The notes below the pieces were generated by a model, which saw only the letters and a list, made by a program, of their open reading frames with translations, did not search any database and was not told where the DNA came from. DNA of 64,000 bases from Planctomycetota bacterium. Its GTDB lineage: Bacteria > Planctomycetota > Planctomycetia > Pirellulales > Thermoguttaceae. The DNA lies in NCBI GenBank assembly GCA_029550925.1, contig JAKPGL010000094.1, forward strand, positions 1-64,000. Direction: 5' to 3'. The translations under genes were made by a program, and so were the position numbers. Shown in pieces: positions 1 through 64,000 of the stretch (its first letter is position 1; each line of letters starts with the position of its first letter).

Positions 1-61
1 CCTGAAGGAAAAGGGATGAAAATATGGTTAAATATTCACCTAAAGGAAGTAACACTCTTTT

Positions 62-415
62 TTCCCCTCTCCCCTCTGCGGGAGAGGGTGGCCTGCGCTA
101 GCAGGCCGGGTGAGGGGGACCTCCCCTCTCCCCTCTGCGGGAGAGGGTTAGGGTGAGGGGGGATTCCAGGGGCCAGCCGCATTTTCCCCCTCACCCGGCT
201 AGCCTGACGGCTAGCCGGCCTCTCCCACCAGGGGAGAGGCGAACATCTTCCCTCTCCCCACGGCAGAGGGTTAGGGTGAGGGGGATTCCTGGAGCCAGCC
301 GCATTTTCCCCCTCACCCGGCTAGCCTGACGGCTAGCCGGCCTCTCCCGCCAGGGGAGAGGCGAACACTTGTGCCCTCACCCGGTTTCGCCTTCGGCTCC
401 GCTGGCCTCTCGACA
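62..415. repeat. Cluster of REP-like palindromic repeats
   Basis: The 478 bases left of the first gene hold no credible gene. They are filled with at least five copies of an imperfect palindromic unit, near 66-117, 120-161, 187-243, 247-282 and 308-364. Each unit combines a CTCTCCC...GGGAGAG stem and a CCCTCACCC/GGGTGAGGG arm. Three copies (66-117, 187-243, 308-364) also carry a central GC-rich hairpin: CCGGCTAGCC-tgac-GGCTAGCCGG in the two right-hand ones and GGCCTGC-gcta-GCAGGCC in the first. The 187-243 and 308-364 copies are nearly identical and part of a direct duplication. Related units recur at 6185-6240, 8172-8215, 21560-21607, 31441-31575 and, as a variant, 56340-56361. A REP/extragenic palindrome family is the plainest reading. 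Confidence 0.75.
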
Positions 416-478
416 GCCAGGGCAGCCATGAACACCTACCTCCGGTCCACCACCGGAACCAGTGGGGTCTGAGAAGGC

Positions 479-973
479 TTACTGGCCGCTGGAGCTGCTC
501 GAGCTAGCGGCGGTCGTACCTTCCACGCCGCCGGTCATGATCGTGGAGCGAATATCCACCAGCACACTTTGCAAGGCCGACCCCCGTTTAGCGCATCGGC
601 CGATGGCGTATTTCGGGTCGGTTACTTTTTTGACCCGTTGGTTCTGCAAACCGCCGGTAGCCCCGGCCGGGCCAATCCAATCGCCCAGTTCTAAATCCGT
701 CGCTGCACATTCGAACTCGAACACGCCGGTTGTAGCCACCCGGATAGGCCGATCCTGCCCTGCCGGGCTCCGCTGCATCGCCACGCCCAAAAACCGGTCG
801 GCAAACTGTTCCTGATTGGCCGACTCGCTGCCCTGGTTGGGCAAGAGGCTAGCCGGTTTGGCCTGGCCGCCGTCCTGCCAAATCAGATCGCCGATTTCGA
901 CCTCCGTCTCCGCAGCCACCGCCGCCACAACCGGATTGGTCTCCCCGTATCGCCAGCGCATCACATCCGCCAT
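479..973 (-). CDS. Phage capsid decoration / DUF2190-like protein
   Basis: 164 aa. It has no catalytic motif and a short beta-rich body with a Ser-rich tail (SSSSSSGQ). It is the last visible gene of the head cassette, directly after the prohead protease. In lambda-type modules that slot holds the head-stabilising decoration protein, and the repeated phrases on being an identity/counter of 'water, pressure' typical of DUF2190 cement proteins (for example the N-terminal AVAAETEVEIGDLIW) fit that family. The start at 973 is preferred over the ATG at 979 because AGGAGG lies six bases upstream. The major capsid gene expected next is not in the 478 bases to the left. The assignment rests mostly on context. 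Confidence 0.6.
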   Translation of the reverse strand: MADVMRWRYGETNPVVAAVAAETEVEIGDLIWQDGGQAKPASLLPNQGSESANQEQFADRFLGVAMQRSPAGQDRPIRVATTGVFEFECAATDLELGDWIGPAGATGGLQNQRVKKVTDPKYAIGRCAKRGSALQSVLVDIRSTIMTGGVEGTTAASSSSSSGQ

Positions 974-1020
974 GGACATCCTCCTCTTAAAAAGTTCTGT
1001 AAAAGGTAATCTACAGATTT

Positions 1021-1974
1021 TCAGGTGATCGCTCGAACAAACTCCTGAACATTTCGCACCATGCCGGCCAGGACCAGTTGATCCCGGGCAATTGGCCGGG
1101 ACCCGCCGTCCAGGCTGACTCCGGCCAGTTGGCCCAGCGCCCGGCCTGTCGGACGGCCGGAAATCGCTTCCTGCAAAACCACGCGGACCAATCGGGCACG
1201 GTCTTCCACCAGCGCACGAACCGCCGCCTCATCCGGCGCCGTAAGCAGACTCTGCATAAACTCCTGGCTGGCAATCAGCCGGGACAACGGGTCCGCCGAT
1301 TCTGGCTCCGGTAGCCGATGCTCGGCGAAAAGCCTGCGGATCAAAAGCCTCCGGTTTGCCTCGGTTTCCAGGGTCCGGAGCCGGGCCAGTTCCGCCTCCA
1401 AAGCGGCGATCCGTTGGGCCTGTGCGTCCTTCGGTTGGGAACCAGGAGGGAGCAAAGGGGCAGGCTGCGGCTCGGCCGACTCAAATAGCCCCTGGGTAGT
1501 CGCCGGGTCGGCCACCACATCCACGCTGTGGACCCGTAGGATGGCTTCGACCACCGTCTGGCCGTCCCGCCGGGCCAGGCGGGCCTCCACATGATGCGAC
1601 AAGCCCACATTCTCCGGACAATGCTCGGCGTCCCAAGCCAACTGCTCCGCCAAAGGATGCTTGGGGTTAAAACACAGATCGGCGAAAAGTCCTTCGTCGG
1701 CCCGAAACGCCGCTTGCCGAATTACGCCCAACCGATCCCGATAGTCCCGGGGCGAAGGGGTCGGGATAGGCGTATGATTGATGTTCACCTTCGCCCCTTC
1801 GTAAAGCCCGATCGCCTCCTGAATGGCCTGGGGCAGATACACCCGGCCGTTTCGACTTCGCAGGCCCAGGATTTTCACGCCCCGGATCAGCCCCTTTTGC
1901 CGATCCACCCGCAGGCCCGCACCTTGCCAATCGACAACCTCCCGAATGGCTACGACAGTGCTTTCGGCGTCCAT
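1021..1974 (-). CDS. Phage prohead protease / Mu I-like protein
   Basis: 317 aa. The N-terminal half (about 1-165) resembles prohead maturation proteases that also shape the scaffold: LGLRSRNGRVY, then NINHTPIPTPSPRDYRDRLGVI, then VGLSHHVEARL and VHSVDVVADPATT. The serine and histidine in GLSHHVE are plausible catalytic residues. The C-terminal half is a charged, coiled-coil-rich region (about 190-260), the expected scaffold part. A strong Shine-Dalgarno (AGGAG, eight bases before the ATG) supports the start. It follows the portal gene by 123 bases on the same strand, the usual order portal-protease-decoration-capsid. Substrate and cleavage sites cannot be read from the sequence. Confidence 0.7.
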   Translation of the reverse strand: MDAESTVVAIREVVDWQGAGLRVDRQKGLIRGVKILGLRSRNGRVYLPQAIQEAIGLYEGAKVNINHTPIPTPSPRDYRDRLGVIRQAAFRADEGLFADLCFNPKHPLAEQLAWDAEHCPENVGLSHHVEARLARRDGQTVVEAILRVHSVDVVADPATTQGLFESAEPQPAPLLPPGSQPKDAQAQRIAALEAELARLRTLETEANRRLLIRRLFAEHRLPEPESADPLSRLIASQEFMQSLLTAPDEAAVRALVEDRARLVRVVLQEAISGRPTGRALGQLAGVSLDGGSRPIARDQLVLAGMVRNVQEFVRAIT

Positions 1975-2097
1975 TGTGCTGCTCCTATGGAAAAACTGCT
2001 TTTCTCACGATTTGATGTTGCTCGGCGTCCAAAACAGTGCGTCGTTGGATAAGTGATTATTAGTTTACCATATCGCCTGTTTATTTCCAATCCTTTT

Positions 2098-3684
2098 TTA
2101 CTCCTGGATGAGCGTAGTGGGCGGAATAGAACGTCCGGCAGCGGATTCCGCGGAATGGGCAGAATCGCCCGCCGATCCGGCCACCCGACCAGCGCCCGCC
2201 GGGCCGATTTCCCGGTCCGGGTCCAATCCGTGCCGAAGGGCCATCGTGCGGGCCGACATCGCACCGGAAAGCACCAGAATCCGATCCGCCTGGGCCTCCC
2301 GAAGCCGATCCCGGGCGCACAAAGGCGGCGGCACACACTGAATCTCTACATCCTCGACGGCTTGTCGAGGCAATCGGCCCGCCTCCGCCCCGGCCCGCAG
2401 GGCAAACCAAAGCACCTCCAAATCGTCGGTGATCATGTCCTGCTGGAGCCGCTCGAACATCTTGACGGCCGGTCCCTCGGCCACCATGGTGCTGGCGTAG
2501 TTGGCGTTGGAGGCGTCGCTGGTGAGCATAAATTCCGGCATCACCAGCCGGGCCGCTATGGCCCGCAATTCCGCCTGCAGCACCGCCACATAATTGGCCG
2601 CATTGATCCGGGAGGCCGGAAAGTCGTAATCCACCCCGGCAAACACGTCCAGGATGGTGCCCGGGCCATAGCGACGGATCGGGGCGGCTCGGAACCCGGC
2701 GCCTAGCTGGCCTTCGGCTTCCTGCTGGATGAATTGTTCTAGGGCGCTTCGGGTGGCGGTGGTGTGTTTGCGGATAAGCGCAATGGCCGACTGCACCTCG
2801 GCCAGCACGCTCATATTGCGCAGCAGTTTCTCCGCCCGGCGCAAGTTGGCCCGTACCGGATAAAACAGCGGCAACCCCCGCTTCACATTGGCGTCCACGC
2901 CCAGTTTGCGGTGCTGGACCCACGCCGCATCGACAAACCGGCCGTCGATAAAATAGCCCTGCACCATCTCCACGTCCTGCCGATCGGTGAGAATACCGAA
3001 ACTGGCGGCCGGATTGGCCGACTCCGACGGCGGCGTGCTCACCTGTTCCGGCTCCACAAACCGGACCCGTGTCATGCCGTCCGGCCCCACAAAAAGCCGA
3101 AGGAATACTTCGCCGTCCCGATCCTTGCGCCGGACGATCTCCTGCTGCCGATGGTGCCATTTGTTGATGCGTAGGAATTCGTCCAGGAAATGTTCCACCT
3201 GGGCCAGCACCTCCGTGGGCGTCTGTCGGCCCGGCTTGGGCGCAATGCGATACTTATGTCCGGGTCCGACGATATAGCTGATTCTGTTTTCGTGACCATT
3301 GATAGCAAACTCGTTGCCGACGGCCAGTGCGCGGCACTGGGCGCGGATGTCGGCCAGTTGTGCTTCGGTGGTGTAGGCGGCGCCTGCCGGAGAGCCAGGC
3401 CGGGGCAGATCGCTCAGCCTGGCCCAGCGCATCCCCGCGTCATCATAGAGGGCCTCGTCCGGATCGACATAATCGTCCCAGAGCCGATCCAGCGATTCCC
3501 GCACCCGCCGTTCCAACCGCGCAAGTTCCCGAAACAAGGCGTTCAGGCTGGATGGCCCACCCGGAACGCCCGAACCGTCGTTAGCGCCGGTATTGGGACG
3601 GTTATCAGGCTGTTGGTCTTCGCCCGATAAGGATCCTCCGGTTAAGTGAGAATTCGGCTGAAAAGAAGAAGCATTTTTGTTCAT
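2098..3684 (-). CDS. Phage portal protein (lambda-type)
   Basis: 528 aa. Forms the dodecameric ring through which DNA enters the head. Features of lambda-type portals are visible. There is an N-terminal low-complexity region (1-50). A conserved core follows with RKDRDGEVFLRLF and MVQGYFIDGRFVDAAWVQHRKLGVDANVKRGLP-type segments (about 225-300), then a helical stem with AEKLLRNMSVLAEVQSAIALIR. A C-terminal part with LVMPEFMLTSDASNANYAS (about 420) is the membrane-insertion-like motif seen in this family. The start is set at the ATG with AGGAGGA six bases upstream, because the longer frame runs into the end of the terminase gene. It lies between large terminase and protease, as expected. Confidence 0.85.
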   Translation of the reverse strand: MNKNASSFQPNSHLTGGSLSGEDQQPDNRPNTGANDGSGVPGGPSSLNALFRELARLERRVRESLDRLWDDYVDPDEALYDDAGMRWARLSDLPRPGSPAGAAYTTEAQLADIRAQCRALAVGNEFAINGHENRISYIVGPGHKYRIAPKPGRQTPTEVLAQVEHFLDEFLRINKWHHRQQEIVRRKDRDGEVFLRLFVGPDGMTRVRFVEPEQVSTPPSESANPAASFGILTDRQDVEMVQGYFIDGRFVDAAWVQHRKLGVDANVKRGLPLFYPVRANLRRAEKLLRNMSVLAEVQSAIALIRKHTTATRSALEQFIQQEAEGQLGAGFRAAPIRRYGPGTILDVFAGVDYDFPASRINAANYVAVLQAELRAIAARLVMPEFMLTSDASNANYASTMVAEGPAVKMFERLQQDMITDDLEVLWFALRAGAEAGRLPRQAVEDVEIQCVPPPLCARDRLREAQADRILVLSGAMSARTMALRHGLDPDREIGPAGAGRVAGSAGDSAHSAESAAGRSIPPTTLIQE

Positions 3685-3772
3685 AACAAGTCCTCCTGCC
3701 GAGAATGGAATCGATGGATGTCTGCTCCCGTACCAACCACTCCCTAACGGTCGCGCCTCTGTCCGCCTTCTC

Positions 3773-5620
3773 CTATAGAAGACCGACGGGCAATCGGCTT
3801 CCCAGGCCGTCGCTGGGTAGCGTCTGGAGGTTTTCGGCGGCAAGGCGGACGGCCATTTCCAGGGCGTCCGGCCCGTCGTCGTGGTCGCCTAGCGGGAAAT
3901 CGCGCAGTTGGCTTACCAGGAGCCGGGTCAATGGGCAGTCGGCCTTGAACCGGAGCCGACGCTGCGCCAAAAGCGGCCCCAAACGCCGGATCCGCACCTC
4001 CTTATTCACCCGGTTTTCCACCATCAGCAGCCGAACACTCCACAAGCCCGCCTGCCGAAACTGGCGTTCAAACTCCGCCCCGAAAAGCTCCTGGAACTGA
4101 TTGCTTTCGATGCCCAGAAGTTCTGGTCGGACTCGTCGGACCAGTTCTACCCCTTGGGCGACGATTTCTGGGGCCGAGCGGCGGGCAAGGTCCGCCTGCA
4201 CATAGACGATTCCCTGCCGATCCACCCCCACCCACACAAAGGCCGAGTAATCGCCCCGCCGGGCGTCCGCCCCCTTGCTGGGGTCCAGGGCCATGACCAC
4301 CAGACGCAGGTTTTGCGGCCAGCAGTCGAACCAGATGGCTTCCTCGAAATACTCTTCTGGCCATTCGCACAGATCGGGGTTGATGGGCGAGTTTTGTTTT
4401 TCTCGCTCGAAGGCGGCCCGGCCGCTCTCGGCCCGCATACACATGAGGGCATAAAGGTCTTCATATTCCGGCCAGAGCACCCGTGCGCCGGCCAGCATCG
4501 CCTGTCGGTGGGTCTGGAAAAATCGGCGAGCTTCCGCCTCGGCGTTGGGAAGCGTCGGATTTGTGTACAAAGATTCCCAAACCTCCCACAGGCCCTGATT
4601 GTCCGGCCATCGGCAGATGGATTGAAAAATGCGGCTCGTCCAACCGGCGGTCCGGTGCAACTCCAGGGCCAATGCCTCCCGATGCAAGGCGGTGGCCAGG
4701 TGAACGATATTGGTTTGGGGGCTACCGGCTTTCATCAGGGTGCCGTGGAACCAGAGTCGGCTGCGCTGGCGGGCCTGGGCGGATTGGATATGGCTATCGT
4801 TTTGCAGGTCGTCGCAGATGATCAGCGTGGGCCGATCGGCTCGGTATCGTCGGCCTCGCATTCGCTGGCCTGCGCCCAGGGCCTCGATCTTCACCCCGTT
4901 TCGCAGCACGATGGTTCCCATGCGCCAGATCGGTCCTCGGCCCACGGCCTGCGGATAGTCGGCGGCCAAAAGCGGATTGTCTTCCAATTCCGCCTTGACG
5001 TTTTCCAGATGCGCACAAGCCTGATGGCGGGTATCGGAGACGATCCAGATGTACGGTTCCTGGCGGCTCAGGGCGCCGCGGAGCACATAGGCCAGGCTGG
5101 CCAGGGTGGATTTGGCGCTGCCGCGCGGGGCCAGCACATTGAGTTTTGTTCCCCGTCGCCCGTGCATCCGATCCAACTGGAAGGCCAACCAGCGGTGCAT
5201 ACTGGAGGGCGGCAGGCGAAAGTGATGCGGTAGATACCGACGCGCCCAGTCAAGGAGACTCTCCGGTCCGTCGCCCCGTTGGCGGCGACGCTGTTGGCCG
5301 TGCTGCCAGGCCAATTCCTCCTGAAAAAACCGCAGCCACCGAACCGACGCACCGTCCGCACCAAGTGCGCCCCCATCTGGGGTTTTCTCCTCTGCACCGT
5401 CGCCGCCAGGGCCGGCATCGGAACAGGAACATATTTTTCCGTTCGACGAGGCCAAACCCGATTGGAAAGAGGGCGTTTCCACCATGGCCGACATACGTTG
5501 TTGCTCCAAACTCCGCGCCAACGCCTCGGCCAGAAGCCGAGCCGGCGATTTCACCCGATAAACACCCTGGACCAAGAAAGCCCCCATGAGGGCGTCGGAT
5601 TGGGATTTGCGTTGTTCCAT
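3773..5620 (-). CDS. Phage terminase large subunit
   Basis: 615 aa packaging motor. The ATPase domain has a Walker A variant APRGSAKST at about 164-172 and a Walker B TLIICDD at about 265-271. The C-terminal RNase-H-like nuclease begins VVMALDPSKG (about 441) with acidic residues at about 446 and 457 and later LGIESNQFQ. The first 100 or so residues are an extension without recognisable motifs, including a short GPGGDGAEEK-type linker. The start is the ATG preceded by AAGGAA; a longer frame from a TTG at 5653 is less likely. It follows the small terminase by 42 bases. Intact: no frameshift and no loss of key residues. Confidence 0.9.
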   Translation of the reverse strand: MEQRKSQSDALMGAFLVQGVYRVKSPARLLAEALARSLEQQRMSAMVETPSFQSGLASSNGKICSCSDAGPGGDGAEEKTPDGGALGADGASVRWLRFFQEELAWQHGQQRRRQRGDGPESLLDWARRYLPHHFRLPPSSMHRWLAFQLDRMHGRRGTKLNVLAPRGSAKSTLASLAYVLRGALSRQEPYIWIVSDTRHQACAHLENVKAELEDNPLLAADYPQAVGRGPIWRMGTIVLRNGVKIEALGAGQRMRGRRYRADRPTLIICDDLQNDSHIQSAQARQRSRLWFHGTLMKAGSPQTNIVHLATALHREALALELHRTAGWTSRIFQSICRWPDNQGLWEVWESLYTNPTLPNAEAEARRFFQTHRQAMLAGARVLWPEYEDLYALMCMRAESGRAAFEREKQNSPINPDLCEWPEEYFEEAIWFDCWPQNLRLVVMALDPSKGADARRGDYSAFVWVGVDRQGIVYVQADLARRSAPEIVAQGVELVRRVRPELLGIESNQFQELFGAEFERQFRQAGLWSVRLLMVENRVNKEVRIRRLGPLLAQRRLRFKADCPLTRLLVSQLRDFPLGDHDDGPDALEMAVRLAAENLQTLPSDGLGSRLPVGLL

Positions 5621-5662
5621 GTTTCCTTGCTCCTTTCGACGCCTGAGCGTCAAAAAGGCCCA

Positions 5663-6130
5663 TCATCCAGTGGATGGGTTTTCGCAGTCGGCGGGTGGTT
5701 GCAAGACGCCGGTGGCCGTGGTCAGCCGCTGGAGAATCCGTTTCCGGTAGCGTGCGGGGACCTCCTCAGTAACAATGGCCACCAGTTCGTTGATAAACCG
5801 CCGCATCTGGGCGAAGGTGATCGTATCGGGCCGGCGCGGTGCGTAGCGCTGGGGCCGGGTGCGTTCCAGCGCCCAGGCGGCGGCTCGCCAATAGCGGCTC
5901 TCCAGGGCGGCTTTGCGGATGGACTGCAAATAGGTGAGTTCTGGGGCGTCGGCGGCTTTGGCCAGTGCGGCGGCAAACTCCGGGTCTCGCTGCGCCTCGT
6001 TGCGGATGGTCCGGGGTGTACAGCCCACAAAACGAGCTGCCATCGCCCGCGTACCGCCCAGCGAAACGATCGTCAAAATCTGTCCCTTCTTCGTCGCATC
6101 CAACCAGTTGGGTCGGCCCCGCTTGGCCAT
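5663..6130 (-). CDS. Phage terminase small subunit-like DNA-binding protein
   Basis: 155 aa. The N-terminal third contains a helix-turn-helix-like stretch, IVSLGGTRAMAARFVGCTPRTIRNEAQRD (about 18-47), the form used by small terminases and homeodomain-like recruiters to bind the packaging site. The rest is helical and may serve oligomerisation. The start follows AGGGAG by nine bases. It sits just upstream of the large terminase in the same direction, the classical terS-terL order. It could instead be a generic HTH regulator, but the neighbour argues against that. Confidence 0.75.
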   Translation of the reverse strand: MAKRGRPNWLDATKKGQILTIVSLGGTRAMAARFVGCTPRTIRNEAQRDPEFAAALAKAADAPELTYLQSIRKAALESRYWRAAAWALERTRPQRYAPRRPDTITFAQMRRFINELVAIVTEEVPARYRKRILQRLTTATGVLQPPADCENPSTG

Positions 6131-6179
6131 CAATGGCGTCTCCCTAGGACTAAAGGAATCCGACCTTCTGCTCTTTAGC

Positions 6180-6243
6180 GGAAGGCCCCCTCCCCCGGCC
6201 TGCTTCGCAAGCCGCCCTCTTGGAGCAGCGGGGAGAGGGGAAA
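6180..6243. repeat. REP-like palindrome between terS and the ABC-GNAT gene
   Basis: A diverged copy of the palindromic family seen at the left edge: CCCTCCCCC, a central hairpin-like GCCTGCTTCGCAAGC and a GGGGAGAGGGG arm. It occupies most of the 140-base gap between 6130 and 6271. Host-type repeats inside the phage cassette suggest the cassette has resided in this chromosome long enough to collect them. Confidence 0.6.
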
Positions 6244-6270
6244 TGGTAGGTCTCCGTCTGGATCGGCTTT

Positions 6271-7362
6271 CTATCCAAGAAATTCCGCGGACACCACGGC
6301 CCGACCGAAAGAACCGCGGTACTTCGGCAGTCCCCGTTGCACCGGCTTGGAACCGGTCTTTCGCACGGCGGTGATCCGCCAATGTCGGCTTCGGCGCAAA
6401 TGGCCGAGGATGGCCGGGTGGCTGGCGGTGATGCTCAGCCGACGGCCCCAGGAGCGGTACAGCTCGGCCGTCGCCTCCAGCACCGCTGCGCCAATGCCGA
6501 CGCCCTGAAAATCCGGCAGCACCACCAGTCGGCTGATCCGCCAATGCTGCTTTCGACCCGGAATGGGCAGGACTGCACAAAAAGCTACCGCCGTTTCATT
6601 CCAGACGGCCAAATAACACTGGGCCATCGGATTCAACCGGCCGCTCAGATAGTGATGCGGCGCAAAGGCCCGCCACGCCGAACGCGCGCAACGAAATATC
6701 GCCAGCTCGATCGGCGGTCGCTGAAGACACCCTCGCTGAAAGGCGCCGTCGGCCAGGTCGAGGAGCCAATCCGGCTGGAGCCAATCGGTCACGTCATAGT
6801 GGCAGGTAACGGCCACGAATCGACAGCGGATCAGCCCCTTGTCAATCGCCCGGCGAATGGCCGCCGAGGCAATCCTCGCTACGTTCCGATCCACGACACT
6901 GGTAAACTCGTCGAAGACCACAAGCGGCGGCGCGGTGTCTAGTGTCTGTGCGTTTGCCTCGGCCAGCGCCCGGGCCAAATCGCAGCGAAACCGCTCGCCC
7001 GTGCTGAGCACATGATAAGGTTTGATCCAACTGGGCGGCGAACCGAAACCAACGCTGGTCAAAAGACCTGTGATCTCATGGATCGGCCGATCGCCAAAAC
7101 AGTCGATCACCGCCCGGTCCTGGGGCCAGACGGGTTGCTGGCAGACGGCCGGGCCGAAAAGATGGCGGGCCAACTGGCTTTTGCCGCTGCCCGAAGGACC
7201 GACAATCAGGCCCACCCGCCACGCCCAGCTCAGCTCTGGCCGTTGGACCCGGATCCGCTGCACCGCCTTCTGCTGAATCGGCACGTCGAACATGCCGGCC
7301 GCCTGCCGGACCCGAAACGAGTCGTACACTGGACAGGTTAACGTAAGTTCAAGCTCTGGCAT
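6271..7362 (-). CDS. ABC-type ATPase fused to GNAT acetyltransferase (phage-associated)
   Basis: 363 aa. Residues about 45-205 are an ABC-class ATPase: Walker A GPSGSGKS (55-62), an altered signature LSTGE (119-123) followed by [10 protein letters not shown], Walker [13 protein letters not shown] (147-158) and an H-loop histidine in VTCHYD (about 188). No membrane segments are present, so it is not a transporter subunit. Residues about 215-340 are a GNAT domain with acetyl-CoA-binding motif [15 protein letters not shown] (278-291). It lies between the ParB-like gene and the terminases. From what is known of the Mu Mom protein (a GNAT-fold DNA-modifying enzyme) and of ABC-GNAT genes in mobile elements, a role in modifying or handling phage DNA is possible but unproven. 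Start at the ATG after GGGGAA. Confidence 0.8.
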
Positions 7363-7379
7363 GATGGTTCCCCGTAGGG

Positions 7380-7495
7380 CCGGGGCGCTGCCCCGGCCGG
7401 ATTTCTACTGGATGTTGGTCGGATTTTCGGCGTAGGCAGAGCCTACGCCCTACCACCCCGGGTACAGCCCGGGGCGCTGCCCCGGCCGGATTCCC
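7380..7495. repeat. Paired GC-rich hairpins between ParB-like and ABC-GNAT genes
   Basis: The 136-base gap contains two direct copies of a GGGGCGCTGCCCC-GGCCGGATT unit (7384-7405 and 7470-7491), each able to form a hairpin. Between them is a GTAGGC...GCCTAC inverted repeat. They could slow or partly terminate transcription inside the cassette. No promoter is evident. Confidence 0.55.
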
Positions 7496-7498
7496 CCC

Positions 7499-8053
7499 TT
7501 ACAACGTGAGCAGTCGGCAGGTGTAGCCCTCTTGGCTGAGTCGTTCATAAAGTTGGCGTTGGTCGTCTTCATCTCGACATTCGACCACTACCTGGAAAGT
7601 TTCCGGGATGGGCACATCCGGCGGCATTTCCGACTCTTCGGGCACAAGCGCCGAACCGCCCGACATCGAGTCCAGCACCGCCTGGAGGGCCTGGTTCTGG
7701 GTGTGGACCTCGGCCAGGAGCTGTTGGAGGACTTCTTCGTTCGGCTCGGCCAATCCGGCCAGGGGATCCAAGAGGGCCAGCAGTTTGGCCGACTCCTGGT
7801 CGTCCAGGTCCAGCACCAAAACGGGCACTTCCATATCCGGGGTAAGCTCGGCCCGCAGATGGCCGTCGATTAGCTCCAGGGCGCCGTCGGGCAATCGGCG
7901 GGCCAACAGGGCGTCGGCATAGCCGATCTCGGCCAAAAGCCCCCGAAGGGCCTCCTGCTGATGGGCCGGGTGAAGACGCCAATTTTTCGGATTAGGCCGA
8001 AGCTCCTTGGCCCGCACCCGCACCAACTCCACGATCCGATCCCGAATCTGCAT
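7499..8053 (-). CDS. ParB/Srx-fold nuclease-like protein
   Basis: 184 aa. The N-terminal domain (about 10-90) is ParB-like: LRPNPKNWRLHP, an acidic helix, then the ParB box LIDGHLRAE (about 61-69) and VPVLVLDLDDQE. The C-terminal half is acidic with a coiled-coil-like stretch (LLAEVHTQNQALQAVLDSM) and a final small domain ending QEGYTCRLLTL. ParB-fold proteins of this size near phage terminases are not segregation factors; several families bind CTP or act as nucleases or DNA-modification partners. The start is the ATG with GGAGG seven bases upstream. It is transcribed before the ABC-GNAT gene, 136 bases away. Confidence 0.8.
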   Translation of the reverse strand: MQIRDRIVELVRVRAKELRPNPKNWRLHPAHQQEALRGLLAEIGYADALLARRLPDGALELIDGHLRAELTPDMEVPVLVLDLDDQESAKLLALLDPLAGLAEPNEEVLQQLLAEVHTQNQALQAVLDSMSGGSALVPEESEMPPDVPIPETFQVVVECRDEDDQRQLYERLSQEGYTCRLLTL

Positions 8054-8171
8054 CAATGTACCTCCATTGCCGAACGTGTTTGGCCTGTCCATTTGGCCAC
8101 TGACTGTTTGTAGCTACCGATCTTCTCTCCGGCCTCAACGGAGAAAGCTGGTTCCTAACAGGCAATGCTCC

Positions 8172-8215
8172 AGATCCCCCTCACCCTAACCCTCTCCCGC
8201 AAGGGGAGAGGGGAA
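8172..8215. repeat. REP-like palindrome copy
   Basis: A single copy of the CCCTCACCCTAACCCTCTCCCGC-AAGGGGAGAGGG type in the 190-base gap between the two upstream cassette genes. It matches the units at 120-161 and 8172-8215 lacks the central GC-rich hairpin. Confidence 0.65.
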
Positions 8216-8243
8216 TATAGGAACAGTCCATTCCGGTGCAATG

Positions 8244-8552
8244 TTATCGCAACCATTGCCACAAGGCGCCGGTCAGGGTAACGATCGTGCCGGAAACGAT
8301 GGCCGACACAAGCGAGACCAAGGCCCAAAAGCCTCGGCTTCCGATCTGGCGGACGGTTTCCAGGCGTTCGACTTTGCACAGCAGGCCGTCGTCGCCGTTG
8401 CCGAAGATGGTTCGGCTCAGGGTCTCCAAGCGCTGGAGTGCTAGGCTGCTGAGGGCCTCCTGCCGGTTGACCACCTCGGCGATTCGGTCCAGTTTGGTTT
8501 CCAGCCGATCGAGTCGCTCGGCCATGAGGTCCCAATCCACAGGCGTCATCAT
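8244..8552 (-). CDS. Small one-TM phage protein (XhlA/holin-like)
   Basis: 102 aa. An amphipathic coiled-coil N-terminus (about 5-50, with MAERLDRLETKLDRIAEVVNRQE) is followed by a single hydrophobic helix near the C-terminus (about 76-98, ending WQWLR). This layout matches XhlA-type haemolysin/holin accessory proteins of prophages, which help deliver lysins. The start is supported by AAGGAA eight bases upstream. It is the first gene of the minus-strand cassette. A generic small membrane protein remains possible. Confidence 0.6.
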   Translation of the reverse strand: MMTPVDWDLMAERLDRLETKLDRIAEVVNRQEALSSLALQRLETLSRTIFGNGDDGLLCKVERLETVRQIGSRGFWALVSLVSAIVSGTIVTLTGALWQWLR

Positions 8553-9253
8553 GGTTGGTTCCTTGATGCCAAAGGTTTACCGGGCCAGAGAAATACCAAG
8601 CGGCGCCGCGTCTCCGGACAAGCGATTTGTCGGGCCTCCGGAAGAAACGCAGGATACATGAACAAAATATCATATTTTCTGTTGAATTCCAACGGTCTTT
8701 TCGGGAAAGGGCTGGAGTGCCTCCGGTCTGGGCGAACTTGCCCCGGTCTGGACGAGGCTGGCCGAATTGCTTGCCCCGTAGGGCGTTCTGCCCGGCCGCA
8801 CCCTTTTTCAGCAAGAAATGGTGTAAAATACCAGCCATGGTGTAAAATGGTTGGAAAATACCAGCCATGGTGCGGAGAGACGCCCCCCAGAAGACCCCTT
8901 GGGGGCGCATCCGTCCTTTAAGGGGTCTCGAATTGTCTCTCTCGAGGGAATGCTTGGAAAGAAAAAACATTCCGGCGGCGAAACCTTCCAGAAACATTCG
9001 GGTTTTATATTCCCAGACGCTCGAATTAGCCCGGTGAAAGTATCCCCTTCAAGAGTTTGCCTGGGGCTGGGCGTCCACAGCGCGCAATTTCCTCGAACTA
9101 GCCGGGGGAAAGAATCCCCTTCAAAAGGCCAGGGCGAACCCAAGGGGACACTCTGCCGAAAACAACCCGCCGAAAAAATCCCACCTGTGGACGGACCGCC
9201 GTCGGTTGCAGGGAGTAAAGGTATTTCGGTCTTTTTTTGGAGGAGGTGCTGCC
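8553..9253. other. Divergent intergenic region with short tandem repeats
   Basis: 700 bases between the minus-strand cassette and the plus-strand phosphodiesterase gene, with no credible gene. An 18-base unit (AAAATACCAGCCATGGTG) appears at 8825-8842 and 8855-8872, a 30-base period, with a CCATGG palindrome inside. A second pair, beginning TCGAATTAGCC and TCGAACTAGCC, lies at 9021-9055 and 9093-9127 (72-base period), each followed by GGGGAAAG-type and ATCCCCTTCAA sequence. These could be regulator sites or decayed repeats. Confidence 0.5.
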
Positions 9254-10450
9254 ATGAAACGACTGGTCTGGTGGACGATGGCATTGGCCCTGGTGGGCCT
9301 GTTGGGAGGGAGGTTTTGGACTCCGGCCTGGGCCGAAGAAGCCAAAAAGCCAAGCCGGGAAGGACCACCCAGAAACATCATCCTGATCGGCTGGGACGGG
9401 GCGCAGCGGAACCATGTGATGGAATGCCTCCAGCGAGGGGAACTTCCTACGCTCAAACGGCTCCAGCAAGAAGGGGCACTGGTCAATATCGACGTCATTA
9501 CCGGGGCCACGGATACGAAGGCCGGCTGGACCCAGATCCTGACCGGCTATCACCCGACGGTTACCGGCGTTTTCAGCAACGGTCGATTCCGGGATGTGCC
9601 GGAGGGGCTGAGTGTGTTTGAACGGCTCAAGAAGCATTTCGGGCAGGATTTTGTCTGTGCGGCGGTCATCGGCAAATCGGGCCATTGCGGCGAAATCCGG
9701 CCGCCCTGGAAAAAGCCCCTGGAAGAAGTCCAAAAACAACAGGAAAAGGCCGAAAAACGCAAAGCCAAACAGGCCGCCCAGGAACAGCCTGGTGCACAAG
9801 CCAAGCCGAAACCCAAAGCCAAACCTGAATACCGCATCGTCGAAGAAAACGGCGTGCAGTATGCGGTCTTCGAAGGTTCGCCGTACTACACCATGCATAA
9901 AAGCTGCGATGTGTGGGAGTACGGCCTGATGCTGGACGAAAAGGTCGGCACCCGGGCCATCGAGCTGCTGGAAAAATACAAAGACAAGCCGTTCTTCTTC
10001 TTTGTGCATTTTGCCGAGGTCGATCACAGCGGCCATAAACACGGCGAAAACTCGGCGGAATATAATGCGGCCCTCATTTCCAATGACAAATGGACCGGCA
10101 AAATCATCGAAAAACTGGAACAATTGGGTCTGTATGACAAGACCCTGATTTATGTAACCGCCGACCACGGGTTCGACGAAGGCAAAACCAGCCACAGCTA
10201 TGCACCGTATGTGTTCTTGGGCACCAATGACCCGCTGGTCCGTCGGGATGGGATGCGGCAAGACATAACCCCGACGATTTTAGCTCGGTTTGGGGTGGAC
10301 CTGTCGAAACTACAGCCGCCGCTGGACGGCGAACCGCTCACCCAGCCAGCTACCAAGCCGGTCCTCAAAGCCCCGGAAACCAAACCTCAGGCGGAAAAAC
10401 CCAAACCGAAAGCCAAAGCCAAACGGAAAACCCAGCCGGTCGCACCCTAG
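9254..10450 (+). CDS. Exported alkaline-phosphatase-fold phosphodiesterase (NPP-like)
   Basis: 398 aa. Type I phosphodiesterase/nucleotide pyrophosphatase family: IILIGWDGAQRN (about 42-53) gives the first metal-binding aspartate. GATDTKAGWTQILTG holds the likely nucleophilic threonine. HFAEVDHSGHKHG and VTADHGFDEGKTSH supply the remaining Asp/His metal ligands. A signal peptide (MKRLVWWTMALALVGLLGG..AWA) predicts export. A Lys/Ala/Pro-rich insertion of about 35 residues (around 155-190) and a similar Lys-rich tail are unusual and may bind an anionic surface. The start is fixed by GGAGGAGG eight bases before the ATG; the longer frame lacks a site. Substrate unknown. Confidence 0.85.
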   Translation: MKRLVWWTMALALVGLLGGRFWTPAWAEEAKKPSREGPPRNIILIGWDGAQRNHVMECLQRGELPTLKRLQQEGALVNIDVITGATDTKAGWTQILTGYHPTVTGVFSNGRFRDVPEGLSVFERLKKHFGQDFVCAAVIGKSGHCGEIRPPWKKPLEEVQKQQEKAEKRKAKQAAQEQPGAQAKPKPKAKPEYRIVEENGVQYAVFEGSPYYTMHKSCDVWEYGLMLDEKVGTRAIELLEKYKDKPFFFFVHFAEVDHSGHKHGENSAEYNAALISNDKWTGKIIEKLEQLGLYDKTLIYVTADHGFDEGKTSHSYAPYVFLGTNDPLVRRDGMRQDITPTILARFGVDLSKLQPPLDGEPLTQPATKPVLKAPETKPQAEKPKPKAKAKRKTQPVAP

Positions 10451-10558
10451 CAGGACGAGCGGCCCGAACACAGCTCGGCCGTGCCATAGGGCAATTCGGA
10501 AAGAATCTTCCAATATCTGCCTGCTTCCGGCGAAAGAAATCCTAGAGGAAGTCCCTCG

Positions 10559-10593
10559 CAGAGGGCCGCTGGCGGGAAGTCGGCGGCCCTCTG
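10559..10593 (+). terminator. Hairpin downstream of the phosphodiesterase gene
   Basis: An 11-base perfect stem, CAGAGGGCCGC paired with GCGGCCCTCTG around a 13-base loop, 108 bases after the stop codon. No T-tract follows immediately, so it may act as a 3' stabiliser or a factor-dependent end rather than an intrinsic terminator. Confidence 0.45.
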
Positions 10594-10628
10594 TCTGCCA
10601 AAACGGTGCCATGGTCTGCCAGCATTTT

Positions 10629-10658
10629 TTGACCAGATACTTTTTGACCAGGTAGGAT
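10629..10658 (+). promoter_or_regulatory. Sigma-70-type promoter candidate for the alpha/beta hydrolase gene
   Basis: TTGACC (10629-10634), 18-base spacer, TAGGAT (10653-10658), ending 41 bases before the start codon. The element lies in a 15-base direct repeat, TTTTTGACCAG twice (10626 and 10641), so an activator or repressor might read the same sequence. Confidence 0.5.
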
Positions 10659-10699
10659 TTTCGCCCATCGGCAAGTCTCGGACGAAGGAGAACCTGACA

Positions 10700-11863
10700 A
10701 TGAGACCCTCCTTTTGGAACCTGCTTCTGAGAATTTCTGTGGGAGTCGGATGCTTGGAAATCTGCGGCGGGAGCATAGCCGGTGCGCCGGACCAAAAAAC
10801 ACCCGTTCTCTCAGGTCCGGACCAAGAAAAGACCGCATCTGCCCAAGAGAAGGTTCCCTATGCCGAGCCGGGGCCGTTTGGCGTGGAAAGTTTTCTGGCC
10901 GATTGGCACGATCCGGCGCGGAATCGTACGGTACCGGTCAAAGTATATTATCCGACGGAGCATGGCCGACCGGCGCCGGGGCCGCTGCCGGTGGTGCTGT
11001 TTTCCCACGGTTTGGGCGGAACCCGGGAAGCTGCCGGTTATCTCGGCGTCCACTGGGCAAGCCACGGATACGTCTGCGTGCATCTGCAACATCCCGGAAG
11101 CGACCAGTCGGTTTGGCGGGGCCAAGCCGAACCGCTCAAAGCCCTCAAAGAGGCAGTCCGAAATCCTCGGTTGGCAATGGACCGAACAGCGGATGTGCGG
11201 TTTGTGCTGGATCGGCTGGAAAAACTCCAGACCGACCAGGGGCCGCTCCAAGGCCGACTAGACCTCAAGCGCATCGGCATGTCGGGGCACTCGTTCGGGG
11301 CACATACGACGCTGGTGGCGGTCGGGCAGGCGGCGGTTTTGCCCAGCGGGCGGGAAATCTCTCAGGCCGATCCCCGAATCAAAGCCGCCGTGATTCTGAG
11401 TCCGCCGGTGCCGCAGCGGCCAGCCCAACGAGAAAAGGCCTACCAAAAGATCGCCATTCCCTGCTTCTACATGACCGGCACGGAAGACGATAGCCCCATC
11501 GGCGAAACCCGCAAAGAAGACCGCCGCGTGCCGTTCGATTTGTCCGGGGATTTAGCGGATCGGTATCTGGTTATTTTTACTGGCGGGGACCACATGATCT
11601 TTTCCGGTCGGGAACGGGGCATAGGGGGATTGCTCGGCACGGGGAAAACGGGCCTATTGGCTTTTCGCCGACAGCGGGAAAAAGATGCGGTGTTTCATCG
11701 GCTCATCTGCGCCGGTTCGACCGCTTTTTGGGACGCTTATCTGCGCGGCGACCAGAAGGCCAAGCATTGGCTGGCCGAGGGCGGGTTCCAGAAACTTTTA
11801 GGCCCCGAAGGGACTTTCGAAAAAAAGCTGGCCAAACCCGACCAACCCCCCAGTCCCCCATAG
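10700..11863 (+). CDS. Exported alpha/beta hydrolase (PAF-acetylhydrolase/dienelactone hydrolase-like)
   Basis: 387 aa. An N-terminal signal-like segment (to about residue 35) is followed by a serine hydrolase fold. PVVLFSHGLGGTRE is the oxyanion-hole region. KRIGMSGHSFGAHTT carries the nucleophilic serine of GxSxG (about residue 197). FYMTGTEDD supplies a candidate aspartate, and FTGGDHMIF the catalytic histidine. The insertion DPARNRTVPVKVYYPTEHG near the start is typical of the platelet-activating-factor acetylhydrolase-like family, which cleaves ester substrates outside the cytoplasm. The start has GAAGGAG ten bases upstream. It stands alone between two intergenic regions. The true substrate cannot be inferred. 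Confidence 0.8.
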   Translation: MRPSFWNLLLRISVGVGCLEICGGSIAGAPDQKTPVLSGPDQEKTASAQEKVPYAEPGPFGVESFLADWHDPARNRTVPVKVYYPTEHGRPAPGPLPVVLFSHGLGGTREAAGYLGVHWASHGYVCVHLQHPGSDQSVWRGQAEPLKALKEAVRNPRLAMDRTADVRFVLDRLEKLQTDQGPLQGRLDLKRIGMSGHSFGAHTTLVAVGQAAVLPSGREISQADPRIKAAVILSPPVPQRPAQREKAYQKIAIPCFYMTGTEDDSPIGETRKEDRRVPFDLSGDLADRYLVIFTGGDHMIFSGRERGIGGLLGTGKTGLLAFRRQREKDAVFHRLICAGSTAFWDAYLRGDQKAKHWLAEGGFQKLLGPEGTFEKKLAKPDQPPSPP

Positions 11864-12204
11864 TCCCGCTGGTGGTGTTTCGACGGGACGAACTACCTTC
11901 TGGCTGGTTTCCTTCTCCTCTGGGGGAGAGAAGATTTTTCGCTCTTGGAAGATCGCCCCTTTCGTAACATTTCAGCTTGTGCAGGAATGAGGAAGGGACT
12001 GGCTTCGGCTAAAATGGTACGCCCTTTTTTATAAAAAGTCCTCTGGGGGCTTTCGGGGTCAGAAGATATAATCCCCCCTCTTCCATCCATGTACCCGGAG
12101 GAGGGCCAGCACTGGCCCCAAGAATTAAAACTATCCCCCTCAAAGTAGTAGAAAACGAACGCTTTATGAGCAGTACGGCGGTTCGTGGAAAAGGCCCCCC
12201 AAGC
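11864..12204. other. Intergenic region with a short inverted-repeat element
   Basis: No gene is supported in these 340 bases. A hairpin GTCCCG...CGGGAC (11863-11889) follows the hydrolase gene. A 57-base element at 11964-12020 starts GTAACATTTCAGC and ends with the approximate reverse complement GGCTAAAATGGTAC. It matches the ends of the larger element at 48517-48712, and its flanks (CCCCTTTC and GCCCTTTT) are similar but not identical. Confidence 0.5.
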
Positions 12205-13266
12205 ATGAGTGCATATAAATACCTTCTTTCGGGGGGAGCAGAGCAGTTTTCTTTGAGCAAATGGGATTGGGGGGTGGTGGTGGGGACAGGCTGGTTCTTT
12301 TGTCAAGGATTCGGGCTTTTGGGACAGGTTGAGGTGTTTTCTGGGAGAGAACACCCCCTCGTAGAGGGAGTTGCCATTCTGAAAGTCTCCCTAATAGGGG
12401 GGATCGGAATTGGCCTGGGTGCTGCCGCCACGGCCATGCTGGCTGCCCGATGGTTTGGCCGAACCGTGGGGCTTCGAGCTGGGCTGCTCGACGCCCTGCT
12501 GACGGGCCTGCTGCTGGGCTGCCTGGTAGGTCCTTGCGGCGCTTCGGGTATTCTTCCTTGGGTGGTCTATGGACTGCTGGCCCGATGGAGCATTGGGAGT
12601 TTTGCCCTGGCCAATCTAAGCGGTCCGAGGCCCCTGTTGGGAGGGCAGTTGATAAAGTGGGGTTTTTGGCTGGGGCTGGCGGGCTGTTGGCTGACCGGGG
12701 GTTGGGGGGGCGTCCTGTTGGTGGTGGGACTCTGCCTGGTGAGCTTGGCCTGGTTGGAAGACGCCCAGGGCTTGAAGTTTTTTGTCTTTCCGGCCGGTTG
12801 GTTAATCGCCGGGGGAGTGGTGGTCGGGGGAGAAATCTTTCGGCTCTTTGGGCCAGGCGAGTGGACCGGTGGGATGAGTCTGGCCGGTGGGAATGCGGAA
12901 ACAGCGACTTTCGGCGGGTTGGCGACGGAATCTTTCTCTTGGGGATTCGGGGGCCTTGGGGTGGTGGGAGGAGGAATGGTTTTGCTGGCGATTCTCACGG
13001 CAGCCGGGGCCTGGAAGTGGATGACCCAAGAAGGGATTGGTACCCCTGGAGGAAGTCTTTTTGGGGCGTGGGCCATCGCGGCCGGAGCGGGCCTAGTGCT
13101 AGAAATCCTGCGCACTGAAGGATTCCTGCCGGGGCTGATTGTTTCGAGGGAGAATAGCCCATCGCTGGCAATGCTCGTGGGAATGCTTGCGCCGCCCTGG
13201 GCGGCGGCGGTTTCCGTAGGCTGCCGCCGCCTCCGATTCCTACGGCGCCGGACGCTGCTTCCCTGA
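12205..13266 (+). CDS. Multi-pass membrane protein of unknown function
   Basis: About 353 aa with eight or nine strongly hydrophobic segments (for example near 57-80, 86-105, 110-130, 150-170, 175-192, 200-220 and 255-280). Small residues (Gly, Ala) are very frequent, and there is a GPCGASG motif between helices. No transporter or enzyme signature is recognised. The start is uncertain: an in-frame ATG at 12166 and a TTG near 12250 are alternatives and none has a clear ribosome binding site. It is convergent with the thioredoxin-like gene, from which it is separated by 44 bases. The consistent hydrophobicity supports a real protein. Confidence 0.6.
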   Translation: MSAYKYLLSGGAEQFSLSKWDWGVVVGTGWFFCQGFGLLGQVEVFSGREHPLVEGVAILKVSLIGGIGIGLGAAATAMLAARWFGRTVGLRAGLLDALLTGLLLGCLVGPCGASGILPWVVYGLLARWSIGSFALANLSGPRPLLGGQLIKWGFWLGLAGCWLTGGWGGVLLVVGLCLVSLAWLEDAQGLKFFVFPAGWLIAGGVVVGGEIFRLFGPGEWTGGMSLAGGNAETATFGGLATESFSWGFGGLGVVGGGMVLLAILTAAGAWKWMTQEGIGTPGGSLFGAWAIAAGAGLVLEILRTEGFLPGLIVSRENSPSLAMLVGMLAPPWAAAVSVGCRRLRFLRRRTLLP

Positions 13267-13310
13267 CCTTGATAGTTTTCTGGATTACTGCGGGGTTTCC
13301 CTATGCGGGA

Positions 13311-14075
13311 TCAGTCCCTCTGGAAGGCCAAGAGCCTTTTTCTTTTGTTCCTGGGGGACTGTTGGTAGGAAGTGCCGGGGGCTTCCTTTGCGGTGGAGGT
13401 TTTGTCGGAAGGATTTACCTGGGGAGAAGCCTGAGGGGAAACCGGGGATTGGCCTGAGATATCCAGGGCTTTTTGCACGGCGCGGTCGATGTCGGTAGGC
13501 TCGATGTTCTGTCGGGCGGAGGCAAGTTCGCGGAGCACTTTGCCGTCGGGGCCGTAGATTCGGAAATACGGGATCGCCCCGCCGGCGATTTGGAACGCCT
13601 CGAAGGGTTCCGGCGGCCCGACCGCGATAAAGTTTTCGAAGTCTGCACCTTGCTGGGCCAGGAATTGGCGAACCTGCGACTCCGAGTCCGGATCATCCAT
13701 GCTCACGGCAACCACCACAAGCCCTTTGGACCCGAATTGCCGATGCACCTGCACCGTATGGGGAAACAGTTCCCGACAGGGCGGACACCAGGTGGCCCAG
13801 AAATCCACCAGGACCACTTTGCCTGCTTGGGTACGGAGCCAAGCGTCGAAACCCGCTTTATCGACCTTGCGGAGCCGAACCTCCGACGGCCTCGGCGTGG
13901 ATACGGAGGGAGCGGAGGCCGATTCGAAAGAGGTCTTTTGGGTAGGCTGCTGAGCGTTGCAACCCTCCGAGGCCAAAGCCATCGCCAACCAGAAAATGAA
14001 AATACACAACGTTGGAACAAAACATTCCCTTGACCCGTCCGAGAAGAGACGGGCGCCCTTTTTCGTGGTGAGCAT
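13311..14075 (-). CDS. Exported thioredoxin-like protein (TlpA/ResA type)
   Basis: 254 aa. A hydrophobic N-terminal segment (about 20-38) ends ASEGC, which may be a weak lipobox, so the protein is probably exported or lipid-anchored. The thioredoxin fold has the redox motif WCPPC (about 94-98) within VLVDFWATWCPPCRELFPH and the cis-proline region GGAIPYFRIYG. It would reduce or isomerise disulfides in the periplasm, for example during cytochrome c maturation. The C-terminal tail (about 215-254) is Pro/Ser/Lys-rich and low complexity. The start is preceded by AAAGGA. Its partner is unknown. Confidence 0.85.
   Translation of the reverse strand: MLTTKKGARLFSDGSRECFVPTLCIFIFWLAMALASEGCNAQQPTQKTSFESASAPSVSTPRPSEVRLRKVDKAGFDAWLRTQAGKVVLVDFWATWCPPCRELFPHTVQVHRQFGSKGLVVVAVSMDDPDSESQVRQFLAQQGADFENFIAVGPPEPFEAFQIAGGAIPYFRIYGPDGKVLRELASARQNIEPTDIDRAVQKALDISGQSPVSPQASPQVNPSDKTSTAKEAPGTSYQQSPRNKRKRLLAFQRD
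13324..13346 (+). terminator. Intrinsic terminator candidate after the membrane protein gene
   Basis: AAGGC-caaga-GCCTT stem-loop followed directly by TTTCTTTT, 57 bases after the stop codon at 13266. It overlaps the 3' end of the convergent thioredoxin-like gene. The stem is short (5 bp), so confidence is moderate. Confidence 0.5.
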
Positions 14076-14304
14076 CGACGAGATTCCTTTCGGAAAGGAA
14101 GCCTTGAAGGAAAGAAGATCATCAGACGATTTGCGGCAGCGGGCGTCTCTTCACAATCCATGAGGCCGCCAGGACAAGCCCTCCCGGCCTCTGGGGGCGT
14201 CTTTGGGATCGGAGCATACCCCGCAGCATTCTATATTATCCCCTTGGGGCCGACGCCCCCTTGCTGAGGAAAGAAGGAAGGGGATCGATAAAATGGGCGA
14301 TTGG

Positions 14305-14910
14305 CTATTTATCCCATTTGATGGAGCAGCCGCGCTGTTGGGTTACCTGCTTGGGCGGGGTTTTGCCGGCTAGCAGGGCGTCGATGGCGTCTCGGAGCCA
14401 GTGTTCCTTGACTTTATCGGGGTTATTGTTGTCGTCCATGGCGCCCATGTAGGCGATTTTTCGCTCCTGGCATAGGACGAAGAAGTGCGGCGTGCAGGTG
14501 GCGCCGTACTCCCGGCCCGACTGCTGGGTTTCGTCATAAAGATACGGAAAATTGAAACCTTTTTCCTTGGCCCGTTCGATCATCTTGTCCAGGCGGTCGG
14601 CTGGGATGTTGTTGACGTTGATGGCAACGACCTGGACGCCCTTGTCCTTGTAGTCCTTTTGGAACTGGATGATGCGGTCTTCGTAGGCTTTAGCCACCGG
14701 GCAGTGGTTGCAGGTGAAGACCACCACGACGAGTTTGGCGTCGGCGTAGTCGGAGAGGCTATGTTTTTTCCCATCGACGCCGGGCAGGTCTTTGAAATCC
14801 GGGGCCTTATCGCCGATTTTTAATTTGGTTTCCGCGGCCTGGCAACTCAGAGCCAAACCCACCACGGCCAACAAGGCCAACAACACCGCGCACTTTTCGA
14901 GGCTTCGCAT
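14305..14910 (-). CDS. Exported redoxin/thioredoxin-like protein
   Basis: 201 aa. The signal peptide is MRSLEKCAVLLALLAVVGLALSC. The peroxiredoxin/thioredoxin fold carries TCNHCPVAKAYED (CxxC at about 70-73), VQVVAINVNN, and ATCTPHFFVLC where proline is the cis-proline. The CxxC with Asn-His inside is typical of the planctomycete/bacteroidete exported AhpC-TSA-like family. DNNNPDKVKEHWLRDAIDALLAG is a conserved C-terminal block in that family. It likely acts as an envelope thiol oxidoreductase. Start with GAGGAT ten bases upstream. 229 bases separate it from the other thioredoxin-like gene, in the same direction. Confidence 0.8.
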   Translation of the reverse strand: MRSLEKCAVLLALLAVVGLALSCQAAETKLKIGDKAPDFKDLPGVDGKKHSLSDYADAKLVVVVFTCNHCPVAKAYEDRIIQFQKDYKDKGVQVVAINVNNIPADRLDKMIERAKEKGFNFPYLYDETQQSGREYGATCTPHFFVLCQERKIAYMGAMDDNNNPDKVKEHWLRDAIDALLAGKTPPKQVTQQRGCSIKWDK

Positions 14911-15238
14911 CGGTCGATCCTCCGTTGTGAAAAAAGCCGAAAGATACTTTATTCCGGGCTGGGTAGCCCACCGAGACCTTTTTTATAGGAGGGGTTCTGG
15001 GGGGAGAGACATTGGAAAGCGATTTGTTACTATTTTCGATCCTTGGAATTCCGAAGGCAACCCCACCGATTGGCTTCTTTGGTTGGCACATTCGGGGGAT
15101 TTACCAAGTCGCCCCCTGCCGCCTCTTGAAGATTTCGAGGGTATCAAGGTAAAATAAAGGGCTTTCCGTCGAAGGGGTGCTGAAGGTATATGGTTTCTTG
15201 TTGAGAAGATTTTTCATTGGCGGAGAAAGGTGCTACGG
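14911..15238. other. Divergent promoter region upstream of rplU
   Basis: 328 bases between the redoxin gene (minus) and rplU (plus). It holds the rplU promoter candidate described separately and an untranslated leader of about 77 bases. No gene is seen. Confidence 0.5.
15126..15155 (+). promoter_or_regulatory. Promoter candidate for rplU
   Basis: TTGAAG (15126-15131), 18-base spacer, TAAAAT (15150-15155). It leaves a leader of roughly 77 bases before the rplU ATG, long enough for an autogenous leader, though no specific structure is claimed. Confidence 0.55.
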
Positions 15239-15553
15239 ATGTACGCCATTATCGAAGACAGCGGCCAACAGTTCAAAGTGGAAGAAGGCCAAGAGCTTGA
15301 GGTGGATTATCGGGAGGCGTCGGCTGGGGAGGAAATTCGTTTTGATCGGGTGTTGGCCTATCGGGACCAGCAGGGGCTCCAGGTGGGTCGGCCGTACCTT
15401 GGTTCGGTCTGTGTACGTGCGGAGGTGCTTGGTCCGGTCATTGGTTCGAAAATCGTGATCCGCAAGTTCAAACGCCGCAAGAATTCTCGTCGGAAGATCG
15501 GCCACCGCCAGCTTTATACCCGTGTACGGATCGCCAAGATCGAAACGGCTTGA
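15239..15553 (+). CDS. rplU: 50S ribosomal protein L21
   Basis: 104 aa, the usual length. The family pattern is clear: MYAIIEDSGQQFKVEEGQ at the start, the middle RPYLGSVCVRAEVLG, and a basic end KIVIRKFKRRKNSRRKIGHRQLYTRVRI. It binds 23S rRNA in the large subunit. The ATG is chosen over an upstream GTG (15230) because GGAGAAAGG lies directly before it and because the family starts MYAII. L27 (rpmA), normally next, is absent: the following gene is on the other strand. Confidence 0.97.
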   Translation: MYAIIEDSGQQFKVEEGQELEVDYREASAGEEIRFDRVLAYRDQQGLQVGRPYLGSVCVRAEVLGPVIGSKIVIRKFKRRKNSRRKIGHRQLYTRVRIAKIETA

Positions 15554-15745
15554 ACGATTTTGGCCCCCGTTTCCGACTCTTTTTCGGCGTCTATCCGTCT
15601 GCGGGAGAGTCGGTAACCGCCGCGGGAAAGCATCCGCTGCGGGCGGCCCTTCCACCCTACACCTGCCCCGTAGCGGAGGCGGCGCGCGGATAGATTTCCG
15701 AGTCGGTGTCGCTAATTCCGTGGGCTTTTTGTACCAAGTCTTATC

Positions 15746-16816
15746 CTACAATTGAGCCGGTTGGGCTTGGGCGGCCTTTTTGGCCTGCTGGAGGACTTCT
15801 TCGAGCGAGACGGGGCAGCCGCCGCGTCGACGGCTCTCATCGGCCGCTTCCATGAAGGCGTAGATTTCCAGGGTCTGTTCCACGCGGATGGGCGGTTTGC
15901 CGGTCTGGAAAAACCGGGCAATCTCCACTAGAAGCGGCGTGTAGCCCTCGAACTTACCGGCCGGGGCGATCCCCTTCTCGCCGAACACGGTAGCGCCGAA
16001 GCCGGTTTGGCCTTGCAGGATGCCCCGCAGCGTACCTACCCGGCCGTCGGCCCACACGCCCACGACCAGATCGGCCGTCGGGCTATGGACTCGGGTAACT
16101 GTCTTGCAACCCGGCCCCATGATAGTAAACAAAAGCTCCGTCCCATGAATGCCGTAGTAGAAGAGGTCCGGATGGCTGGGTTCCAGGGGGTGATTCGGGC
16201 CGTAGGCGTCGCAGCCAAGGACCTTGCCCACCCGCGGGTCATTGCGCATCTGGGCAATACCCGGGTTGTAGCGAAGCGAGGAATTGGAAAAGCAAGGCGT
16301 TCCGGTCTTGGCGGCCAGGTCGTAAATGCGGACGATGTCGGCCAAGGAGGCGGCCACCGGTTTGTCGATGAAAAGGGGTTTTTTGGCCCGGAAAACCGGT
16401 TTGGCCTGCTCCAGGTGCGGTCGGCCGTCAATGCTCAAAAGCATCACCGCATCCACCTGCTGGAGCATCGCCTCAATGGTCGGGACGATCTGGACGCCCA
16501 TTTGCCGCATCCGCTCGGTGTTCTTCTGGATGTTTTGGGCGCTAAAAGGGATGTCCGGACTATGGGTCGGCACCGCCGCCACGACTTTTAAAGATTTCAC
16601 TTCCGGCGGCGATTTGGGATCGGTAAGGATTTCGGTCCAGGGCACGGCATGGGCGTCCAGGCCGATGATGCCTACCCGAATCGGTTTGGCTGGTTCGGCC
16701 GCCCAAAGCCCCGGCAATCCGCCTGCACCCAAACCAGCCAAAAGGGCCAACCCACCAATGACCGTCCAAAGGGCCAACCTGACTAACCGATCGGATGAGG
16801 AACACAGATTTCTCAT
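15746..16816 (-). CDS. Exported Gfo/Idh/MocA-family oxidoreductase
   Basis: 356 aa. An N-terminal hydrophobic leader (about 12-40) precedes a Rossmann domain, IRVGIIGLDAHAVPW. The family's dinucleotide-side motif reads PLFIDKPVAASLAD (about 125-140; DKP replaces the usual EKP). The C-terminal domain contains SSLRYNPGI and a histidine in YYGIHGTELLF at the substrate side. Planctomycetes carry many exported members of this family for sugar-related chemistry. The start follows AAGGAGA by eight bases. Alone in its neighbourhood; the substrate is unknown. Only the DKP change in the common motif is unusual. Confidence 0.8.
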   Translation of the reverse strand: MRNLCSSSDRLVRLALWTVIGGLALLAGLGAGGLPGLWAAEPAKPIRVGIIGLDAHAVPWTEILTDPKSPPEVKSLKVVAAVPTHSPDIPFSAQNIQKNTERMRQMGVQIVPTIEAMLQQVDAVMLLSIDGRPHLEQAKPVFRAKKPLFIDKPVAASLADIVRIYDLAAKTGTPCFSNSSLRYNPGIAQMRNDPRVGKVLGCDAYGPNHPLEPSHPDLFYYGIHGTELLFTIMGPGCKTVTRVHSPTADLVVGVWADGRVGTLRGILQGQTGFGATVFGEKGIAPAGKFEGYTPLLVEIARFFQTGKPPIRVEQTLEIYAFMEAADESRRRGGCPVSLEEVLQQAKKAAQAQPAQL

Positions 16817-16834
16817 CGCAGCGTCTCCTTGTAA

Positions 16835-16971
16835 CTTAGGCTGTCTAGACTGAGCCAATTCGCCCGCTAAACAGCGGGCGTTACGACGTTACGTAGCTTA
16901 GCCTGTCCAGGCTGAGCCTGCGGCCGCACTAAACAAGCGGCACGACACGACGCCGGCCTGACAGACGGCGT
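16835..16971. repeat. Tandem hairpin cluster upstream of the MocA gene
   Basis: Four short inverted repeats in 137 bases. An 8-bp stem CGCCCGCT-aaac-AGCGGGCG lies at 16861-16880, AGCCTG-tc-CAGGCT at 16900-16913 and ACGCCG...CGGCGT at 16950-16971. A near-palindrome around GTCTAGAC lies at 16841-16850. The sequence CTTAG(G/C)CTGTC...CTGAGCC occurs twice (16835-16856 and 16897-16918). They lie between the oxidoreductase start and the end of the next gene and resemble extragenic repeats rather than a terminator. Confidence 0.6.
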
Positions 16972-17040
16972 TCCATGCCCAACTTACCGTCTCCCTGAGG
17001 GCGATACAAGAGGGAAAGGAGGGAGTTTGCTAAGGGAGAG

Positions 17041-18132
17041 TTATAGCGGTTTAACGGTGGTGATCCACAAAAAGGGAGTTCCGGCCTCGTCGATCCGGAG
17101 TTCGTATTTTAGTCCCGCCTGGAACAACGCGCGCTCAAGCACTCTGGCGTAATAGGTACGCGAGGCCGGGAGGTTGACAGCCGCTTTTTCCGGTTCGATG
17201 CCGTGGCGGGCCAGGGCGTTATGATCGAATAAATATACCACCTGGAGCCGATCGGCAATTGCCTGTAGGGTCTCGGCCGCCGAGACCTTTTCCAGCCGAA
17301 CGTCTAAAAACTCGAAGAGTTTGGGTAGGATGTCTTTGGGCAATTTTTCCGGCGCCCATCCGACGGGCCAAATTTCCATGCCGGGGCGCATCCGCTCCAG
17401 GCTGTAGCCAAGCCGGCCTCCTTCCGAACGGGGAAGCAAGGCATACCCGGCTGGGCGCAAAAGGCAGGCCAAGGCCGTGCCGCAAGAAAGCGTGGAAAGC
17501 TCCTCGACCACTTTGTCGCCTGCCAGTCCCGGCAGCCGACCGGGCGCAGGTTGGATGGGAAATTGCAGTTTTTGGCCGATACGGGCAACCGCCTCGGCGC
17601 GATCCACTCCTCGGGTGGAAAAGCCCACCGGCTTGGCCAGGTCCGCATGGACCTTTTCGAACTCCTGGGCGGCCAGTCCGAAGGCGGCCTTGGGCGGACG
17701 CTCCTGCGGCGGGCCTTCGACGGCCAGTTCTTCCAACCAGCGGGCCAATTGCCGGACTTGACCCAACCCAAACCGCGCTCCTGGTAAAACCACTTCCTGC
17801 CCCTTGAGTATCCCGGTTACCCGATATAGGGGCGGATCCGCCTGGCCGATCCGCTCAATGCCTGGCTGATCCGCTGGTGTGGCCTGCCGGATTTGCACTT
17901 GGCGTATCCCTGCCTCGCCCAACGCCTTGGCCCAGGTCTGGGGATCGGTGAGTCCCGCCTGCGGGGAGACCAAAAGCACCAGTTCCACCCGGCCGGCCGC
18001 CGGACTCGCCCCAACCGGCGGCCCCGCCCCTGCCAAACCGCCGACTATTCCAAGCACGCCGCTAAGCGTTAGAAGCAGCAGCCAAAATATCCTGCCATGC
18101 CCCCATCTCTTGCAGGGCGATCGCTGGCTCAT
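17041..18132 (-). CDS. Exported protein with C-terminal STN-like domain
   Basis: 363 aa. A signal peptide (RIFWLLLLTLSGVLGIVGGLAG) is followed by two unassigned domains (about 45-135 and 140-260). The last 80 residues, VSAAETLQAIADRLQVVYLFDHNALARHGIEPEKAAVNLP and ARVLERALFQAGLKYELRIDEAGTPFLWITT, have the pattern of secretin/TonB short N-terminal (STN) domains, which form small beta-alpha folds in the periplasm. It begins 28 bases after the NagB-LmbE gene on the same strand, so the two are probably co-transcribed. The exact function is unknown. The planctomycete-type middle domain is not matched to any family I can name. Confidence 0.7.
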   Translation of the reverse strand: MSQRSPCKRWGHGRIFWLLLLTLSGVLGIVGGLAGAGPPVGASPAAGRVELVLLVSPQAGLTDPQTWAKALGEAGIRQVQIRQATPADQPGIERIGQADPPLYRVTGILKGQEVVLPGARFGLGQVRQLARWLEELAVEGPPQERPPKAAFGLAAQEFEKVHADLAKPVGFSTRGVDRAEAVARIGQKLQFPIQPAPGRLPGLAGDKVVEELSTLSCGTALACLLRPAGYALLPRSEGGRLGYSLERMRPGMEIWPVGWAPEKLPKDILPKLFEFLDVRLEKVSAAETLQAIADRLQVVYLFDHNALARHGIEPEKAAVNLPASRTYYARVLERALFQAGLKYELRIDEAGTPFLWITTVKPL

Positions 18133-18160
18133 ATGCGGCCTCCTTTTTTCGGAGAGGGAG

Positions 18161-20056
18161 TTAGATCATTCGGCCGTCCCAGCGGACGAAGGCTTCCAGG
18201 GCGTAGTATTCGGGCAGGCCGATCTGGTTGTACAGGTCGGCGGTACGTCGGTTTCGATCTTCGGCCCGTTGCCAGAACTCTCGGGGATCGTCCGGGCCGG
18301 GGAATAGGGCGGTATCTTTTTGCGATTCGTGGCGGAAGATGGCCTCTTTTTTGGTTTGCAGGTCGGCCGGGGAAAGGGGCACGGCCAACTGGATTTGATG
18401 CAACGGCCATTCCTGCCAGGCGCCTCGATAGAGGAGCACTTCGGGGCGGTAGCCTTCGTCGGCTTCTAGTTGCTGAAGCACCCGGAAGATGATCTTGGCG
18501 CAGACGCGGTGGGTGCCGTGGGGATCGGAGAAATCGCCGGCCACATAGACTTGGGCGGGCCGAAGCCGCTGGATCAACTCTCGGACGATCTGGTAATCTT
18601 CGTCGCTGGGCGGATGTTTTTCGACCAACCCGGTGCGGTAGAACGGCAGGTTCAGGAAGTGCAGGTTTTCTTCTTTGCAACCGCAGACGGCGGCCGCCGC
18701 TTTTGCCTCGCTCCAACGGATCAGTTCCTTAATTTTGAGCACTTCCGGGGCGTCGGGATCGCCGGGGGCCTTTTTGGCGAGGGCCTCCATGATCTTGGCC
18801 TCCAAACTGGGCGATTTCTCCTGGTCGATGCCGAACTGACGGTTTAGCTCGGCTGCGAAGTCGGCCATACGCCGGGCGTCATGGTCGAAGACGGCGATAT
18901 TGCCGCTGGTCATATAGGCGATATGCACTTCATGGCCGTCTTCGAGCAACCGAGTCAGCGTGCCGCCCATACAGATCACGTCGTCGTCCGGGTGGGGGCT
19001 GAAGCAGATCGCCCGAGCGGGTTCCCGACCGGCCGGGTGATAATTGATCGTGTCCATCATCCATTTAAAGACCCGATGCGCAAGCCGCGACGCCGGCCCA
19101 TGATGCCGAAGCAATTGGTGCAGGTCGTACCGCCGGAAATCGTCTCCTTCCAATTTCAGCAGGGCCTTTTTGGTCTGGAAGCAAAGCCAGAGTACGGCTT
19201 GTTTGATCAGTGGGTCGGTCCAATCGACGTTGCCCAAAAGCCAGGGGGTGGCGATCCCGGTCAGTTCCACGGCGGCCCCTTCGTCGGCCACACAGGTTAC
19301 GTTGCGATGTTCCTGCAAGAAGCTGGCCGGAACCCGGTCGGTAACCGGCCCCTCCAATGCTTCGTATAAAATCTTGGCCTTATTCTCCCCAAAAGCCAAA
19401 AGCACAATCTCCCGGGCTTCCAAAATGGTGGCAATGCCCATCGTAACCGCCTGCGTGGGGACGTTGGCTTCGTGGAAGAAATCCTGGGCGGCGTCTTTGC
19501 GCGTAGCCGGATCCAGCCGCACCAGGCGAGTCCGACTGTGCCGGATGCTGAACGGCTCGTTGAAGCCAATATGGCCGTTTCGACCGATCCCGAGCAGTTG
19601 CAGATCAATACCGCCGGCCCGACGGATGAGCTGTTCGTACTGTTGGCAGTGGAACTCGATATCATCCGGGGAAACGTCCCCTTTAGGGATATGGATGTTT
19701 TCGGGACGGATATTGATGTATTTGAAGAAATGTTCGTGCATCCACCGATGGTAACTCTGCGGCCGATCCGGCGTAAGCCCATAGTATTCATCCAGGTTGA
19801 AGGTGATCACCCGGGAAAAATCCAGTCCCTCGTCCCGGTGGAGCCGAATCAGTTCCCTGTAAACGGAAACCGGACTCGATCCGGTGGCCAGGCCCAAGAC
19901 GGCGTACCGACCATAGGAATTTCGCTCCCGGATCGTATTGGCCACCAGTTGCGCCACATGTCGGCCCGCATCCTCGGCGGAACGAAAAATATAACAAGGA
20001 ATCTTTGTCCCCGGACAAGGCCGTCCGGTCGTTTCGACAGCTTGTAAAGAATTCAT
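18161..20056 (-). CDS. nagB: Glucosamine-6-phosphate deaminase fused to LmbE/PIG-L domain
   Basis: 631 aa. Residues about 1-270 are NagB: LGLATGSSPVSVYREL, VITFNLDEYYGL with the catalytic Asp, LLGIGRNGHIGFNEP with the active-site His, and TMGIATILEAREIVLLAFGENKA. It converts glucosamine-6-phosphate to fructose-6-phosphate and ammonia. Residues about 355-631 are a LmbE-type deacetylase, AICFSPHPDDDVICMGGTL (Zn-binding PHPDD) and AGDFSDPHGTHRV. Fused long NagB proteins occur in Bacteroidetes and Planctomycetes and may combine N-deacetylation with deamination; that coupling is inference. The ATG at 20056 is chosen over upstream in-frame codons because AGGAGG lies nine bases before it. Confidence 0.9.
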   Translation of the reverse strand: MNSLQAVETTGRPCPGTKIPCYIFRSAEDAGRHVAQLVANTIRERNSYGRYAVLGLATGSSPVSVYRELIRLHRDEGLDFSRVITFNLDEYYGLTPDRPQSYHRWMHEHFFKYINIRPENIHIPKGDVSPDDIEFHCQQYEQLIRRAGGIDLQLLGIGRNGHIGFNEPFSIRHSRTRLVRLDPATRKDAAQDFFHEANVPTQAVTMGIATILEAREIVLLAFGENKAKILYEALEGPVTDRVPASFLQEHRNVTCVADEGAAVELTGIATPWLLGNVDWTDPLIKQAVLWLCFQTKKALLKLEGDDFRRYDLHQLLRHHGPASRLAHRVFKWMMDTINYHPAGREPARAICFSPHPDDDVICMGGTLTRLLEDGHEVHIAYMTSGNIAVFDHDARRMADFAAELNRQFGIDQEKSPSLEAKIMEALAKKAPGDPDAPEVLKIKELIRWSEAKAAAAVCGCKEENLHFLNLPFYRTGLVEKHPPSDEDYQIVRELIQRLRPAQVYVAGDFSDPHGTHRVCAKIIFRVLQQLEADEGYRPEVLLYRGAWQEWPLHQIQLAVPLSPADLQTKKEAIFRHESQKDTALFPGPDDPREFWQRAEDRNRRTADLYNQIGLPEYYALEAFVRWDGRMI

Positions 20057-20267
20057 GGGGGATTGACTTCCTCCTATTTCAAAAGATGGCGTACTCTTTC
20101 TACCAACTAGGAAACACAAACCTATAGAAAACGTAGCATTTTTCTTTGGGGAATTGGCGCCCCATCTTCGACAACAACCCGGTGCGGACGATCTTCCGCT
20201 TCCGAAAAGGCAACCGAAAACCGAAACCACGGATCACTGGGCGGTCGGTTTTTTTGAGGTCCCGGCC

Positions 20268-21407
20268 TCAGCAGGTCAACACCATATTGTTCCGATGGAT
20301 TACCTCGTCATAGGGACATTGGCCGAGCACTTGCGCAATCTGGGAGGTTCGCAGCCCCTTGATTTTCTGGAGTTCCGCGGAGCTATAGTTGCTAAGCCCT
20401 CGCGCCAATTCCTGTCCTTCCGGATCGCAAAGGGCGACCACATCCCCACGGTCGAAATCGCCCATGACATCCACAATGCCAATGGCCAAGAGGCTGCGTC
20501 CCTGATTTCGGATGGCCTCACAGGCGCCCGCATCCAAAATGACCGAGCCGCGAGGCTGGGCGGAAAAGCCGATCCATCGTTTGCGGGCGGTGATCAATGG
20601 CCCTTGGGCCAGGAACAACGTGCCGACCGGTTCGCCAGCCAAGATTTTTCGCAATGCGCCGGGCTGCCGTCCACTGGCGATGATCACATTGCCGCCGGCG
20701 GCGGTGGCCTGCCGAGCCGCCCGGAGTTTGCTGGCCATGCCGCCTTTACTCAACCCGCCGCTTGTATCTCGGACATACTCCAAAACGGCCTCGTCAAATC
20801 GCTCGACCAAAGGAATGAGCTTGGCCCCCGGCTGACGCGGATCGCCGTCATACAGTCCATCCACATCCGAGAGCAACACCAACAGCGGCGCCTGGATCAG
20901 GTTGGCCACCATCGCCGCCAACCGATCGTTGTCCCCAAACGTGGTCTGCAATTCCTCGACGCTCACCGTATCGTTTTCATTGATGATCGGCACCGCCCCA
21001 TAGTCAAACAGGGTCAAGATCGTATTCCGGGCGTTCAAGTAACGGATGCGGTGGTCGATGTCTTCCGCCGTTAGCAAAATCTGGGCGGCGTGCCGACCGA
21101 ACTGCCGAAGCGACCGCTCATAGACTTCAATGAGATGGCTTTGGCCCACCGCCGCCACGGCTTGGAGTTGGGCCAAGGTTTCCGGTCGGCTGGATAGGCC
21201 CAGTCGGCCCATGCCCGCGCCCACCGCTCCGGAACTGACCAAGGCCACATGCCGCCCCGTAGCCAGCACTTCATGGATTTCCTCGGCCAACTGGGCAATG
21301 CGCTCCTCATGGAGCCTGCCGCCCGAATGGGTAACCACCCGGGTGCCCACTTTGACGACCATCATGGTCGCCAGGGCCGCTATCTCTTGGCGTACTATAT
21401 CCCGCAT
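20268..21407 (-). CDS. proB: Glutamate 5-kinase
   Basis: 379 aa. Catalyses the first step of proline synthesis, ATP-dependent phosphorylation of glutamate. The amino-acid-kinase domain is complete: MVVKVGTRVV, VSSGAVGAGM, VPIINENDTVS, TTFGDNDRLAA, LLSDVDGLYD and GGLSKGGMASKLRAAR. A C-terminal PUA domain (about 290-365, VILDAGACEAIRNQGRSLLAIG) is present, as in the long form of the enzyme. The start is not certain: ATG at 21407 is next to a GTG at 21410, and neither has a strong ribosome binding site. proA is not adjacent in this window. Confidence 0.95.
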   Translation of the reverse strand: MRDIVRQEIAALATMMVVKVGTRVVTHSGGRLHEERIAQLAEEIHEVLATGRHVALVSSGAVGAGMGRLGLSSRPETLAQLQAVAAVGQSHLIEVYERSLRQFGRHAAQILLTAEDIDHRIRYLNARNTILTLFDYGAVPIINENDTVSVEELQTTFGDNDRLAAMVANLIQAPLLVLLSDVDGLYDGDPRQPGAKLIPLVERFDEAVLEYVRDTSGGLSKGGMASKLRAARQATAAGGNVIIASGRQPGALRKILAGEPVGTLFLAQGPLITARKRWIGFSAQPRGSVILDAGACEAIRNQGRSLLAIGIVDVMGDFDRGDVVALCDPEGQELARGLSNYSSAELQKIKGLRTSQIAQVLGQCPYDEVIHRNNMVLTC

Positions 21408-22045
21408 CACGATTTTTGGAAAAATTTTGGAGACAGAAAGGTTCCGTATGCGTTCTGTTGCTCTTCAGAAACTTTCTATTATACCTTTCTTAGCAAAAAG
21501 CGGAAAGAACCGGTTTGCCTTTTTCTTTCCGAACACCTCCGCCGAATGAAGAACCGCCTCCCCCCTGACGGGAGATGCCGACCAGGCCCCGGTCTGGCCC
21601 GGTGAGGGGAACCTGGATTCCCGCACACGCCGGAATCACAGGAAGACGGTCCCTACTTCGCAGACGGCCGAAACGGGCCTTTCTTTCTCGCCTTCTTTGG
21701 CCTAATAGAGGCTGGTTACGGAAAGCTGTATTTTCCGCACGCCCAGAATGGGGGATTTGAATACTACTAAAGAGGTCCTCTTGGCCTGTTCCCCGGCCTG
21801 CCCGGTTGTGTCGGCGTCTGGAAACTCTTACAATGGGTTAGAGCAGGTTTGTTTTGGGAAAAAGTCTGTTTGGGGGACGCTCGGCCCCGGGGGTGAGGGG
21901 TTGTTTTCTGCACGGAGCCGACGCTCGTTTCAGCACGGACATGTCTCCCTTCCGAGGCTTGTCGGGAGGAGGGCCTTTTGACCGAGGATTTTGTGGTCGG
22001 AGGTAGAGGGGCGATTGGTAGAAAAATAAAGAACGAAATTCGCCT
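21408..22045. other. Divergent intergenic region before purF
   Basis: 638 bases between proB and purF with no gene. A REP-like copy lies at 21560-21607. A CCGGAATC/GATTCCCG hairpin-like unit lies at 21613-21645. A promoter candidate for purF is at 21806-21834. Confidence 0.5.
21806..21834 (+). promoter_or_regulatory. Promoter candidate for purF
   Basis: TTGTGT, 17-base spacer, TACAAT (21829-21834). It leaves about 205 bases of leader to the purF ATG, so either another promoter exists nearer the gene or the leader is regulatory. Confidence 0.4.
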
Positions 22046-23626
22046 ATGGATACTGCACTGCACGAAGCCTGTGGGATAGCGGCCATCTATTATTTGCCCG
22101 GTGCGGACGCCGGTCGGCTTGGGAAGGCGGAGGGGCCGGAAGAAATATCGCGGCTTTTGCCCCGGATGCTCTTGGACGTGCAGAATCGGGGGCAGTTGTC
22201 CGCCGGGTTTACAACGTATAATCCCCATCGGCGCCAGTTGCTGGAGACCTACAAGGACGTAGGCACGGTCAGCGAAGTCTTCCGGATGACGCACAAAGGG
22301 AAGTTCGAGAGTCTGATGAAGAAATATGCGGGCCAGGCGGCGATTGGTCATGTCCGGTACGCTACCTGCGGCCAAGACGACCGTTCCTACGCCCAGCCAT
22401 TTGAACGCCGTCATATCAAAAAACACAAATGGTTCAGTTTTGCCTTCAACGGCCAATTGGCCAATTTTCCGCAGCTTCGGGATGAGCTTTTGGGCGATCG
22501 CGATTGTTACCTGGCCCACGAAACCGACACCGAAATCCTGATGCACCTGTTTTGCAACGCCCTGCACGTGCCCGAAGCGCCCAGTCTGATCGAGTTGATG
22601 CGTCGGGTGGCCGAGCGGACTGACGGCGCCTACAGCCTGGTATTTTTGGACGCTTTGGGGCAAATGCTGGTGGCCAGGGACCCGCTGGGGTTCAAGCCGT
22701 TGGCTTATGCGGTGGAGGAATCGATTTTTGCCGCCGCCAGTGAAAGCGTAGCCCTGGTGAACCTGGGATTTCGGCCGGAGAACATCCATTCGCTCTTGCC
22801 GGGCCACGCTATTCTGATCAGCGGCGGCCGACTGGAAATCCTTCCTTTTGCCGACGCCAGGCGTCGGGCGCATTGTTTTTTCGAGTGGATCTACTTTTCC
22901 AACGTGGCCAGCACGATCGACGGCCGTAGTGTGTATCTGGCCCGAAAGGCGTTGGGCGAAGAATTGGCCCGGCTGGAAGACATCCCTATCGACGAGGATA
23001 CCGTAGTGGTTCCGGTGCCGGACACCAGCAAGGCGGCGGCAGACGCGATGGCCTATCGGCTTGGCGTCCCCTCGGTCGAAGGTCTGATCCGCAACCGCTA
23101 TACGGGACGCACTTTCATCGAAGGTCCGGATCGCCGTTTGGCCAAGGCCCAGACCAAATACATCCCGCTTCGAGAAGTCCTGGAAAACAAACGGGTCCTG
23201 TTGGTCGAAGATTCCATCGTGCGGGCCACCACGATGAAGGCCCTGCTGGAGCGGATGCGGGACCTGGGCCGACCGCGGGAAATCCATGTTCGGGTGGCGT
23301 GTCCGCCCATTATCTCGCCCTGCTTCTATGGAATTGACATGTCCACCATCAGCGAGCTTTTCGCTCCGAGGTTTCTGCACGGCGGCCCGTTGACGCCGGA
23401 GATACAAAAGGAGATGGCTCAGGCAATTGGGGCGGATTCGCTCCGCTATTTGCCGGTGGAGGCGGTGGCCCGGGCCATCGGCCTGCCCGCCCAGCACCTC
23501 TGCCAGGCCTGTATCACGGGCCAATATCCTACCGAGTGGGGAACACGGTTGGCCAAAGTCGCCGTCGAAAACGCCCGTCAAGGCGTCCACGAGCGCACCT
23601 ATGAAACGGCCGCCTGCCGGAAATAG
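22046..23626 (+). CDS. purF: Amidophosphoribosyltransferase (Fe-S type, propeptide)
   Basis: 526 aa. First committed enzyme of purine synthesis (PRPP plus glutamine to phosphoribosylamine). MDTALHEAC starts with an eight-residue propeptide followed by the catalytic cysteine (C9) of the glutamine-hydrolysing domain, as in the Bacillus-type enzyme that needs propeptide removal. The phosphoribosyltransferase part has [13 protein letters not shown], the PRPP loop. Cysteines that would hold a 4Fe-4S cluster are in place: [17 protein letters not shown] and LCQAC. The ATG has no strong ribosome binding site. No other purine gene is near. The glutaminase residues are all intact. Confidence 0.95.
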
Positions 23627-23775
23627 AGCTCCGTTGGCTTTTTCTCCCCCTCTGGTTTTTCCAGGTCGTTTATGCCATATTGTGATTTCTCGAAAGGGGC
23701 GGTCTTTACATAGATAAATATCTATTAGGTAAATAATTTTCAGTAATTCGACGACCTTCGCAAGGATCCCATCCC

Positions 23776-24318
23776 ATGAAAACCCGCGCCACCACGATCC
23801 TCACCGTCCGGCGCAACGGCCTGGTCGCCATGGGCGGCGACGGTCAGGTAACGATCGGCGACGCCGTGATGAAGGCCGATGCCGTGAAAATCCGTCGGCT
23901 GGCCGGGGAAAAGGTCCTGGTCGGGTTTGCCGGGGCGGCTGCCGACGCCTTCGCCCTGCTGGAACGTTTCGAGGCAAAGCTGAAGGACTTCCCCGGCAAT
24001 TTGCTGCGGGCGGCCACGGAACTGGCCAAGGAATGGCGGACCGACCGGGTGCTTCGCCGTCTGGAGGCCATGATGGCCGCCGCCGACGCCCGTTATACCC
24101 TGCTCTTGACCGGCACGGGCGATGTGATCCAACCGTCGGACGGTGTGCTGGGCATCGGTTCCGGCGGCAACTATGCGGTGGCGGCGGCCCGGGCGCTATT
24201 GGCCCATACTCAGATGACCGCCCCTCAGATCGTCCGCACAGCCCTGGAAATCGCCGCCGGCATCGACATCTATACCAATACGCACCTTGTCGTGGAGGAA
24301 CTCGCGTGCGAAACCTAA
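23776..24318 (+). CDS. hslV: HslV protease subunit of HslUV
   Basis: 180 aa. Proteasome-like peptidase of the HslUV (ClpYQ) complex, a cytoplasmic ATP-dependent protease. It begins [26 protein letters not shown]: the nucleophilic threonine is T6, implying a five-residue propeptide. Other hallmarks are [32 protein letters not shown] and [19 protein letters not shown]. It ends in frame overlap with hslU by 13 bases, so the two are translated together. The start is the only ATG fitting the family. Confidence 0.96.
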
Positions 24319-25643
24319 CCCCTCGGGAAATCGTTCAGGAGTTGGATCGGTATATTGTCGGCCAACAGGAGGCCAAACGGGCCGTCGCCATTGCGATCCG
24401 CAACCGCTGGCGGCGTCAGCAACTGCCGCCCGAAATGCGGGCCGAGGTAGCGCCGAAAAACATCATGATGATCGGCCCGACCGGCGTGGGAAAAACCGAA
24501 ATCGCCCGCCGATTGGCCAAACTGACCGGCGCCCCCTTTGTCAAAGTCGAAGCGACCAAATATACCGAAGTCGGCTACGTGGGCCGGGACGTGGAAAGCA
24601 TGATCCGCGAACTGGTCGATAATGCTATCTCTCTGGTCCGGGAACAGGAACGCGCCAACGTCGAAGAGGAAGCCCGCCGCCGGGTCGAAGAGCGACTCAT
24701 CGATCTTCTCCTCCCCACGCCGGCCGAACTGGATACCAGCGAATACAGCTCGCGTTCCGCCTCCCGGTATGAACGCAATCGGAAAAAATTGCGCGACATG
24801 CTCCAGGCCGGCGAAATGGAAAACCGCCGCGTCGAAATCACCATCCAGAAAAAAGCCGTCCCCATGATGTTCACCAGCATGGGCATGGAACAAATGGACC
24901 TCGACCTGCAATCCATGTTCGAAAAAATCCTCCCCAAACAAACCACCCGCCGCGAAATGACCGTCGCCGAGGCCCGACGATTCCTCTTTGAACAGGAATG
25001 CGACGCCCTGATCGACCAAGAAAAGGTCAACTCCAAAGCGATCGAATTGGCCGAGAACCTGGGCATCATCTTCATCGACGAAATCGACAAAATCGTCGCC
25101 GCTGAAGCGACCCACGGCATCGACGTCTCACGCCAAGGCGTCCAGCGGGACCTTCTGCCCATCGTCGAAGGCACCACGGTGCAAACTCGCTACGGATACG
25201 TGCATACCGATCACATTTTGTTCATCGCCGCCGGCGCCTTCCACCGGGCCAAACCAAGCGAACTAATGCCCGAACTCCAGGGCCGATTCCCTATCCGCGT
25301 CGAACTCCAAGACCTCGGCAAAGAAGACCTCAAACGCATCCTCACCGAACCGCAAAGCGCCCTCACCCGCCAATACACAGAATTGCTCCGAACCGAAGGC
25401 GTAGAACTGGTCTTCGAAGACGACGCCATCGACGCCGTGGCCGAGTACGCCTACCGCGTCAACCAAACCACCCAAAACATCGGCGCCCGCCGACTCTATA
25501 CGGTCATGGAACGCCTGTTGGAAGAGGTCAGCTTCGAGGCCCCGGAGATGAAAATGGGCGTCGTCCGCATCAATGCCGCCTATGTGCGCCAGCGTCTCCA
25601 GCAGATCGCCGAAGACGAAGACATGAGCAAATTCATTCTCTAA
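24306..25643 (+). CDS. hslU: HslU ATPase subunit of HslUV
   Basis: 445 aa. AAA+ unfoldase that feeds substrates to HslV. It has the N-terminal [34 protein letters not shown], Walker [13 protein letters not shown] (about 53-64) and an I-domain (about 105-230). Walker [12 protein letters not shown] follows, then the arginine-finger region [14 protein letters not shown], the sensor-2 region [18 protein letters not shown] and the C-terminal EDMSKFIL. The start is a GTG, with GGAGGA six bases before it inside hslV, because the family begins exactly here and the longer frame upstream encodes unrelated sequence. It overlaps the hslV stop. Confidence 0.96.
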
Positions 25644-25740
25644 AACCCCCGCAAAACCTCCACCGACCAAAAAAAGGATTGTGTTCAGGCAGAGCTAGAC
25701 TGCCGTTAGAGCGGGAAGGACAACCATAGAAGCCACTTTC

Positions 25741-26916
25741 TCAGTCGGTTTGTTGCTCGGCTGTGGCGGATTCAAACGCCTGCCGGGGCCGGACCGGCAG
25801 CCACCCGCCGCTCCGGACCGACTGAAGCGCTCGGTCCATCAAATGCTGAATATAGACTCCCTGGACCAGGTCTGGCTGAACGGGCTGACTACTGGCCACC
25901 CCCCGCAAAAAATTGGCCAGGCATTCCACATGCCCCCTCACCCAGCCGATGGCCGCCTTCCGAGCGGGAAATTCCGTGGCTGGCGGTGGATATCGATGCC
26001 CGCAATCGATCCAAGTCCAGCCCCGCTCGCCGCCGCAGGGTTGTTCCGGCTTCCGGGCGTCGTAAAATCCCAAATGGTGCGGGTCCATCAGCGAAAAGCG
26101 GATCGCCCCGTCTGTGCCGTGAATCTCCAGCCGAAGGTCGTCCTCTGCCCCGGTGGCCAGTTTCGACGCCTCGATCAGGCCTTCGGCCCCGTTTTGCATC
26201 CGGGCCAGAATCCAGACCGCCTCCTCGGCATCGACCGGCAGCATCCGGTTGGGATCGTCCGGGGCTGGACGCTGGGCAAAAGCAATCTGCGTGTGGGCCA
26301 AAACGTGCTGATAATCGCCCAGCAAATACCAGACCAAATCCACCAGATGGGAGGCCAAATCCGCAGTTACCCCGCCGCCGGCCTGGCCCGACAACTTCCA
26401 CCGAAGCGGCGTCTCTGGTCGGGCGCTTCCGCTATGAAGATACAAGGCCCGAAACTGAAGCACCCGCCCAAGCCGACCTTCTTCAATAAGCTGTTTGGCC
26501 CGCATCGTGGCCGGAAAAAACCGATTGTGGAACGTCATCTGCCCAACGCCCCGGTAGCCAGGCAGGGCGGCCAGAATCTCTTCGGCTTCGGCCCAGTTGG
26601 CCGCTAGCGGCTTGTCGCAATAGATGTGTTTGCCGTGTCGAATGGCCGACAGCAGCGCCTCCCGGTGCAAATGATTCGGTGTGCATATATGAACAATATC
26701 CATGTCCTCTGCTTCGGTGATCCGGCGCCAGTCGGTTACCCCTTCACAGCCGAGCAGCTCTCCTGCTTTCCGGGCCGTTTCCGGCCGACTGGTCGCTACT
26801 CGGATAATCCTGGCCTGCAGCGGCGGATCGCTTGCAAACGGCATCGCCGCATACCCATACGCATGTACTTTGCCGATCATCCCAAACCCGACGATCCCCA
26901 CGCGATACTCTTTCAT
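25741..26916 (-). CDS. Gfo/Idh/MocA-family oxidoreductase
   Basis: 391 aa. No signal peptide: it begins directly with the Rossmann motif MKEYRVGIVGFGMIGKVHA. HICTPNHLHREALLSAIRHGKHIYCDKPLAANWAEAEE gives the nucleotide/substrate lysine region (DKP). The C-terminal domain includes GGGVTADLASHLVDLVWYLLGD, where the His and the Asp-rich neighbourhood are typical of inositol/sugar dehydrogenases. The family oxidises sugars, often inositol-like, with NAD(P). The ATG at 26916 matches the family start; GGAGAT is about 13 bases upstream, a little far. Single gene; substrate unknown. Confidence 0.85.
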   Translation of the reverse strand: MKEYRVGIVGFGMIGKVHAYGYAAMPFASDPPLQARIIRVATSRPETARKAGELLGCEGVTDWRRITEAEDMDIVHICTPNHLHREALLSAIRHGKHIYCDKPLAANWAEAEEILAALPGYRGVGQMTFHNRFFPATMRAKQLIEEGRLGRVLQFRALYLHSGSARPETPLRWKLSGQAGGGVTADLASHLVDLVWYLLGDYQHVLAHTQIAFAQRPAPDDPNRMLPVDAEEAVWILARMQNGAEGLIEASKLATGAEDDLRLEIHGTDGAIRFSLMDPHHLGFYDARKPEQPCGGERGWTWIDCGHRYPPPATEFPARKAAIGWVRGHVECLANFLRGVASSQPVQPDLVQGVYIQHLMDRALQSVRSGGWLPVRPRQAFESATAEQQTD

Positions 26917-27067
26917 GCCGACATTATCTCCGTCTGGTTCTGGTAGAAGATTTCTGGTTTCGGCAATCCCCATGTTGTCATTCCCGCGCAGGCGGAAAAC
27001 CAGACTCCTCTGCCGTTCTTACGGGTGATCCTCGCCAGGGCAGACGTTCTTCCGCCACCCCAACATG

Positions 27068-28273
27068 TTATCTTCCCGTTACCGCCAGCAGGCGGGCCTG
27101 CCGGAATAGCAGGGCCGCTCCGGTGAGGGTAACCAGGCCGATCGGCGCCATCGGCCAGATCCGCCCCCACACCACATCCCAACCCGGGTTCTCCAAAAAG
27201 GCCATCCGTGCCAGGCCCACCATATACTGAAGCGGATTGATGTAGGCTATCCATCGTAGCCCATCGGCGATGTTTTCTACAGGGGTGGCAAAGCCCGACA
27301 GCAACGTGGCCGGCACCTGATAGGTGAACGCTCCCAGCAGGCCCTGTTGCTGCGTCCGGGCCAGCGACGACACAAAAAGCCCAATGCCTACCACCGCTAC
27401 CAGAAATAGCGGCATGGCCGCCAGCAGCACTTGCAACCCATGCCAACTGAGCGGCAATCGAAACACCAGCACCGCCATGGTGATCATCAGGGTTCCTTCC
27501 AGCACGCCCAAGACCACCGCCGGCACGGCCTTGCCGACCAAAATCTCGCCGGCCCGGAGCGGCGAAACGAGCAATTGTTCAAAGGTGCCCAGTTCCTTCT
27601 CCCGGGCCACCGAAAGGGCCGTAATCAAAAGGGCCACCAGGTTGCTCAGCACCGCCACCAGGCCCGGCAGGGTGCTCCAGATGGGGTTCAGGTTCGGATT
27701 GAACCACATTCGGCTGACAGGCCGAGGAGGCAACACCGCCAATTTTGCCGCTGCCGGGGCGGAATCGGCGGCATCCACCGAACTTTCTGCTTGTCCGCTT
27801 GGACTGGCGGCAGGTCTTGCTCCGCCGGTCGCCTGGCTGGCAAAATCCTCCAGAATCCGGGCCAAATATCCCTGCACGATCATCGCCGAATTGGATCGCC
27901 GGCCATCCACCAGCACCTGCACCGGACCAGCCCCTCCGGAAAGCAGCTCTTTGGAGAACGTCTGCCCAATATGGAGCACCGCCAGCACCCGCTGGGCCGC
28001 CAGCGCCTCTTCCGCCGACCGAAGCTCCTGGAAATATTCGATCCGCGAAAAGGTCTCCGGGATCGCATGAATGCGGTCCAGCAGTTCTCGGCTTGCCAGG
28101 CCGCCGTCTTCGTTATAGACGCCCAGAACGACGTTTCGCACCTCATGGGTGGCGGCAAAACTGAAGATCAGTAGTTGGATCATCGGCGGCACGATCAGGA
28201 TGAGCCGGGTGCGAGGGTCCCGAAGCACCACTAAAAATTCTTTCACAATCAACCGACCAATCCGCTGCCACAT
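27068..28273 (-). CDS. ybhR: ABC transporter permease (YbhR-like)
   Basis: 401 aa ABC-2 family integral membrane subunit. The first helix is about 23-42 (LILIVPPMIQLLIFSFAATH), then a periplasmic domain (about 45-215). Five helices lie in the C-terminal half, including TLPGLVAVLSNLVALLITAL and LLAAMPLFLVAVVGIGLFVSSLARTQQQ. ELGTFEQLLVSPLRAGEILVGK is the conserved coupling segment for these drug/multi-substrate exporters. It is the last gene of the minus-strand efflux block, 62 bases after the other permease. Gene symbol by gene order and family only. Confidence 0.85.
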   Translation of the reverse strand: MWQRIGRLIVKEFLVVLRDPRTRLILIVPPMIQLLIFSFAATHEVRNVVLGVYNEDGGLASRELLDRIHAIPETFSRIEYFQELRSAEEALAAQRVLAVLHIGQTFSKELLSGGAGPVQVLVDGRRSNSAMIVQGYLARILEDFASQATGGARPAASPSGQAESSVDAADSAPAAAKLAVLPPRPVSRMWFNPNLNPIWSTLPGLVAVLSNLVALLITALSVAREKELGTFEQLLVSPLRAGEILVGKAVPAVVLGVLEGTLMITMAVLVFRLPLSWHGLQVLLAAMPLFLVAVVGIGLFVSSLARTQQQGLLGAFTYQVPATLLSGFATPVENIADGLRWIAYINPLQYMVGLARMAFLENPGWDVVWGRIWPMAPIGLVTLTGAALLFRQARLLAVTGR

Positions 28274-28335
28274 CGCTAGACCCGCTCCGCTTGGCTTGTG
28301 AATATCTCCGTTGTTCGTTAGCTACACAATTCCTC

Positions 28336-29469
28336 TCACGCCAGGCTGGTCCTGGTCGCCCGGATCGCCCATCCCAAAAGCACCCCCGCAAACAAGAGCA
28401 AAATCGCCGTATTCGGCAGCACCACTTCCCACACATCCCCGGCCAAAAACAGCGTCCTGAGCGCCGTCACAAAATACCGGGGCGGAAAGATGGTCGTTAA
28501 CATCCGAATCGCCGCCGGCATACTCTGTATCTCAAACACCAATCCCGAAAGCAAAAACGACGGCAAAAACCCGATGATGAGCGCCGCCTGAGTGGCCACA
28601 AATTGACTCCGCGTTACCGACGAAACCACCAGGCCCAAGCCCAACGCATACCCCAGATACACCGCCGTTACCAGATGCAGCAGCCACCACGACCCCCGAA
28701 ACGGCACGCCCAAAAACACCACCCCCACCACGCTGATCAGCTCCATCGCCAACATGCCCAGCAGAAAATAAGGGAAGAATTTCCCCAGGAAAAGCTCTCC
28801 CCGGCTAAGTCCCATAGAAAGGAGCGCCTCCATGGTGCCCCGTTCCCATTCCCGGGCCACCACCAGCGAGGTAAGCATCGCGCCGATCAGCGTCATGATC
28901 ACCGCGATCGAGCCGGGCAGCATGGCCGCCAGGTAGTCCGCCTCCGGATTGTACCAGATTCGAGGTTCAAACCGCACGCCTGGCAGACGGGGGGAAATCC
29001 CTTCTTGGATTGCCTGGTTTTGTTGCCAATGGCGCAGAGTGCCCTCGATGTAGTTGAGCACCAGTTCGCCGGTATTGGCCTCGGCGGCCCGCACCAGGAC
29101 CTGCACCGGGCTTGCTTGTCGGGAGAGCGCCCGCTCGGCAAAATCCGCCGGGATCACCACCACCGCCTGCACTTGGCCGCTTACCAGAAGCGGCTCCAGC
29201 CCTCGGCGATCTTCGGCCAACTGGACCCGAAAATAGCCGCTCGAGCGAAACGCCGCCACCAGACTTTCCGCCTCCGCCGACATCCGCTCGACCACCACGC
29301 CGATCGAAATCGCCCGCAGATCCAGCGACACCCCATACGTAAAAAGCCCCAGCAGGATCATCGGCAATACGAACGCCATCATCATACTGCTTGGGTCCCG
29401 GACAATCTGCCGGGATTCCTTTTTCATCAAGCTCCAGATGCGTTTGGCTCGGCGAATGGGAATCGGCAT
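28336..29469 (-). CDS. ybhS: ABC transporter permease (YbhS-like)
   Basis: 377 aa ABC-2 permease. The N-terminus MPIPIRRAKRIWSLMKKESRQIVRDPSSMMMAF is the cytoplasmic coupling part typical of YbhS. A periplasmic domain (about 50-185) follows, then helices from LAAMLPGSIAVIMTLIGAMLTSLVVAREWERGTMEALLSMGLSRGELFLGKFFPY onward. The ATG at 29469 is preferred over one at 29487, which adds six non-conserved residues; AGAGG precedes it by seven bases. With the other permease it forms the channel for the double-ATPase subunit upstream. Intact. Confidence 0.85.
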   Translation of the reverse strand: MPIPIRRAKRIWSLMKKESRQIVRDPSSMMMAFVLPMILLGLFTYGVSLDLRAISIGVVVERMSAEAESLVAAFRSSGYFRVQLAEDRRGLEPLLVSGQVQAVVVIPADFAERALSRQASPVQVLVRAAEANTGELVLNYIEGTLRHWQQNQAIQEGISPRLPGVRFEPRIWYNPEADYLAAMLPGSIAVIMTLIGAMLTSLVVAREWERGTMEALLSMGLSRGELFLGKFFPYFLLGMLAMELISVVGVVFLGVPFRGSWWLLHLVTAVYLGYALGLGLVVSSVTRSQFVATQAALIIGFLPSFLLSGLVFEIQSMPAAIRMLTTIFPPRYFVTALRTLFLAGDVWEVVLPNTAILLLFAGVLLGWAIRATRTSLA

Positions 29470-29554
29470 CGATGAACCTCTTAACATCTGGTCCTTAGGT
29501 TTTGTCGTAAGGAGGGGTTACATAAAATAAGAAACACCATTCGTATTGCCTGAG

Positions 29555-31327
29555 CTATCTGGCGGCTGGTTCCACCAGCTCTTTCGCCTCTCGCTCGAGC
29601 AGTTCCACAAAGGCGTCCTCCAAACTCGGCGCTGGCCGGGACGGTGTAGCCGCCGACGCCTTGATCTGGTCCGGCGCCCCCTCGGCGATGATCCGGCCCT
29701 GGTGCATCAGGGCAAGCCGATCGCAGTATTCCGCCTCGTCCATGAAATGGGTGGTAACAATCACGGTGCTGCCCCGCTGGGCCAGGGCGTGAATCCGCAT
29801 CCAAAACTCCCGCCGCGTCAGCGGATCCACGCCGCTGGTAGGCTCGTCCAGGAAAAGCACGGGCGGCTGGTGCATCAGCGCACAGGCCATCGCCAACCGC
29901 TGCTGAAATCCCAAGGGCAACTCCTCCGCATTGGTCTCCATGAATGGCCCCAGTTGGAACTCTTCGGCCATGTGGGCCGCCATCTCCTTGAGCTTCCGAC
30001 GGCGCAATCCGTACACACCGCCAAAAAACTCCAGGTTCTGCCGAACGCTTAAATTCCCGTATAAACTAAACTTTTGTGCCATATATCCCATCGCATTGCG
30101 GGCCTTGGCTGCTGCGCGGCGAATATCCACGCCGGCCACTTGGGCCTTGCCTGCTGTCGGCGGCAGTAGCCCGCAAAGCATTTTGAACGTGGTGCTTTTG
30201 CCTGCTCCGTTCGGCCCCAGCAGACCAAAAATCTCTCCCCGGCTCACATGGAAACTCACCCGATCCACTGCGGTAAACGAGCCAAACTTTTTGGTAAGCC
30301 CCGCCGCTTCCACCGCCCAAGGGCCTTCATAATCCACCTGAGCGATTCTCTGCGGGAAAAAGGAAAACGCCCCAGACGCCCGCTCTTTTGCCGATCCGCC
30401 CAAAAGCAGAATCAATGCATCTTCAAACCGGGGCGGCGTCGGCGCCACAGATTGGTCCTCCCAGACCGCCGGTCCTTCCCCGACCTCCCTGGATGTCGCC
30501 GGCCCCTCGTCCATTGCCTCTCGAAGCACCACCCGGATCCGGTTGCCCTGCACCGTAGCGTCGGCCACCTCCGGCCGCTGGAGCAACTGGGCGGCCAACG
30601 CCCGCCGACGGTCTCCAGGAACCGAAACCAGAAAGGTTTTGCCGGCCATTCGGCCGGTCAGCTCCCCGGGCGGGCCGGCAAAAAGCAATTGGCCTTCCTG
30701 CAGGGCCAGCACTTCGGCGCATCGCTCCGCTTCGTCCAGGTAGGCGGTGGCCCAGACCACAGCCAACCCTTCCGCGGCCAATCCTTCGACCATCTGCCAC
30801 AAACCCCGCCGCGACACCGGATCGACGCCTACGGTCGGCTCATCCAGAAGCAGCACTTTCGGATTGCCCAACAGGGCGCAGGCCAGGCCCAGTTTCTGCT
30901 TCATGCCGCCGGAAAGCCGACCGGCCAACCGATCCCCAAATGGCCCAAGTCCGGAAAACTCCAAAAGCCGACCGATCGTCGCCTGCCGAGGCCGGCCACT
31001 CAGCCCCCGCAAATCCGCATACAAATGCAGGTTCTCCAACACGGTCAGCTCTTCATAGAGGCCAAACTTTTGCGGCATGTAGCCCAGCTCTTGTCGAACC
31101 GCCGGATCGCGGACATCCCGGCCTTCCAGCAGGATTCGGCCTTGGTCCGGCGGCAGCAACCCGGCCATCAGACGCAGCAGCGTGGTTTTCCCCGCTCCGT
31201 CCGGCCCGACCAGGCCGGTAATCTGGCCATACCGGATCACCGCCGAGACCCCTACCAAGGCCGGGGGCCTGTCCGAGCGGAATCGCTTGGTAACTTCTTC
31301 CACTGTCATTGCCGTCCGGTTCGACAT
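29555..31327 (-). CDS. ybhF: Double ABC ATPase (YbhF-like)
   Basis: 590 aa with two nucleotide-binding domains. Domain 1 (about 5-220): GLVGPDGAGKTTLL, RLSGGMKQKLGLACALLG, VLLLDEPTVGVDP. Domain 2 (about 325-560): GLLGPNGAGKSTTF, ELPLGFQQRLAMACALM (an altered signature, LPLGF), VLFLDEPTSGVDPL. They are joined by a linker (about 225-320). A tail (about 560-590) carries SLEDAFVELLEREAKELVEP. The start MSNRTAM is set by GAGGA nine bases upstream. It energises the two permeases downstream. A 362-base gap with REP-like repeats separates it from the ybhG-like gene, which is unusual for the operon. Confidence 0.9.
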   Translation of the reverse strand: MSNRTAMTVEEVTKRFRSDRPPALVGVSAVIRYGQITGLVGPDGAGKTTLLRLMAGLLPPDQGRILLEGRDVRDPAVRQELGYMPQKFGLYEELTVLENLHLYADLRGLSGRPRQATIGRLLEFSGLGPFGDRLAGRLSGGMKQKLGLACALLGNPKVLLLDEPTVGVDPVSRRGLWQMVEGLAAEGLAVVWATAYLDEAERCAEVLALQEGQLLFAGPPGELTGRMAGKTFLVSVPGDRRRALAAQLLQRPEVADATVQGNRIRVVLREAMDEGPATSREVGEGPAVWEDQSVAPTPPRFEDALILLLGGSAKERASGAFSFFPQRIAQVDYEGPWAVEAAGLTKKFGSFTAVDRVSFHVSRGEIFGLLGPNGAGKSTTFKMLCGLLPPTAGKAQVAGVDIRRAAAKARNAMGYMAQKFSLYGNLSVRQNLEFFGGVYGLRRRKLKEMAAHMAEEFQLGPFMETNAEELPLGFQQRLAMACALMHQPPVLFLDEPTSGVDPLTRREFWMRIHALAQRGSTVIVTTHFMDEAEYCDRLALMHQGRIIAEGAPDQIKASAATPSRPAPSLEDAFVELLEREAKELVEPAAR

Positions 31328-31689
31328 GGATGGACCGTCCTCGCACCATGGAGGTATCGAAGCTGCTTTTCTCGGCCTGGGCCAAGGGCACTTGCTTTTG
31401 TCCTTCCTGCGCAAGCAGGAACCCAGGCTCCTTTGTGGTGCTACTTTGTTCCCCGCCTCTCCCCTGGCGGGAGAGGCCGGCGTGCGAAGCACGCCGGGTG
31501 AGGGGGAAACTAATTGCCTCTCCCCTGGCGGGAGATGCCGGCCAGGCGTCAGCCTGGCCGGGTGAGGGGGAACAAATCCCATCTCCCCCGGCCGGGAAAG
31601 GGGCAAGGGTGAGAGGGCCTTGGGGTCATTCCTGTAGTGCCGGTTGTGCGGCAAGGAGAACCCACCACCTCGTTTTTATCAACCTACAT
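31328..31689. repeat. Intergenic gap with REP-like repeats inside the efflux block
   Basis: Two REP-like units in tandem (31441-31505 and 31513-31575), with CTCTCCC...GGGAGAG and a central palindrome around GTGCGAAGCAC in the first and CCAGGC...GCCTGG in the second. A partial third follows to 31615. A GTCCTTCCTGCGC-AAGCAGGAACC hairpin lies at 31399-31422. The gap separates the membrane-fusion protein gene from the ATPase gene on the same strand. No gene is seen. Confidence 0.6.
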
Positions 31690-32739
31690 TCATTTTTCTT
31701 CCTGGCCCTCGGACGGGACCAATACGGTAACCGGCATCCCCTGGCGAAGTTCCCCTTTCGGGTCCGAGACGATCACCCGGAGCCGATAGACCAGGTTGGT
31801 CCGGATTTCTCGGGTCTGGACGGTTTTAGGTGTAAATTCGGCTACCGGCGAAATGAACCCGATCTGGCCCGGATACTCTCGGCCGGTGTCGGTCCGCACG
31901 GTAACGGCCATGCCGGGCCGAATCCGCTCCAGGTCCAATCCGTTCACATACGTGCGGATCCATACCGGATCAGTTAGGCTCAGCGTGTAAACAGGTTCTC
32001 CCACCTGAACCCATTCGCCCACTTCGCGGATACGGGTCTGGATCACGCCGTCGGACGGGGCGGTAAGTTTCGCATCGTTGAGCCGACGTTGTGTTTCGGC
32101 CAATTGGGCCTGGCATAGGGCGACCTGGGCCTCAGCACGGGCAATGTCCTCCACGCGGGCGCCGACTTGCAAAAGTTTCAGGGCTGCTTGGGCTGCCTGC
32201 AGTTGGGCTTCGGCCCGATCCCTGGCCGCCTTGGCGTTGTCATACACTTCCTGCGAGACGGCCTTCTGAGGCAAAAGGTGCTGCACTCGTTGCCATTGGG
32301 TCTGCGCATTGTCGAAACTTGCCTGGGCCGCCGCCAGATTGGCCTGGGCTTGCTCGATCTCCTCCGGCCGGGCGCCGGTGCGCAACTTCCAAAGCTCGGC
32401 TTGGGCGGCTTGCAGGGCTGCTTCCGCCTGCCGGACCCGATCCTCGAAATAATCCTTCTCCAACTCGGCCACGAGTTGCCCGGCGACCGCCCGCTCCCCC
32501 TCTTCCACATAAAGCCGGGCAATTCGGCCTGGAACCTCAAAGGCCAATCGAACCTCCCGTATTTCTACGTTGCCCTGGAGTTCTAACCAGGCCGGACTGG
32601 TTTGCCGGCCCAAATACCCGGCAAGCCAAGCGGGCAAATACTCTGCTGGGATCCGGCCTGTCGCCGCCAACCCCACCAGCACCGTCACCGCAGCCAGGAG
32701 CAAGATCGGCACAACGACTTTGATCTTTTTGACAGCCAT
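31690..32739 (-). CDS. ybhG: HlyD-type membrane fusion protein (YbhG-like)
   Basis: 349 aa periplasmic adaptor. A single N-terminal helix (about 7-28) anchors it. The lipoyl-like half begins LELQGNVEIREVRLAFEVPGRIARLYVEEGERAVAGQLVAEL. A long coiled coil follows (about 95-215, rich in QAEAALQAAQAELWKLRTGARPEEIEQAQ-type heptads). The beta-barrel half is PSDGVIQTRIREVGEWVQVGEPVYTLSLTDPVWIRTYV. The start is at the ATG with no strong site. It lies 101 bases after the TetR gene and is the first structural gene of the block. Confidence 0.85.
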   Translation of the reverse strand: MAVKKIKVVVPILLLAAVTVLVGLAATGRIPAEYLPAWLAGYLGRQTSPAWLELQGNVEIREVRLAFEVPGRIARLYVEEGERAVAGQLVAELEKDYFEDRVRQAEAALQAAQAELWKLRTGARPEEIEQAQANLAAAQASFDNAQTQWQRVQHLLPQKAVSQEVYDNAKAARDRAEAQLQAAQAALKLLQVGARVEDIARAEAQVALCQAQLAETQRRLNDAKLTAPSDGVIQTRIREVGEWVQVGEPVYTLSLTDPVWIRTYVNGLDLERIRPGMAVTVRTDTGREYPGQIGFISPVAEFTPKTVQTREIRTNLVYRLRVIVSDPKGELRQGMPVTVLVPSEGQEEK

Positions 32740-32840
32740 AGTTGGTGCTTTTCAAAACCGGTTGGAAACCGGGGGCGTTCACACCCCCAGGATGCCGAGG
32801 GAAGGTTTACAGTCTCCGTTTCAACTCTACTATCCAGGAA

Positions 32841-33644
32841 TCACTCCGAATCGGAGCGTTGGTTATGTTTTTCTGCCAGGTGGTTTTCGGCAGGCAGCGA
32901 CCGTTTCGACCCGGATGGAGAATCGCCCAAAGTAATGGGGCCCGGCGGTTGCAGGCCGAGGCTTCGGCAGGCCATCTCGGCCAGCACCGAGGCGATCCAT
33001 TCGGCCTGGGACTGGTTGACTGATTCCCACTGGAGCCGACGGCATAAGGTGGTGGCCCCGATCCGGAAGAGCATCACCTGCCCCAAAAGGGCGTGCGCTC
33101 GAACCACCGCTTCGGGACTATCGGGCGCTAGTCCCAGCACGGCCGCCGCTAGCTCCGACATAAGCCGATGCAACCGCTCCACCACAGGATAAATTAGTTC
33201 ATACGCCTTTGTGGGATGCAAATGCTCCCGTGACGAAATACTGGCAAAATACCGGGCCGCCGGATAAAGAAGCACCGTCTTGGCCAGCTTGCCGATCAAC
33301 TCCGGGAGCAATTTTTCCGCTTCGCTCTGGGCGGCGCCGGCCTGGTGGAACCGCTGGGCAATGTCGGCCACAAGCCCCAGCAGCGGGGCCGCCCGGGTTT
33401 GAATCAGGTGCTGGACCACGGCCAGATAATAGCCTTCTTTGCTGCCGAAGTAGTACTGGATGGCCGCCGAATTGACCCCGGCCATTTTGGCCAAATGCCG
33501 GGTACTGACCCCATCCGGCCCATACCGGGCAAAGGCTTCCAGGCCGGTATCCAGGAGTTGCTGGAGGGTTTTTTCTCCCCGGCCAGCCCGGGAAGCAGGC
33601 AAATTGGGCAAATTGGAGAAATCGGAAAGGCCCAAATTGTCCAT
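32841..33644 (-). CDS. cecR: TetR-family repressor (CecR-like)
   Basis: 267 aa. The N-terminal DNA-binding domain (about 25-75) has the TetR helix-turn-helix GVSTRHLAKMAGVNSAAIQYYFGSKEGYYLAVV. The C-terminal domain with AAPLLGLVADIAQR and EHLHPTKAYELIYPVVERLHRLM is of the CecR_C (DUF1956) type. The last 25 residues are Ser/Pro/charged tail. The start is the ATG with AAGGAGA seven bases upstream. It lies directly before the ybhGFSR-like genes and is likely to control them together with itself, through the operator at 33674-33702. In E. coli, CecR governs sensitivity to cefoperazone and chloramphenicol. Confidence 0.85.
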   Translation of the reverse strand: MDNLGLSDFSNLPNLPASRAGRGEKTLQQLLDTGLEAFARYGPDGVSTRHLAKMAGVNSAAIQYYFGSKEGYYLAVVQHLIQTRAAPLLGLVADIAQRFHQAGAAQSEAEKLLPELIGKLAKTVLLYPAARYFASISSREHLHPTKAYELIYPVVERLHRLMSELAAAVLGLAPDSPEAVVRAHALLGQVMLFRIGATTLCRRLQWESVNQSQAEWIASVLAEMACRSLGLQPPGPITLGDSPSGSKRSLPAENHLAEKHNQRSDSE

Positions 33645-33974
33645 CCATCGGTCTCCTTCTATTTCAATTTTATTCAATCGGTTGATTAAGTCAAGCGATT
33701 GATTGATCGATTCCCCATCCGAAATCCGGCAACTTGACAAGCTTCCCCGGGCTTTCCATATTAAAGGGCAGACAATTTTCCCCGTTTCTCCCAGTTTGGC
33801 ACCCCGCCTCTGGCCTCCATGGAAAGACGGCAAACTTTTTCCCTTAGTTGCCCAGAGAAAAGGCCTCCGGCTGTTTTTCCCTGGTTTTCCCCTACCAGAG
33901 CGGTATTTTCTTCCCCTTAGTAACTCCTTCCCCGTAGTAACTCGCACGTTTCTGAAAGCAGAGGAGTATCTGGT
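33645..33974. promoter_or_regulatory. Divergent control region between the regulator and the DUF6807 gene
   Basis: 330 bases. Contains the palindromic operator at 33674-33702 and AT-rich stretches (33660-33715 and 33900-33960) that may serve divergent promoters; no clear -35/-10 pair could be fixed for either gene. No gene is seen. Confidence 0.5.
33674..33702. promoter_or_regulatory. 29-bp palindromic operator for the TetR-family regulator
   Basis: A near-perfect palindrome centred on 33688. The outer arms TCAATCG (33674-33680) and CGATTGA (33696-33702) match exactly, and the inner arms TTGA (33682-33685) and TCAA (33691-33694) match exactly about the same centre, with only the central and two flanking positions unmatched. 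It begins 30 bases before the regulator's start codon, where a self-binding TetR operator is expected. The symmetry is seen directly; binding by this regulator is inference. Confidence 0.7.
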
Positions 33975-35030
33975 ATGAAAGATTCCCTTGGGATGCCGGT
34001 CTTTTTGGGACAGGATAGGAGAAGGGCGATTCGGTTTTTGGTTGGGGCGGGGGGGGTGGCTGCCCTGGCGCTGGTGGGGCTGGCTGGGTGGCCTGCCTCG
34101 GCGGAAGAATCTACCGGCGCTGCTGCCCGCTTAATGGTTCAAGATGACCCGAAGGCCGGTCGGGCGGTGCTGCTTGTCCGAGGCAAAACCGCCTGGGTAT
34201 ATCGCTACGGCAACGAGGTGGATTTGCCGCATTATATTTTGTTCAGTCCCACTGGCCAGCAGCTTACCATTGAGCAGGCGGAGCCCTATCCGCATCACCG
34301 GTCGTTTTGGTTTGCTGATACGGTCCAATTGGCCGGAGAGCGCCCGGCAAGTTTTTACAACGCCTGGTACAGCCGGGTGGACAAAAACGATCCCCGTTCG
34401 CCGTTCAAGGATCGGATTCGGCATCTGAAACTTACCGTAGAACAGCCCACCGGCCAAGGGTCTCTGGTGATCCACAAAGAACTTCTCTGGGAGATAGACC
34501 AGCAAAAGCCGGTCCTGGATGAACAGCGAACGATGAAGGTGTTGGATCTGGGCGACGGGGAGTATTTTTTGGACATCGTATTTACTCTCCGGGCCAGCTA
34601 CGGCGAGGTAACCTTCCTGAGCGACGCCTCCCATTACGCTTGGCCGTATCTCCGGATGACGCCGGAATTTTCGGTCCAAAAAGGCGGCGTGATTACGAAC
34701 TCGGAAGGCCAAGTCAATCAAAAGGGAACAGATATGCAGGTAGCCAAATGGGTCGATTATTCCAATACGGTTGCCGGTCGGACCGAGGGGGTGGCAGTTT
34801 TTAGCCATTCGGACAACGAGCATCCGCACCGATGGCTGACCCGGGATTATGGCACGTTTGGCCCTCGGCGGGCCGACGAAAAAAACGGCAAAAAGTTTAC
34901 GCTCAAACAGGGCGAAACGATTAAAACGCGGATTGGCGTCCTGGTGCACAAGGGCGATGTCCAGCAGGGCCGGGTGGCCCAACGCTATCAGCAGTATCTG
35001 GATGGCACCCTGAGACCTGCCTCTCCATAG
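33975..35030 (+). CDS. Exported DUF6807 (PmoA-family) protein
   Basis: 351 aa. An N-terminal signal (AIRFLVGAGGVAALALVGLAGWPASAEE, cleavage after ASA) is followed by a beta-sandwich domain: VRGKTAWVYRYGNEVDLPHYILFSPTGQQLT, PYPHHRSFWFADTVQ, DFLDEQRTMKVL-like segments, VTFLSDASHYAWPYLRM, HRWLTRDYGTFGPRR. The histidine pair in YPHHRS is the family hallmark. Members are named after methane oxygenase PmoA but act near sugar-degrading gene sets; enzyme function unproven. Start with GAGGAG eight bases upstream. It leads a plus-strand trio with a MocA oxidoreductase and a beta-helix protein. Confidence 0.85.
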   Translation: MKDSLGMPVFLGQDRRRAIRFLVGAGGVAALALVGLAGWPASAEESTGAAARLMVQDDPKAGRAVLLVRGKTAWVYRYGNEVDLPHYILFSPTGQQLTIEQAEPYPHHRSFWFADTVQLAGERPASFYNAWYSRVDKNDPRSPFKDRIRHLKLTVEQPTGQGSLVIHKELLWEIDQQKPVLDEQRTMKVLDLGDGEYFLDIVFTLRASYGEVTFLSDASHYAWPYLRMTPEFSVQKGGVITNSEGQVNQKGTDMQVAKWVDYSNTVAGRTEGVAVFSHSDNEHPHRWLTRDYGTFGPRRADEKNGKKFTLKQGETIKTRIGVLVHKGDVQQGRVAQRYQQYLDGTLRPASP

Positions 35031-35133
35031 GAAAAGGTCTTCAGCCTAAGGGCCATCGGAAACGGATTCGGCCCGGCATCTATTTACCCTTTATTGATCA
35101 GATATCTACCATCAGAAGAGAGGGATTGTTTCC

Positions 35134-36456
35134 ATGAAATGCGTAGGGATTTCTCGGCGGACGTTTTTGGGGCGGGCGGCGGCTGTTGCTGGCGGCGGCT
35201 TTGCCGTGCCGTATCTGCTTCCCAGCGGCCTGTTGGGCGAACCGGGAAAACCGGGGCCTAATGAGCAGATCGGCATCGGGTTTATTGGTGTGGGCCGGCA
35301 AGGCGGCTTTTTGGCCGGCGCTATCAAACAGTCGCCCTTGGCTCGGATTGTGGCTGTCTGCGATGTCTATCGGCCCAGGGCAGAACAGTCGGCCAAATCG
35401 CTTGGCGCCGTTCCGTTTACCGATTATCGGCGCTTGCTCGAGCGAAAAGATGTAAGTGCCATTGTAACGGCCACGCCGGAGCAATGGCGGGGCATCCTCT
35501 GCGTGCTGGCCTGCCAGGCGGAAAAGGACCTTTATGTGGAAAAGCCGATGAGTCTTACCATCTACGAAGGCCGACTCATCGTAGAGGCAGTGCGGAAGTA
35601 CAAAAGAGTTTTTCAGACCGGAAGCCACCAGCGGAGCATGGCGGCCAATCGGCTTGGCTGTGAACTGGTGCGAAACGGTCGGTTGGGCAAACTGGAACGG
35701 GTGATCGCCCATAATTATCCGAGTCCTTGGGAGGCGGCCTTTCCGGCCCAGCCTGTGCCGGAAGGGCTGGATTGGGACATGTGGTGCGGCCCGGCAGAGG
35801 TAGTCCCGTTCCATGAGGATATTTTCAAATCTCGGGCCAATCCGGGTTGGCTTTCGCTGCGACCGTTTTCCGGCGGGGAGATGACCGGCTGGGGAAGCCA
35901 CGGCTTCGACCAGGTGCAATGGGCCTTAGGCATGGATCATACCGGGCCGGTGGAGTGGTGGACCGAAGGCCCGCCCTTTAAGCCCCCCACCTACACACAA
36001 CCGGAATCCCGCCAGCGAGGCGACGCTCTTTGCAGCCAGCCGAAGGTCTTCTGCCGATATCCGAACGGAGTGGTCATGGAGCTGGGCAACGGCCCGGCAG
36101 GCGGGGCCATCTTCATCGGCGCCAACGGCCGGATTACCATCGACCGGGGCAAAGTGGTTTCCGATCCCCCGGAATTGGCCAAGGAACCGCTTACCGACAA
36201 AGACATCCGCCTCTACGTGAGCAACGACCATATCCAGAACTGGTTGGAGTGCATCAAAACAAGGGCCAAGTGCGTGTGCGACGAGGAGGTTGGCCATCGG
36301 TCGGCCAGCGTTTGCCATCTGGCGAACATTACCCGGCGGTTGGGTCGTCGGCTTCAGTGGGACCCGGTCAAGGAGCAGTTCATCGGCGACGAGGAGGCTA
36401 ACCAGCTTCTCCGGCGTCCGCAACGGGAAAAATATAAGACGCCCGACCCGGTATAA
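35134..36456 (+). CDS. Tat-exported Gfo/Idh/MocA-family oxidoreductase
   Basis: 440 aa. The twin-arginine signal SRRTFLGRAAAVAGGGFAVPY (residues 8-28) predicts folded export with bound cofactor. The Rossmann domain is IGIGFIGVGRQGGFLAGA, followed by the family motif DLYVEKPMSLTIYEGR (EKP intact). The C-terminal domain includes TGSHQRSMAANRLG and the substrate-side GGEMTGWGSHGFDQVQWAL. Start with GAGAGGG before the ATG. It lies 103 bases after the DUF6807 gene and 50 before the beta-helix gene, in the same direction, so the three probably form an operon for glycan or sugar-acid handling outside the cytoplasm. Substrate unknown. Confidence 0.85.
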   Translation: MKCVGISRRTFLGRAAAVAGGGFAVPYLLPSGLLGEPGKPGPNEQIGIGFIGVGRQGGFLAGAIKQSPLARIVAVCDVYRPRAEQSAKSLGAVPFTDYRRLLERKDVSAIVTATPEQWRGILCVLACQAEKDLYVEKPMSLTIYEGRLIVEAVRKYKRVFQTGSHQRSMAANRLGCELVRNGRLGKLERVIAHNYPSPWEAAFPAQPVPEGLDWDMWCGPAEVVPFHEDIFKSRANPGWLSLRPFSGGEMTGWGSHGFDQVQWALGMDHTGPVEWWTEGPPFKPPTYTQPESRQRGDALCSQPKVFCRYPNGVVMELGNGPAGGAIFIGANGRITIDRGKVVSDPPELAKEPLTDKDIRLYVSNDHIQNWLECIKTRAKCVCDEEVGHRSASVCHLANITRRLGRRLQWDPVKEQFIGDEEANQLLRRPQREKYKTPDPV

Positions 36457-36506
36457 ACACGCCGGAACGAACAGAGAGTTTTTCTCTGTTAGGAAAGGAC
36501 ACGGTG

Positions 36507-38723
36507 ATGCGAAATACTCGTGTGGCGCCTGGCAAGCAAAAGCATTTTCCAAAAGACCGAGGGCGTTTGGGCGTCTGGAAGGGCGTCTGGGAAAAAACAG
36601 AAGGAGCGAAAAGATTTTGTTTGGCGGTTGCATGGAGGATCGCGGCGGCGGGGTTGATCATGGGGACGACCGCCGTCTGGGCGACGGAGTTTTATGTAGC
36701 GCCCAACGGGGCCGACACAAACCCCGGAACTCAAGAAAAACCGTTTGGCAGCCTCCAGCGGGCGCGGGATGCGGTTCGGGAACTGAAACAAAAAGGACCG
36801 CTTACAGAGCCGATTCGGATCATCCTGGCCGGGGGAACCTACCGCATTCAAACCCCATTGGTCCTGGAACCGGAAGATAGCGGGACCGCCGATGCGCCGA
36901 TCATTTATGAGGCCGCTCCCGGCGCCCGACCGGTGATTTCGGGTGGTCGGCCGATCGGCGGCTGGCAAAAGACGGCCGAGGGCCTCTGGAAAACCCACGT
37001 GCCGGAGGTTGCCGCGGAGAAATGGTATTTTGAGCAACTTTTTGTCAATGGCCGCCGGGCAGTCCGGGCCAGGGAACCGGACCAGTTCTATTTCTACATG
37101 GAGGAAGTACAAGAGACGCCTTTGGAGCCCAAGCGGCCCGACAAAGAGATGAAACTAGTGATTCGGCTTCGGCCCGAAGATGCGGCGGTCAGTTTGGCCG
37201 AAATCCAACTGGAAGAAATTCCCGATGTGCAGATGGTAGCGTATCACAAGTGGGACAATACCCGGCGTCGGTTGGAGGGGATCGACGCCCAAAAAGGGGC
37301 ATTTGTCTCTACAGGCCGGAAAATGAAACCCTGGAACCCATTGCATCAAGGGACGCGGATGCACCTGGAAAACTTCCGAGCCGCCCTGGACGCGCCGGGC
37401 GAATGGTTCTTGGACCGGCAAGGCAATCTTTGGTACATGCCGCTTCCGGGTGAATTGCCGGAACAGGCGGAGGTGATTGCCCCGGCGGCGGAGAAGTTTC
37501 TGGTGTTCCGGGGTAGTCCGGGCCAGGACCGGTGGGTGGAGCATATTACCATCCGGGGCCTCGTGTTGGAGCATGGGCAATACATCACGCCGCCAGAGGG
37601 TTTTGAGCCGACTCAGGCCGCCGCCACGATCGAAGCGGTAGTCCAGGCCGACGGCGCCCGGCACATCCGGCTCCAGGAGTGCGAGATCGGCCATATCGGG
37701 ACCTATGCTGTCTGGTTTCGGGAGGGGTGTAGGGAGTGCGAGGTCCGGCAGTGTTACCTCCACGATCTAGGCGCTGGGGGAGTGCGGATCGGCCAGATGG
37801 GCATACCGGCCCAGGCGTCGCTTCAGACGCATCATAATATTGTGGACAATTGTATCATCCGGCATGGCGGTCGGGTTTTCCCCTGCGCCGTAGGTATCTG
37901 GATCGGTCATAGCAGCGACAACCAAATCACCCACAACGAAATCGCCGATTTCTTCTATACGGGAATTTCTGTCGGCTGGCGATGGGGCTATGCAGAGAGC
38001 CTGGCTAAGCGCAACTTGATCGCCTTCAACCATGTGCATCATCTGGGCTGGGGCGTGCTGTGCGATATGGGCGGCATCTACACGCTGGGGCCGTCGGAAG
38101 GCACGGTAGTGCGGAACAACGTCTTCCACGACATCGACTGCTACGACTACGGCGGCTGGGGCCTCTATACCGACGAAGGAAGCTCCGGCATTTTGTTCGA
38201 GAAGAATCTGGTCTATCGGACAGAAACCGGCGGTTTCCACCAACACTATGGCAAAGAAAATACGGTACGAAATAACATCTTCGCCTTCCAGACCCGCTAC
38301 CAACTCCAGGCAAGTCGGATTGAACCGCATCTGTCGTTTATCTTGGAGAAAAATATCGTCTATTGGGATCGGGGCCTGCTACTGGCCGGAGCCTGGGACC
38401 GGATACGGCATCAGTCCCGGCAGAATTGCTACTGGCAGGCTGCTGGAGAGCCTGTCCGCTTTCTAAAATACACCCTTTCGGAATGGCAGAAGCTAGGCCA
38501 TGAGGCCGGCTCGATCATTGCCGATCCGAAGTTTCGCTCGCCGAAGACCGGCGATTTTACCCTGGCGGAGGATTCCCCGGTCTGGAAGCTGGGCTTTGAG
38601 CGGTTCGATCCTTCGCAGGCTGGGGTGTACGGCCCAACCGAGTGGGTGCAGAAAGCCCGGGAAGTGGTGTTTCCCGATCTGCCATTGCCGCCGCCGCCTC
38701 GGCCAGGCCGACCAGGCCGATAG
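36507..38723 (+). CDS. Exported right-handed beta-helix protein (GH141-like)
   Basis: 738 aa. N-terminal leader with a late hydrophobic helix (about 38-56, WRIAAAGLIMGTTAVWA), then the start pattern TEFYVAPNGADTNPGTQEKPFGSLQRARDAVRELK that opens many right-handed beta-helix glycosidases and polysaccharide-binding proteins. Later solenoid turns are visible, for example HHNIVDNCIIRHGGR, SSDNQITHNEIADFFYTGISVG, LIAFNHVHHLGWGVLCDMGG, and NTVRNNIFAF. This head and layout suggest a GH141-type family. The start is the ATG with GGAAAGGA upstream. A long, unusually basic leader (about 37 residues before the helix) is odd. Substrate not determined. Confidence 0.8.
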   Translation: MRNTRVAPGKQKHFPKDRGRLGVWKGVWEKTEGAKRFCLAVAWRIAAAGLIMGTTAVWATEFYVAPNGADTNPGTQEKPFGSLQRARDAVRELKQKGPLTEPIRIILAGGTYRIQTPLVLEPEDSGTADAPIIYEAAPGARPVISGGRPIGGWQKTAEGLWKTHVPEVAAEKWYFEQLFVNGRRAVRAREPDQFYFYMEEVQETPLEPKRPDKEMKLVIRLRPEDAAVSLAEIQLEEIPDVQMVAYHKWDNTRRRLEGIDAQKGAFVSTGRKMKPWNPLHQGTRMHLENFRAALDAPGEWFLDRQGNLWYMPLPGELPEQAEVIAPAAEKFLVFRGSPGQDRWVEHITIRGLVLEHGQYITPPEGFEPTQAAATIEAVVQADGARHIRLQECEIGHIGTYAVWFREGCRECEVRQCYLHDLGAGGVRIGQMGIPAQASLQTHHNIVDNCIIRHGGRVFPCAVGIWIGHSSDNQITHNEIADFFYTGISVGWRWGYAESLAKRNLIAFNHVHHLGWGVLCDMGGIYTLGPSEGTVVRNNVFHDIDCYDYGGWGLYTDEGSSGILFEKNLVYRTETGGFHQHYGKENTVRNNIFAFQTRYQLQASRIEPHLSFILEKNIVYWDRGLLLAGAWDRIRHQSRQNCYWQAAGEPVRFLKYTLSEWQKLGHEAGSIIADPKFRSPKTGDFTLAEDSPVWKLGFERFDPSQAGVYGPTEWVQKAREVVFPDLPLPPPPRPGRPGR

Positions 38724-38803
38724 AATCAGCCGCCCTCAAGACAATCGCCCCTGGTCGCTAGAATAGTTCTCTTCGGTAGCCTTTGCACAAACCGTTGGGT
38801 TGT

Positions 38804-39394
38804 TTACCACGGCTGTTCCATCATACCGACGATCTGCTGGGCAGTCCGCTTGATGGCCTGCTGATACGCTGTGGCTGTCGATTGGCCGTACTCAGGGAAA
38901 AGCTGGGAAGTTTCGGTAATGGTCTCTGTTCCCGTAGGCAGCGGAATGGGGCCGGACTCCCGAAGCAGATTGCCTCGGTTGTCGATCCATGCCACCTGGA
39001 CGACCAGCCGAACGTCACTTTCTCGCGGGCCGCCGACCCTGCCGGGAATGACCGTACTTCGGCCCTCTTCGAGGATTCGGCCGGTAAGGATGCTGTCGGC
39101 GGGTGGTCGGCCAACCACTTTGTACGGCGTACGGAGTTCAATTTCTTTGACCACCGCCTCGGCCAGTTGTTCGCCCAGATGGCGGCGAAAACTGGCGGAG
39201 TCGAACACCGGAACGTAAATGGTGCGAATCTCCTGGTTATACAACGTGGCGTTGCCGACCCGATAGCCCGCACAGCCGGCGCAGAAACACCAGATCGCCG
39301 CCGCCAGCCCGAAAAGCCAACGAAAAGAGCAGACCAATGGCCCGGCGTTTTGCCGAAACGACAGGGGGAAACCGCACCTTCCGAAACCGACCAT
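38804..39394 (-). CDS. lptE: LptE-like outer-membrane lipoprotein
   Basis: 196 aa. Lipoprotein signal with CAGC (cysteine about 42) after a hydrophobic helix; the mature part starts AGYRVG. IRTIYVPVFDSASFRRHLGEQLAEAVVKEIELRTPYKVV and ADSILTGRI are the LptE pattern of lipopolysaccharide-transport partners and related planctomycete lipoproteins. It probably seats LPS-exporting LptD or an equivalent in the outer membrane; no LptD is in this window. It starts three bases after the bamD stop. The first 25 residues before the helix are unusually long and basic, so the true start may be internal. Confidence 0.75.
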   Translation of the reverse strand: MVGFGRCGFPLSFRQNAGPLVCSFRWLFGLAAAIWCFCAGCAGYRVGNATLYNQEIRTIYVPVFDSASFRRHLGEQLAEAVVKEIELRTPYKVVGRPPADSILTGRILEEGRSTVIPGRVGGPRESDVRLVVQVAWIDNRGNLLRESGPIPLPTGTETITETSQLFPEYGQSTATAYQQAIKRTAQQIVGMMEQPW

Positions 39395-39397
39395 CGT

Positions 39398-40708
39398 TTA
39401 TTTCCCCTTCGGGAAGATGCGATCGAGCCAACCGAAGTAATCGGGCGGTCGATCGGGTTTGTCTTGGATTTCGCTCAGGCGCTGTCGGGCCATCCGGACG
39501 TATTCGGTGCGAGCGAACCGGGGATTTTCGATCAGGCTGCGGTAGTACATTCGGGCCGCCCCGTAGAGACGCTTCTTTTCGTAGAACTGAGCGATGGCCC
39601 ATTCCCGCTCGGCCTGCTGTTGGACCATCCGATTTTTCTCTTCGAGCAACCGCTGCCGTTCTTCGGGCGGGGCCTTGGGGAACAGTCGTAACGAGGCGTC
39701 GGCCAGTTCCGCCGCCTCGTTGAGCGGCGTCCCATCATACATCGCCCCTTGATACAGTAGTTGTTTGGCCTTCATGCCCAGACGATGGGCTTCGTACTGA
39801 TGTTCGCTTTGGGGGTATTCTTTCCGAAGCACGTCATATTGATAGGCGGCGTCTTCATATCGACCTTTTAAGAAATAGGCGTTGCCGGCGGCCATGAGGG
39901 CGTCGTCGGCCAACGGGCCGGTCGGATCATGGAGCCGCACGCTCTCATACGCCTTGATGGCGTTGCCCCAGGTATCGAAGACCGGCTGAGTGCGATCGGT
40001 GAAGTTTGGAATGATCGGCCAACGGGAGTGCGCCAAGGCCATCTGCTCCCAATAGCGCCCGATGGCAAACTGCCGACGCACCGCCCGGTCCAAATACCGA
40101 GAGTTTTCGTATTTTTTCAGCAGTTGATCGAAGACATCATAAGCGGCCGAGTATTTTTCGGCAAAAAAAAGGCTCTCGGCCTGATAGAACAGGGCGTCTT
40201 CTTCCAGGGGAGAATCCGGCCAGCGGAAGGCCGCCCAATGAAACTTATCGGCTGCATCGGCGTATTTGCCCTGGCGATAGAGTTCTGCACCCTCGGTAAA
40301 CAGTTGACGGGCCAGGTTTTCGTCCGGCCCTAAACCCACCGTTTCCTTCGCTTTGCCGTAGAGTTTTTCCGGCGATAGCGACGACAGGTCGAAACCCTTT
40401 TTCTTTTTGGCTTCCTCCTGCTCCTTTTGGATAGCCTTTTCGAGATTTTCGCCGATGGGTACCGTGGAAGGATAGATGGTTTCGTCCGAAGCAGAACTTG
40501 AGGTCTTGGGAGAAGAATCGCTCGAAACGGCCGGCCGAGCGTCTCGGCCCATCAATTTCTCCCATAGCCAGCCCTCATCGTCCTGGCCGGAGGAGCGAAC
40601 ATAGGGATTGTTTTGGACATGCGCGGGCAGTCCCGGTACTTGGCAGCCCTGGGCCGCCAGCGCCGCAGCGGCAATCCCCAGCATCCATCTCCATCCGTGC
40701 GTTGGCAT
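39398..40708 (-). CDS. bamD: BamD-like outer membrane assembly lipoprotein
   Basis: 436 aa. Signal with lipobox LAAQGC (cysteine about 22), then a Ser-rich, disordered linker (about 40-110). Several TPR-like repeats follow (about 135-330: ARQLFTEGAELYRQGKYADAADKFHWAAFRWPDS, DALFYQAESLFFAEKYSAAYDVFDQLLKKYENS, DDALMAAGNAYFLKGRYEDAAYQYDVLRKEYPQSE). A last part has EWAIAQFYEKKRLYGAARMYYRSLIENPRF. BamD is the essential TPR partner of BamA in inserting beta-barrels. It begins 36 bases after recO and lptE follows three bases on, so the genes are co-transcribed. Confidence 0.85.
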   Translation of the reverse strand: MPTHGWRWMLGIAAAALAAQGCQVPGLPAHVQNNPYVRSSGQDDEGWLWEKLMGRDARPAVSSDSSPKTSSSASDETIYPSTVPIGENLEKAIQKEQEEAKKKKGFDLSSLSPEKLYGKAKETVGLGPDENLARQLFTEGAELYRQGKYADAADKFHWAAFRWPDSPLEEDALFYQAESLFFAEKYSAAYDVFDQLLKKYENSRYLDRAVRRQFAIGRYWEQMALAHSRWPIIPNFTDRTQPVFDTWGNAIKAYESVRLHDPTGPLADDALMAAGNAYFLKGRYEDAAYQYDVLRKEYPQSEHQYEAHRLGMKAKQLLYQGAMYDGTPLNEAAELADASLRLFPKAPPEERQRLLEEKNRMVQQQAEREWAIAQFYEKKRLYGAARMYYRSLIENPRFARTEYVRMARQRLSEIQDKPDRPPDYFGWLDRIFPKGK

Positions 40709-40744
40709 CCTTGGGACGTCCTTGTCCTTAGTTGGGGGCGGAAT

Positions 40745-41617
40745 TCACCCTTTCGTTCCCCCTCCGGGAGAACATTCTTGAGGAAGCGAACCTTCGGGCA
40801 GAGGGCGAAGGTCTTTTTCCCGGTTTCCCGCGAGGGTTTTCCGGCGATCTGCCTCGTGCATCATCAAGGGCAAATAGGCGTGCATCCGGGGCGGTCGGCC
40901 CAGGAGGTTGACGATCACCTGGTTCAACAGATGGCGCAGTTGGCCGCGGCGAGCCGGGTCCAATTCGATCCGGTCGGCCGCCGGATGGCCCGGATCGGCC
41001 AGCACAGCCGTCGAACGGAGGAATCCTTGATCGACCGTGAGCGTTTGGGAACCTTGCGGTTGGCTGGTTCGACACGATGGGCACACCACGCCTCCCTGCA
41101 CTGGATCAAAGGCCGCCCGCACGGCGGCTTGGACCGATCGACCGCAAACCACGCACGTCTCCAAGGAAGGAATATGTCCCAGCAGACGTAACATCCCCAG
41201 TTCAAACCGGAAGACCCATCGCCAGACCGGCTGGCCTCGACTAAGCCCCTGGAAGGCGGCCTCGGCCAGATCGAAAAGTTCCGGCAGCGGATCATACCGA
41301 GCCGTCAGGTCGCGGAGCAACTCCGCCACATAATAGCCCGCATACAGGGGGGCCAAATCCCCGCCCGGACATCGAAACCGCCTCAGCAGCTTCGCCTCGG
41401 TAACTAAATCGAGGGCTTCCGAAGCCTTGCGAAGAAAGACTATGCGACAGAGGCACATCAGGTCAAGAGCAGAGTCGAAGGGGTTCTTCAGACGTTTCGC
41501 TCCCTTCGCCAAAGCCTCTATCTTGCCAAACTCACGTGTAAACAAAGTAACGATCAAGCTGCTTTCGCTAAAATCCACACAACGCAGGACCAAAGCGGTG
41601 GCATGTTCGGCAGGCAC
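40745..41617 (-). CDS. recO: DNA repair protein RecO
   Basis: 290 aa. Mediator that helps RecA load on SSB-coated DNA. The OB-fold N-terminus is TALVLRCVDFSESSLIVTLFTREFGKIEALAKGAKRLKNPF. The helical middle ends with a zinc-finger-like set CVVCG (about 148-152) and CPSC (about 173-176). The C-terminus contains RGQLRHLLNQVIVNLLGRPPRMHAYLPLM. The start is a GTG at 41617, the only frame giving the family's start; its ribosome binding site is weak. It lies between corC and bamD in the long minus-strand cluster. Confidence 0.9.
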   Translation of the reverse strand: MPAEHATALVLRCVDFSESSLIVTLFTREFGKIEALAKGAKRLKNPFDSALDLMCLCRIVFLRKASEALDLVTEAKLLRRFRCPGGDLAPLYAGYYVAELLRDLTARYDPLPELFDLAEAAFQGLSRGQPVWRWVFRFELGMLRLLGHIPSLETCVVCGRSVQAAVRAAFDPVQGGVVCPSCRTSQPQGSQTLTVDQGFLRSTAVLADPGHPAADRIELDPARRGQLRHLLNQVIVNLLGRPPRMHAYLPLMMHEADRRKTLAGNREKDLRPLPEGSLPQECSPGGGTKG

Positions 41618-41776
41618 AGCAAGCCCTACTCAAAAAATACCCAAAATCTCTAAATTGCTTTATTTCTTTATTCTATCTATTTTTTGCATATCCAAAAAAC
41701 ATCGCAGAAAACCCATTTTCCAGGAAAACGCGTGTCCCCTTCCCTGTCCACCCCTTCATTGGTAAAAGATCACCGA

Positions 41777-43090
41777 CTATTCGTCTGCCTTTTCTGCTGG
41801 GCGTGGGCCTTGGCCAGAGTTCTCCTCAGAAACCGGGAGCTTCTCGATCCGGAGGCGTTCGATCCTGCGTCGGCTGGCTTCCAGAACGGTGATCCGCAGA
41901 TGGTTCCACAGGAGAGTTTCGCCGACTACCGGCACATGGCCCAGCTCGCTAAAGACAAACCCGCCGAGGGTGTCGTAATCGGCGTCTTCGGGGAGCTGAA
42001 CGCCGAACCGTTCGTTCAGATCGTCGATGTGCATCCGAGCCGACACCTCCACCACCCCCGGCCCTAGTTCCTGAAACTCTTCGCGGACCTGTTGCTGGTC
42101 GTATTCGTCTTCAATTTCGCCGACGATCTCTTCCAGCACATCTTCCAGAGTAACAATACCGGCCACCCCGCCGTATTCATCCAGCACCACGGCCATGTGG
42201 TTTCGGGTCCGTTGGAATTCTTCCAGCAGCACATCCACCGGTTTTGTTTCCGGCACGAAGTAGGGTTTCCGCAATAGCTCGGTCCAAGGCCGACGGGTCT
42301 CTTCGGACGGCTTGGCCAATTCCGGCAGCAGGTCCTTGGCGTGGAGGATGCCCACGATGTCGTCCCGGTTCTTTTCATAGACCGGAATCCGGGTATGCTC
42401 GGAGGCGATGACCTGCTGGAGCATCTCGGACCACGAAAGGCTCATTGGAATAGTTACCATATCGGTCCGGGGAACCATGATCTGGGAGACCTGAACGTCG
42501 CTAAGTTCGATGACGCTTTCGATCATTTCCCGGGCGTCTTCTTCCAGGAGTCCTTCGCGGTGGCCTTCGGAGACGATGGTCCGGATTTCTTGTTCAAAGG
42601 AGTTTTCGTCAGGGGGTTGTTCTGGTCGGCCGGCCAACCGATGGATCACCATGCTCACAAACCGGGCGCCCCAAATCGCCGGGAGCATCAAGGCGGCCAG
42701 CGTCTCCCAGAGCCGCCATAAAAAATAGACCACCTCGGCGGCGGCCAACTGGGCGATGGCAGAGGGAATCCAAATCATTCCCGCCCACAACGCCACCGCC
42801 GCTCCAACCCCAGACAACATCCAAAGACCCACGGCGATGGATTGCTGGGAATGTTGCTGACCGAACGCCCAGACGAACGCCGCCAAGAAAATCGCCCCAC
42901 CCAACACTTCCCAGGCTTCCATCCCCAACGCCACCCAGCTATACCGATGTAAAATCACCCCAAGCCGGGCCGGATTCTGACGACGCTGGCACAGTTCGTC
43001 CAATTGGCTTCGCGAGAAATGGGCCAAACTCCTCGCACCTACCGCACTGAAACTCGTGAGCATCCAAGCCGCTATCGCCGGCCACCACAT
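41777..43090 (-). CDS. CNNM/CorC-type membrane protein with CBS pair
   Basis: 437 aa. An N-terminal part (about 1-170) with four or five hydrophobic helices is the DUF21-like membrane domain. Then come [44 protein letters not shown] and two CBS motifs (about 200-315). A C-terminal CorC_HlyC domain (about 345-420, [24 protein letters not shown]) follows. Family members act in Mg/Co efflux or homeostasis; some are misnamed haemolysins. The ATG at 43090 (AAGGTGG upstream) lies 11 bases after the ybeY stop, which rules out the longer frame running into ybeY. Confidence 0.85.
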
Positions 43091-43101
43091 GGGCGTCCAC
43101 C

Positions 43102-43614
43102 TTAACGAACTGTTTTTTTCCTCTGGAGAAACGAAGAATCCTGTCGGCGGCGGTTTCGTTTCCGCCGTCGGCCTTTCGACGCAGAAGGAATGGTAATTCC
43201 CAACCGCTTTAAGCAGAGGGCTTCCTGACGCCGCATCCGCGATTGTTCCCTGGGGGCGGCGTCGTCGAACCCGGCCAAATGGAGCGCTCCGTGGATGATA
43301 TAAAGCAGCAGTTCCTCCTCCGGCGTCCAACCGTACTGGTCGGCGACGGCCGACGCCCGCTGGGCGCTAACGACAATCTCGCCCTCGATCCCTCGGCGAG
43401 AACTTCCCATCGGAAAACTCAACACATCGGTCGGTTCGTCGTGGTTTAAAAATCGGCGGTTTAGTTCTTGGATGTGGGCGTCGTCGATCAAGGCCACCGT
43501 CATTCGCGCCCGGTGCAACCCGGCCGATTCCAACGCCGTACGAACCGCCTCCACAATCCGAGCACGCGAAAGCCGAACGTAGGTTTGCTCATCCACCACA
43601 GACACAGAAATCAT
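43102..43614 (-). CDS. ybeY: Endoribonuclease YbeY
   Basis: 170 aa. Metal-dependent RNase for 16S rRNA 3' maturation and ribosome quality control. Its diagnostic HGxLHLxGxDx motif reads HGALHLAGFDD: H108 and H112 are present but the third metal ligand, normally His, is Asp (D118). The N-terminal ADDxxIxxLNxxF-like element is IDDAHIQELNRRFLNHDEPTDVLSFPM. A basic C-terminal tail of about 30 residues (SKGRRRKRNRRRQDSSFLQRKK) is longer than usual. The start is the only fitting ATG. It is 66 bases after pgpH and 11 before corC. Confidence 0.9.
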   Translation of the reverse strand: MISVSVVDEQTYVRLSRARIVEAVRTALESAGLHRARMTVALIDDAHIQELNRRFLNHDEPTDVLSFPMGSSRRGIEGEIVVSAQRASAVADQYGWTPEEELLLYIIHGALHLAGFDDAAPREQSRMRRQEALCLKRLGITIPSASKGRRRKRNRRRQDSSFLQRKKTVR

Positions 43615-43680
43615 GGCGGTTATCCTCTTGCGGACAGCCGATCGTTCCTCCCGTCGGCTGGGGAAATCCGGACGGTGAAT

Positions 43681-45945
43681 TCACGCCGGTTTCGGTTCAG
43701 GATACTTAATTCGGGCATGATAGATGGCGATCAACGATTTTGCGAGGCTATCTTCAATCATTCGTAATTCGCGCAGCGTCAGGTCGCTTTCGTCGAACTG
43801 TCCTTCTTCCAAGCGGCGTTCGGTGATTTGCTGGACCAGATTTTGGATGCGTCCAGGCGTGGGATCGACGAGGCTTCGACTGGCGCCTTCGACGGCGTCG
43901 GCCAGCATGAGGACGCAGGCTTCTTTGGTCTGGGGTTTGGGACCGGGATACAAGTAGGAACTTTCATCCACGGTGTTGCCGTTTTTGCCGTTGGGATCGG
44001 ATTGGCTTTGTTCGGCGGCCCGGGCGTAGAAATATTCCACGCGGGTGGTGCCGTGATGTTGGCAGATAAAGTCGATGATCGGTTCCGGCAGATGATGTTG
44101 GCGGGCCAGATCGGCGCCGTCTTTCACATGAGCGATGATCACCAAACTGCTCACCGTGGGGGCAAGAGAAGCGTGATGGTCCTCGTTGGGGGGTTGGTTT
44201 TCGGTAAAATAGCCCGGATTGAGCATTTTGCCGATGTCGTGGAAATACGCCCCCACCCGCGCCAGCAGCCCCCGAGCGCCGATGGCGTCGGCGGCGGCCT
44301 CGGCAAGGGCGCCAACAGTGATCGAATGATTATATGTGCTCGGCGCCCGACGCACCAACTCCTGCAAGAGCGGATGGGCCGCATCGCTCAACTCCAGCAG
44401 ACTGATATCGGTCAATACCCCAAAGGCCTTTTCCACAAAGGGCAAAATGCCGCTCATCAGAAAGCCGGCCGCCACGGCCCACAACCAGGTTCGGCTGGCC
44501 TCCCAAAAAACGGCTTCCCGAAGAGGCTGACTTTGCAGGATATTGGCCAACAGGCTCAGCGCCGCCGCCGCGGCGCCGGAAGTCAGTCCTATGTAAATAA
44601 GTTTACTTCTCGTGCGGATCTTCCCGGTTTGTCCAATGGCCGCCGCCGACGCCCCCAACCAGACCAACATCCTAGTCAACGGATGCCCCAACCCGAATCC
44701 CATCGCCAGACTGACCACGCCGCACAAAAGCAGCGCCAATTCCGGACCATAAGCGATAGCGCAGACCTGAGCAAATACAAGCAGCGGCAACAACTCCGCC
44801 CGCCAAGGATCGACCGAGCTGGTCTGCATCAGCGACGCCGTAGCCGCCATCAGCACCGCCAAAACGCCCAATTGTCGGAAGTTTCCCAGCAATTTCCTTT
44901 TTCGAAAGAAAAGATACGCGCCGCATACCATCAGCGCCACAAAAAGCAGTAAGCTGACGGCGACGCCCCGAAGCAACGAGTCGGTCCATGATCGCTCCGC
45001 CAAAAAGGCCTCGTGCTCCAAACGAAGCAATCGGACCTGTTCGTCCGAGAGGGGGTGGCCGGCCTTGGCTAAAACAACGCCTTCCCGCCATACCACTTGG
45101 ATTAGACCGGTCCTCTCCAAAGCGTCTTTCTGCGCCTGCTGGGTGGCCGACTCATCCCATCGCAGGGTGCCGCCCAAACGTTGCAGTCGATCCCACACCC
45201 ACTCCGTCAGCCACCGAACTACCTCCGGCGAAACCGAAAGACGCTTCTCCACTTGCGCCCGAAGCGACTCCTGATCCGGAAGCCATACGTGAGCGATTTT
45301 CACCGGACGCGATTTTTCCGGACGTCCGACGGGATAAACGATGATTTCGTTTGGATGGCCTTCCCCTTCTTTTTGGAGCGGCTGGAGCGTCAGTCCGTGG
45401 GTCTCATAAGGGGTCAAAATTTCGTCCACGACCTTCGTCAACTCTTCCGCGCCGGGAGTCCCCAAGACGGCCAACCGAAACGCCTCGAAGTCGCTCTGAA
45501 GCTGGGCGAGATCAGGGGCGTTCGGTGAAGAAGTAGTAAAAATGTGTTCTCTCTCCAGATCGTTCCAGTCCCACCCCTCCTGAACAGCCCGAATCAAATC
45601 CCCCCACTGGCGCCGAATGGCCGACAACCCCTGCGGATCGTGCTGATATACCCATCGGACTTGCCGGAGTATCCGCTCCCGTTGTCGCTGGGTGGCCAAG
45701 GGGTCTTCAAAGCTCACCCTGGCGATGATCGTGCGAACCGGAACCTCCCCCCGACGAAACTCAAACGGCGGCGCCCAGCCCCGAATCAATACACACAATA
45801 CCGCCGCCAAACCCAAAGCAAATAAGCCCCGGCCCAGTATCTGCCGATGCCCCAGCACCTCCATCAGCCGACGCCAATGCGCGCGCGGCAATTCCAGTGC
45901 TGCTACTCGCTCGAGCCGCGTCCGTTTTGATCCGCTACTAGACAT
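43681..45945 (-). CDS. pgpH: PgpH-type 7TM HD-domain phosphohydrolase
   Basis: 754 aa. A large extracytoplasmic N-terminal domain (7TM-7TMR_HDED, about 45-330) is followed by about seven hydrophobic helices (about 335-520) and a cytoplasmic HD domain (about 545-740). That domain has STYNHSITVGALAEAAADAIGARGLLARVGAYFHDIGKMLNP, then HHGTTRVEYFYARA and ACVLMLADAVEGASRSL. In Listeria and Bacillus such proteins hydrolyse cyclic di-AMP; elsewhere the nucleotide is untested. The ATG at 45945 is preferred over an in-frame TTG at 45960. It lies 63 bases downstream of phoH, the usual order. Confidence 0.9.
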   Translation of the reverse strand: MSSSGSKRTRLERVAALELPRAHWRRLMEVLGHRQILGRGLFALGLAAVLCVLIRGWAPPFEFRRGEVPVRTIIARVSFEDPLATQRQRERILRQVRWVYQHDPQGLSAIRRQWGDLIRAVQEGWDWNDLEREHIFTTSSPNAPDLAQLQSDFEAFRLAVLGTPGAEELTKVVDEILTPYETHGLTLQPLQKEGEGHPNEIIVYPVGRPEKSRPVKIAHVWLPDQESLRAQVEKRLSVSPEVVRWLTEWVWDRLQRLGGTLRWDESATQQAQKDALERTGLIQVVWREGVVLAKAGHPLSDEQVRLLRLEHEAFLAERSWTDSLLRGVAVSLLLFVALMVCGAYLFFRKRKLLGNFRQLGVLAVLMAATASLMQTSSVDPWRAELLPLLVFAQVCAIAYGPELALLLCGVVSLAMGFGLGHPLTRMLVWLGASAAAIGQTGKIRTRSKLIYIGLTSGAAAAALSLLANILQSQPLREAVFWEASRTWLWAVAAGFLMSGILPFVEKAFGVLTDISLLELSDAAHPLLQELVRRAPSTYNHSITVGALAEAAADAIGARGLLARVGAYFHDIGKMLNPGYFTENQPPNEDHHASLAPTVSSLVIIAHVKDGADLARQHHLPEPIIDFICQHHGTTRVEYFYARAAEQSQSDPNGKNGNTVDESSYLYPGPKPQTKEACVLMLADAVEGASRSLVDPTPGRIQNLVQQITERRLEEGQFDESDLTLRELRMIEDSLAKSLIAIYHARIKYPEPKPA

Positions 45946-46008
45946 AAAGCACTGGGCCAAAAGCCCACCTGAAGCCCCCCTTCATCCAACCAGCCGCCAA
46001 ACCTCCGA

Positions 46009-46995
46009 TCAGAGTTCCGGTGCGGGTTTACCCGGTTCGGCGTATGCATCCACAATCTGCTGCACCAGAGGATGGCGCACGATGTCTTCGTTCCTCAGTT
46101 GCACCACCGCAATCCCCTCGATCTCCTTAAGCCGGACTATCGCATCCACCAACCCGCTTCGGCTGGGAGGGACTAAATCCACCTGAGTAATGTCCCCGCA
46201 AACAACAGCCTTCGACCCCTGACCCATCCGCGTCAAAAACATCTTCATCTGCCCGATCGTCGTATTTTGCGCCTCGTCCAGGATCAGAAAGGCCTGGTTC
46301 AGCGTTCGGCCTCGCATATAGGCCAAGGGCAGTACCTCGATCAGTTCCTGTTCCTTATACCGTTGGATCAGATCAAACTCCATCATCTCCCGCAAGGCGT
46401 CAAATAGCGGCCGAAGATACGGATGAATCTTCGCTTCCAGATCGCCCGGCAAATAACCCAAACTCTCCCCCGCCTCCACCGCCGGACGCACCAACACCAG
46501 TTTCCGAACCGCCCCTTCCTTCAAAGCGGCCACGGCCATCGCCACGGCCAGATACGTCTTTCCCGTGCCCGCCGGTCCAATGCAAAAAACAATGGAACGC
46601 TGCCGAATCGCCTCCAAGTACTGCGCCTGTCCGGCGGATCGGGGCCGAACCATCCGCCCCCCAAACACCTCCACCGGACTAGCCGAATAAGAAACCTCCT
46701 TCCGCTGATACCGATTCAGCACCCGATCCACATCCTCGGCCGAAATCGCCCCCTGCCGCTCCACCTGGGCCTGCAGCTCTTCCAACACCAACGTGGCCGA
46801 GGTTACCGCCTCCTGACTGCCCCGCACATGAATCCGCCCCTCCTGGGCGGATATGCTCACCCCCAACGCCCTCCGTATCTTCCGGAGATGTTGATCATAC
46901 ACGCCGAAAATCGCCAGCAGAGACTTCGAGTCGCCTATCGCAATGATCGATTCGCTCATTCCGCTCGACGCCGAGTCGTTGCTCGGCGTTTCCAC
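46009..46995 (-). CDS. phoH: PhoH-like ATPase
   Basis: 328 aa. P-loop NTPase of the YbeZ/PhoH family, coupled to ybeY in many genomes. IVFCIGPAGTGKTYLAVAMAVAALKEG is Walker A (about 132-158), and LILDEAQNTTIGQMKMFLTRMGQGSK is Walker B and switch (about 235-260). The N-terminal part (about 20-75) has an RNA-binding KH-like element (GRIHVRGSQEAVTSATLVLEEL). The start is uncertain: GTG at 46995 and ATG at 46959 are both in frame, without a clear site. It leads the phoH-pgpH-ybeY-corC-recO-bamD-lptE cluster. Confidence 0.9.
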   Translation of the reverse strand: METPSNDSASSGMSESIIAIGDSKSLLAIFGVYDQHLRKIRRALGVSISAQEGRIHVRGSQEAVTSATLVLEELQAQVERQGAISAEDVDRVLNRYQRKEVSYSASPVEVFGGRMVRPRSAGQAQYLEAIRQRSIVFCIGPAGTGKTYLAVAMAVAALKEGAVRKLVLVRPAVEAGESLGYLPGDLEAKIHPYLRPLFDALREMMEFDLIQRYKEQELIEVLPLAYMRGRTLNQAFLILDEAQNTTIGQMKMFLTRMGQGSKAVVCGDITQVDLVPPSRSGLVDAIVRLKEIEGIAVVQLRNEDIVRHPLVQQIVDAYAEPGKPAPEL

Positions 46996-47425
46996 AACCG
47001 TTCTGGCCGAAAGATCGCTCCCATTCCTGGCGGCGTTCCTCCGCTCAAAACGGGTCCACCCAAATCAGGATTCATTCTCCGGAGTCTTCCCTGCCTTTCC
47101 CTACACCCAATAAAAAACTTTCCTTTTTCAGACTCCTCCGCGGTGTTTCCTGTTTCTCCTTAAATACTATACCTACATTCTCACAAACACCACGTTCCAA
47201 TCCATCCAATCCATCAATTATACGGGGAAAACCCTTTCCATAGATTACCCTTCTGGTATAGCCGCCCCCCCAACACAGGGGGAAAGCACAGAATCCTTTC
47301 TTCTCTTCCAATAAAGCCTACTCGGCCAGGGTTTTCAATAGACCCCGAAGTCAGTTTTCGGGGGTGGAGGGGGCGAGGGGGGGTAGCACCCCCTTAAAAG
47401 GCGAAAATTCCCCCGTCGTTAGCTC
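46996..47425. other. Intergenic region before phoH, with G-rich tract
   Basis: 430 bases between two minus-strand genes, with no gene. It is pyrimidine-rich near 47085-47150 and holds a strongly G-rich run on the plus strand at 47358-47386 (five G runs of two to six, followed by a CCCCC) that could form a quadruplex or a hairpin. Confidence 0.5.
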
Positions 47426-48451
47426 TCACCGGCTTTCCTCCACCAAGGCCAAGCATTTTCGCATGGCCTCGGCCGCCAAGGCCAATGCCTTCTCCGGTGG
47501 CATCTCCCGCAAAGGTCGATAGAACGGTTCGATCAAAGCGGGGCCGTCGAACCCAATCTTCACCAACGCTCCTAAAAACCCCTTCAAGTCAATCACCCCG
47601 GTTGCCAAGGGCAATTGCCGAACCGAATCGACCTGCTCGGCCGCCGGCACGCCAGCCGGTGCATCGTTCAAATGCACCAGGACCACTTCCCCGCCCCGAA
47701 GCCGAAGGATATCTTCGACCGTTTCCCCGGCCGTGTACCAGTGCCAACTGTCCAGCAGAAGCCCCACGGCCGGGTGGTTGATTTCCGCCACCAACTCCTT
47801 CATTTCCCGCATCGTGTGGATGAAAGGAAACCGGGCGGCAGTCCAGGAGGTTTTCGGCCCCACATATTCCAAGCCCAATCGGAAGCCGTGCTCGCCCAGG
47901 ACCTCGGCCACTGCCCGAAGCCGACGCACATGAAGCCGAAAGTTCTCCAGGTAGGTTCGGTCCGGATGGCAGGGGCGCAGATAGGTGCCCATCCGTTGGA
48001 CGCCGGCCTGCTGCAGGGCCCGGGCATATTCCGGCAGTGCCTTCAGACCGGTTGCGAATTGCTCCTCGGATTCCCGGAACTGCACGGGCAGATTGGCCGC
48101 CGACCAGACAAGCCCCGCCTGCTGGAGCTGTTGGCGCAGGTCGGCCAACTGGGCCTCGGACAACCGGCGGAGATAGTCCGGCAGGGGTTCGACCGCCTCG
48201 AAACCGAACCGTTTGGCATACTGAATGGCCTGCTGTTGATCCGCCGGGATGCCCAGGGCCGAGCAGTGCAAAGCAGACCGGAACCGCCGTTTGGGCCGAT
48301 CAGAACCGGCGGTGTCTCCTCCCGGCTGAAACGAAAAGAGAGCAATCGGCTTGGCAGAATCCGCGGCAGGAAGGGGGAAACCTTCCCCAAGGCCCACTAC
48401 CAATCCAATTCCGATCCCTTTTAACCAACTCCGCCGATGCAAACAGAACAT
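47426..48451 (-). CDS. Exported xylose-isomerase-like TIM barrel protein
   Basis: 341 aa. Leader RRSWLKGIGIGLVVGLGEGFPLPAAD suggests export. The barrel shows the isomerase/epimerase pattern: AIQYAKRFGFEAVEPLPDYL, GLVWSAANLPVQFRESE, EHGFRLGLEYVGPKTSW, GLLLDSWHWYTAGET with the metal-binding Asp/His, VVLVHLNDAPAGVP with His and Asp, and ALIEPFYRPLREM with the final Glu. The family covers hexulose and inositol-type sugar isomerases. No clear ribosome binding site before the ATG; the RRSW start matches other exported members. It lies 271 bases from the DUF4091 gene, with a MITE between them. Confidence 0.8.
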   Translation of the reverse strand: MFCLHRRSWLKGIGIGLVVGLGEGFPLPAADSAKPIALFSFQPGGDTAGSDRPKRRFRSALHCSALGIPADQQQAIQYAKRFGFEAVEPLPDYLRRLSEAQLADLRQQLQQAGLVWSAANLPVQFRESEEQFATGLKALPEYARALQQAGVQRMGTYLRPCHPDRTYLENFRLHVRRLRAVAEVLGEHGFRLGLEYVGPKTSWTAARFPFIHTMREMKELVAEINHPAVGLLLDSWHWYTAGETVEDILRLRGGEVVLVHLNDAPAGVPAAEQVDSVRQLPLATGVIDLKGFLGALVKIGFDGPALIEPFYRPLREMPPEKALALAAEAMRKCLALVEESR

Positions 48452-48516
48452 GAAATTTATCTTTCCGTCTCAGGAGATTTGGAGCCGGAGGGGGGGGAAG
48501 ATGGGCCTTGGGAATC

Positions 48517-48712
48517 GTAACATTTCAGCCGAATGCAAAGGAGGCTTATTTTAGGGCGAATTTTCCCCGGCACTGTCATTCCCGCGAAAGCTCTCACTCC
48601 AGGATCCTATGAGGCGACTACGTTGTTATTCCTCCCAAGTGGAGGCTTCAAGAAGCCTGGATTGGGAGCTTGCGCGGGAATGACACGGTACTGCATTCAG
48701 CTGAAATGTTCC
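48517..48712. mobile_element. Miniature inverted-repeat element with 8-bp target duplication
   Basis: 196 bases. The ends are GTAACATTTCAGC... (48517) and the reverse complement of GGAACATTTCAGC... (48712), matching over about 21 bases with two differences. Identical 8-base direct repeats TGGGAATC flank it (48509-48516 and 48713-48720), as left by transposition. Inside lies a nested repeat GTCATTCCCGCG...CGCGGGAATGAC at 48575-48684. No transposase gene is present, so it is non-autonomous. Termini beginning GTAA and an 8-bp duplication are features of IS66-type elements; that link is inference. It sits just two bases past the end of the DUF4091 gene. Confidence 0.8.
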
Positions 48713-48722
48713 TGGGAATCGA

Positions 48723-50744
48723 TCACGGCCGGAGGGTAAATTGTTTGACGATAGTTTTGGTTTTGCCTTGGTGGTTGGCTTCGATGCGCACTTGTCCGGC
48801 GGGACGAAGGGGGGTAGGCCGGGCAATGAACCGGCCGTCCGGGCCGACTTCTACCCGGTGGCCATTGACCTTGACTTCCGCTCCCGGCTCCGTCAGGCCC
48901 AGCACTTCTAGGGCAATCGGTTCGCCATAGAGGGTGCTGCCAGCAGGCGGCTCGATCTGCACCAAAAGAAGCGGCGGCGATTCTAGGGCCAGGATTTCGT
49001 CGGCCACCTGGGCACGGACCGCCATGATACGAGCCGGGTCCCGCTCCCACTGGGTAATGGCCGGGACCACCTGCCGGGCCAGTTCCATAGCCGTCCGCTC
49101 CGGGTGCAGCCACTCGGCCTTTTGGCCTAGTTGCTGGCGGAGCTTGGCTGTTTTGTCGGCCAAAAGTTGGAGGTATTCAAAGTCTTCCAGGCTTTCCCGT
49201 TGGATTTCCCACCGGAGGCTATTCAGAGGGCCTTCCGGACCGGGATACACCACATGGGTATCGCCCGGCGGAAGCTGATCGTTTGGCGGCCCGAACGGAT
49301 TCGCCCCCCAAAAGTTCCAGCCCCAATGCAGATACCCTGCCAGCCGCTCGGTAAAGTTGATCCAATGGAGCACCCGCACCGAGCTTAACGGATAATCCAG
49401 AAATCGGTTCGGATAATGGCTGCCGTGCGGATTGCAGCAGATGTAGTACCAAAGTTCCGCATGGGGACGATGGGTTTCATAGGCGGTGCGCCACCGCTCG
49501 AAATGGCTAACCTGCGGCACCCAGATTTCCAGAAAGCCGGAGCAGTCGATCGTTTCGATGGCTTCGATCCGGCGAAGGCGGGGGGCCGACTGATGCACAA
49601 AAGCCGACGCCTCCCGCCAACTGGCCAAATTGGTCAGGATCGGCTCGTCGCCCACATGGATCATGCTCTTTTCCAGCCAGCCCCGCTCGGCCAGGTGCTT
49701 TTCCAGGGCGGCCAATAAAGGCCGAAGGCCCTCTTGAGGTTCCAGCGTGATGTGTTTGCCGGTTTTGCGGTCCAGGGCGCTCGGCCGGCTGAGAACTACC
49801 GGACTGCCCCAGCCTTTTTGGCCGTGGCCGACATGGGTGATTTCCAGTCGGCCCGCTACGCCGGCCTTCTCGAATACTTCCACAAATCGGTCGAAGCGGG
49901 AAAAATCGAAGCTCAACTGCCCATTCTCTTCCCGCACCAGGTCGATCAGCGTCCACGGCGCCAGCACCACGTTTTGCCGATGCTCGGCCATGTTTTGGGC
50001 ATACTTGGCCAAGACCTTCCAAAACCCATCGGACCAAACTTCGACCTGATGGGCCTTGGCGATGTTTGGCAGATTGAACCAATTGGTTACCCATACATGC
50101 CGATCGTCTGGCAGCACAAACGGATCGACTCGAAGTTGGATCGGCGTCTCGACCCGAAGCTGTCCGGCTACCACCGTAACCTGGCCATGATAAAGGCCCG
50201 GTTTGGCCTCCTTGGGCACATAGAGGGTAATCCAGACCGGCTGGGTCTGATCGGCAGGGATATCCTTGGTTCGGTCGGCCAGCAGGGGATCCGGCGCCTC
50301 GAACGGGGCTTTCTGGATCTGAAGACCTTCGGCATGGGGGGTATTTTTCGGGATGGGGATATAGCCCACAAAGTCCCACCGCAGATGTTCGGCGCCGATG
50401 CTGCTTTGGCCGTCTTCGTGCCGAAGCGGCCCCAGTTCTACATGGACCCCTTGTAGGGGTTTCGAGGAGCGGATGGCGATCTGAGCCGGTTCGTATTCAT
50501 TGCGGGCGGCCCGAAGCTGAATCGCACCTGTTGCTTGGCTCGGTTGGCTCTGCTGGCCCGGTTGGGTCGGTTTGGTGGCCTCCTCTGCTTTTGCCGGGGC
50601 AGACGGCGGAAGGCTGTCCCGAAACACTTTCGTATGCGGATCCACCACCCAGACGGTCATCTCCTGGGACCACGCTGGGCGTAGCCAAAGGGAAAAGATC
50701 ATTCCGGTCATCCCCAACGCCAACATCCACAAAACTCTTTTCAT
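48723..50744 (-). CDS. Exported DUF4091-type glycoside-hydrolase-like protein
   Basis: 673 aa. Signal peptide MKRVLWMLALGMTGMIFSLWLRPAWS, then VWVVDPHTKVFRDSLPP and a Gln/Thr-rich linker (about 50-75). A beta-sandwich follows (about 75-225: ARNEYEPAQIAIRSSKPLQGVHVEL, KPGLYHGQVTVVAGQ). The TIM-barrel-like DUF4091 region lies at about 230-510 (FVLPDDRHVWVTNWFNLPNIA, ERGWLEKSMIHVGDEPI, AELWYYICCNPHGSHYPNRFLDYPL, GYLHWGWNFWG). The C-terminal 70 residues, LEVLGLTEPGAEVKVNGHRVEVGPDGRF, form a Big-like or dextranase-type sandwich domain. AGGAG fixes the start. Substrate unknown; the E-in-GDEP region may be catalytic. Confidence 0.8.
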   Translation of the reverse strand: MKRVLWMLALGMTGMIFSLWLRPAWSQEMTVWVVDPHTKVFRDSLPPSAPAKAEEATKPTQPGQQSQPSQATGAIQLRAARNEYEPAQIAIRSSKPLQGVHVELGPLRHEDGQSSIGAEHLRWDFVGYIPIPKNTPHAEGLQIQKAPFEAPDPLLADRTKDIPADQTQPVWITLYVPKEAKPGLYHGQVTVVAGQLRVETPIQLRVDPFVLPDDRHVWVTNWFNLPNIAKAHQVEVWSDGFWKVLAKYAQNMAEHRQNVVLAPWTLIDLVREENGQLSFDFSRFDRFVEVFEKAGVAGRLEITHVGHGQKGWGSPVVLSRPSALDRKTGKHITLEPQEGLRPLLAALEKHLAERGWLEKSMIHVGDEPILTNLASWREASAFVHQSAPRLRRIEAIETIDCSGFLEIWVPQVSHFERWRTAYETHRPHAELWYYICCNPHGSHYPNRFLDYPLSSVRVLHWINFTERLAGYLHWGWNFWGANPFGPPNDQLPPGDTHVVYPGPEGPLNSLRWEIQRESLEDFEYLQLLADKTAKLRQQLGQKAEWLHPERTAMELARQVVPAITQWERDPARIMAVRAQVADEILALESPPLLLVQIEPPAGSTLYGEPIALEVLGLTEPGAEVKVNGHRVEVGPDGRFIARPTPLRPAGQVRIEANHQGKTKTIVKQFTLRP

Positions 50745-50943
50745 CGGACCACTCCTGGAAGGCAAGTAAAGAGGGAGAGGAACTCGGCGCCTGCTGGAAA
50801 ACCACTTCGGCCCGAAAAACAGAAATGAATCCCGCCGGCTGCCGTCGCTCCACGGGAACATGGGAGGGATTTATGGCTTAGTTTACCGCAGCCTAATCTG
50901 GAAAGCCACCCGCCGAATAGGCCGAAAAACCTTTCGGAGCACT

Positions 50944-53412
50944 TTACCGGTGCCAGTCGGGGGCCAGAAAACTGACGGCCTCTTCGAAGGTGGGCCGACG
51001 CCGGAAGTCGGCGGCCGGGTTGTAGGCCGGCTGATTGGGGTCCGGGTTGACCCAATGGGGGTGTTGCCGACCGAAGTAGCTGCCGTAGAACTGATAATTG
51101 GTATCCACCCAGCGGGCCAGGCGCATCAGCTCCATCGGTGTAAGCAGTTTCGTATGATCGGTCTGGGCGTTTTTGGGATGTTTCGGGTCCGTAAGCACGG
51201 TCATGAGCACGCTTTGCGCACAACCGAGGCGCCGGGGCGGCAGATAGGCGCCGTTGTAGTTGCCCTGATCGCCTTTGAGGAAGGAGATGAACTCGGAAAT
51301 CAGGGGGCCGGCCAACTCTTTGGTAGCCAATTGCTCGTAGGAAACGTTATACATTTCTGTGATCTCGCCGGTCAGACGCAGGCCGCCGGCGGGTTTTTCC
51401 GCCCCGTGGCAGGAGACGCATTTGGCGTTCCAAAGCGGCTGGATATCGGTTGGATAGTGGATGACTTGCCCCGCTTTGCCGTCGCCGCCGTTTTCGACCA
51501 GGTCGCACGGCTGAGGCATAAGCGGGCTGGGCGGCCGACGCAGCGCCAGCGGCGGATTCGGCCCTACAGGCGGCGGGCTGTAATTCCGCTGGCCATGACA
51601 GCCGGTGCAGGAGCGAACTTCGCCCGGAGCATAGTTTACGTAGGTACGTTCCCGCTGGATTTCCCGGAAGTTTTCGTCCAGGGCCTGCAAAAAGATCGCT
51701 CGGTCGGCGGGAACTACAAAATGGGCCGATCCGTCTGCTTCGACGGGCACAACGCCCCACTGGACCCTCGGCCAAAGGGCCGCCCGCCAGGAAGAACTGC
51801 TAATATGCGGATTCCACCGCCGGCCTGTGGACCAGTACCGAGGTAGAACCTCGTTGACTCGGAGCCATTTCACCTCGCCCGGTTTTACCCCGTCCATGCC
51901 CTGGGTGATGTCGGTCAGAATGCAGACGGCCTGATTTTGGGCCGCATATTCCGGATGGCGAACCGTCTGGATGACCGGCGGCAGTTTGCGGGGGCGAATC
52001 GGCGTCGGGTGCCAACAAGACAAGTCCGGGTCCTTGTGTACCAGCCGATGTCGGCCTTCCACATCCAGCAGATAGATCGCATAGGCGTTCGGCGTATGTT
52101 GGGCATGATGCCCCGGATCGTATTTATAAGAAACCAGAAAGAGCCGATCGGTGATCGGATAGGGATGCGTGTAAAGATGGCCGCTTCGGCCTTCTTTATC
52201 ATGCACATATTGGCCGTCCTGGGTGCGGAAGAGCCAACCGGGTTCGGTACGCCGGTTAATACACACATGGGGCGTGATATTTACCACCGGCCAGCGGAAA
52301 TCGCCGGGAATAAAATCCGGCTCATTCGGCAAGGGCCCCGGCGTGCGCAAGCCCTTACTGGCATCGACCAGCAAAATAGCCCCCAAACAGGCCCCTTGAG
52401 GAAAATGCGTGGTGCCGACGCAAACAAACCGATCGGTGCTGCCCGGCAGCGGCTTCGGATACATGTAAACCGTGGTCGTATCGTCGGCCAGGCCGTAGAG
52501 TTCCTGCGGATGGGTGCCGTCGGGATTCATGGTCCAAACGGTTTTGGCCACTCGAGCACCCTTATCAACATATTCCCACCGGTGGTACATGACCCGGCCA
52601 TCGTCCAATGGGACCGGGCAAAATTCGCTCACAGGGCTATGCGTGAGCTGTTCCACCTGGGTCCCGTCGGGGTTACAGCGGAAAAGGTTTGTGGCCGCCA
52701 GGTGGGCCGATCCGCCGCAAAGGATCGTATGCTCGCATCGGCTAGAAGAGAAAATGATTTTGCCGTCAGGCAAATAACTGGGATGGAGGTCGTCGGTATG
52801 GAAGGGACGGCCCCAGCGGGCCACCTTTTCGGCTTCGTCGGGCGGCGCCGGCAGGACCTGCCGAAGCCCCGAACCATCCAAACCGACCTCCCAAATCCGA
52901 AACCCCGCCCCGGGATGCTCCCGAAAATCAAACAGCACCCGCTTGGCGTCGAACGATAGACTCAGATAGCCAATAAATCCTTTGCCCCCGGGCAACTGCG
53001 CCGCCGTAACCACCGGTCGTTCGGTGCGAGTCCGCAAATTGTAAATGTAAATCCCATTGCGGGGATCAAACCGGTCCGGCGCCGTGCCGTTGTTGATGTC
53101 CGTGTAATAGTGGTCTGAGGAATAGGGACGCCGCTTCACAAAAACAATTTCTTCAAAACCAAGATGCTCTGGATCGACAGGAAGTTCTGCCGACTCCTGA
53201 GGACGCCACGGCGCAGGTCTGGGGGGCGGCGAAACACCCTGGGCTTTCTCTTCCGCGGCAAGAACTATCCCCAGCATAGCCGCCATCCCCATCCCAACCG
53301 CCAACCCCACCCCCCACAACCACGGAGCGAACTGGCCGGAACGGCGGGGCGGCAGCGAAGCCCAAAAAACACCCAAAACCCACGGCAGGAAAGGAGTTTT
53401 CCCAACGTCCAT
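50944..53412 (-). CDS. Di-haem HzsA-like protein
   Basis: 822 aa. The N-terminus has a hydrophobic leader (about 30-52). About 65-560 is a large beta-propeller-like region (GYLSLSFDAKRVLFDFRE, DLHPSYLPDGKIIFSSSRCEHTILCGG, VMYHRWEYVDKG, TVWTMNPDGTHPQELYG) as in the alpha subunit of hydrazine synthase and its widespread relatives. The C-terminal region has two c-type haem sites, CTGCHG (about 604-609) and CVSCHG (about 665-670). It lacks the HzsB/C partners here, so hydrazine synthesis is not implied; it may handle an electron-transfer or redox enzyme role in the periplasm. Start with GAAGGAG nine bases upstream. Confidence 0.85.
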   Translation of the reverse strand: MDVGKTPFLPWVLGVFWASLPPRRSGQFAPWLWGVGLAVGMGMAAMLGIVLAAEEKAQGVSPPPRPAPWRPQESAELPVDPEHLGFEEIVFVKRRPYSSDHYYTDINNGTAPDRFDPRNGIYIYNLRTRTERPVVTAAQLPGGKGFIGYLSLSFDAKRVLFDFREHPGAGFRIWEVGLDGSGLRQVLPAPPDEAEKVARWGRPFHTDDLHPSYLPDGKIIFSSSRCEHTILCGGSAHLAATNLFRCNPDGTQVEQLTHSPVSEFCPVPLDDGRVMYHRWEYVDKGARVAKTVWTMNPDGTHPQELYGLADDTTTVYMYPKPLPGSTDRFVCVGTTHFPQGACLGAILLVDASKGLRTPGPLPNEPDFIPGDFRWPVVNITPHVCINRRTEPGWLFRTQDGQYVHDKEGRSGHLYTHPYPITDRLFLVSYKYDPGHHAQHTPNAYAIYLLDVEGRHRLVHKDPDLSCWHPTPIRPRKLPPVIQTVRHPEYAAQNQAVCILTDITQGMDGVKPGEVKWLRVNEVLPRYWSTGRRWNPHISSSSWRAALWPRVQWGVVPVEADGSAHFVVPADRAIFLQALDENFREIQRERTYVNYAPGEVRSCTGCHGQRNYSPPPVGPNPPLALRRPPSPLMPQPCDLVENGGDGKAGQVIHYPTDIQPLWNAKCVSCHGAEKPAGGLRLTGEITEMYNVSYEQLATKELAGPLISEFISFLKGDQGNYNGAYLPPRRLGCAQSVLMTVLTDPKHPKNAQTDHTKLLTPMELMRLARWVDTNYQFYGSYFGRQHPHWVNPDPNQPAYNPAADFRRRPTFEEAVSFLAPDWHR

Positions 53413-53766
53413 TGCGACGACTCCTTCAAAGGGCCAAAGAACGGTAAACCCGGGCAGGGGGAATCATTCCGGCAGGCAAAGGGGAGAAATCACCGGCGCA
53501 ATCTATTTTAGCCGCACATTGCGCACGATGCAAACACAACTAAGAGGCTCTAACAAAACGAAGCCTCAAAAGATTCGACCATTCGCCCCGCTGGAGGAAG
53601 CGAGTAGGAAAGGCCGTTTTGTTAGAGCTTCTAAGCAAAATAAAAGGGACTTCTCCGGAAAGGAAAAGCCCCTCTTAATTATCCGTGGATTAGACGGCCC
53701 TCTATGGGAGCGACCGCCGTCGGGTTTTCCGAAAGAAAGGCCCTCTGTGGGAGACGCCAGCCGGAA
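53413..53766. other. Intergenic region between rpoD and the HzsA-like gene
   Basis: 354 bases with no gene. An inverted repeat of about 21 bases lies at 53540-53560 and 53615-53635 (core GCTCTAACAAAACG, 54-base loop), 128 bases upstream of the HzsA-like start. A direct pair GGCCCTCTATGGGAG and GGCCCTCTGTGGGAG lies at 53696-53710 and 53741-53755. Confidence 0.55.
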
Positions 53767-55341
<1,575 letters not shown>

Positions 55342-56510
55342 GGGTTTCCTCCTCCTTTTTCCTGAAGCTCCGCCAAAACAACCACAGGGAACTCGGGAAA
55401 ACTTCTCAAAAAACGGGTTCCGTGGACTCCTCGGGCGCCCTCAACACGCCCAAACCGGACAACGTCATACTCCCGGAACGCCTGACTGAGGTACAGACAA
55501 CCCCCTCCCGGGCCGATGGGAAAATGGCCAACACGCACAGGATAACCACAGCTTCCATCCGACCACCAGAAAGGCTATTGTCCAAGACATGCCCCAATCA
55601 CCCAAATTCTACCACCCGCTACCCAATAGGTTGCTTGGCCCGAACATTTGGCAAAAAATTCCGGTTCGGCAGTCCTTGCTACGATGGCCGACCAGAATGG
55701 CTTACGCCCCAAAAGGCATTACGCACTGCCTCGCCCCTGGGTGCGGCCATTCAAGGGCATACTCCTCCTTCCGCCAGAGAATCTCACAAAAGTCGGCTAC
55801 TTGACGCGCCACAGACGCCGCCAAAGCCTACTTCGCTCTCTACCGGCCCTCTTCCAACGGAGGTAGGTTGGGTGAAAACAACATAGATCACCCAGGGGCC
55901 TTCTATAGAAGGCTGTTTTTGAGGGAAGCGCCGGGGTTATTTTTATTCTAATCGCCAACTCTTCAAGGTCTAGTAGTTTATTTACAATTTTTTAACCTCA
56001 AAATTTTGGAGAGTTAAGATAGATAAGATAGGAAATATGGATAGAATTACGACCCGCAACTCCACCACCTCAGACAAAAATGCTTCTCTCCGCCTGATCA
56101 AATAAAATCAGATGCCACTCCCCATAAATCAAGGTATCTAACACTACCTCAAAAGTAGGACTCTCCGCTCTGGCATTCCCGCATACTTGGACAGAATGGA
56201 GTCGATCCACCCGCCCCCCTACCCAATCCATGGAAAACGAGAAATCTTTTCCCCTGTTCAACACGTACTGGTTCTTTGGCCGACTGGGCAATACCGTCAA
56301 AGAAAACACCGGGCTGTGTTGCCCCCCTGTCGCTCTCCCGGCCTCGCCTATAGGCGAGGCCAGCCTCTTGCAGCGGCCTGAAGAGGTGTTTTCTTCCAAA
56401 CAGTGGAAATGGTACGATGAGGACATGACCGCCCGGGAAGGCCAGTATGCACTTCCTCCACAAGCCCAAAGGGTCGGCAGACGCCTTTCATGGTAGCAGG
56501 AGACAAGACC
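55342..56510. other. Non-coding stretch between rpoD and the zinc-ribbon gene
   Basis: 1.17 kb without a convincing gene on either strand; frames of 60-170 residues are full of Pro/Arg/Thr and lack ribosome binding sites. An AT-rich segment lies at 55925-56040. A perfect 22-base palindrome, GGCCTCGCC-TATA-GGCGAGGCC, lies at 56340-56361 inside a REP-like setting. The rpoD promoter is expected near the left edge but no -35/-10 pair is clear. Confidence 0.5.
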
Positions 56511-57098
56511 GTGCGAAGAAAATACCTGGTACGTTGTTCGTGCGGATTGGAATTGGCCGTCGAACCTGCCCAAGCAGGTCAAGTCCTCCAGTGTGCCTGC
56601 GGGCGGTCCGTCCAGACGCCTACTTTACTGGATCTCCGGAAGTTGCCTTTGGCCCCCGAGGAAACCACCTCCCCATCTACTTCTCCATGGGGCGTCCGGC
56701 ACCGTCTGATCAGCCTAGGGAGTCTGATTTTGATCGTGGCTTTGGCCTGGTTGGGAGTTTTGCTCCTGGTATGGCCGTCCAAACCCCAACCGCCCGAAAC
56801 CATCACTTGGCAAACCCCTCCGCCGCCTGGCCAAAAAGAACCTCTCCGAAAAACCACCCAACAATTGACTCTGTTGGAAAGTTATCTGGCCTGGCAAAGT
56901 TTGCCCCGAGAATTGGAAAGCCTGTCCGATGCGCCCATGGCCCGATACAGAAAGGAAGTCGCTACCGCTGTGAACTGGTTTATCGTTGGCTGTGTGGTGG
57001 GAATCTTGGGTCTGGTGTGTTTAACAAGCGGCTGGTTGGTCCCGACCCGAACGGCTGCTCTCCAACGGGCTTCTCCTGCCGGCAAAGCCGCCCGATAG
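56511..57098 (+). CDS. Zinc-ribbon membrane protein of unknown function
   Basis: 195 aa. The first 35 residues form a small zinc ribbon: CSCG (about 9-12) and CACG (about 29-32). Two transmembrane helices follow, about 70-90 (SLGSLILIVALAWLGVLLLVW) and about 155-178 (WFIVGCVVGILGLVCLTSGWLV), with a Pro/Thr/Gln-rich loop between. The GTG at 56511 has AGGAGA seven bases upstream and is preferred over the ATG at 56490. Function unknown; the ribbon may bind a protein or metal on the cytoplasmic side. It stands alone. Confidence 0.7.
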   Translation: MRRKYLVRCSCGLELAVEPAQAGQVLQCACGRSVQTPTLLDLRKLPLAPEETTSPSTSPWGVRHRLISLGSLILIVALAWLGVLLLVWPSKPQPPETITWQTPPPPGQKEPLRKTTQQLTLLESYLAWQSLPRELESLSDAPMARYRKEVATAVNWFIVGCVVGILGLVCLTSGWLVPTRTAALQRASPAGKAAR

Positions 57099-57131
57099 TG
57101 ACCTTGGAATAGCCACAAAACAGGCCCCCTT

Positions 57132-57156
57132 GAAAAAAAGGCCCGAAAATGGGCCT
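57132..57156 (-). terminator. Intrinsic terminator for tRNA-Arg
   Basis: Read on the minus strand, AGGCCC-attttc-GGGCCT forms a 6-bp stem followed directly by seven T residues (the plus-strand run AAAAAAA at 57133-57139). It is the first terminator downstream of the minus-strand tRNA at 57321-57393, with an inserted element between them. Confidence 0.7.
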
Positions 57157-57181
57157 CTCCGCGGCATAACGGTTTTATGGG

Positions 57182-57292
57182 GAGCCGGTTGCGTTGTCGC
57201 CTCCGACCTAACAACCGCTTGCGATAGCATCCTGATGCCAAGCCTCAAGCTCAGATTATAGTGGTTGACACGTCCCACAACGCAACCGGTTC
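57182..57292. mobile_element. Miniature inverted-repeat element between tRNA-Arg and its terminator
   Basis: 111 bases. The 16-base terminal inverted repeats are GAGCCGGTTGCGTTGT (57182-57197) and the reverse complement of GAACCGGTTGCGTTGT (57277-57292), one difference. Direct repeats of eight bases, TTTTATGG, lie on both sides (57174-57181 and 57293-57300; a ninth base also matches). No coding capacity. It is of a different family from the element at 48517. Confidence 0.8.
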
Positions 57293-57320
57293 TTTTATGG
57301 GCCATTCAATGATGAAAGAG

Positions 57321-57393
57321 CACGCCCGGAGGGATTCGAACCCCCAACCAGCGGATTAGAAATCCGCTGCTCTATCCATTGAGCTACGGGCGC
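57321..57393 (-). tRNA. tRNA-Arg (anticodon TCT)
   Basis: Cloverleaf on the minus strand: acceptor GCGCCCG paired with CGGGCGT (a terminal G-U pair), D-arm AGCTCAATGGATAGAGC, anticodon stem GCGGA/TCCGC with loop TTTCTAA (anticodon TCT, reading AGA/AGG), and T-arm with GGTTCGAATCC. 73 nt; CCA is not encoded. It matches the standard form with no missing stem. Confidence 0.93.
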
Positions 57394-58367
57394 TCGGTGT
57401 TCCCGTTTCTTCCAAATCGCGCACTCCGTTCGGCGTTTTCAGGAAGGCCTATTTTTGTATCATCCAAGGCCTATTTTGTATTATCCATAGGAGCTCTCTA
57501 TTTGTCCAAGGAGACATTTGCCCAAAGAGACTCTCTACGTTGCCACTGCCGTGTAAGCGCCCAATCTAGGCCTCTTGCAGCCTCTACTTGGGAGGAATAA
57601 CAACGTAGCCGCCTCATAGGATCCTGGATTCCCGCGCAAGCGGCAGTGACAAGAAAAGGCACTTCACACGGCTGAAATGTTACCCAATTTCATTTTCTTC
57701 AGGTTTCGGAATGGGTCAAGACGACCGCTTCAAAAACCAGGGGGCCAAGGAATTCTAGCTCTCCCTGCTGGTGGATGTTTCCCTTGAAGAAGGTCGGCGA
57801 TCCTATCGCGGGGCCCCCCATTCAGGGCATTTTTCCAGCCACCGCCCCACACACTTGGTTTCTCCCAGGCGTCAAAACCGCCTCCTGCTCCCAAGGCGTC
57901 TGGTTTTTTAACCTTTTGGAGAAGAAAGGACTTTCTTCAGGAAACTGTCGGAGAACCCCATCCTCGTAGATTTTTTCAGGATTTTTTGAAATGGAAGGAG
58001 TTTCTTTGGAGAAAAAACGTCCCGGGAGTAAAGCATTCTTGAACTCGCCCCTTGGATTTCCCGAAGATTCTTGATGGAGGCAGTTTTTTTCAGAAAATCC
58101 ATTTTTAAATCACCAAAGGATACGCCAGGAAGGGTTTAGGGAGGTTCAAAATCACAAGTCCTTAAATAACAACAACTTAGAAGATGCACCCCCTGTTCGC
58201 TTTCCGAAGGTCCAGGTAGGCCGGGTTGCTTGGGAAAAGGCCTTTTTGCGAGTTTTCTCTTTTGACTTTGGAAGCGGCCCTTGGTATGATCAACAGTGGG
58301 TAATCGGGAGTTTTCCTGCCCAGGAAGGGCCCCAGGTTAGGGTAAAAGCGGATGGAGGCCCAAAACG
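57394..58367. repeat. Intergenic stretch with a repeat copy of the 48517 element core
   Basis: 974 bases between tRNA-Arg and the FHA gene, with no gene. At 57541-57650 lies a copy of the core repeat found inverted at 48575-48684, sharing about 55 bases around CTTGGGAGGAATAACAACG and CATAGGATCCTGGA. GCTGAAATGTTAC at 57671-57683 matches the outer end of the 48517 element; its other end is missing or decayed. Downstream of 57700 is low-complexity, T/C-rich sequence with no further structure seen before the FHA promoter. Confidence 0.6.
58262..58290 (+). promoter_or_regulatory. Promoter candidate for the FHA gene
   Basis: TTGACT (58262-58267), 17-base spacer, TATGAT (58285-58290): a near-consensus sigma-70-type promoter, about 77 bases before the start codon. 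Confidence 0.65.
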
Positions 58368-58997
58368 ATGGACGTGAAATTGATCCTCAAAACCGGCAAA
58401 TTGGCTGGGAAGGAAATTCCTCTGGGGCAGCCGGTGTTTCGGATCGGTCGGGCAGAGGACTGTCATCTTCGGCCCCACACCGACCAAGTGAGCCGGCGCC
58501 ACTGCGAGATTATTCAAGAGGGCGGGCAAGTGTGGGTGCAAGACTGTGGGAGCCGGAATGGCACCTGGGTGAATGGGCGGCGGATTAGCGATCGAACGGA
58601 GTTGAAGACGGGAGATCGGCTTTTGGTGGGGCCTCTGGAATTTGAGGTGCGGATTGGAATCGAATTGGGGGGCAAGAAGAAGCCGAAAGTCAAAAATATC
58701 GAAGAAGCGGCGGCTCGCGTGGCGGAGGCGGCCGGCAAGAAGGAAGACGAAACGGAATTAGTGGAATGGCTTCTCCAATCGGACCCCAAAGAAGAAGAGA
58801 GAGAAACGGAGACTTTCAGCGCCCAGATGACGCAGGAGGCGTCCTCCAGCGGCGCCCCGCAGCAGCCCGCTTCGCGGGAGACCCCGGCCAAGGACGCGCC
58901 GAAAATCCCCGGTAAATTTGTACCTCCTCCCAATACGGCCCCGGATAGTCGGACCGCGGCGGCGGAAATGTTGCGACGGCTCCTTCAACGAAAGTAG
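58368..58997 (+). CDS. FHA-domain protein
   Basis: 209 aa. Residues about 1-100 are a forkhead-associated phosphothreonine-binding domain: VFRIGRAEDCHL (Gly-Arg of the first loop), VSRRHCEII (conserved Ser and His) and DCGSRNGTWVNG. The rest is disordered, rich in Glu, Lys, Ala and Pro, with a helical stretch (about 110-135) and an end RTAAAEMLRRLLQRK. It probably reads a threonine phosphorylated by a Ser/Thr kinase. GGAGG precedes the ATG. The 85-residue gene follows 7 bases later. Confidence 0.85.
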   Translation: MDVKLILKTGKLAGKEIPLGQPVFRIGRAEDCHLRPHTDQVSRRHCEIIQEGGQVWVQDCGSRNGTWVNGRRISDRTELKTGDRLLVGPLEFEVRIGIELGGKKKPKVKNIEEAAARVAEAAGKKEDETELVEWLLQSDPKEEERETETFSAQMTQEASSSGAPQQPASRETPAKDAPKIPGKFVPPPNTAPDSRTAAAEMLRRLLQRK

Positions 58998-59004
58998 CGC
59001 CCGA

Positions 59005-59262
59005 GTGAAACCTGCAGATCCCCCGGAACGTTCGGCGGCTCTTTTAGGACTAGGGTTGGACGCCCAAGATGGGCAGACTCGGATCACCCGGGGTAAAAAT
59101 TTTTTCTTGGTGGGCGGCTCCGAAGAAACCCACAGCTTGATGCAAGAGACCGCCATCAAAATCAACGAACACCTTGATCGGCAGGGGAAACGGCTGGAAG
59201 ATGTTTCGATCCGGGAATTACGAGAGATTTGTGCTGAAATCCACCGCCGGATCGAAGGATAG
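59005..59262 (+). CDS. Small conserved-type protein downstream of the FHA gene
   Basis: 85 aa from a GTG at 59005 (7 bases after the FHA stop; longer frames overlap the FHA gene in another frame). It is basic at first (KPADPPERSAALLGLGLD), then has a compact helical part HSLMQETAIKINEHLDRQGKRLEDVSIRELREICAEIHRRIEG. The tight spacing suggests co-transcription with the FHA gene. No family is recognised. Its codon use resembles its neighbours. Confidence 0.55.
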   Translation: MKPADPPERSAALLGLGLDAQDGQTRITRGKNFFLVGGSEETHSLMQETAIKINEHLDRQGKRLEDVSIRELREICAEIHRRIEG

Positions 59263-59867
59263 CCCTAGCCCCTCTCTTCCGCTTGCCTCCGCCCTCTCTT
59301 CTGGCCGACTCTTTTGGGCCGCTGATAGGCCCATCGGATTTTTTCCCAACCCTCCCCGCCCCAAGGATAATCTGTTTGTCCATACGGCGGAATGGTTCTC
59401 TTTTGCTCCGCAGAACTGGGGCGAAACATTGGGGGGATTCTGTTGGCGATCGGAGGCTGCAAACCCGGCACTATTCCGACAGAATCTCTTTATCTCTTTT
59501 TATCTCCTTAAAGGTGTGGATTTCCGTTTAGAGGTTCTACAGTTTTCTACCACAAAAGGGGGGACACCCGGGAGGGAGAAGAATATTCGTTATAATTGGA
59601 CAATTTGTCTTTTGGGATATTTTTGCCAAATCCCTACCAATTATCAAAATTGTCCATTTTTACTAGCCGATCAATTTTCTCCGTTTTGCCATCCGATTCT
59701 CGGATAATGTTCCTAATGGGAAAAATGGTGGTTCGTTGGACGGTATCAGGTAGGGCCAAAATTGCCGTAAGTTATTGGGAGTGGAAAATCTCACCCCCAT
59801 ATATAGTAGGCTTCCCTGGCTGACCGGATACAGTTCTGTTGGAAAATCTTCATGGGAGTCCGTCCAG
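59263..59867. other. AT-richer intergenic region before the Arg-rich protein gene
   Basis: 605 bases with no gene. A 10-base perfect inverted repeat, TGGACAATTT, lies at 59597-59606 and 59647-59656 around a 40-base loop. TATAAT at 59591-59596 lies immediately before it, which could be a promoter overlapped by a regulator site; no -35 element was found. Confidence 0.45.
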
Positions 59868-60368
59868 ATGGCAAAAGGGAAAAAAACATCCCAGTCCGTG
59901 CTTCCGGAGCAGAAACGGGCCTCGCATCATGGGATGGCGGTTTCGGAAGCGAAACCTTCTTGTGAGAAGACGAAGGAAGAAAAAGTGGTGGTCATGGACC
60001 GACGGAGGGTAGGGGAACGCCGCAGCGGCCAAGATCGTCGTTGTCGGAATGAACCGGTCTTGGTGGAACGACGAAAACTAGAGCGTCGGACCAAGGTTCC
60101 TCGTCGGCGCCAGATCGACCCCACCACGTGTGAACGAGACTATACTGAGGAAGAGATTGAGTTTATGCGCGCCCTGGATGAATATAAACGAAGCAGCGGC
60201 CGAATGTTTCCTACGTGCAGCGAAATCCTCGAAGTCCTTCGGAAACTAGGATATGAAAAGCGGGCAGCCGACGGGGACGCTTCCCAACAAGGGACGGAAC
60301 AGACCGAGTCTGGACAACAACCAGCGACTCACTCCTCCGGGCTGTTGGCAGAAATAAAGCAAGAATAG
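59868..60368 (+). CDS. Arg-rich protein of unknown function
   Basis: 166 aa. The first 45 residues are Lys/Glu-rich. Residues about 43-85 form a dense basic block of RR motifs ([26 protein letters not shown]), then [54 protein letters not shown], a likely globular helical domain (about 90-140). The Gly-Glu-Arg-Arg-Ser-Gly motif recurs in planctomycete proteins near signalling or transcription genes but its role is not known. GGGAG precedes the ATG. It lies on the plus strand, convergent with rpoC. Confidence 0.7.
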
Positions 60369-60509
60369 GAATCGCCATTCGGCGAGCGCTTTCGCCGAGC
60401 GAAATCGCGACTTGCCTGTATCCGGGAAAAGTCGCATTCTGTTACTGACGCCCCAACGGGAACCCAGAAAAGCGAACCCGATGGTCCGAAAAACTGGATT
60501 CCTCCGTAG

Positions 60510-60561
60510 GCAACTCCGTCTGTCCAACAGGGATCACAGCCTGTCTGCCAGACGGAGTTGC
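60510..60561 (-). terminator. Nested hairpin downstream of rpoC
   Basis: A 13-bp perfect outer stem, GCAACTCCGTCTG (60510-60522) with CAGACGGAGTTGC (60549-60561), encloses an inner stem ACAGG/CCTGT (60527-60531 and 60540-60544). It lies 67 bases downstream of rpoC on the minus strand; a TTTTT run begins about 15 bases later. A 7-bp TCGGCGA/TCGCCGA hairpin lies farther out at 60379-60398. This could end rpoC transcription, but the T-run is not adjacent. Confidence 0.45.
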
Positions 60562-60627
60562 TGTCCCGCCGACGCTTACGCCGGAATCCGGGGGTGTCCG
60601 GTGGTGGGCCGAACTGGTTGATTCTGA

Positions 60628-63600
60628 TTATTGATTTTCGTTTGGCGAATCCCCGACCAGCTCGTCCAGAGGACTTGGCTGCTGAGCGGTGGAAGGAGCG
60701 ATTTGGAGTTCGGACTCGGCAGGCGGCGGCGGGGCCTCTTCCAACAAGGGGAAAGCCCGTTGGGGCGGCGTTTCTCGCGCCGCGGTGAAAGCGGCGGCCA
60801 AATCGGCGCGGATTTTCACCTCGCCGTTTTGATATTTTCGGAAGCCGGTGCCGGCGGGGATCAAATGGCCTAGGATGACGTTTTCTTTGAGTCCGACCAG
60901 GCGATCGACCTTGCCGGCCAAGGCGGCTTCCGTAAGGACTTTGGTGGTCTCCTGGAAGCTGGCTGCCGAGATGAAGCTGGAGCTTTGGATAGCGGCCTTG
61001 GTGATGCCGAGTAGCTGGGTGCTGGCGGTAGCGGGTTTGGGTTTGACGCCTTGAGCTACTTCGCCGCCGAGGGCTTCGATTTGGGCGTTCTCTTGATCGA
61101 AGACCTCTCGTGGGACGATGGCGCCGACTTCGAAGCTACTGTCGCCTTTGACGGTGATTTTGACGCATCGGCTGAGTTCCTCGTTGACTTTGCGGAACTC
61201 GAACTTATCCATCAGGATGCCGGGCAGGAGGTTGGTGTCTCCGACGGTTTCCACGCGCACCTTTCGCATCATTTGGCCGACGATGATTTCAATATGCTTA
61301 TCGTTGATATCGACCTTTTGGGTGCGATAGACGTTTTGGATTTCTCGGAGGAGATATTGTTGGACCGCTTCTTCGCCGGAGATGCGGAGGATATCGTGCG
61401 GCACGAGCGGCCCATCGACCAATGCCTCGCCCGCTTTCACGTAGTCGCCGGAGTGGACGCGGAGCCGTTGGCCGTGGGAGACGAGATGTTCCCGTTCGAT
61501 GCCGCTTTCGCTGCAGACGATGATGGTTCGTTTGCCGCGACGTTTTTCGCCCAGGATTTCCACTTTGCCGTCGATTTCCGCAATGACGGCGGGGTCCTTG
61601 GGTTTTCGGGCCTCGAACAGTTCGGTTACCCGAGGCAAGCCGCCGGTAATGTCTTGCGGACCGGAGACTACGCGCGGGGTTTTGGCCAATAGGGCGCCGG
61701 CGGAGACGACTTGGCCTTCTTCGACTTCGATGTACGCCCTTTCCGGCAGGTAGTACCAATCGAGGGTCTTGCCGGTGGGGTCTTCCAGAACGATCTGCGG
61801 ATAGAGATCGCCTTTGGCCTCCAGCACGATACGGCGGGTATGACCCACGGCGTCTTGTTGGAGGTGGAGGGTCTCGCCTTCGATAAGGTCTTCGTAACGG
61901 ACGCGTCCGCCGACTTCGGCCAGGATGGGGATGCTATGGGGGTCCCATTGGCAGATGAGTTGACCGGGCTGAACCTCTTGGCCTTCTTCGACGAAGAGGA
62001 ACGCACCGGCGGGGATTTCATATTTTTCCAATTCTCGGCCTTTGGGATCCAACAGGAGGATTTCGCCGTTGCGGGTCAGCACGATCTTTTGTCCTTGGTC
62101 GTTCTGGACGACGTTCAGGCGCATGAAGCGGATTTGACCCGGTTTTTTGGTTCGGATTTCGCTTTCTTCGATGACTTTCGTGGCGGTGCCGCCGATGTGG
62201 AAGGTACGCATGGTCAACTGCGTACCGGGTTCGCCGATGCTCTGAGCGGCGATGATGCCGACGGCCATTCCCTCTTCGACCAGTTCTCCGGTCGATAGGT
62301 CCATGCCATAGCAAAGGGCGCAGACGCCCAAGGGGGCTTCGCAGGTCATGGGACTGCGAACTTGGAGTTTTTCCAGCCCGAGTTCTTCGATTTTTCGGGC
62401 AATTTCTACGGTGATGAGTTCATTTTCTCGGACGATGACTTCGTCGGTTACCGGGTTGACGACGTTGGTTCGACTGACGCGTCCGCGGATGACTTCGGCC
62501 AGGCTGCGTTCGACTTTTTCACCCCGATAGACCACGCCCTTGGTAATTCCCTGCGTGGTGCCGCAGTCATGGATGGTAACCACCACGTTCTGGGCCACAT
62601 CGGCCAATTTACGGGTCAAATACCCGGAGTCGGCGGTTTTCAGGGCGGTATCGGCCAGACCCTTTCGGGCGCCGTGGGTGGAGCTGAAATACTCCAGAAC
62701 GTTCAAACCTTCTCGGAAGTTCGCTTTGATGGGCGTTTCGATGATCTTGCCGGAGGGTTTGCTCATCAGGCCGCGCATCCCGGCCAATTGGCGGATTTGC
62801 TCCTCGCCGCCGCGGGCGCCGGAGTGCGCCATCAGGTAGATCGGGTTGACATAGCCTGGGAAGCGGTAGTCGGTTTTGAGGGCCTCCATCATTTCCGTGG
62901 AAATGCGTTCTCGTGCATGGGACCAAGCGTCCAGCACTTGGCGGTAGCGTTCCAGATCGGTGATGGTGCCCCGCTGGAAATTCTTCTGGATTTGGAGGAC
63001 TGTTTTTTCCGCCTCTCGGATGATTTGGGCTTTGGTGGCCGGCGTGATCAGGTCGTCGGTGGCAAAGCTTAGGCCGCTGCGGGTGCTTTGACGGAAGCCG
63101 AATTGATTCATCCGGTCCAACAGTTCGATGGTGGCCTTTCGTCCGAGGATTTCGTAGCAGTCCGAAATGACCATCGCCAGGTCGCTGGAACGAAGCGACA
63201 TGTTGTAGAAGGGCATTCCTTGGGGCAGGATGTTGTTGAACAAGACGCGACCGACCGTGGTCTCGACGATCTTAGGCGGCGGGGAATCGTCTTTATCATC
63301 TTTACCGGTTTTCACCTTTCGGCCCGGAGGCAGTCGAAGGCGGATCTGTGTATGGGTCTCGACCTTTCCTTGGGCGTAGGCCATCTCCACCTCGTCCGGG
63401 GAGGCAAAGGTCATCCCTTCGCCTTTTCGTTCCGGAAGCGCCATCGTGGTATAGAAACAGCCCATCACGATGTCCTGGGAGGGGCTGATAATAGGGCCGC
63501 CATGCGCGGGGCTGAAGATGTTATGGATGGACAACATCAGGGTATGGGCTTCCACTTGGGCCTCGATCGATAGCGGCAGATGCACCGCCATTTGGTCCCC

Positions 63601-64000
63601 GTCGAAGTCCGCATTGAACCCCTTGCAGACCAAGGGATGGAGCTGAATGGCGTTCCCTTCGATGAGCGCCGGCTCGAAGGCCTGGATGCCCATCCGGTGC
63701 AACGTCGGCGCTCGGTTGAGCAGCACCGGATGGTTTTGGATCACTTCGGCCAAAATTTCCCACACTTCGTCGTGTTTGCCTTCGATCATCTTTTTGGCGC
63801 TTTTGATGGTGTCGGCGTGGCCGAGCTCTTTAAGACGCCGAATGATGAACGGCTGATATAGTTCGAGGGCGATCTTTTTCGGCAGCCCGCACTGGTGGAG
63901 CTTCAAGTTGGGACCGACCACAATCACGCTTCGGGCGGAGTAATCCACGCGTTTGCCCAGCAAGTTTTCCCGGAATCGGCCCTGTTTGCCCTTGATCATA
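60628..64000 (-). CDS. rpoC: RNA polymerase beta' subunit (partial, 5' part off the right edge)
   Basis: 1123 residues visible, the C-terminal part of beta'; the start lies beyond 64000. It carries the lid/active-site region [21 protein letters not shown], the catalytic Mg motif [16 protein letters not shown] (about residue 128 of the fragment), the trigger-loop region and the zinc cluster [13 protein letters not shown] with CGTTQG further upstream. The C-terminal tail is Pro/Glu-rich ([12 protein letters not shown]), a common planctomycete extension. It is the largest rpoC-like gene here; rpoB would lie further right. Confidence 0.97.

Follow-up and report, generated by a model that had tools for sequence, protein, structure and literature searches.

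What does a protein that joins an ABC-class ATPase to a GNAT domain do between a ParB-like gene and the terminase genes of a phage packaging cassette? The question is raised by a contig of a planctomycete of the family Thermoguttaceae, of which we analyzed a stretch of 64,000 nucleotides (the window). A first-pass annotation, made from the sequence alone, had described a ParB/Srx-fold protein, an ABC-GNAT fusion, and both terminase genes, and had proposed that the pair marks, counts, or protects phage DNA before packaging. Every one of these features is present, on the minus strand. Our answer is that the two genes most likely form a module for the acylation of DNA bases, comparable to the Mom system of phage Mu.

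On the minus strand, the ParB/Srx-fold gene (8053..7499, encoding 184 aa) is followed by the fusion gene (7362..6271, 363 aa), the terminase small subunit (5663..6130; phrog_4102, its start set by homology), the terminase large subunit (3773..5620; phrog_38, E = 3e-79), and a lambda-type portal (2098..3684; PF05136). Beyond the portal, on the same strand, lie a conserved cassette gene at the usual position of the head protease (1021..1974), a gene for a head decoration or cement-like protein (479..979), whose cassette homologue matches PF09956, and then the edge of the contig. The ParB-like reading frame is open to 8092 (8092..7499); the start at 8053 (MQIRDR...), which is also the coordinate in the first-pass annotation, fits the relatives best. 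Between the ParB and ABC-GNAT genes lies a dispersed GC-rich hairpin repeat (7370..7495), which has 20 further partial matches of 26–90 bp across the genome.

The fusion matches phrog_11143 over nearly its full length (E = 7e-95, residues 12–363 of 363), a family with 51 phage records, no fewer than 598 viral candidates, and 426 genome candidates. Its ABC-class domain (residues 1–215; 6718..7362, minus strand) has a Walker A motif, an LSTGE signature (residue 119), a Walker B DE, a D-loop, and an H-loop (CHYD, residue 187), with GPSGSGKS at residue 55 and a further 11-letter segment at residue 148. The GNAT domain (residues 216–363; 6274..6717, minus strand; PF00583, E = 4e-9) has an HHYL motif (HHYLS at residue 236), R278, and the CoA motif Q286-G287-x-G289-x-G291; the string FQGVGIG falls in GNAT motif A. 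By sequence the ABC domain stays under the Pfam cut-off, yet it is clear in the AlphaFold model of the fusion (pLDDT 94.4, pTM 0.90), which has structural matches to ABC proteins (Z about 14) and to GNATs (Z 15.9; CoA complexes rank near the top). A sequence search for solved structures found none specific to the ABC-GNAT family and returned generic ABC proteins only. Across 243 sequences, K61, S120, G122, D151, E152, D158, and H188 are kept in essentially 100%, and the QxxGxG-type CoA motif is conserved in 95–100%; in the window's fusion, every ATPase and CoA-motif residue is intact. A role of the ABC domain as part of a transporter was rejected, no membrane partner being recognized in the neighborhoods examined.

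The ParB-like protein carries the box LIDGHLRAE at residue 61, and its ParB/Srx fold is supported by PHROG ParB matches (E about 4e-8), by PF02195 matches in its relatives, and by the predicted structure of a fused relative, which aligns to ParB structures at 2.0 Å over 88 columns. Structure prediction, one of the checks suggested in the first-pass annotation, thus gives clear ABC and GNAT folds in the fusion itself and the ParB fold by way of a relative. A search for the pair across relatives, another of those checks, shows that the association is not random: A ParB-like gene lies upstream of ABC-GNAT in 167 of the 172 related loci with room for one, when about 0.004 would be expected by chance per 800-nt slot and locus. 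This pairing is far beyond chance. The two genes overlap or almost touch in about half of the pairs, and in one locus (L059) ParB, ABC, and GNAT are fused in a single reading frame; a model of this natural fusion, run for adaptor docking, had a pTM of 0.38, with the ABC part poor. One planctomycete ABC-GNAT gene (L171, 8007-9053) has no ParB gene upstream and lies between genes that are not phage-like on both sides.

The C terminus of the window's ParB protein is an adaptor, or tail, ETFQVVVECRDEDDQRQLYERLSQEGYTCRLLTL (7502..7603, minus strand). In Com-linked Mu-like phages, the adaptor is a stand-alone reading frame of about 54 aa (34/34 loci). It lies upstream in 76 of 82 ABC-GNAT loci vs. 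none of 85 Mom loci. In locus L020, the small reading frame immediately upstream was considered as Com and rejected; it is the adaptor, and the true Com lies one reading frame further upstream.

Terminase genes lie close to the module in 45 of 54 genome loci and 31 of 62 viral loci, as might be expected if the ParB protein and the ABC ATPase together served the terminase in packaging or in counting DNA, with the GNAT domain as an accessory. We regard such a role as highly improbable: No terminase is recognized nearby in half of the viral loci, Mu-like loci sit at the right end of the genome and others in replication regions (Jace and EastWest), and the GNAT active site is as well conserved as the ATPase site. 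Since the module is often found away from the terminase, packaging is not intrinsic to it, and we rejected packaging as the core function on genome context. Two elements of the original proposal, the counting of DNA and the timing before packaging, find no support for the same reasons.

The remaining elements, marking or protecting DNA, draw on the relation to Mu. In the Pseudomonas phage Komp_PAO1_1, the tail-fiber genes are followed by Com (PF10122, E = 9e-21), an adaptor reading frame, ABC-GNAT, and a PurN-like formyltransferase, an arrangement that resembles Mu, whose com-mom sits near the right end. Within the Mu-like subclade, 34 of 82 loci have Com ahead of ABC-GNAT, which there takes the place of mom; in the window itself, ParB stands in place of Com. 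Direct replacement is seen in two groups of phages. The sister Porphyromonas phages 007a and 015a differ in the cargo of the same slot, ABC-GNAT module vs. mom, between flanks whose DNA identity is 88.6% for the 3.2 kb to the left and 82.8% for the 93 bp to the right. The Arthrobacter phages EastWest and BarretLemon have common flanking genes and similar ParB N-domains (53%), followed by ABC-GNAT in the former and Mom in the latter, and the ParB C terminus differs with the enzyme: an adaptor with ABC-GNAT vs. a CPxC zinc motif with Mom. Microbacterium phage Antuna has the same ParB-zinc-Mom form. That the adaptor changes along with the enzyme hints at a targeting route for such enzymes.

A separate Mom is absent from 10 of the 11 ABC-GNAT phages tested. 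The exception, the T4-like Aeromonas phage AsFcp_2 (L026), carries Mom as well as an ABC-GNAT protein, so that the two are not strictly alternatives.

The analogy with Mom is well supported by these replacements, the Com-linked position, and the conserved CoA motif, and on it marking or protecting DNA is the best reading of the module. Mu Mom, a GNAT-fold enzyme according to the literature, has in common with ABC-GNAT its genome slot and an HY motif at the start of the domain, and Com upstream is shared with the Mu-like ABC-GNAT subclade; it differs in lacking the ABC domain and the adaptor, and the similarity in sequence is marginal. The Mom profile weakly matches the GNAT domain of the ABC-GNAT protein of Leptospira phage LE3 (E = 4e-4), and hhalign gives a weak alignment to Mom over about 50 columns (P = 0.003, probability 10%). 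On these profile comparisons we rejected clear homology to Mom, and the GNAT domain may be a mere analogue. A member of the Mom family would be expected to make N6-carbamoylmethyladenine. A shared genome slot shows interchangeable cargo, not an identical reaction.

For the window, the case for DNA-base acylation consists of the architecture, the intact active sites, the constant ParB/adaptor partner, and the replacement of mom at the same site in related phages; because the gene pair takes the place of Mu mom there, it most likely makes a DNA-tagging enzyme. The ParB/Srx-fold protein would bring the enzyme to DNA, its C-terminal adaptor docking onto the ABC-GNAT protein. Lacking a membrane partner, the ABC domain would act as a dimer driven by ATP that may clamp, hold, distort, or remodel DNA; the GNAT domain may then acylate an exocyclic amine of a base, with a CoA thioester as the acyl donor. 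In the window, the module would mark the DNA packaged by the cassette, or host DNA.

GNATs also acylate proteins, which counts against a DNA-base substrate; indeed they mostly acetylate proteins or small molecules, and the best structural matches of the window's GNAT domain are protein or small-molecule GNATs. Phage Rac is reported to acetylate RNA polymerase. The complex could accordingly have a protein as its substrate, be it host RNA polymerase, a head protein, or a defense protein, with the ABC domain as a sensor, and serve in host takeover or anti-defense. We judge this unlikely, given that ABC-GNAT replaces mom, that it occupies a Com-linked position, and that its ParB-fold partner is constant.

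Other systems share parts of the proposed DNA-acylating arrangement. TmcA/NAT10 has an ATPase fused to a GNAT and acts on a base amine, TmcA acetylating cytidine in tRNA, and the TmcA structure 2zpa is among the Foldseek neighbors of the fusion; TmcA shows that an ATPase-GNAT fusion can acetylate a base, although its ATPase is of the helicase type and its substrate is RNA. DndB and DpdB are likewise ParB/Srx-fold proteins within DNA modification operons, but the chemistry there is different, and the window's ParB has an ABC-GNAT adaptor. Of the 55 loci of the Mu-like/Gordonia subclade with room for it, 37 have a PurN-like formyltransferase directly after ABC-GNAT (e.g., L020, 6107-6724; L025, 6125-6598). 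It is perhaps, speculatively, a second modification step in that subclade, which would fit formylation of the added amine. No formyltransferase was recognized beside the window's gene pair.

The module is already known as a prediction. DNA-base acylation by an ABC ATPase-GNAT protein was reportedly predicted by Iyer et al. in 2013. The accessible text of a later paper (PMC7824862; Iyer et al. 2021) restates the 2013 prediction, that an ABC ATPase-coupled GNAT makes an uncharacterized acyl modification of a DNA base, with pT24 and QAX98348.1 as examples. The protein family is that of the window's fusion, and QAX98348.1 is the AsFcp_2 protein, found here as H10/L026. In its accessible text, the paper names a few jumbo phages and does not mention a Com link, a mom swap, the adaptor, or a planctomycete cassette; the replacement of mom, the switching adaptor, and the apparently domesticated cassette are new here. 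In the literature searched, we found no experimental test of DNA acylation by ABC-GNAT. The published prediction becomes testable through the natural phage pairs, which differ at one slot (mom vs. the ABC-GNAT module), so that their virion DNA is directly comparable.

Within Thermoguttaceae, the ABC-GNAT gene is widespread (73 of 119 genomes, or 36 of 43 when only good genomes are counted; 36 of 40 genera), but across the order as a whole its distribution is patchy, with 119 carriers among 292 good genomes and 70 among 123 genera. The cassette is compact, usually single-copy, and of a head-and-packaging type: It encodes a terminase, a portal, a cement protein (PF09956), a capsid protein (PF25209), and a LamG protein. 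In its vicinity, neither integrase nor replication genes were recognized, nor were tail genes out to about 10 kb. Its genes are under purifying selection (dN/dS 0.08–0.25).

Among 30 genomes, distances correlate with those of rpoB for ABC-GNAT (r = 0.62), terminase (r = 0.84), and portal (r = 0.89), none of 5000 permutations being as high. Phages that track their hosts also yield some congruence, and the fixed chromosomal site therefore carries most weight. In one genus (g78) and its sister genus (g85), the cassettes mostly have 9–12 flanking genes in common (six in one pair), in largely the same order, and both host genes that flank the window's cassette are present at the same place in a congener. 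Vertical inheritance at a fixed site holds within genera and for one sister genus.

With these properties, the cassette looks like a domesticated, long-resident, slowly evolving chromosomal element rather than a visiting virus. It could also be a family of ordinary prophages that enter the same hosts again and again, the congruent trees reflecting phage-host co-divergence, and both the patchiness in the order and the many free viral relatives would fit. We think this rather doubtful (a judgment on a separate scale, concerning the cassette and not the enzyme) in view of the common site and largely collinear flanks across a genus and its sister genus, the host genes shared with the congener, the usual single copy without integrase or replication genes seen nearby, and the portal-rpoB correlation.

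As a domesticated element, the cassette is a possible, candidate gene transfer agent. Like gene transfer agents of the RcGTA type, it has head-and-packaging genes kept vertically under purifying selection; it differs from them in that no tail genes are seen near it. Tentatively, it may be an old cassette of phage origin, passed on vertically and serving as a new gene transfer agent or a DNA-packing capsid, with its own ParB-guided DNA-acylation enzyme, which would mark the packaged DNA. If so, the chemical mark could guard that DNA, for instance from restriction once it reaches a recipient. A planctomycete gene transfer agent would lie outside the lineages we are aware of, and we know of none with its own DNA-marking enzyme, of which this cassette would, if the reading is true, be the first.

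In some genomes, other genes intervene between parts of the cassette. Unrelated genes follow the portal gene in a further genus (g87), as if the phage-derived block were split, and lie between the portal and capsid genes in genome G232 (L445, 5500-12700; see also G212, L406, 6800-10000). In several rumen or gut Thermoguttaceae, a second reading frame, which can reach about 728 aa and lies upstream of the cassette on the other strand, weakly matches the ABC-GNAT profile (L188, 1608-3794; L176, 1631-3817; L184, 1680-3263; L186, 689-2875).
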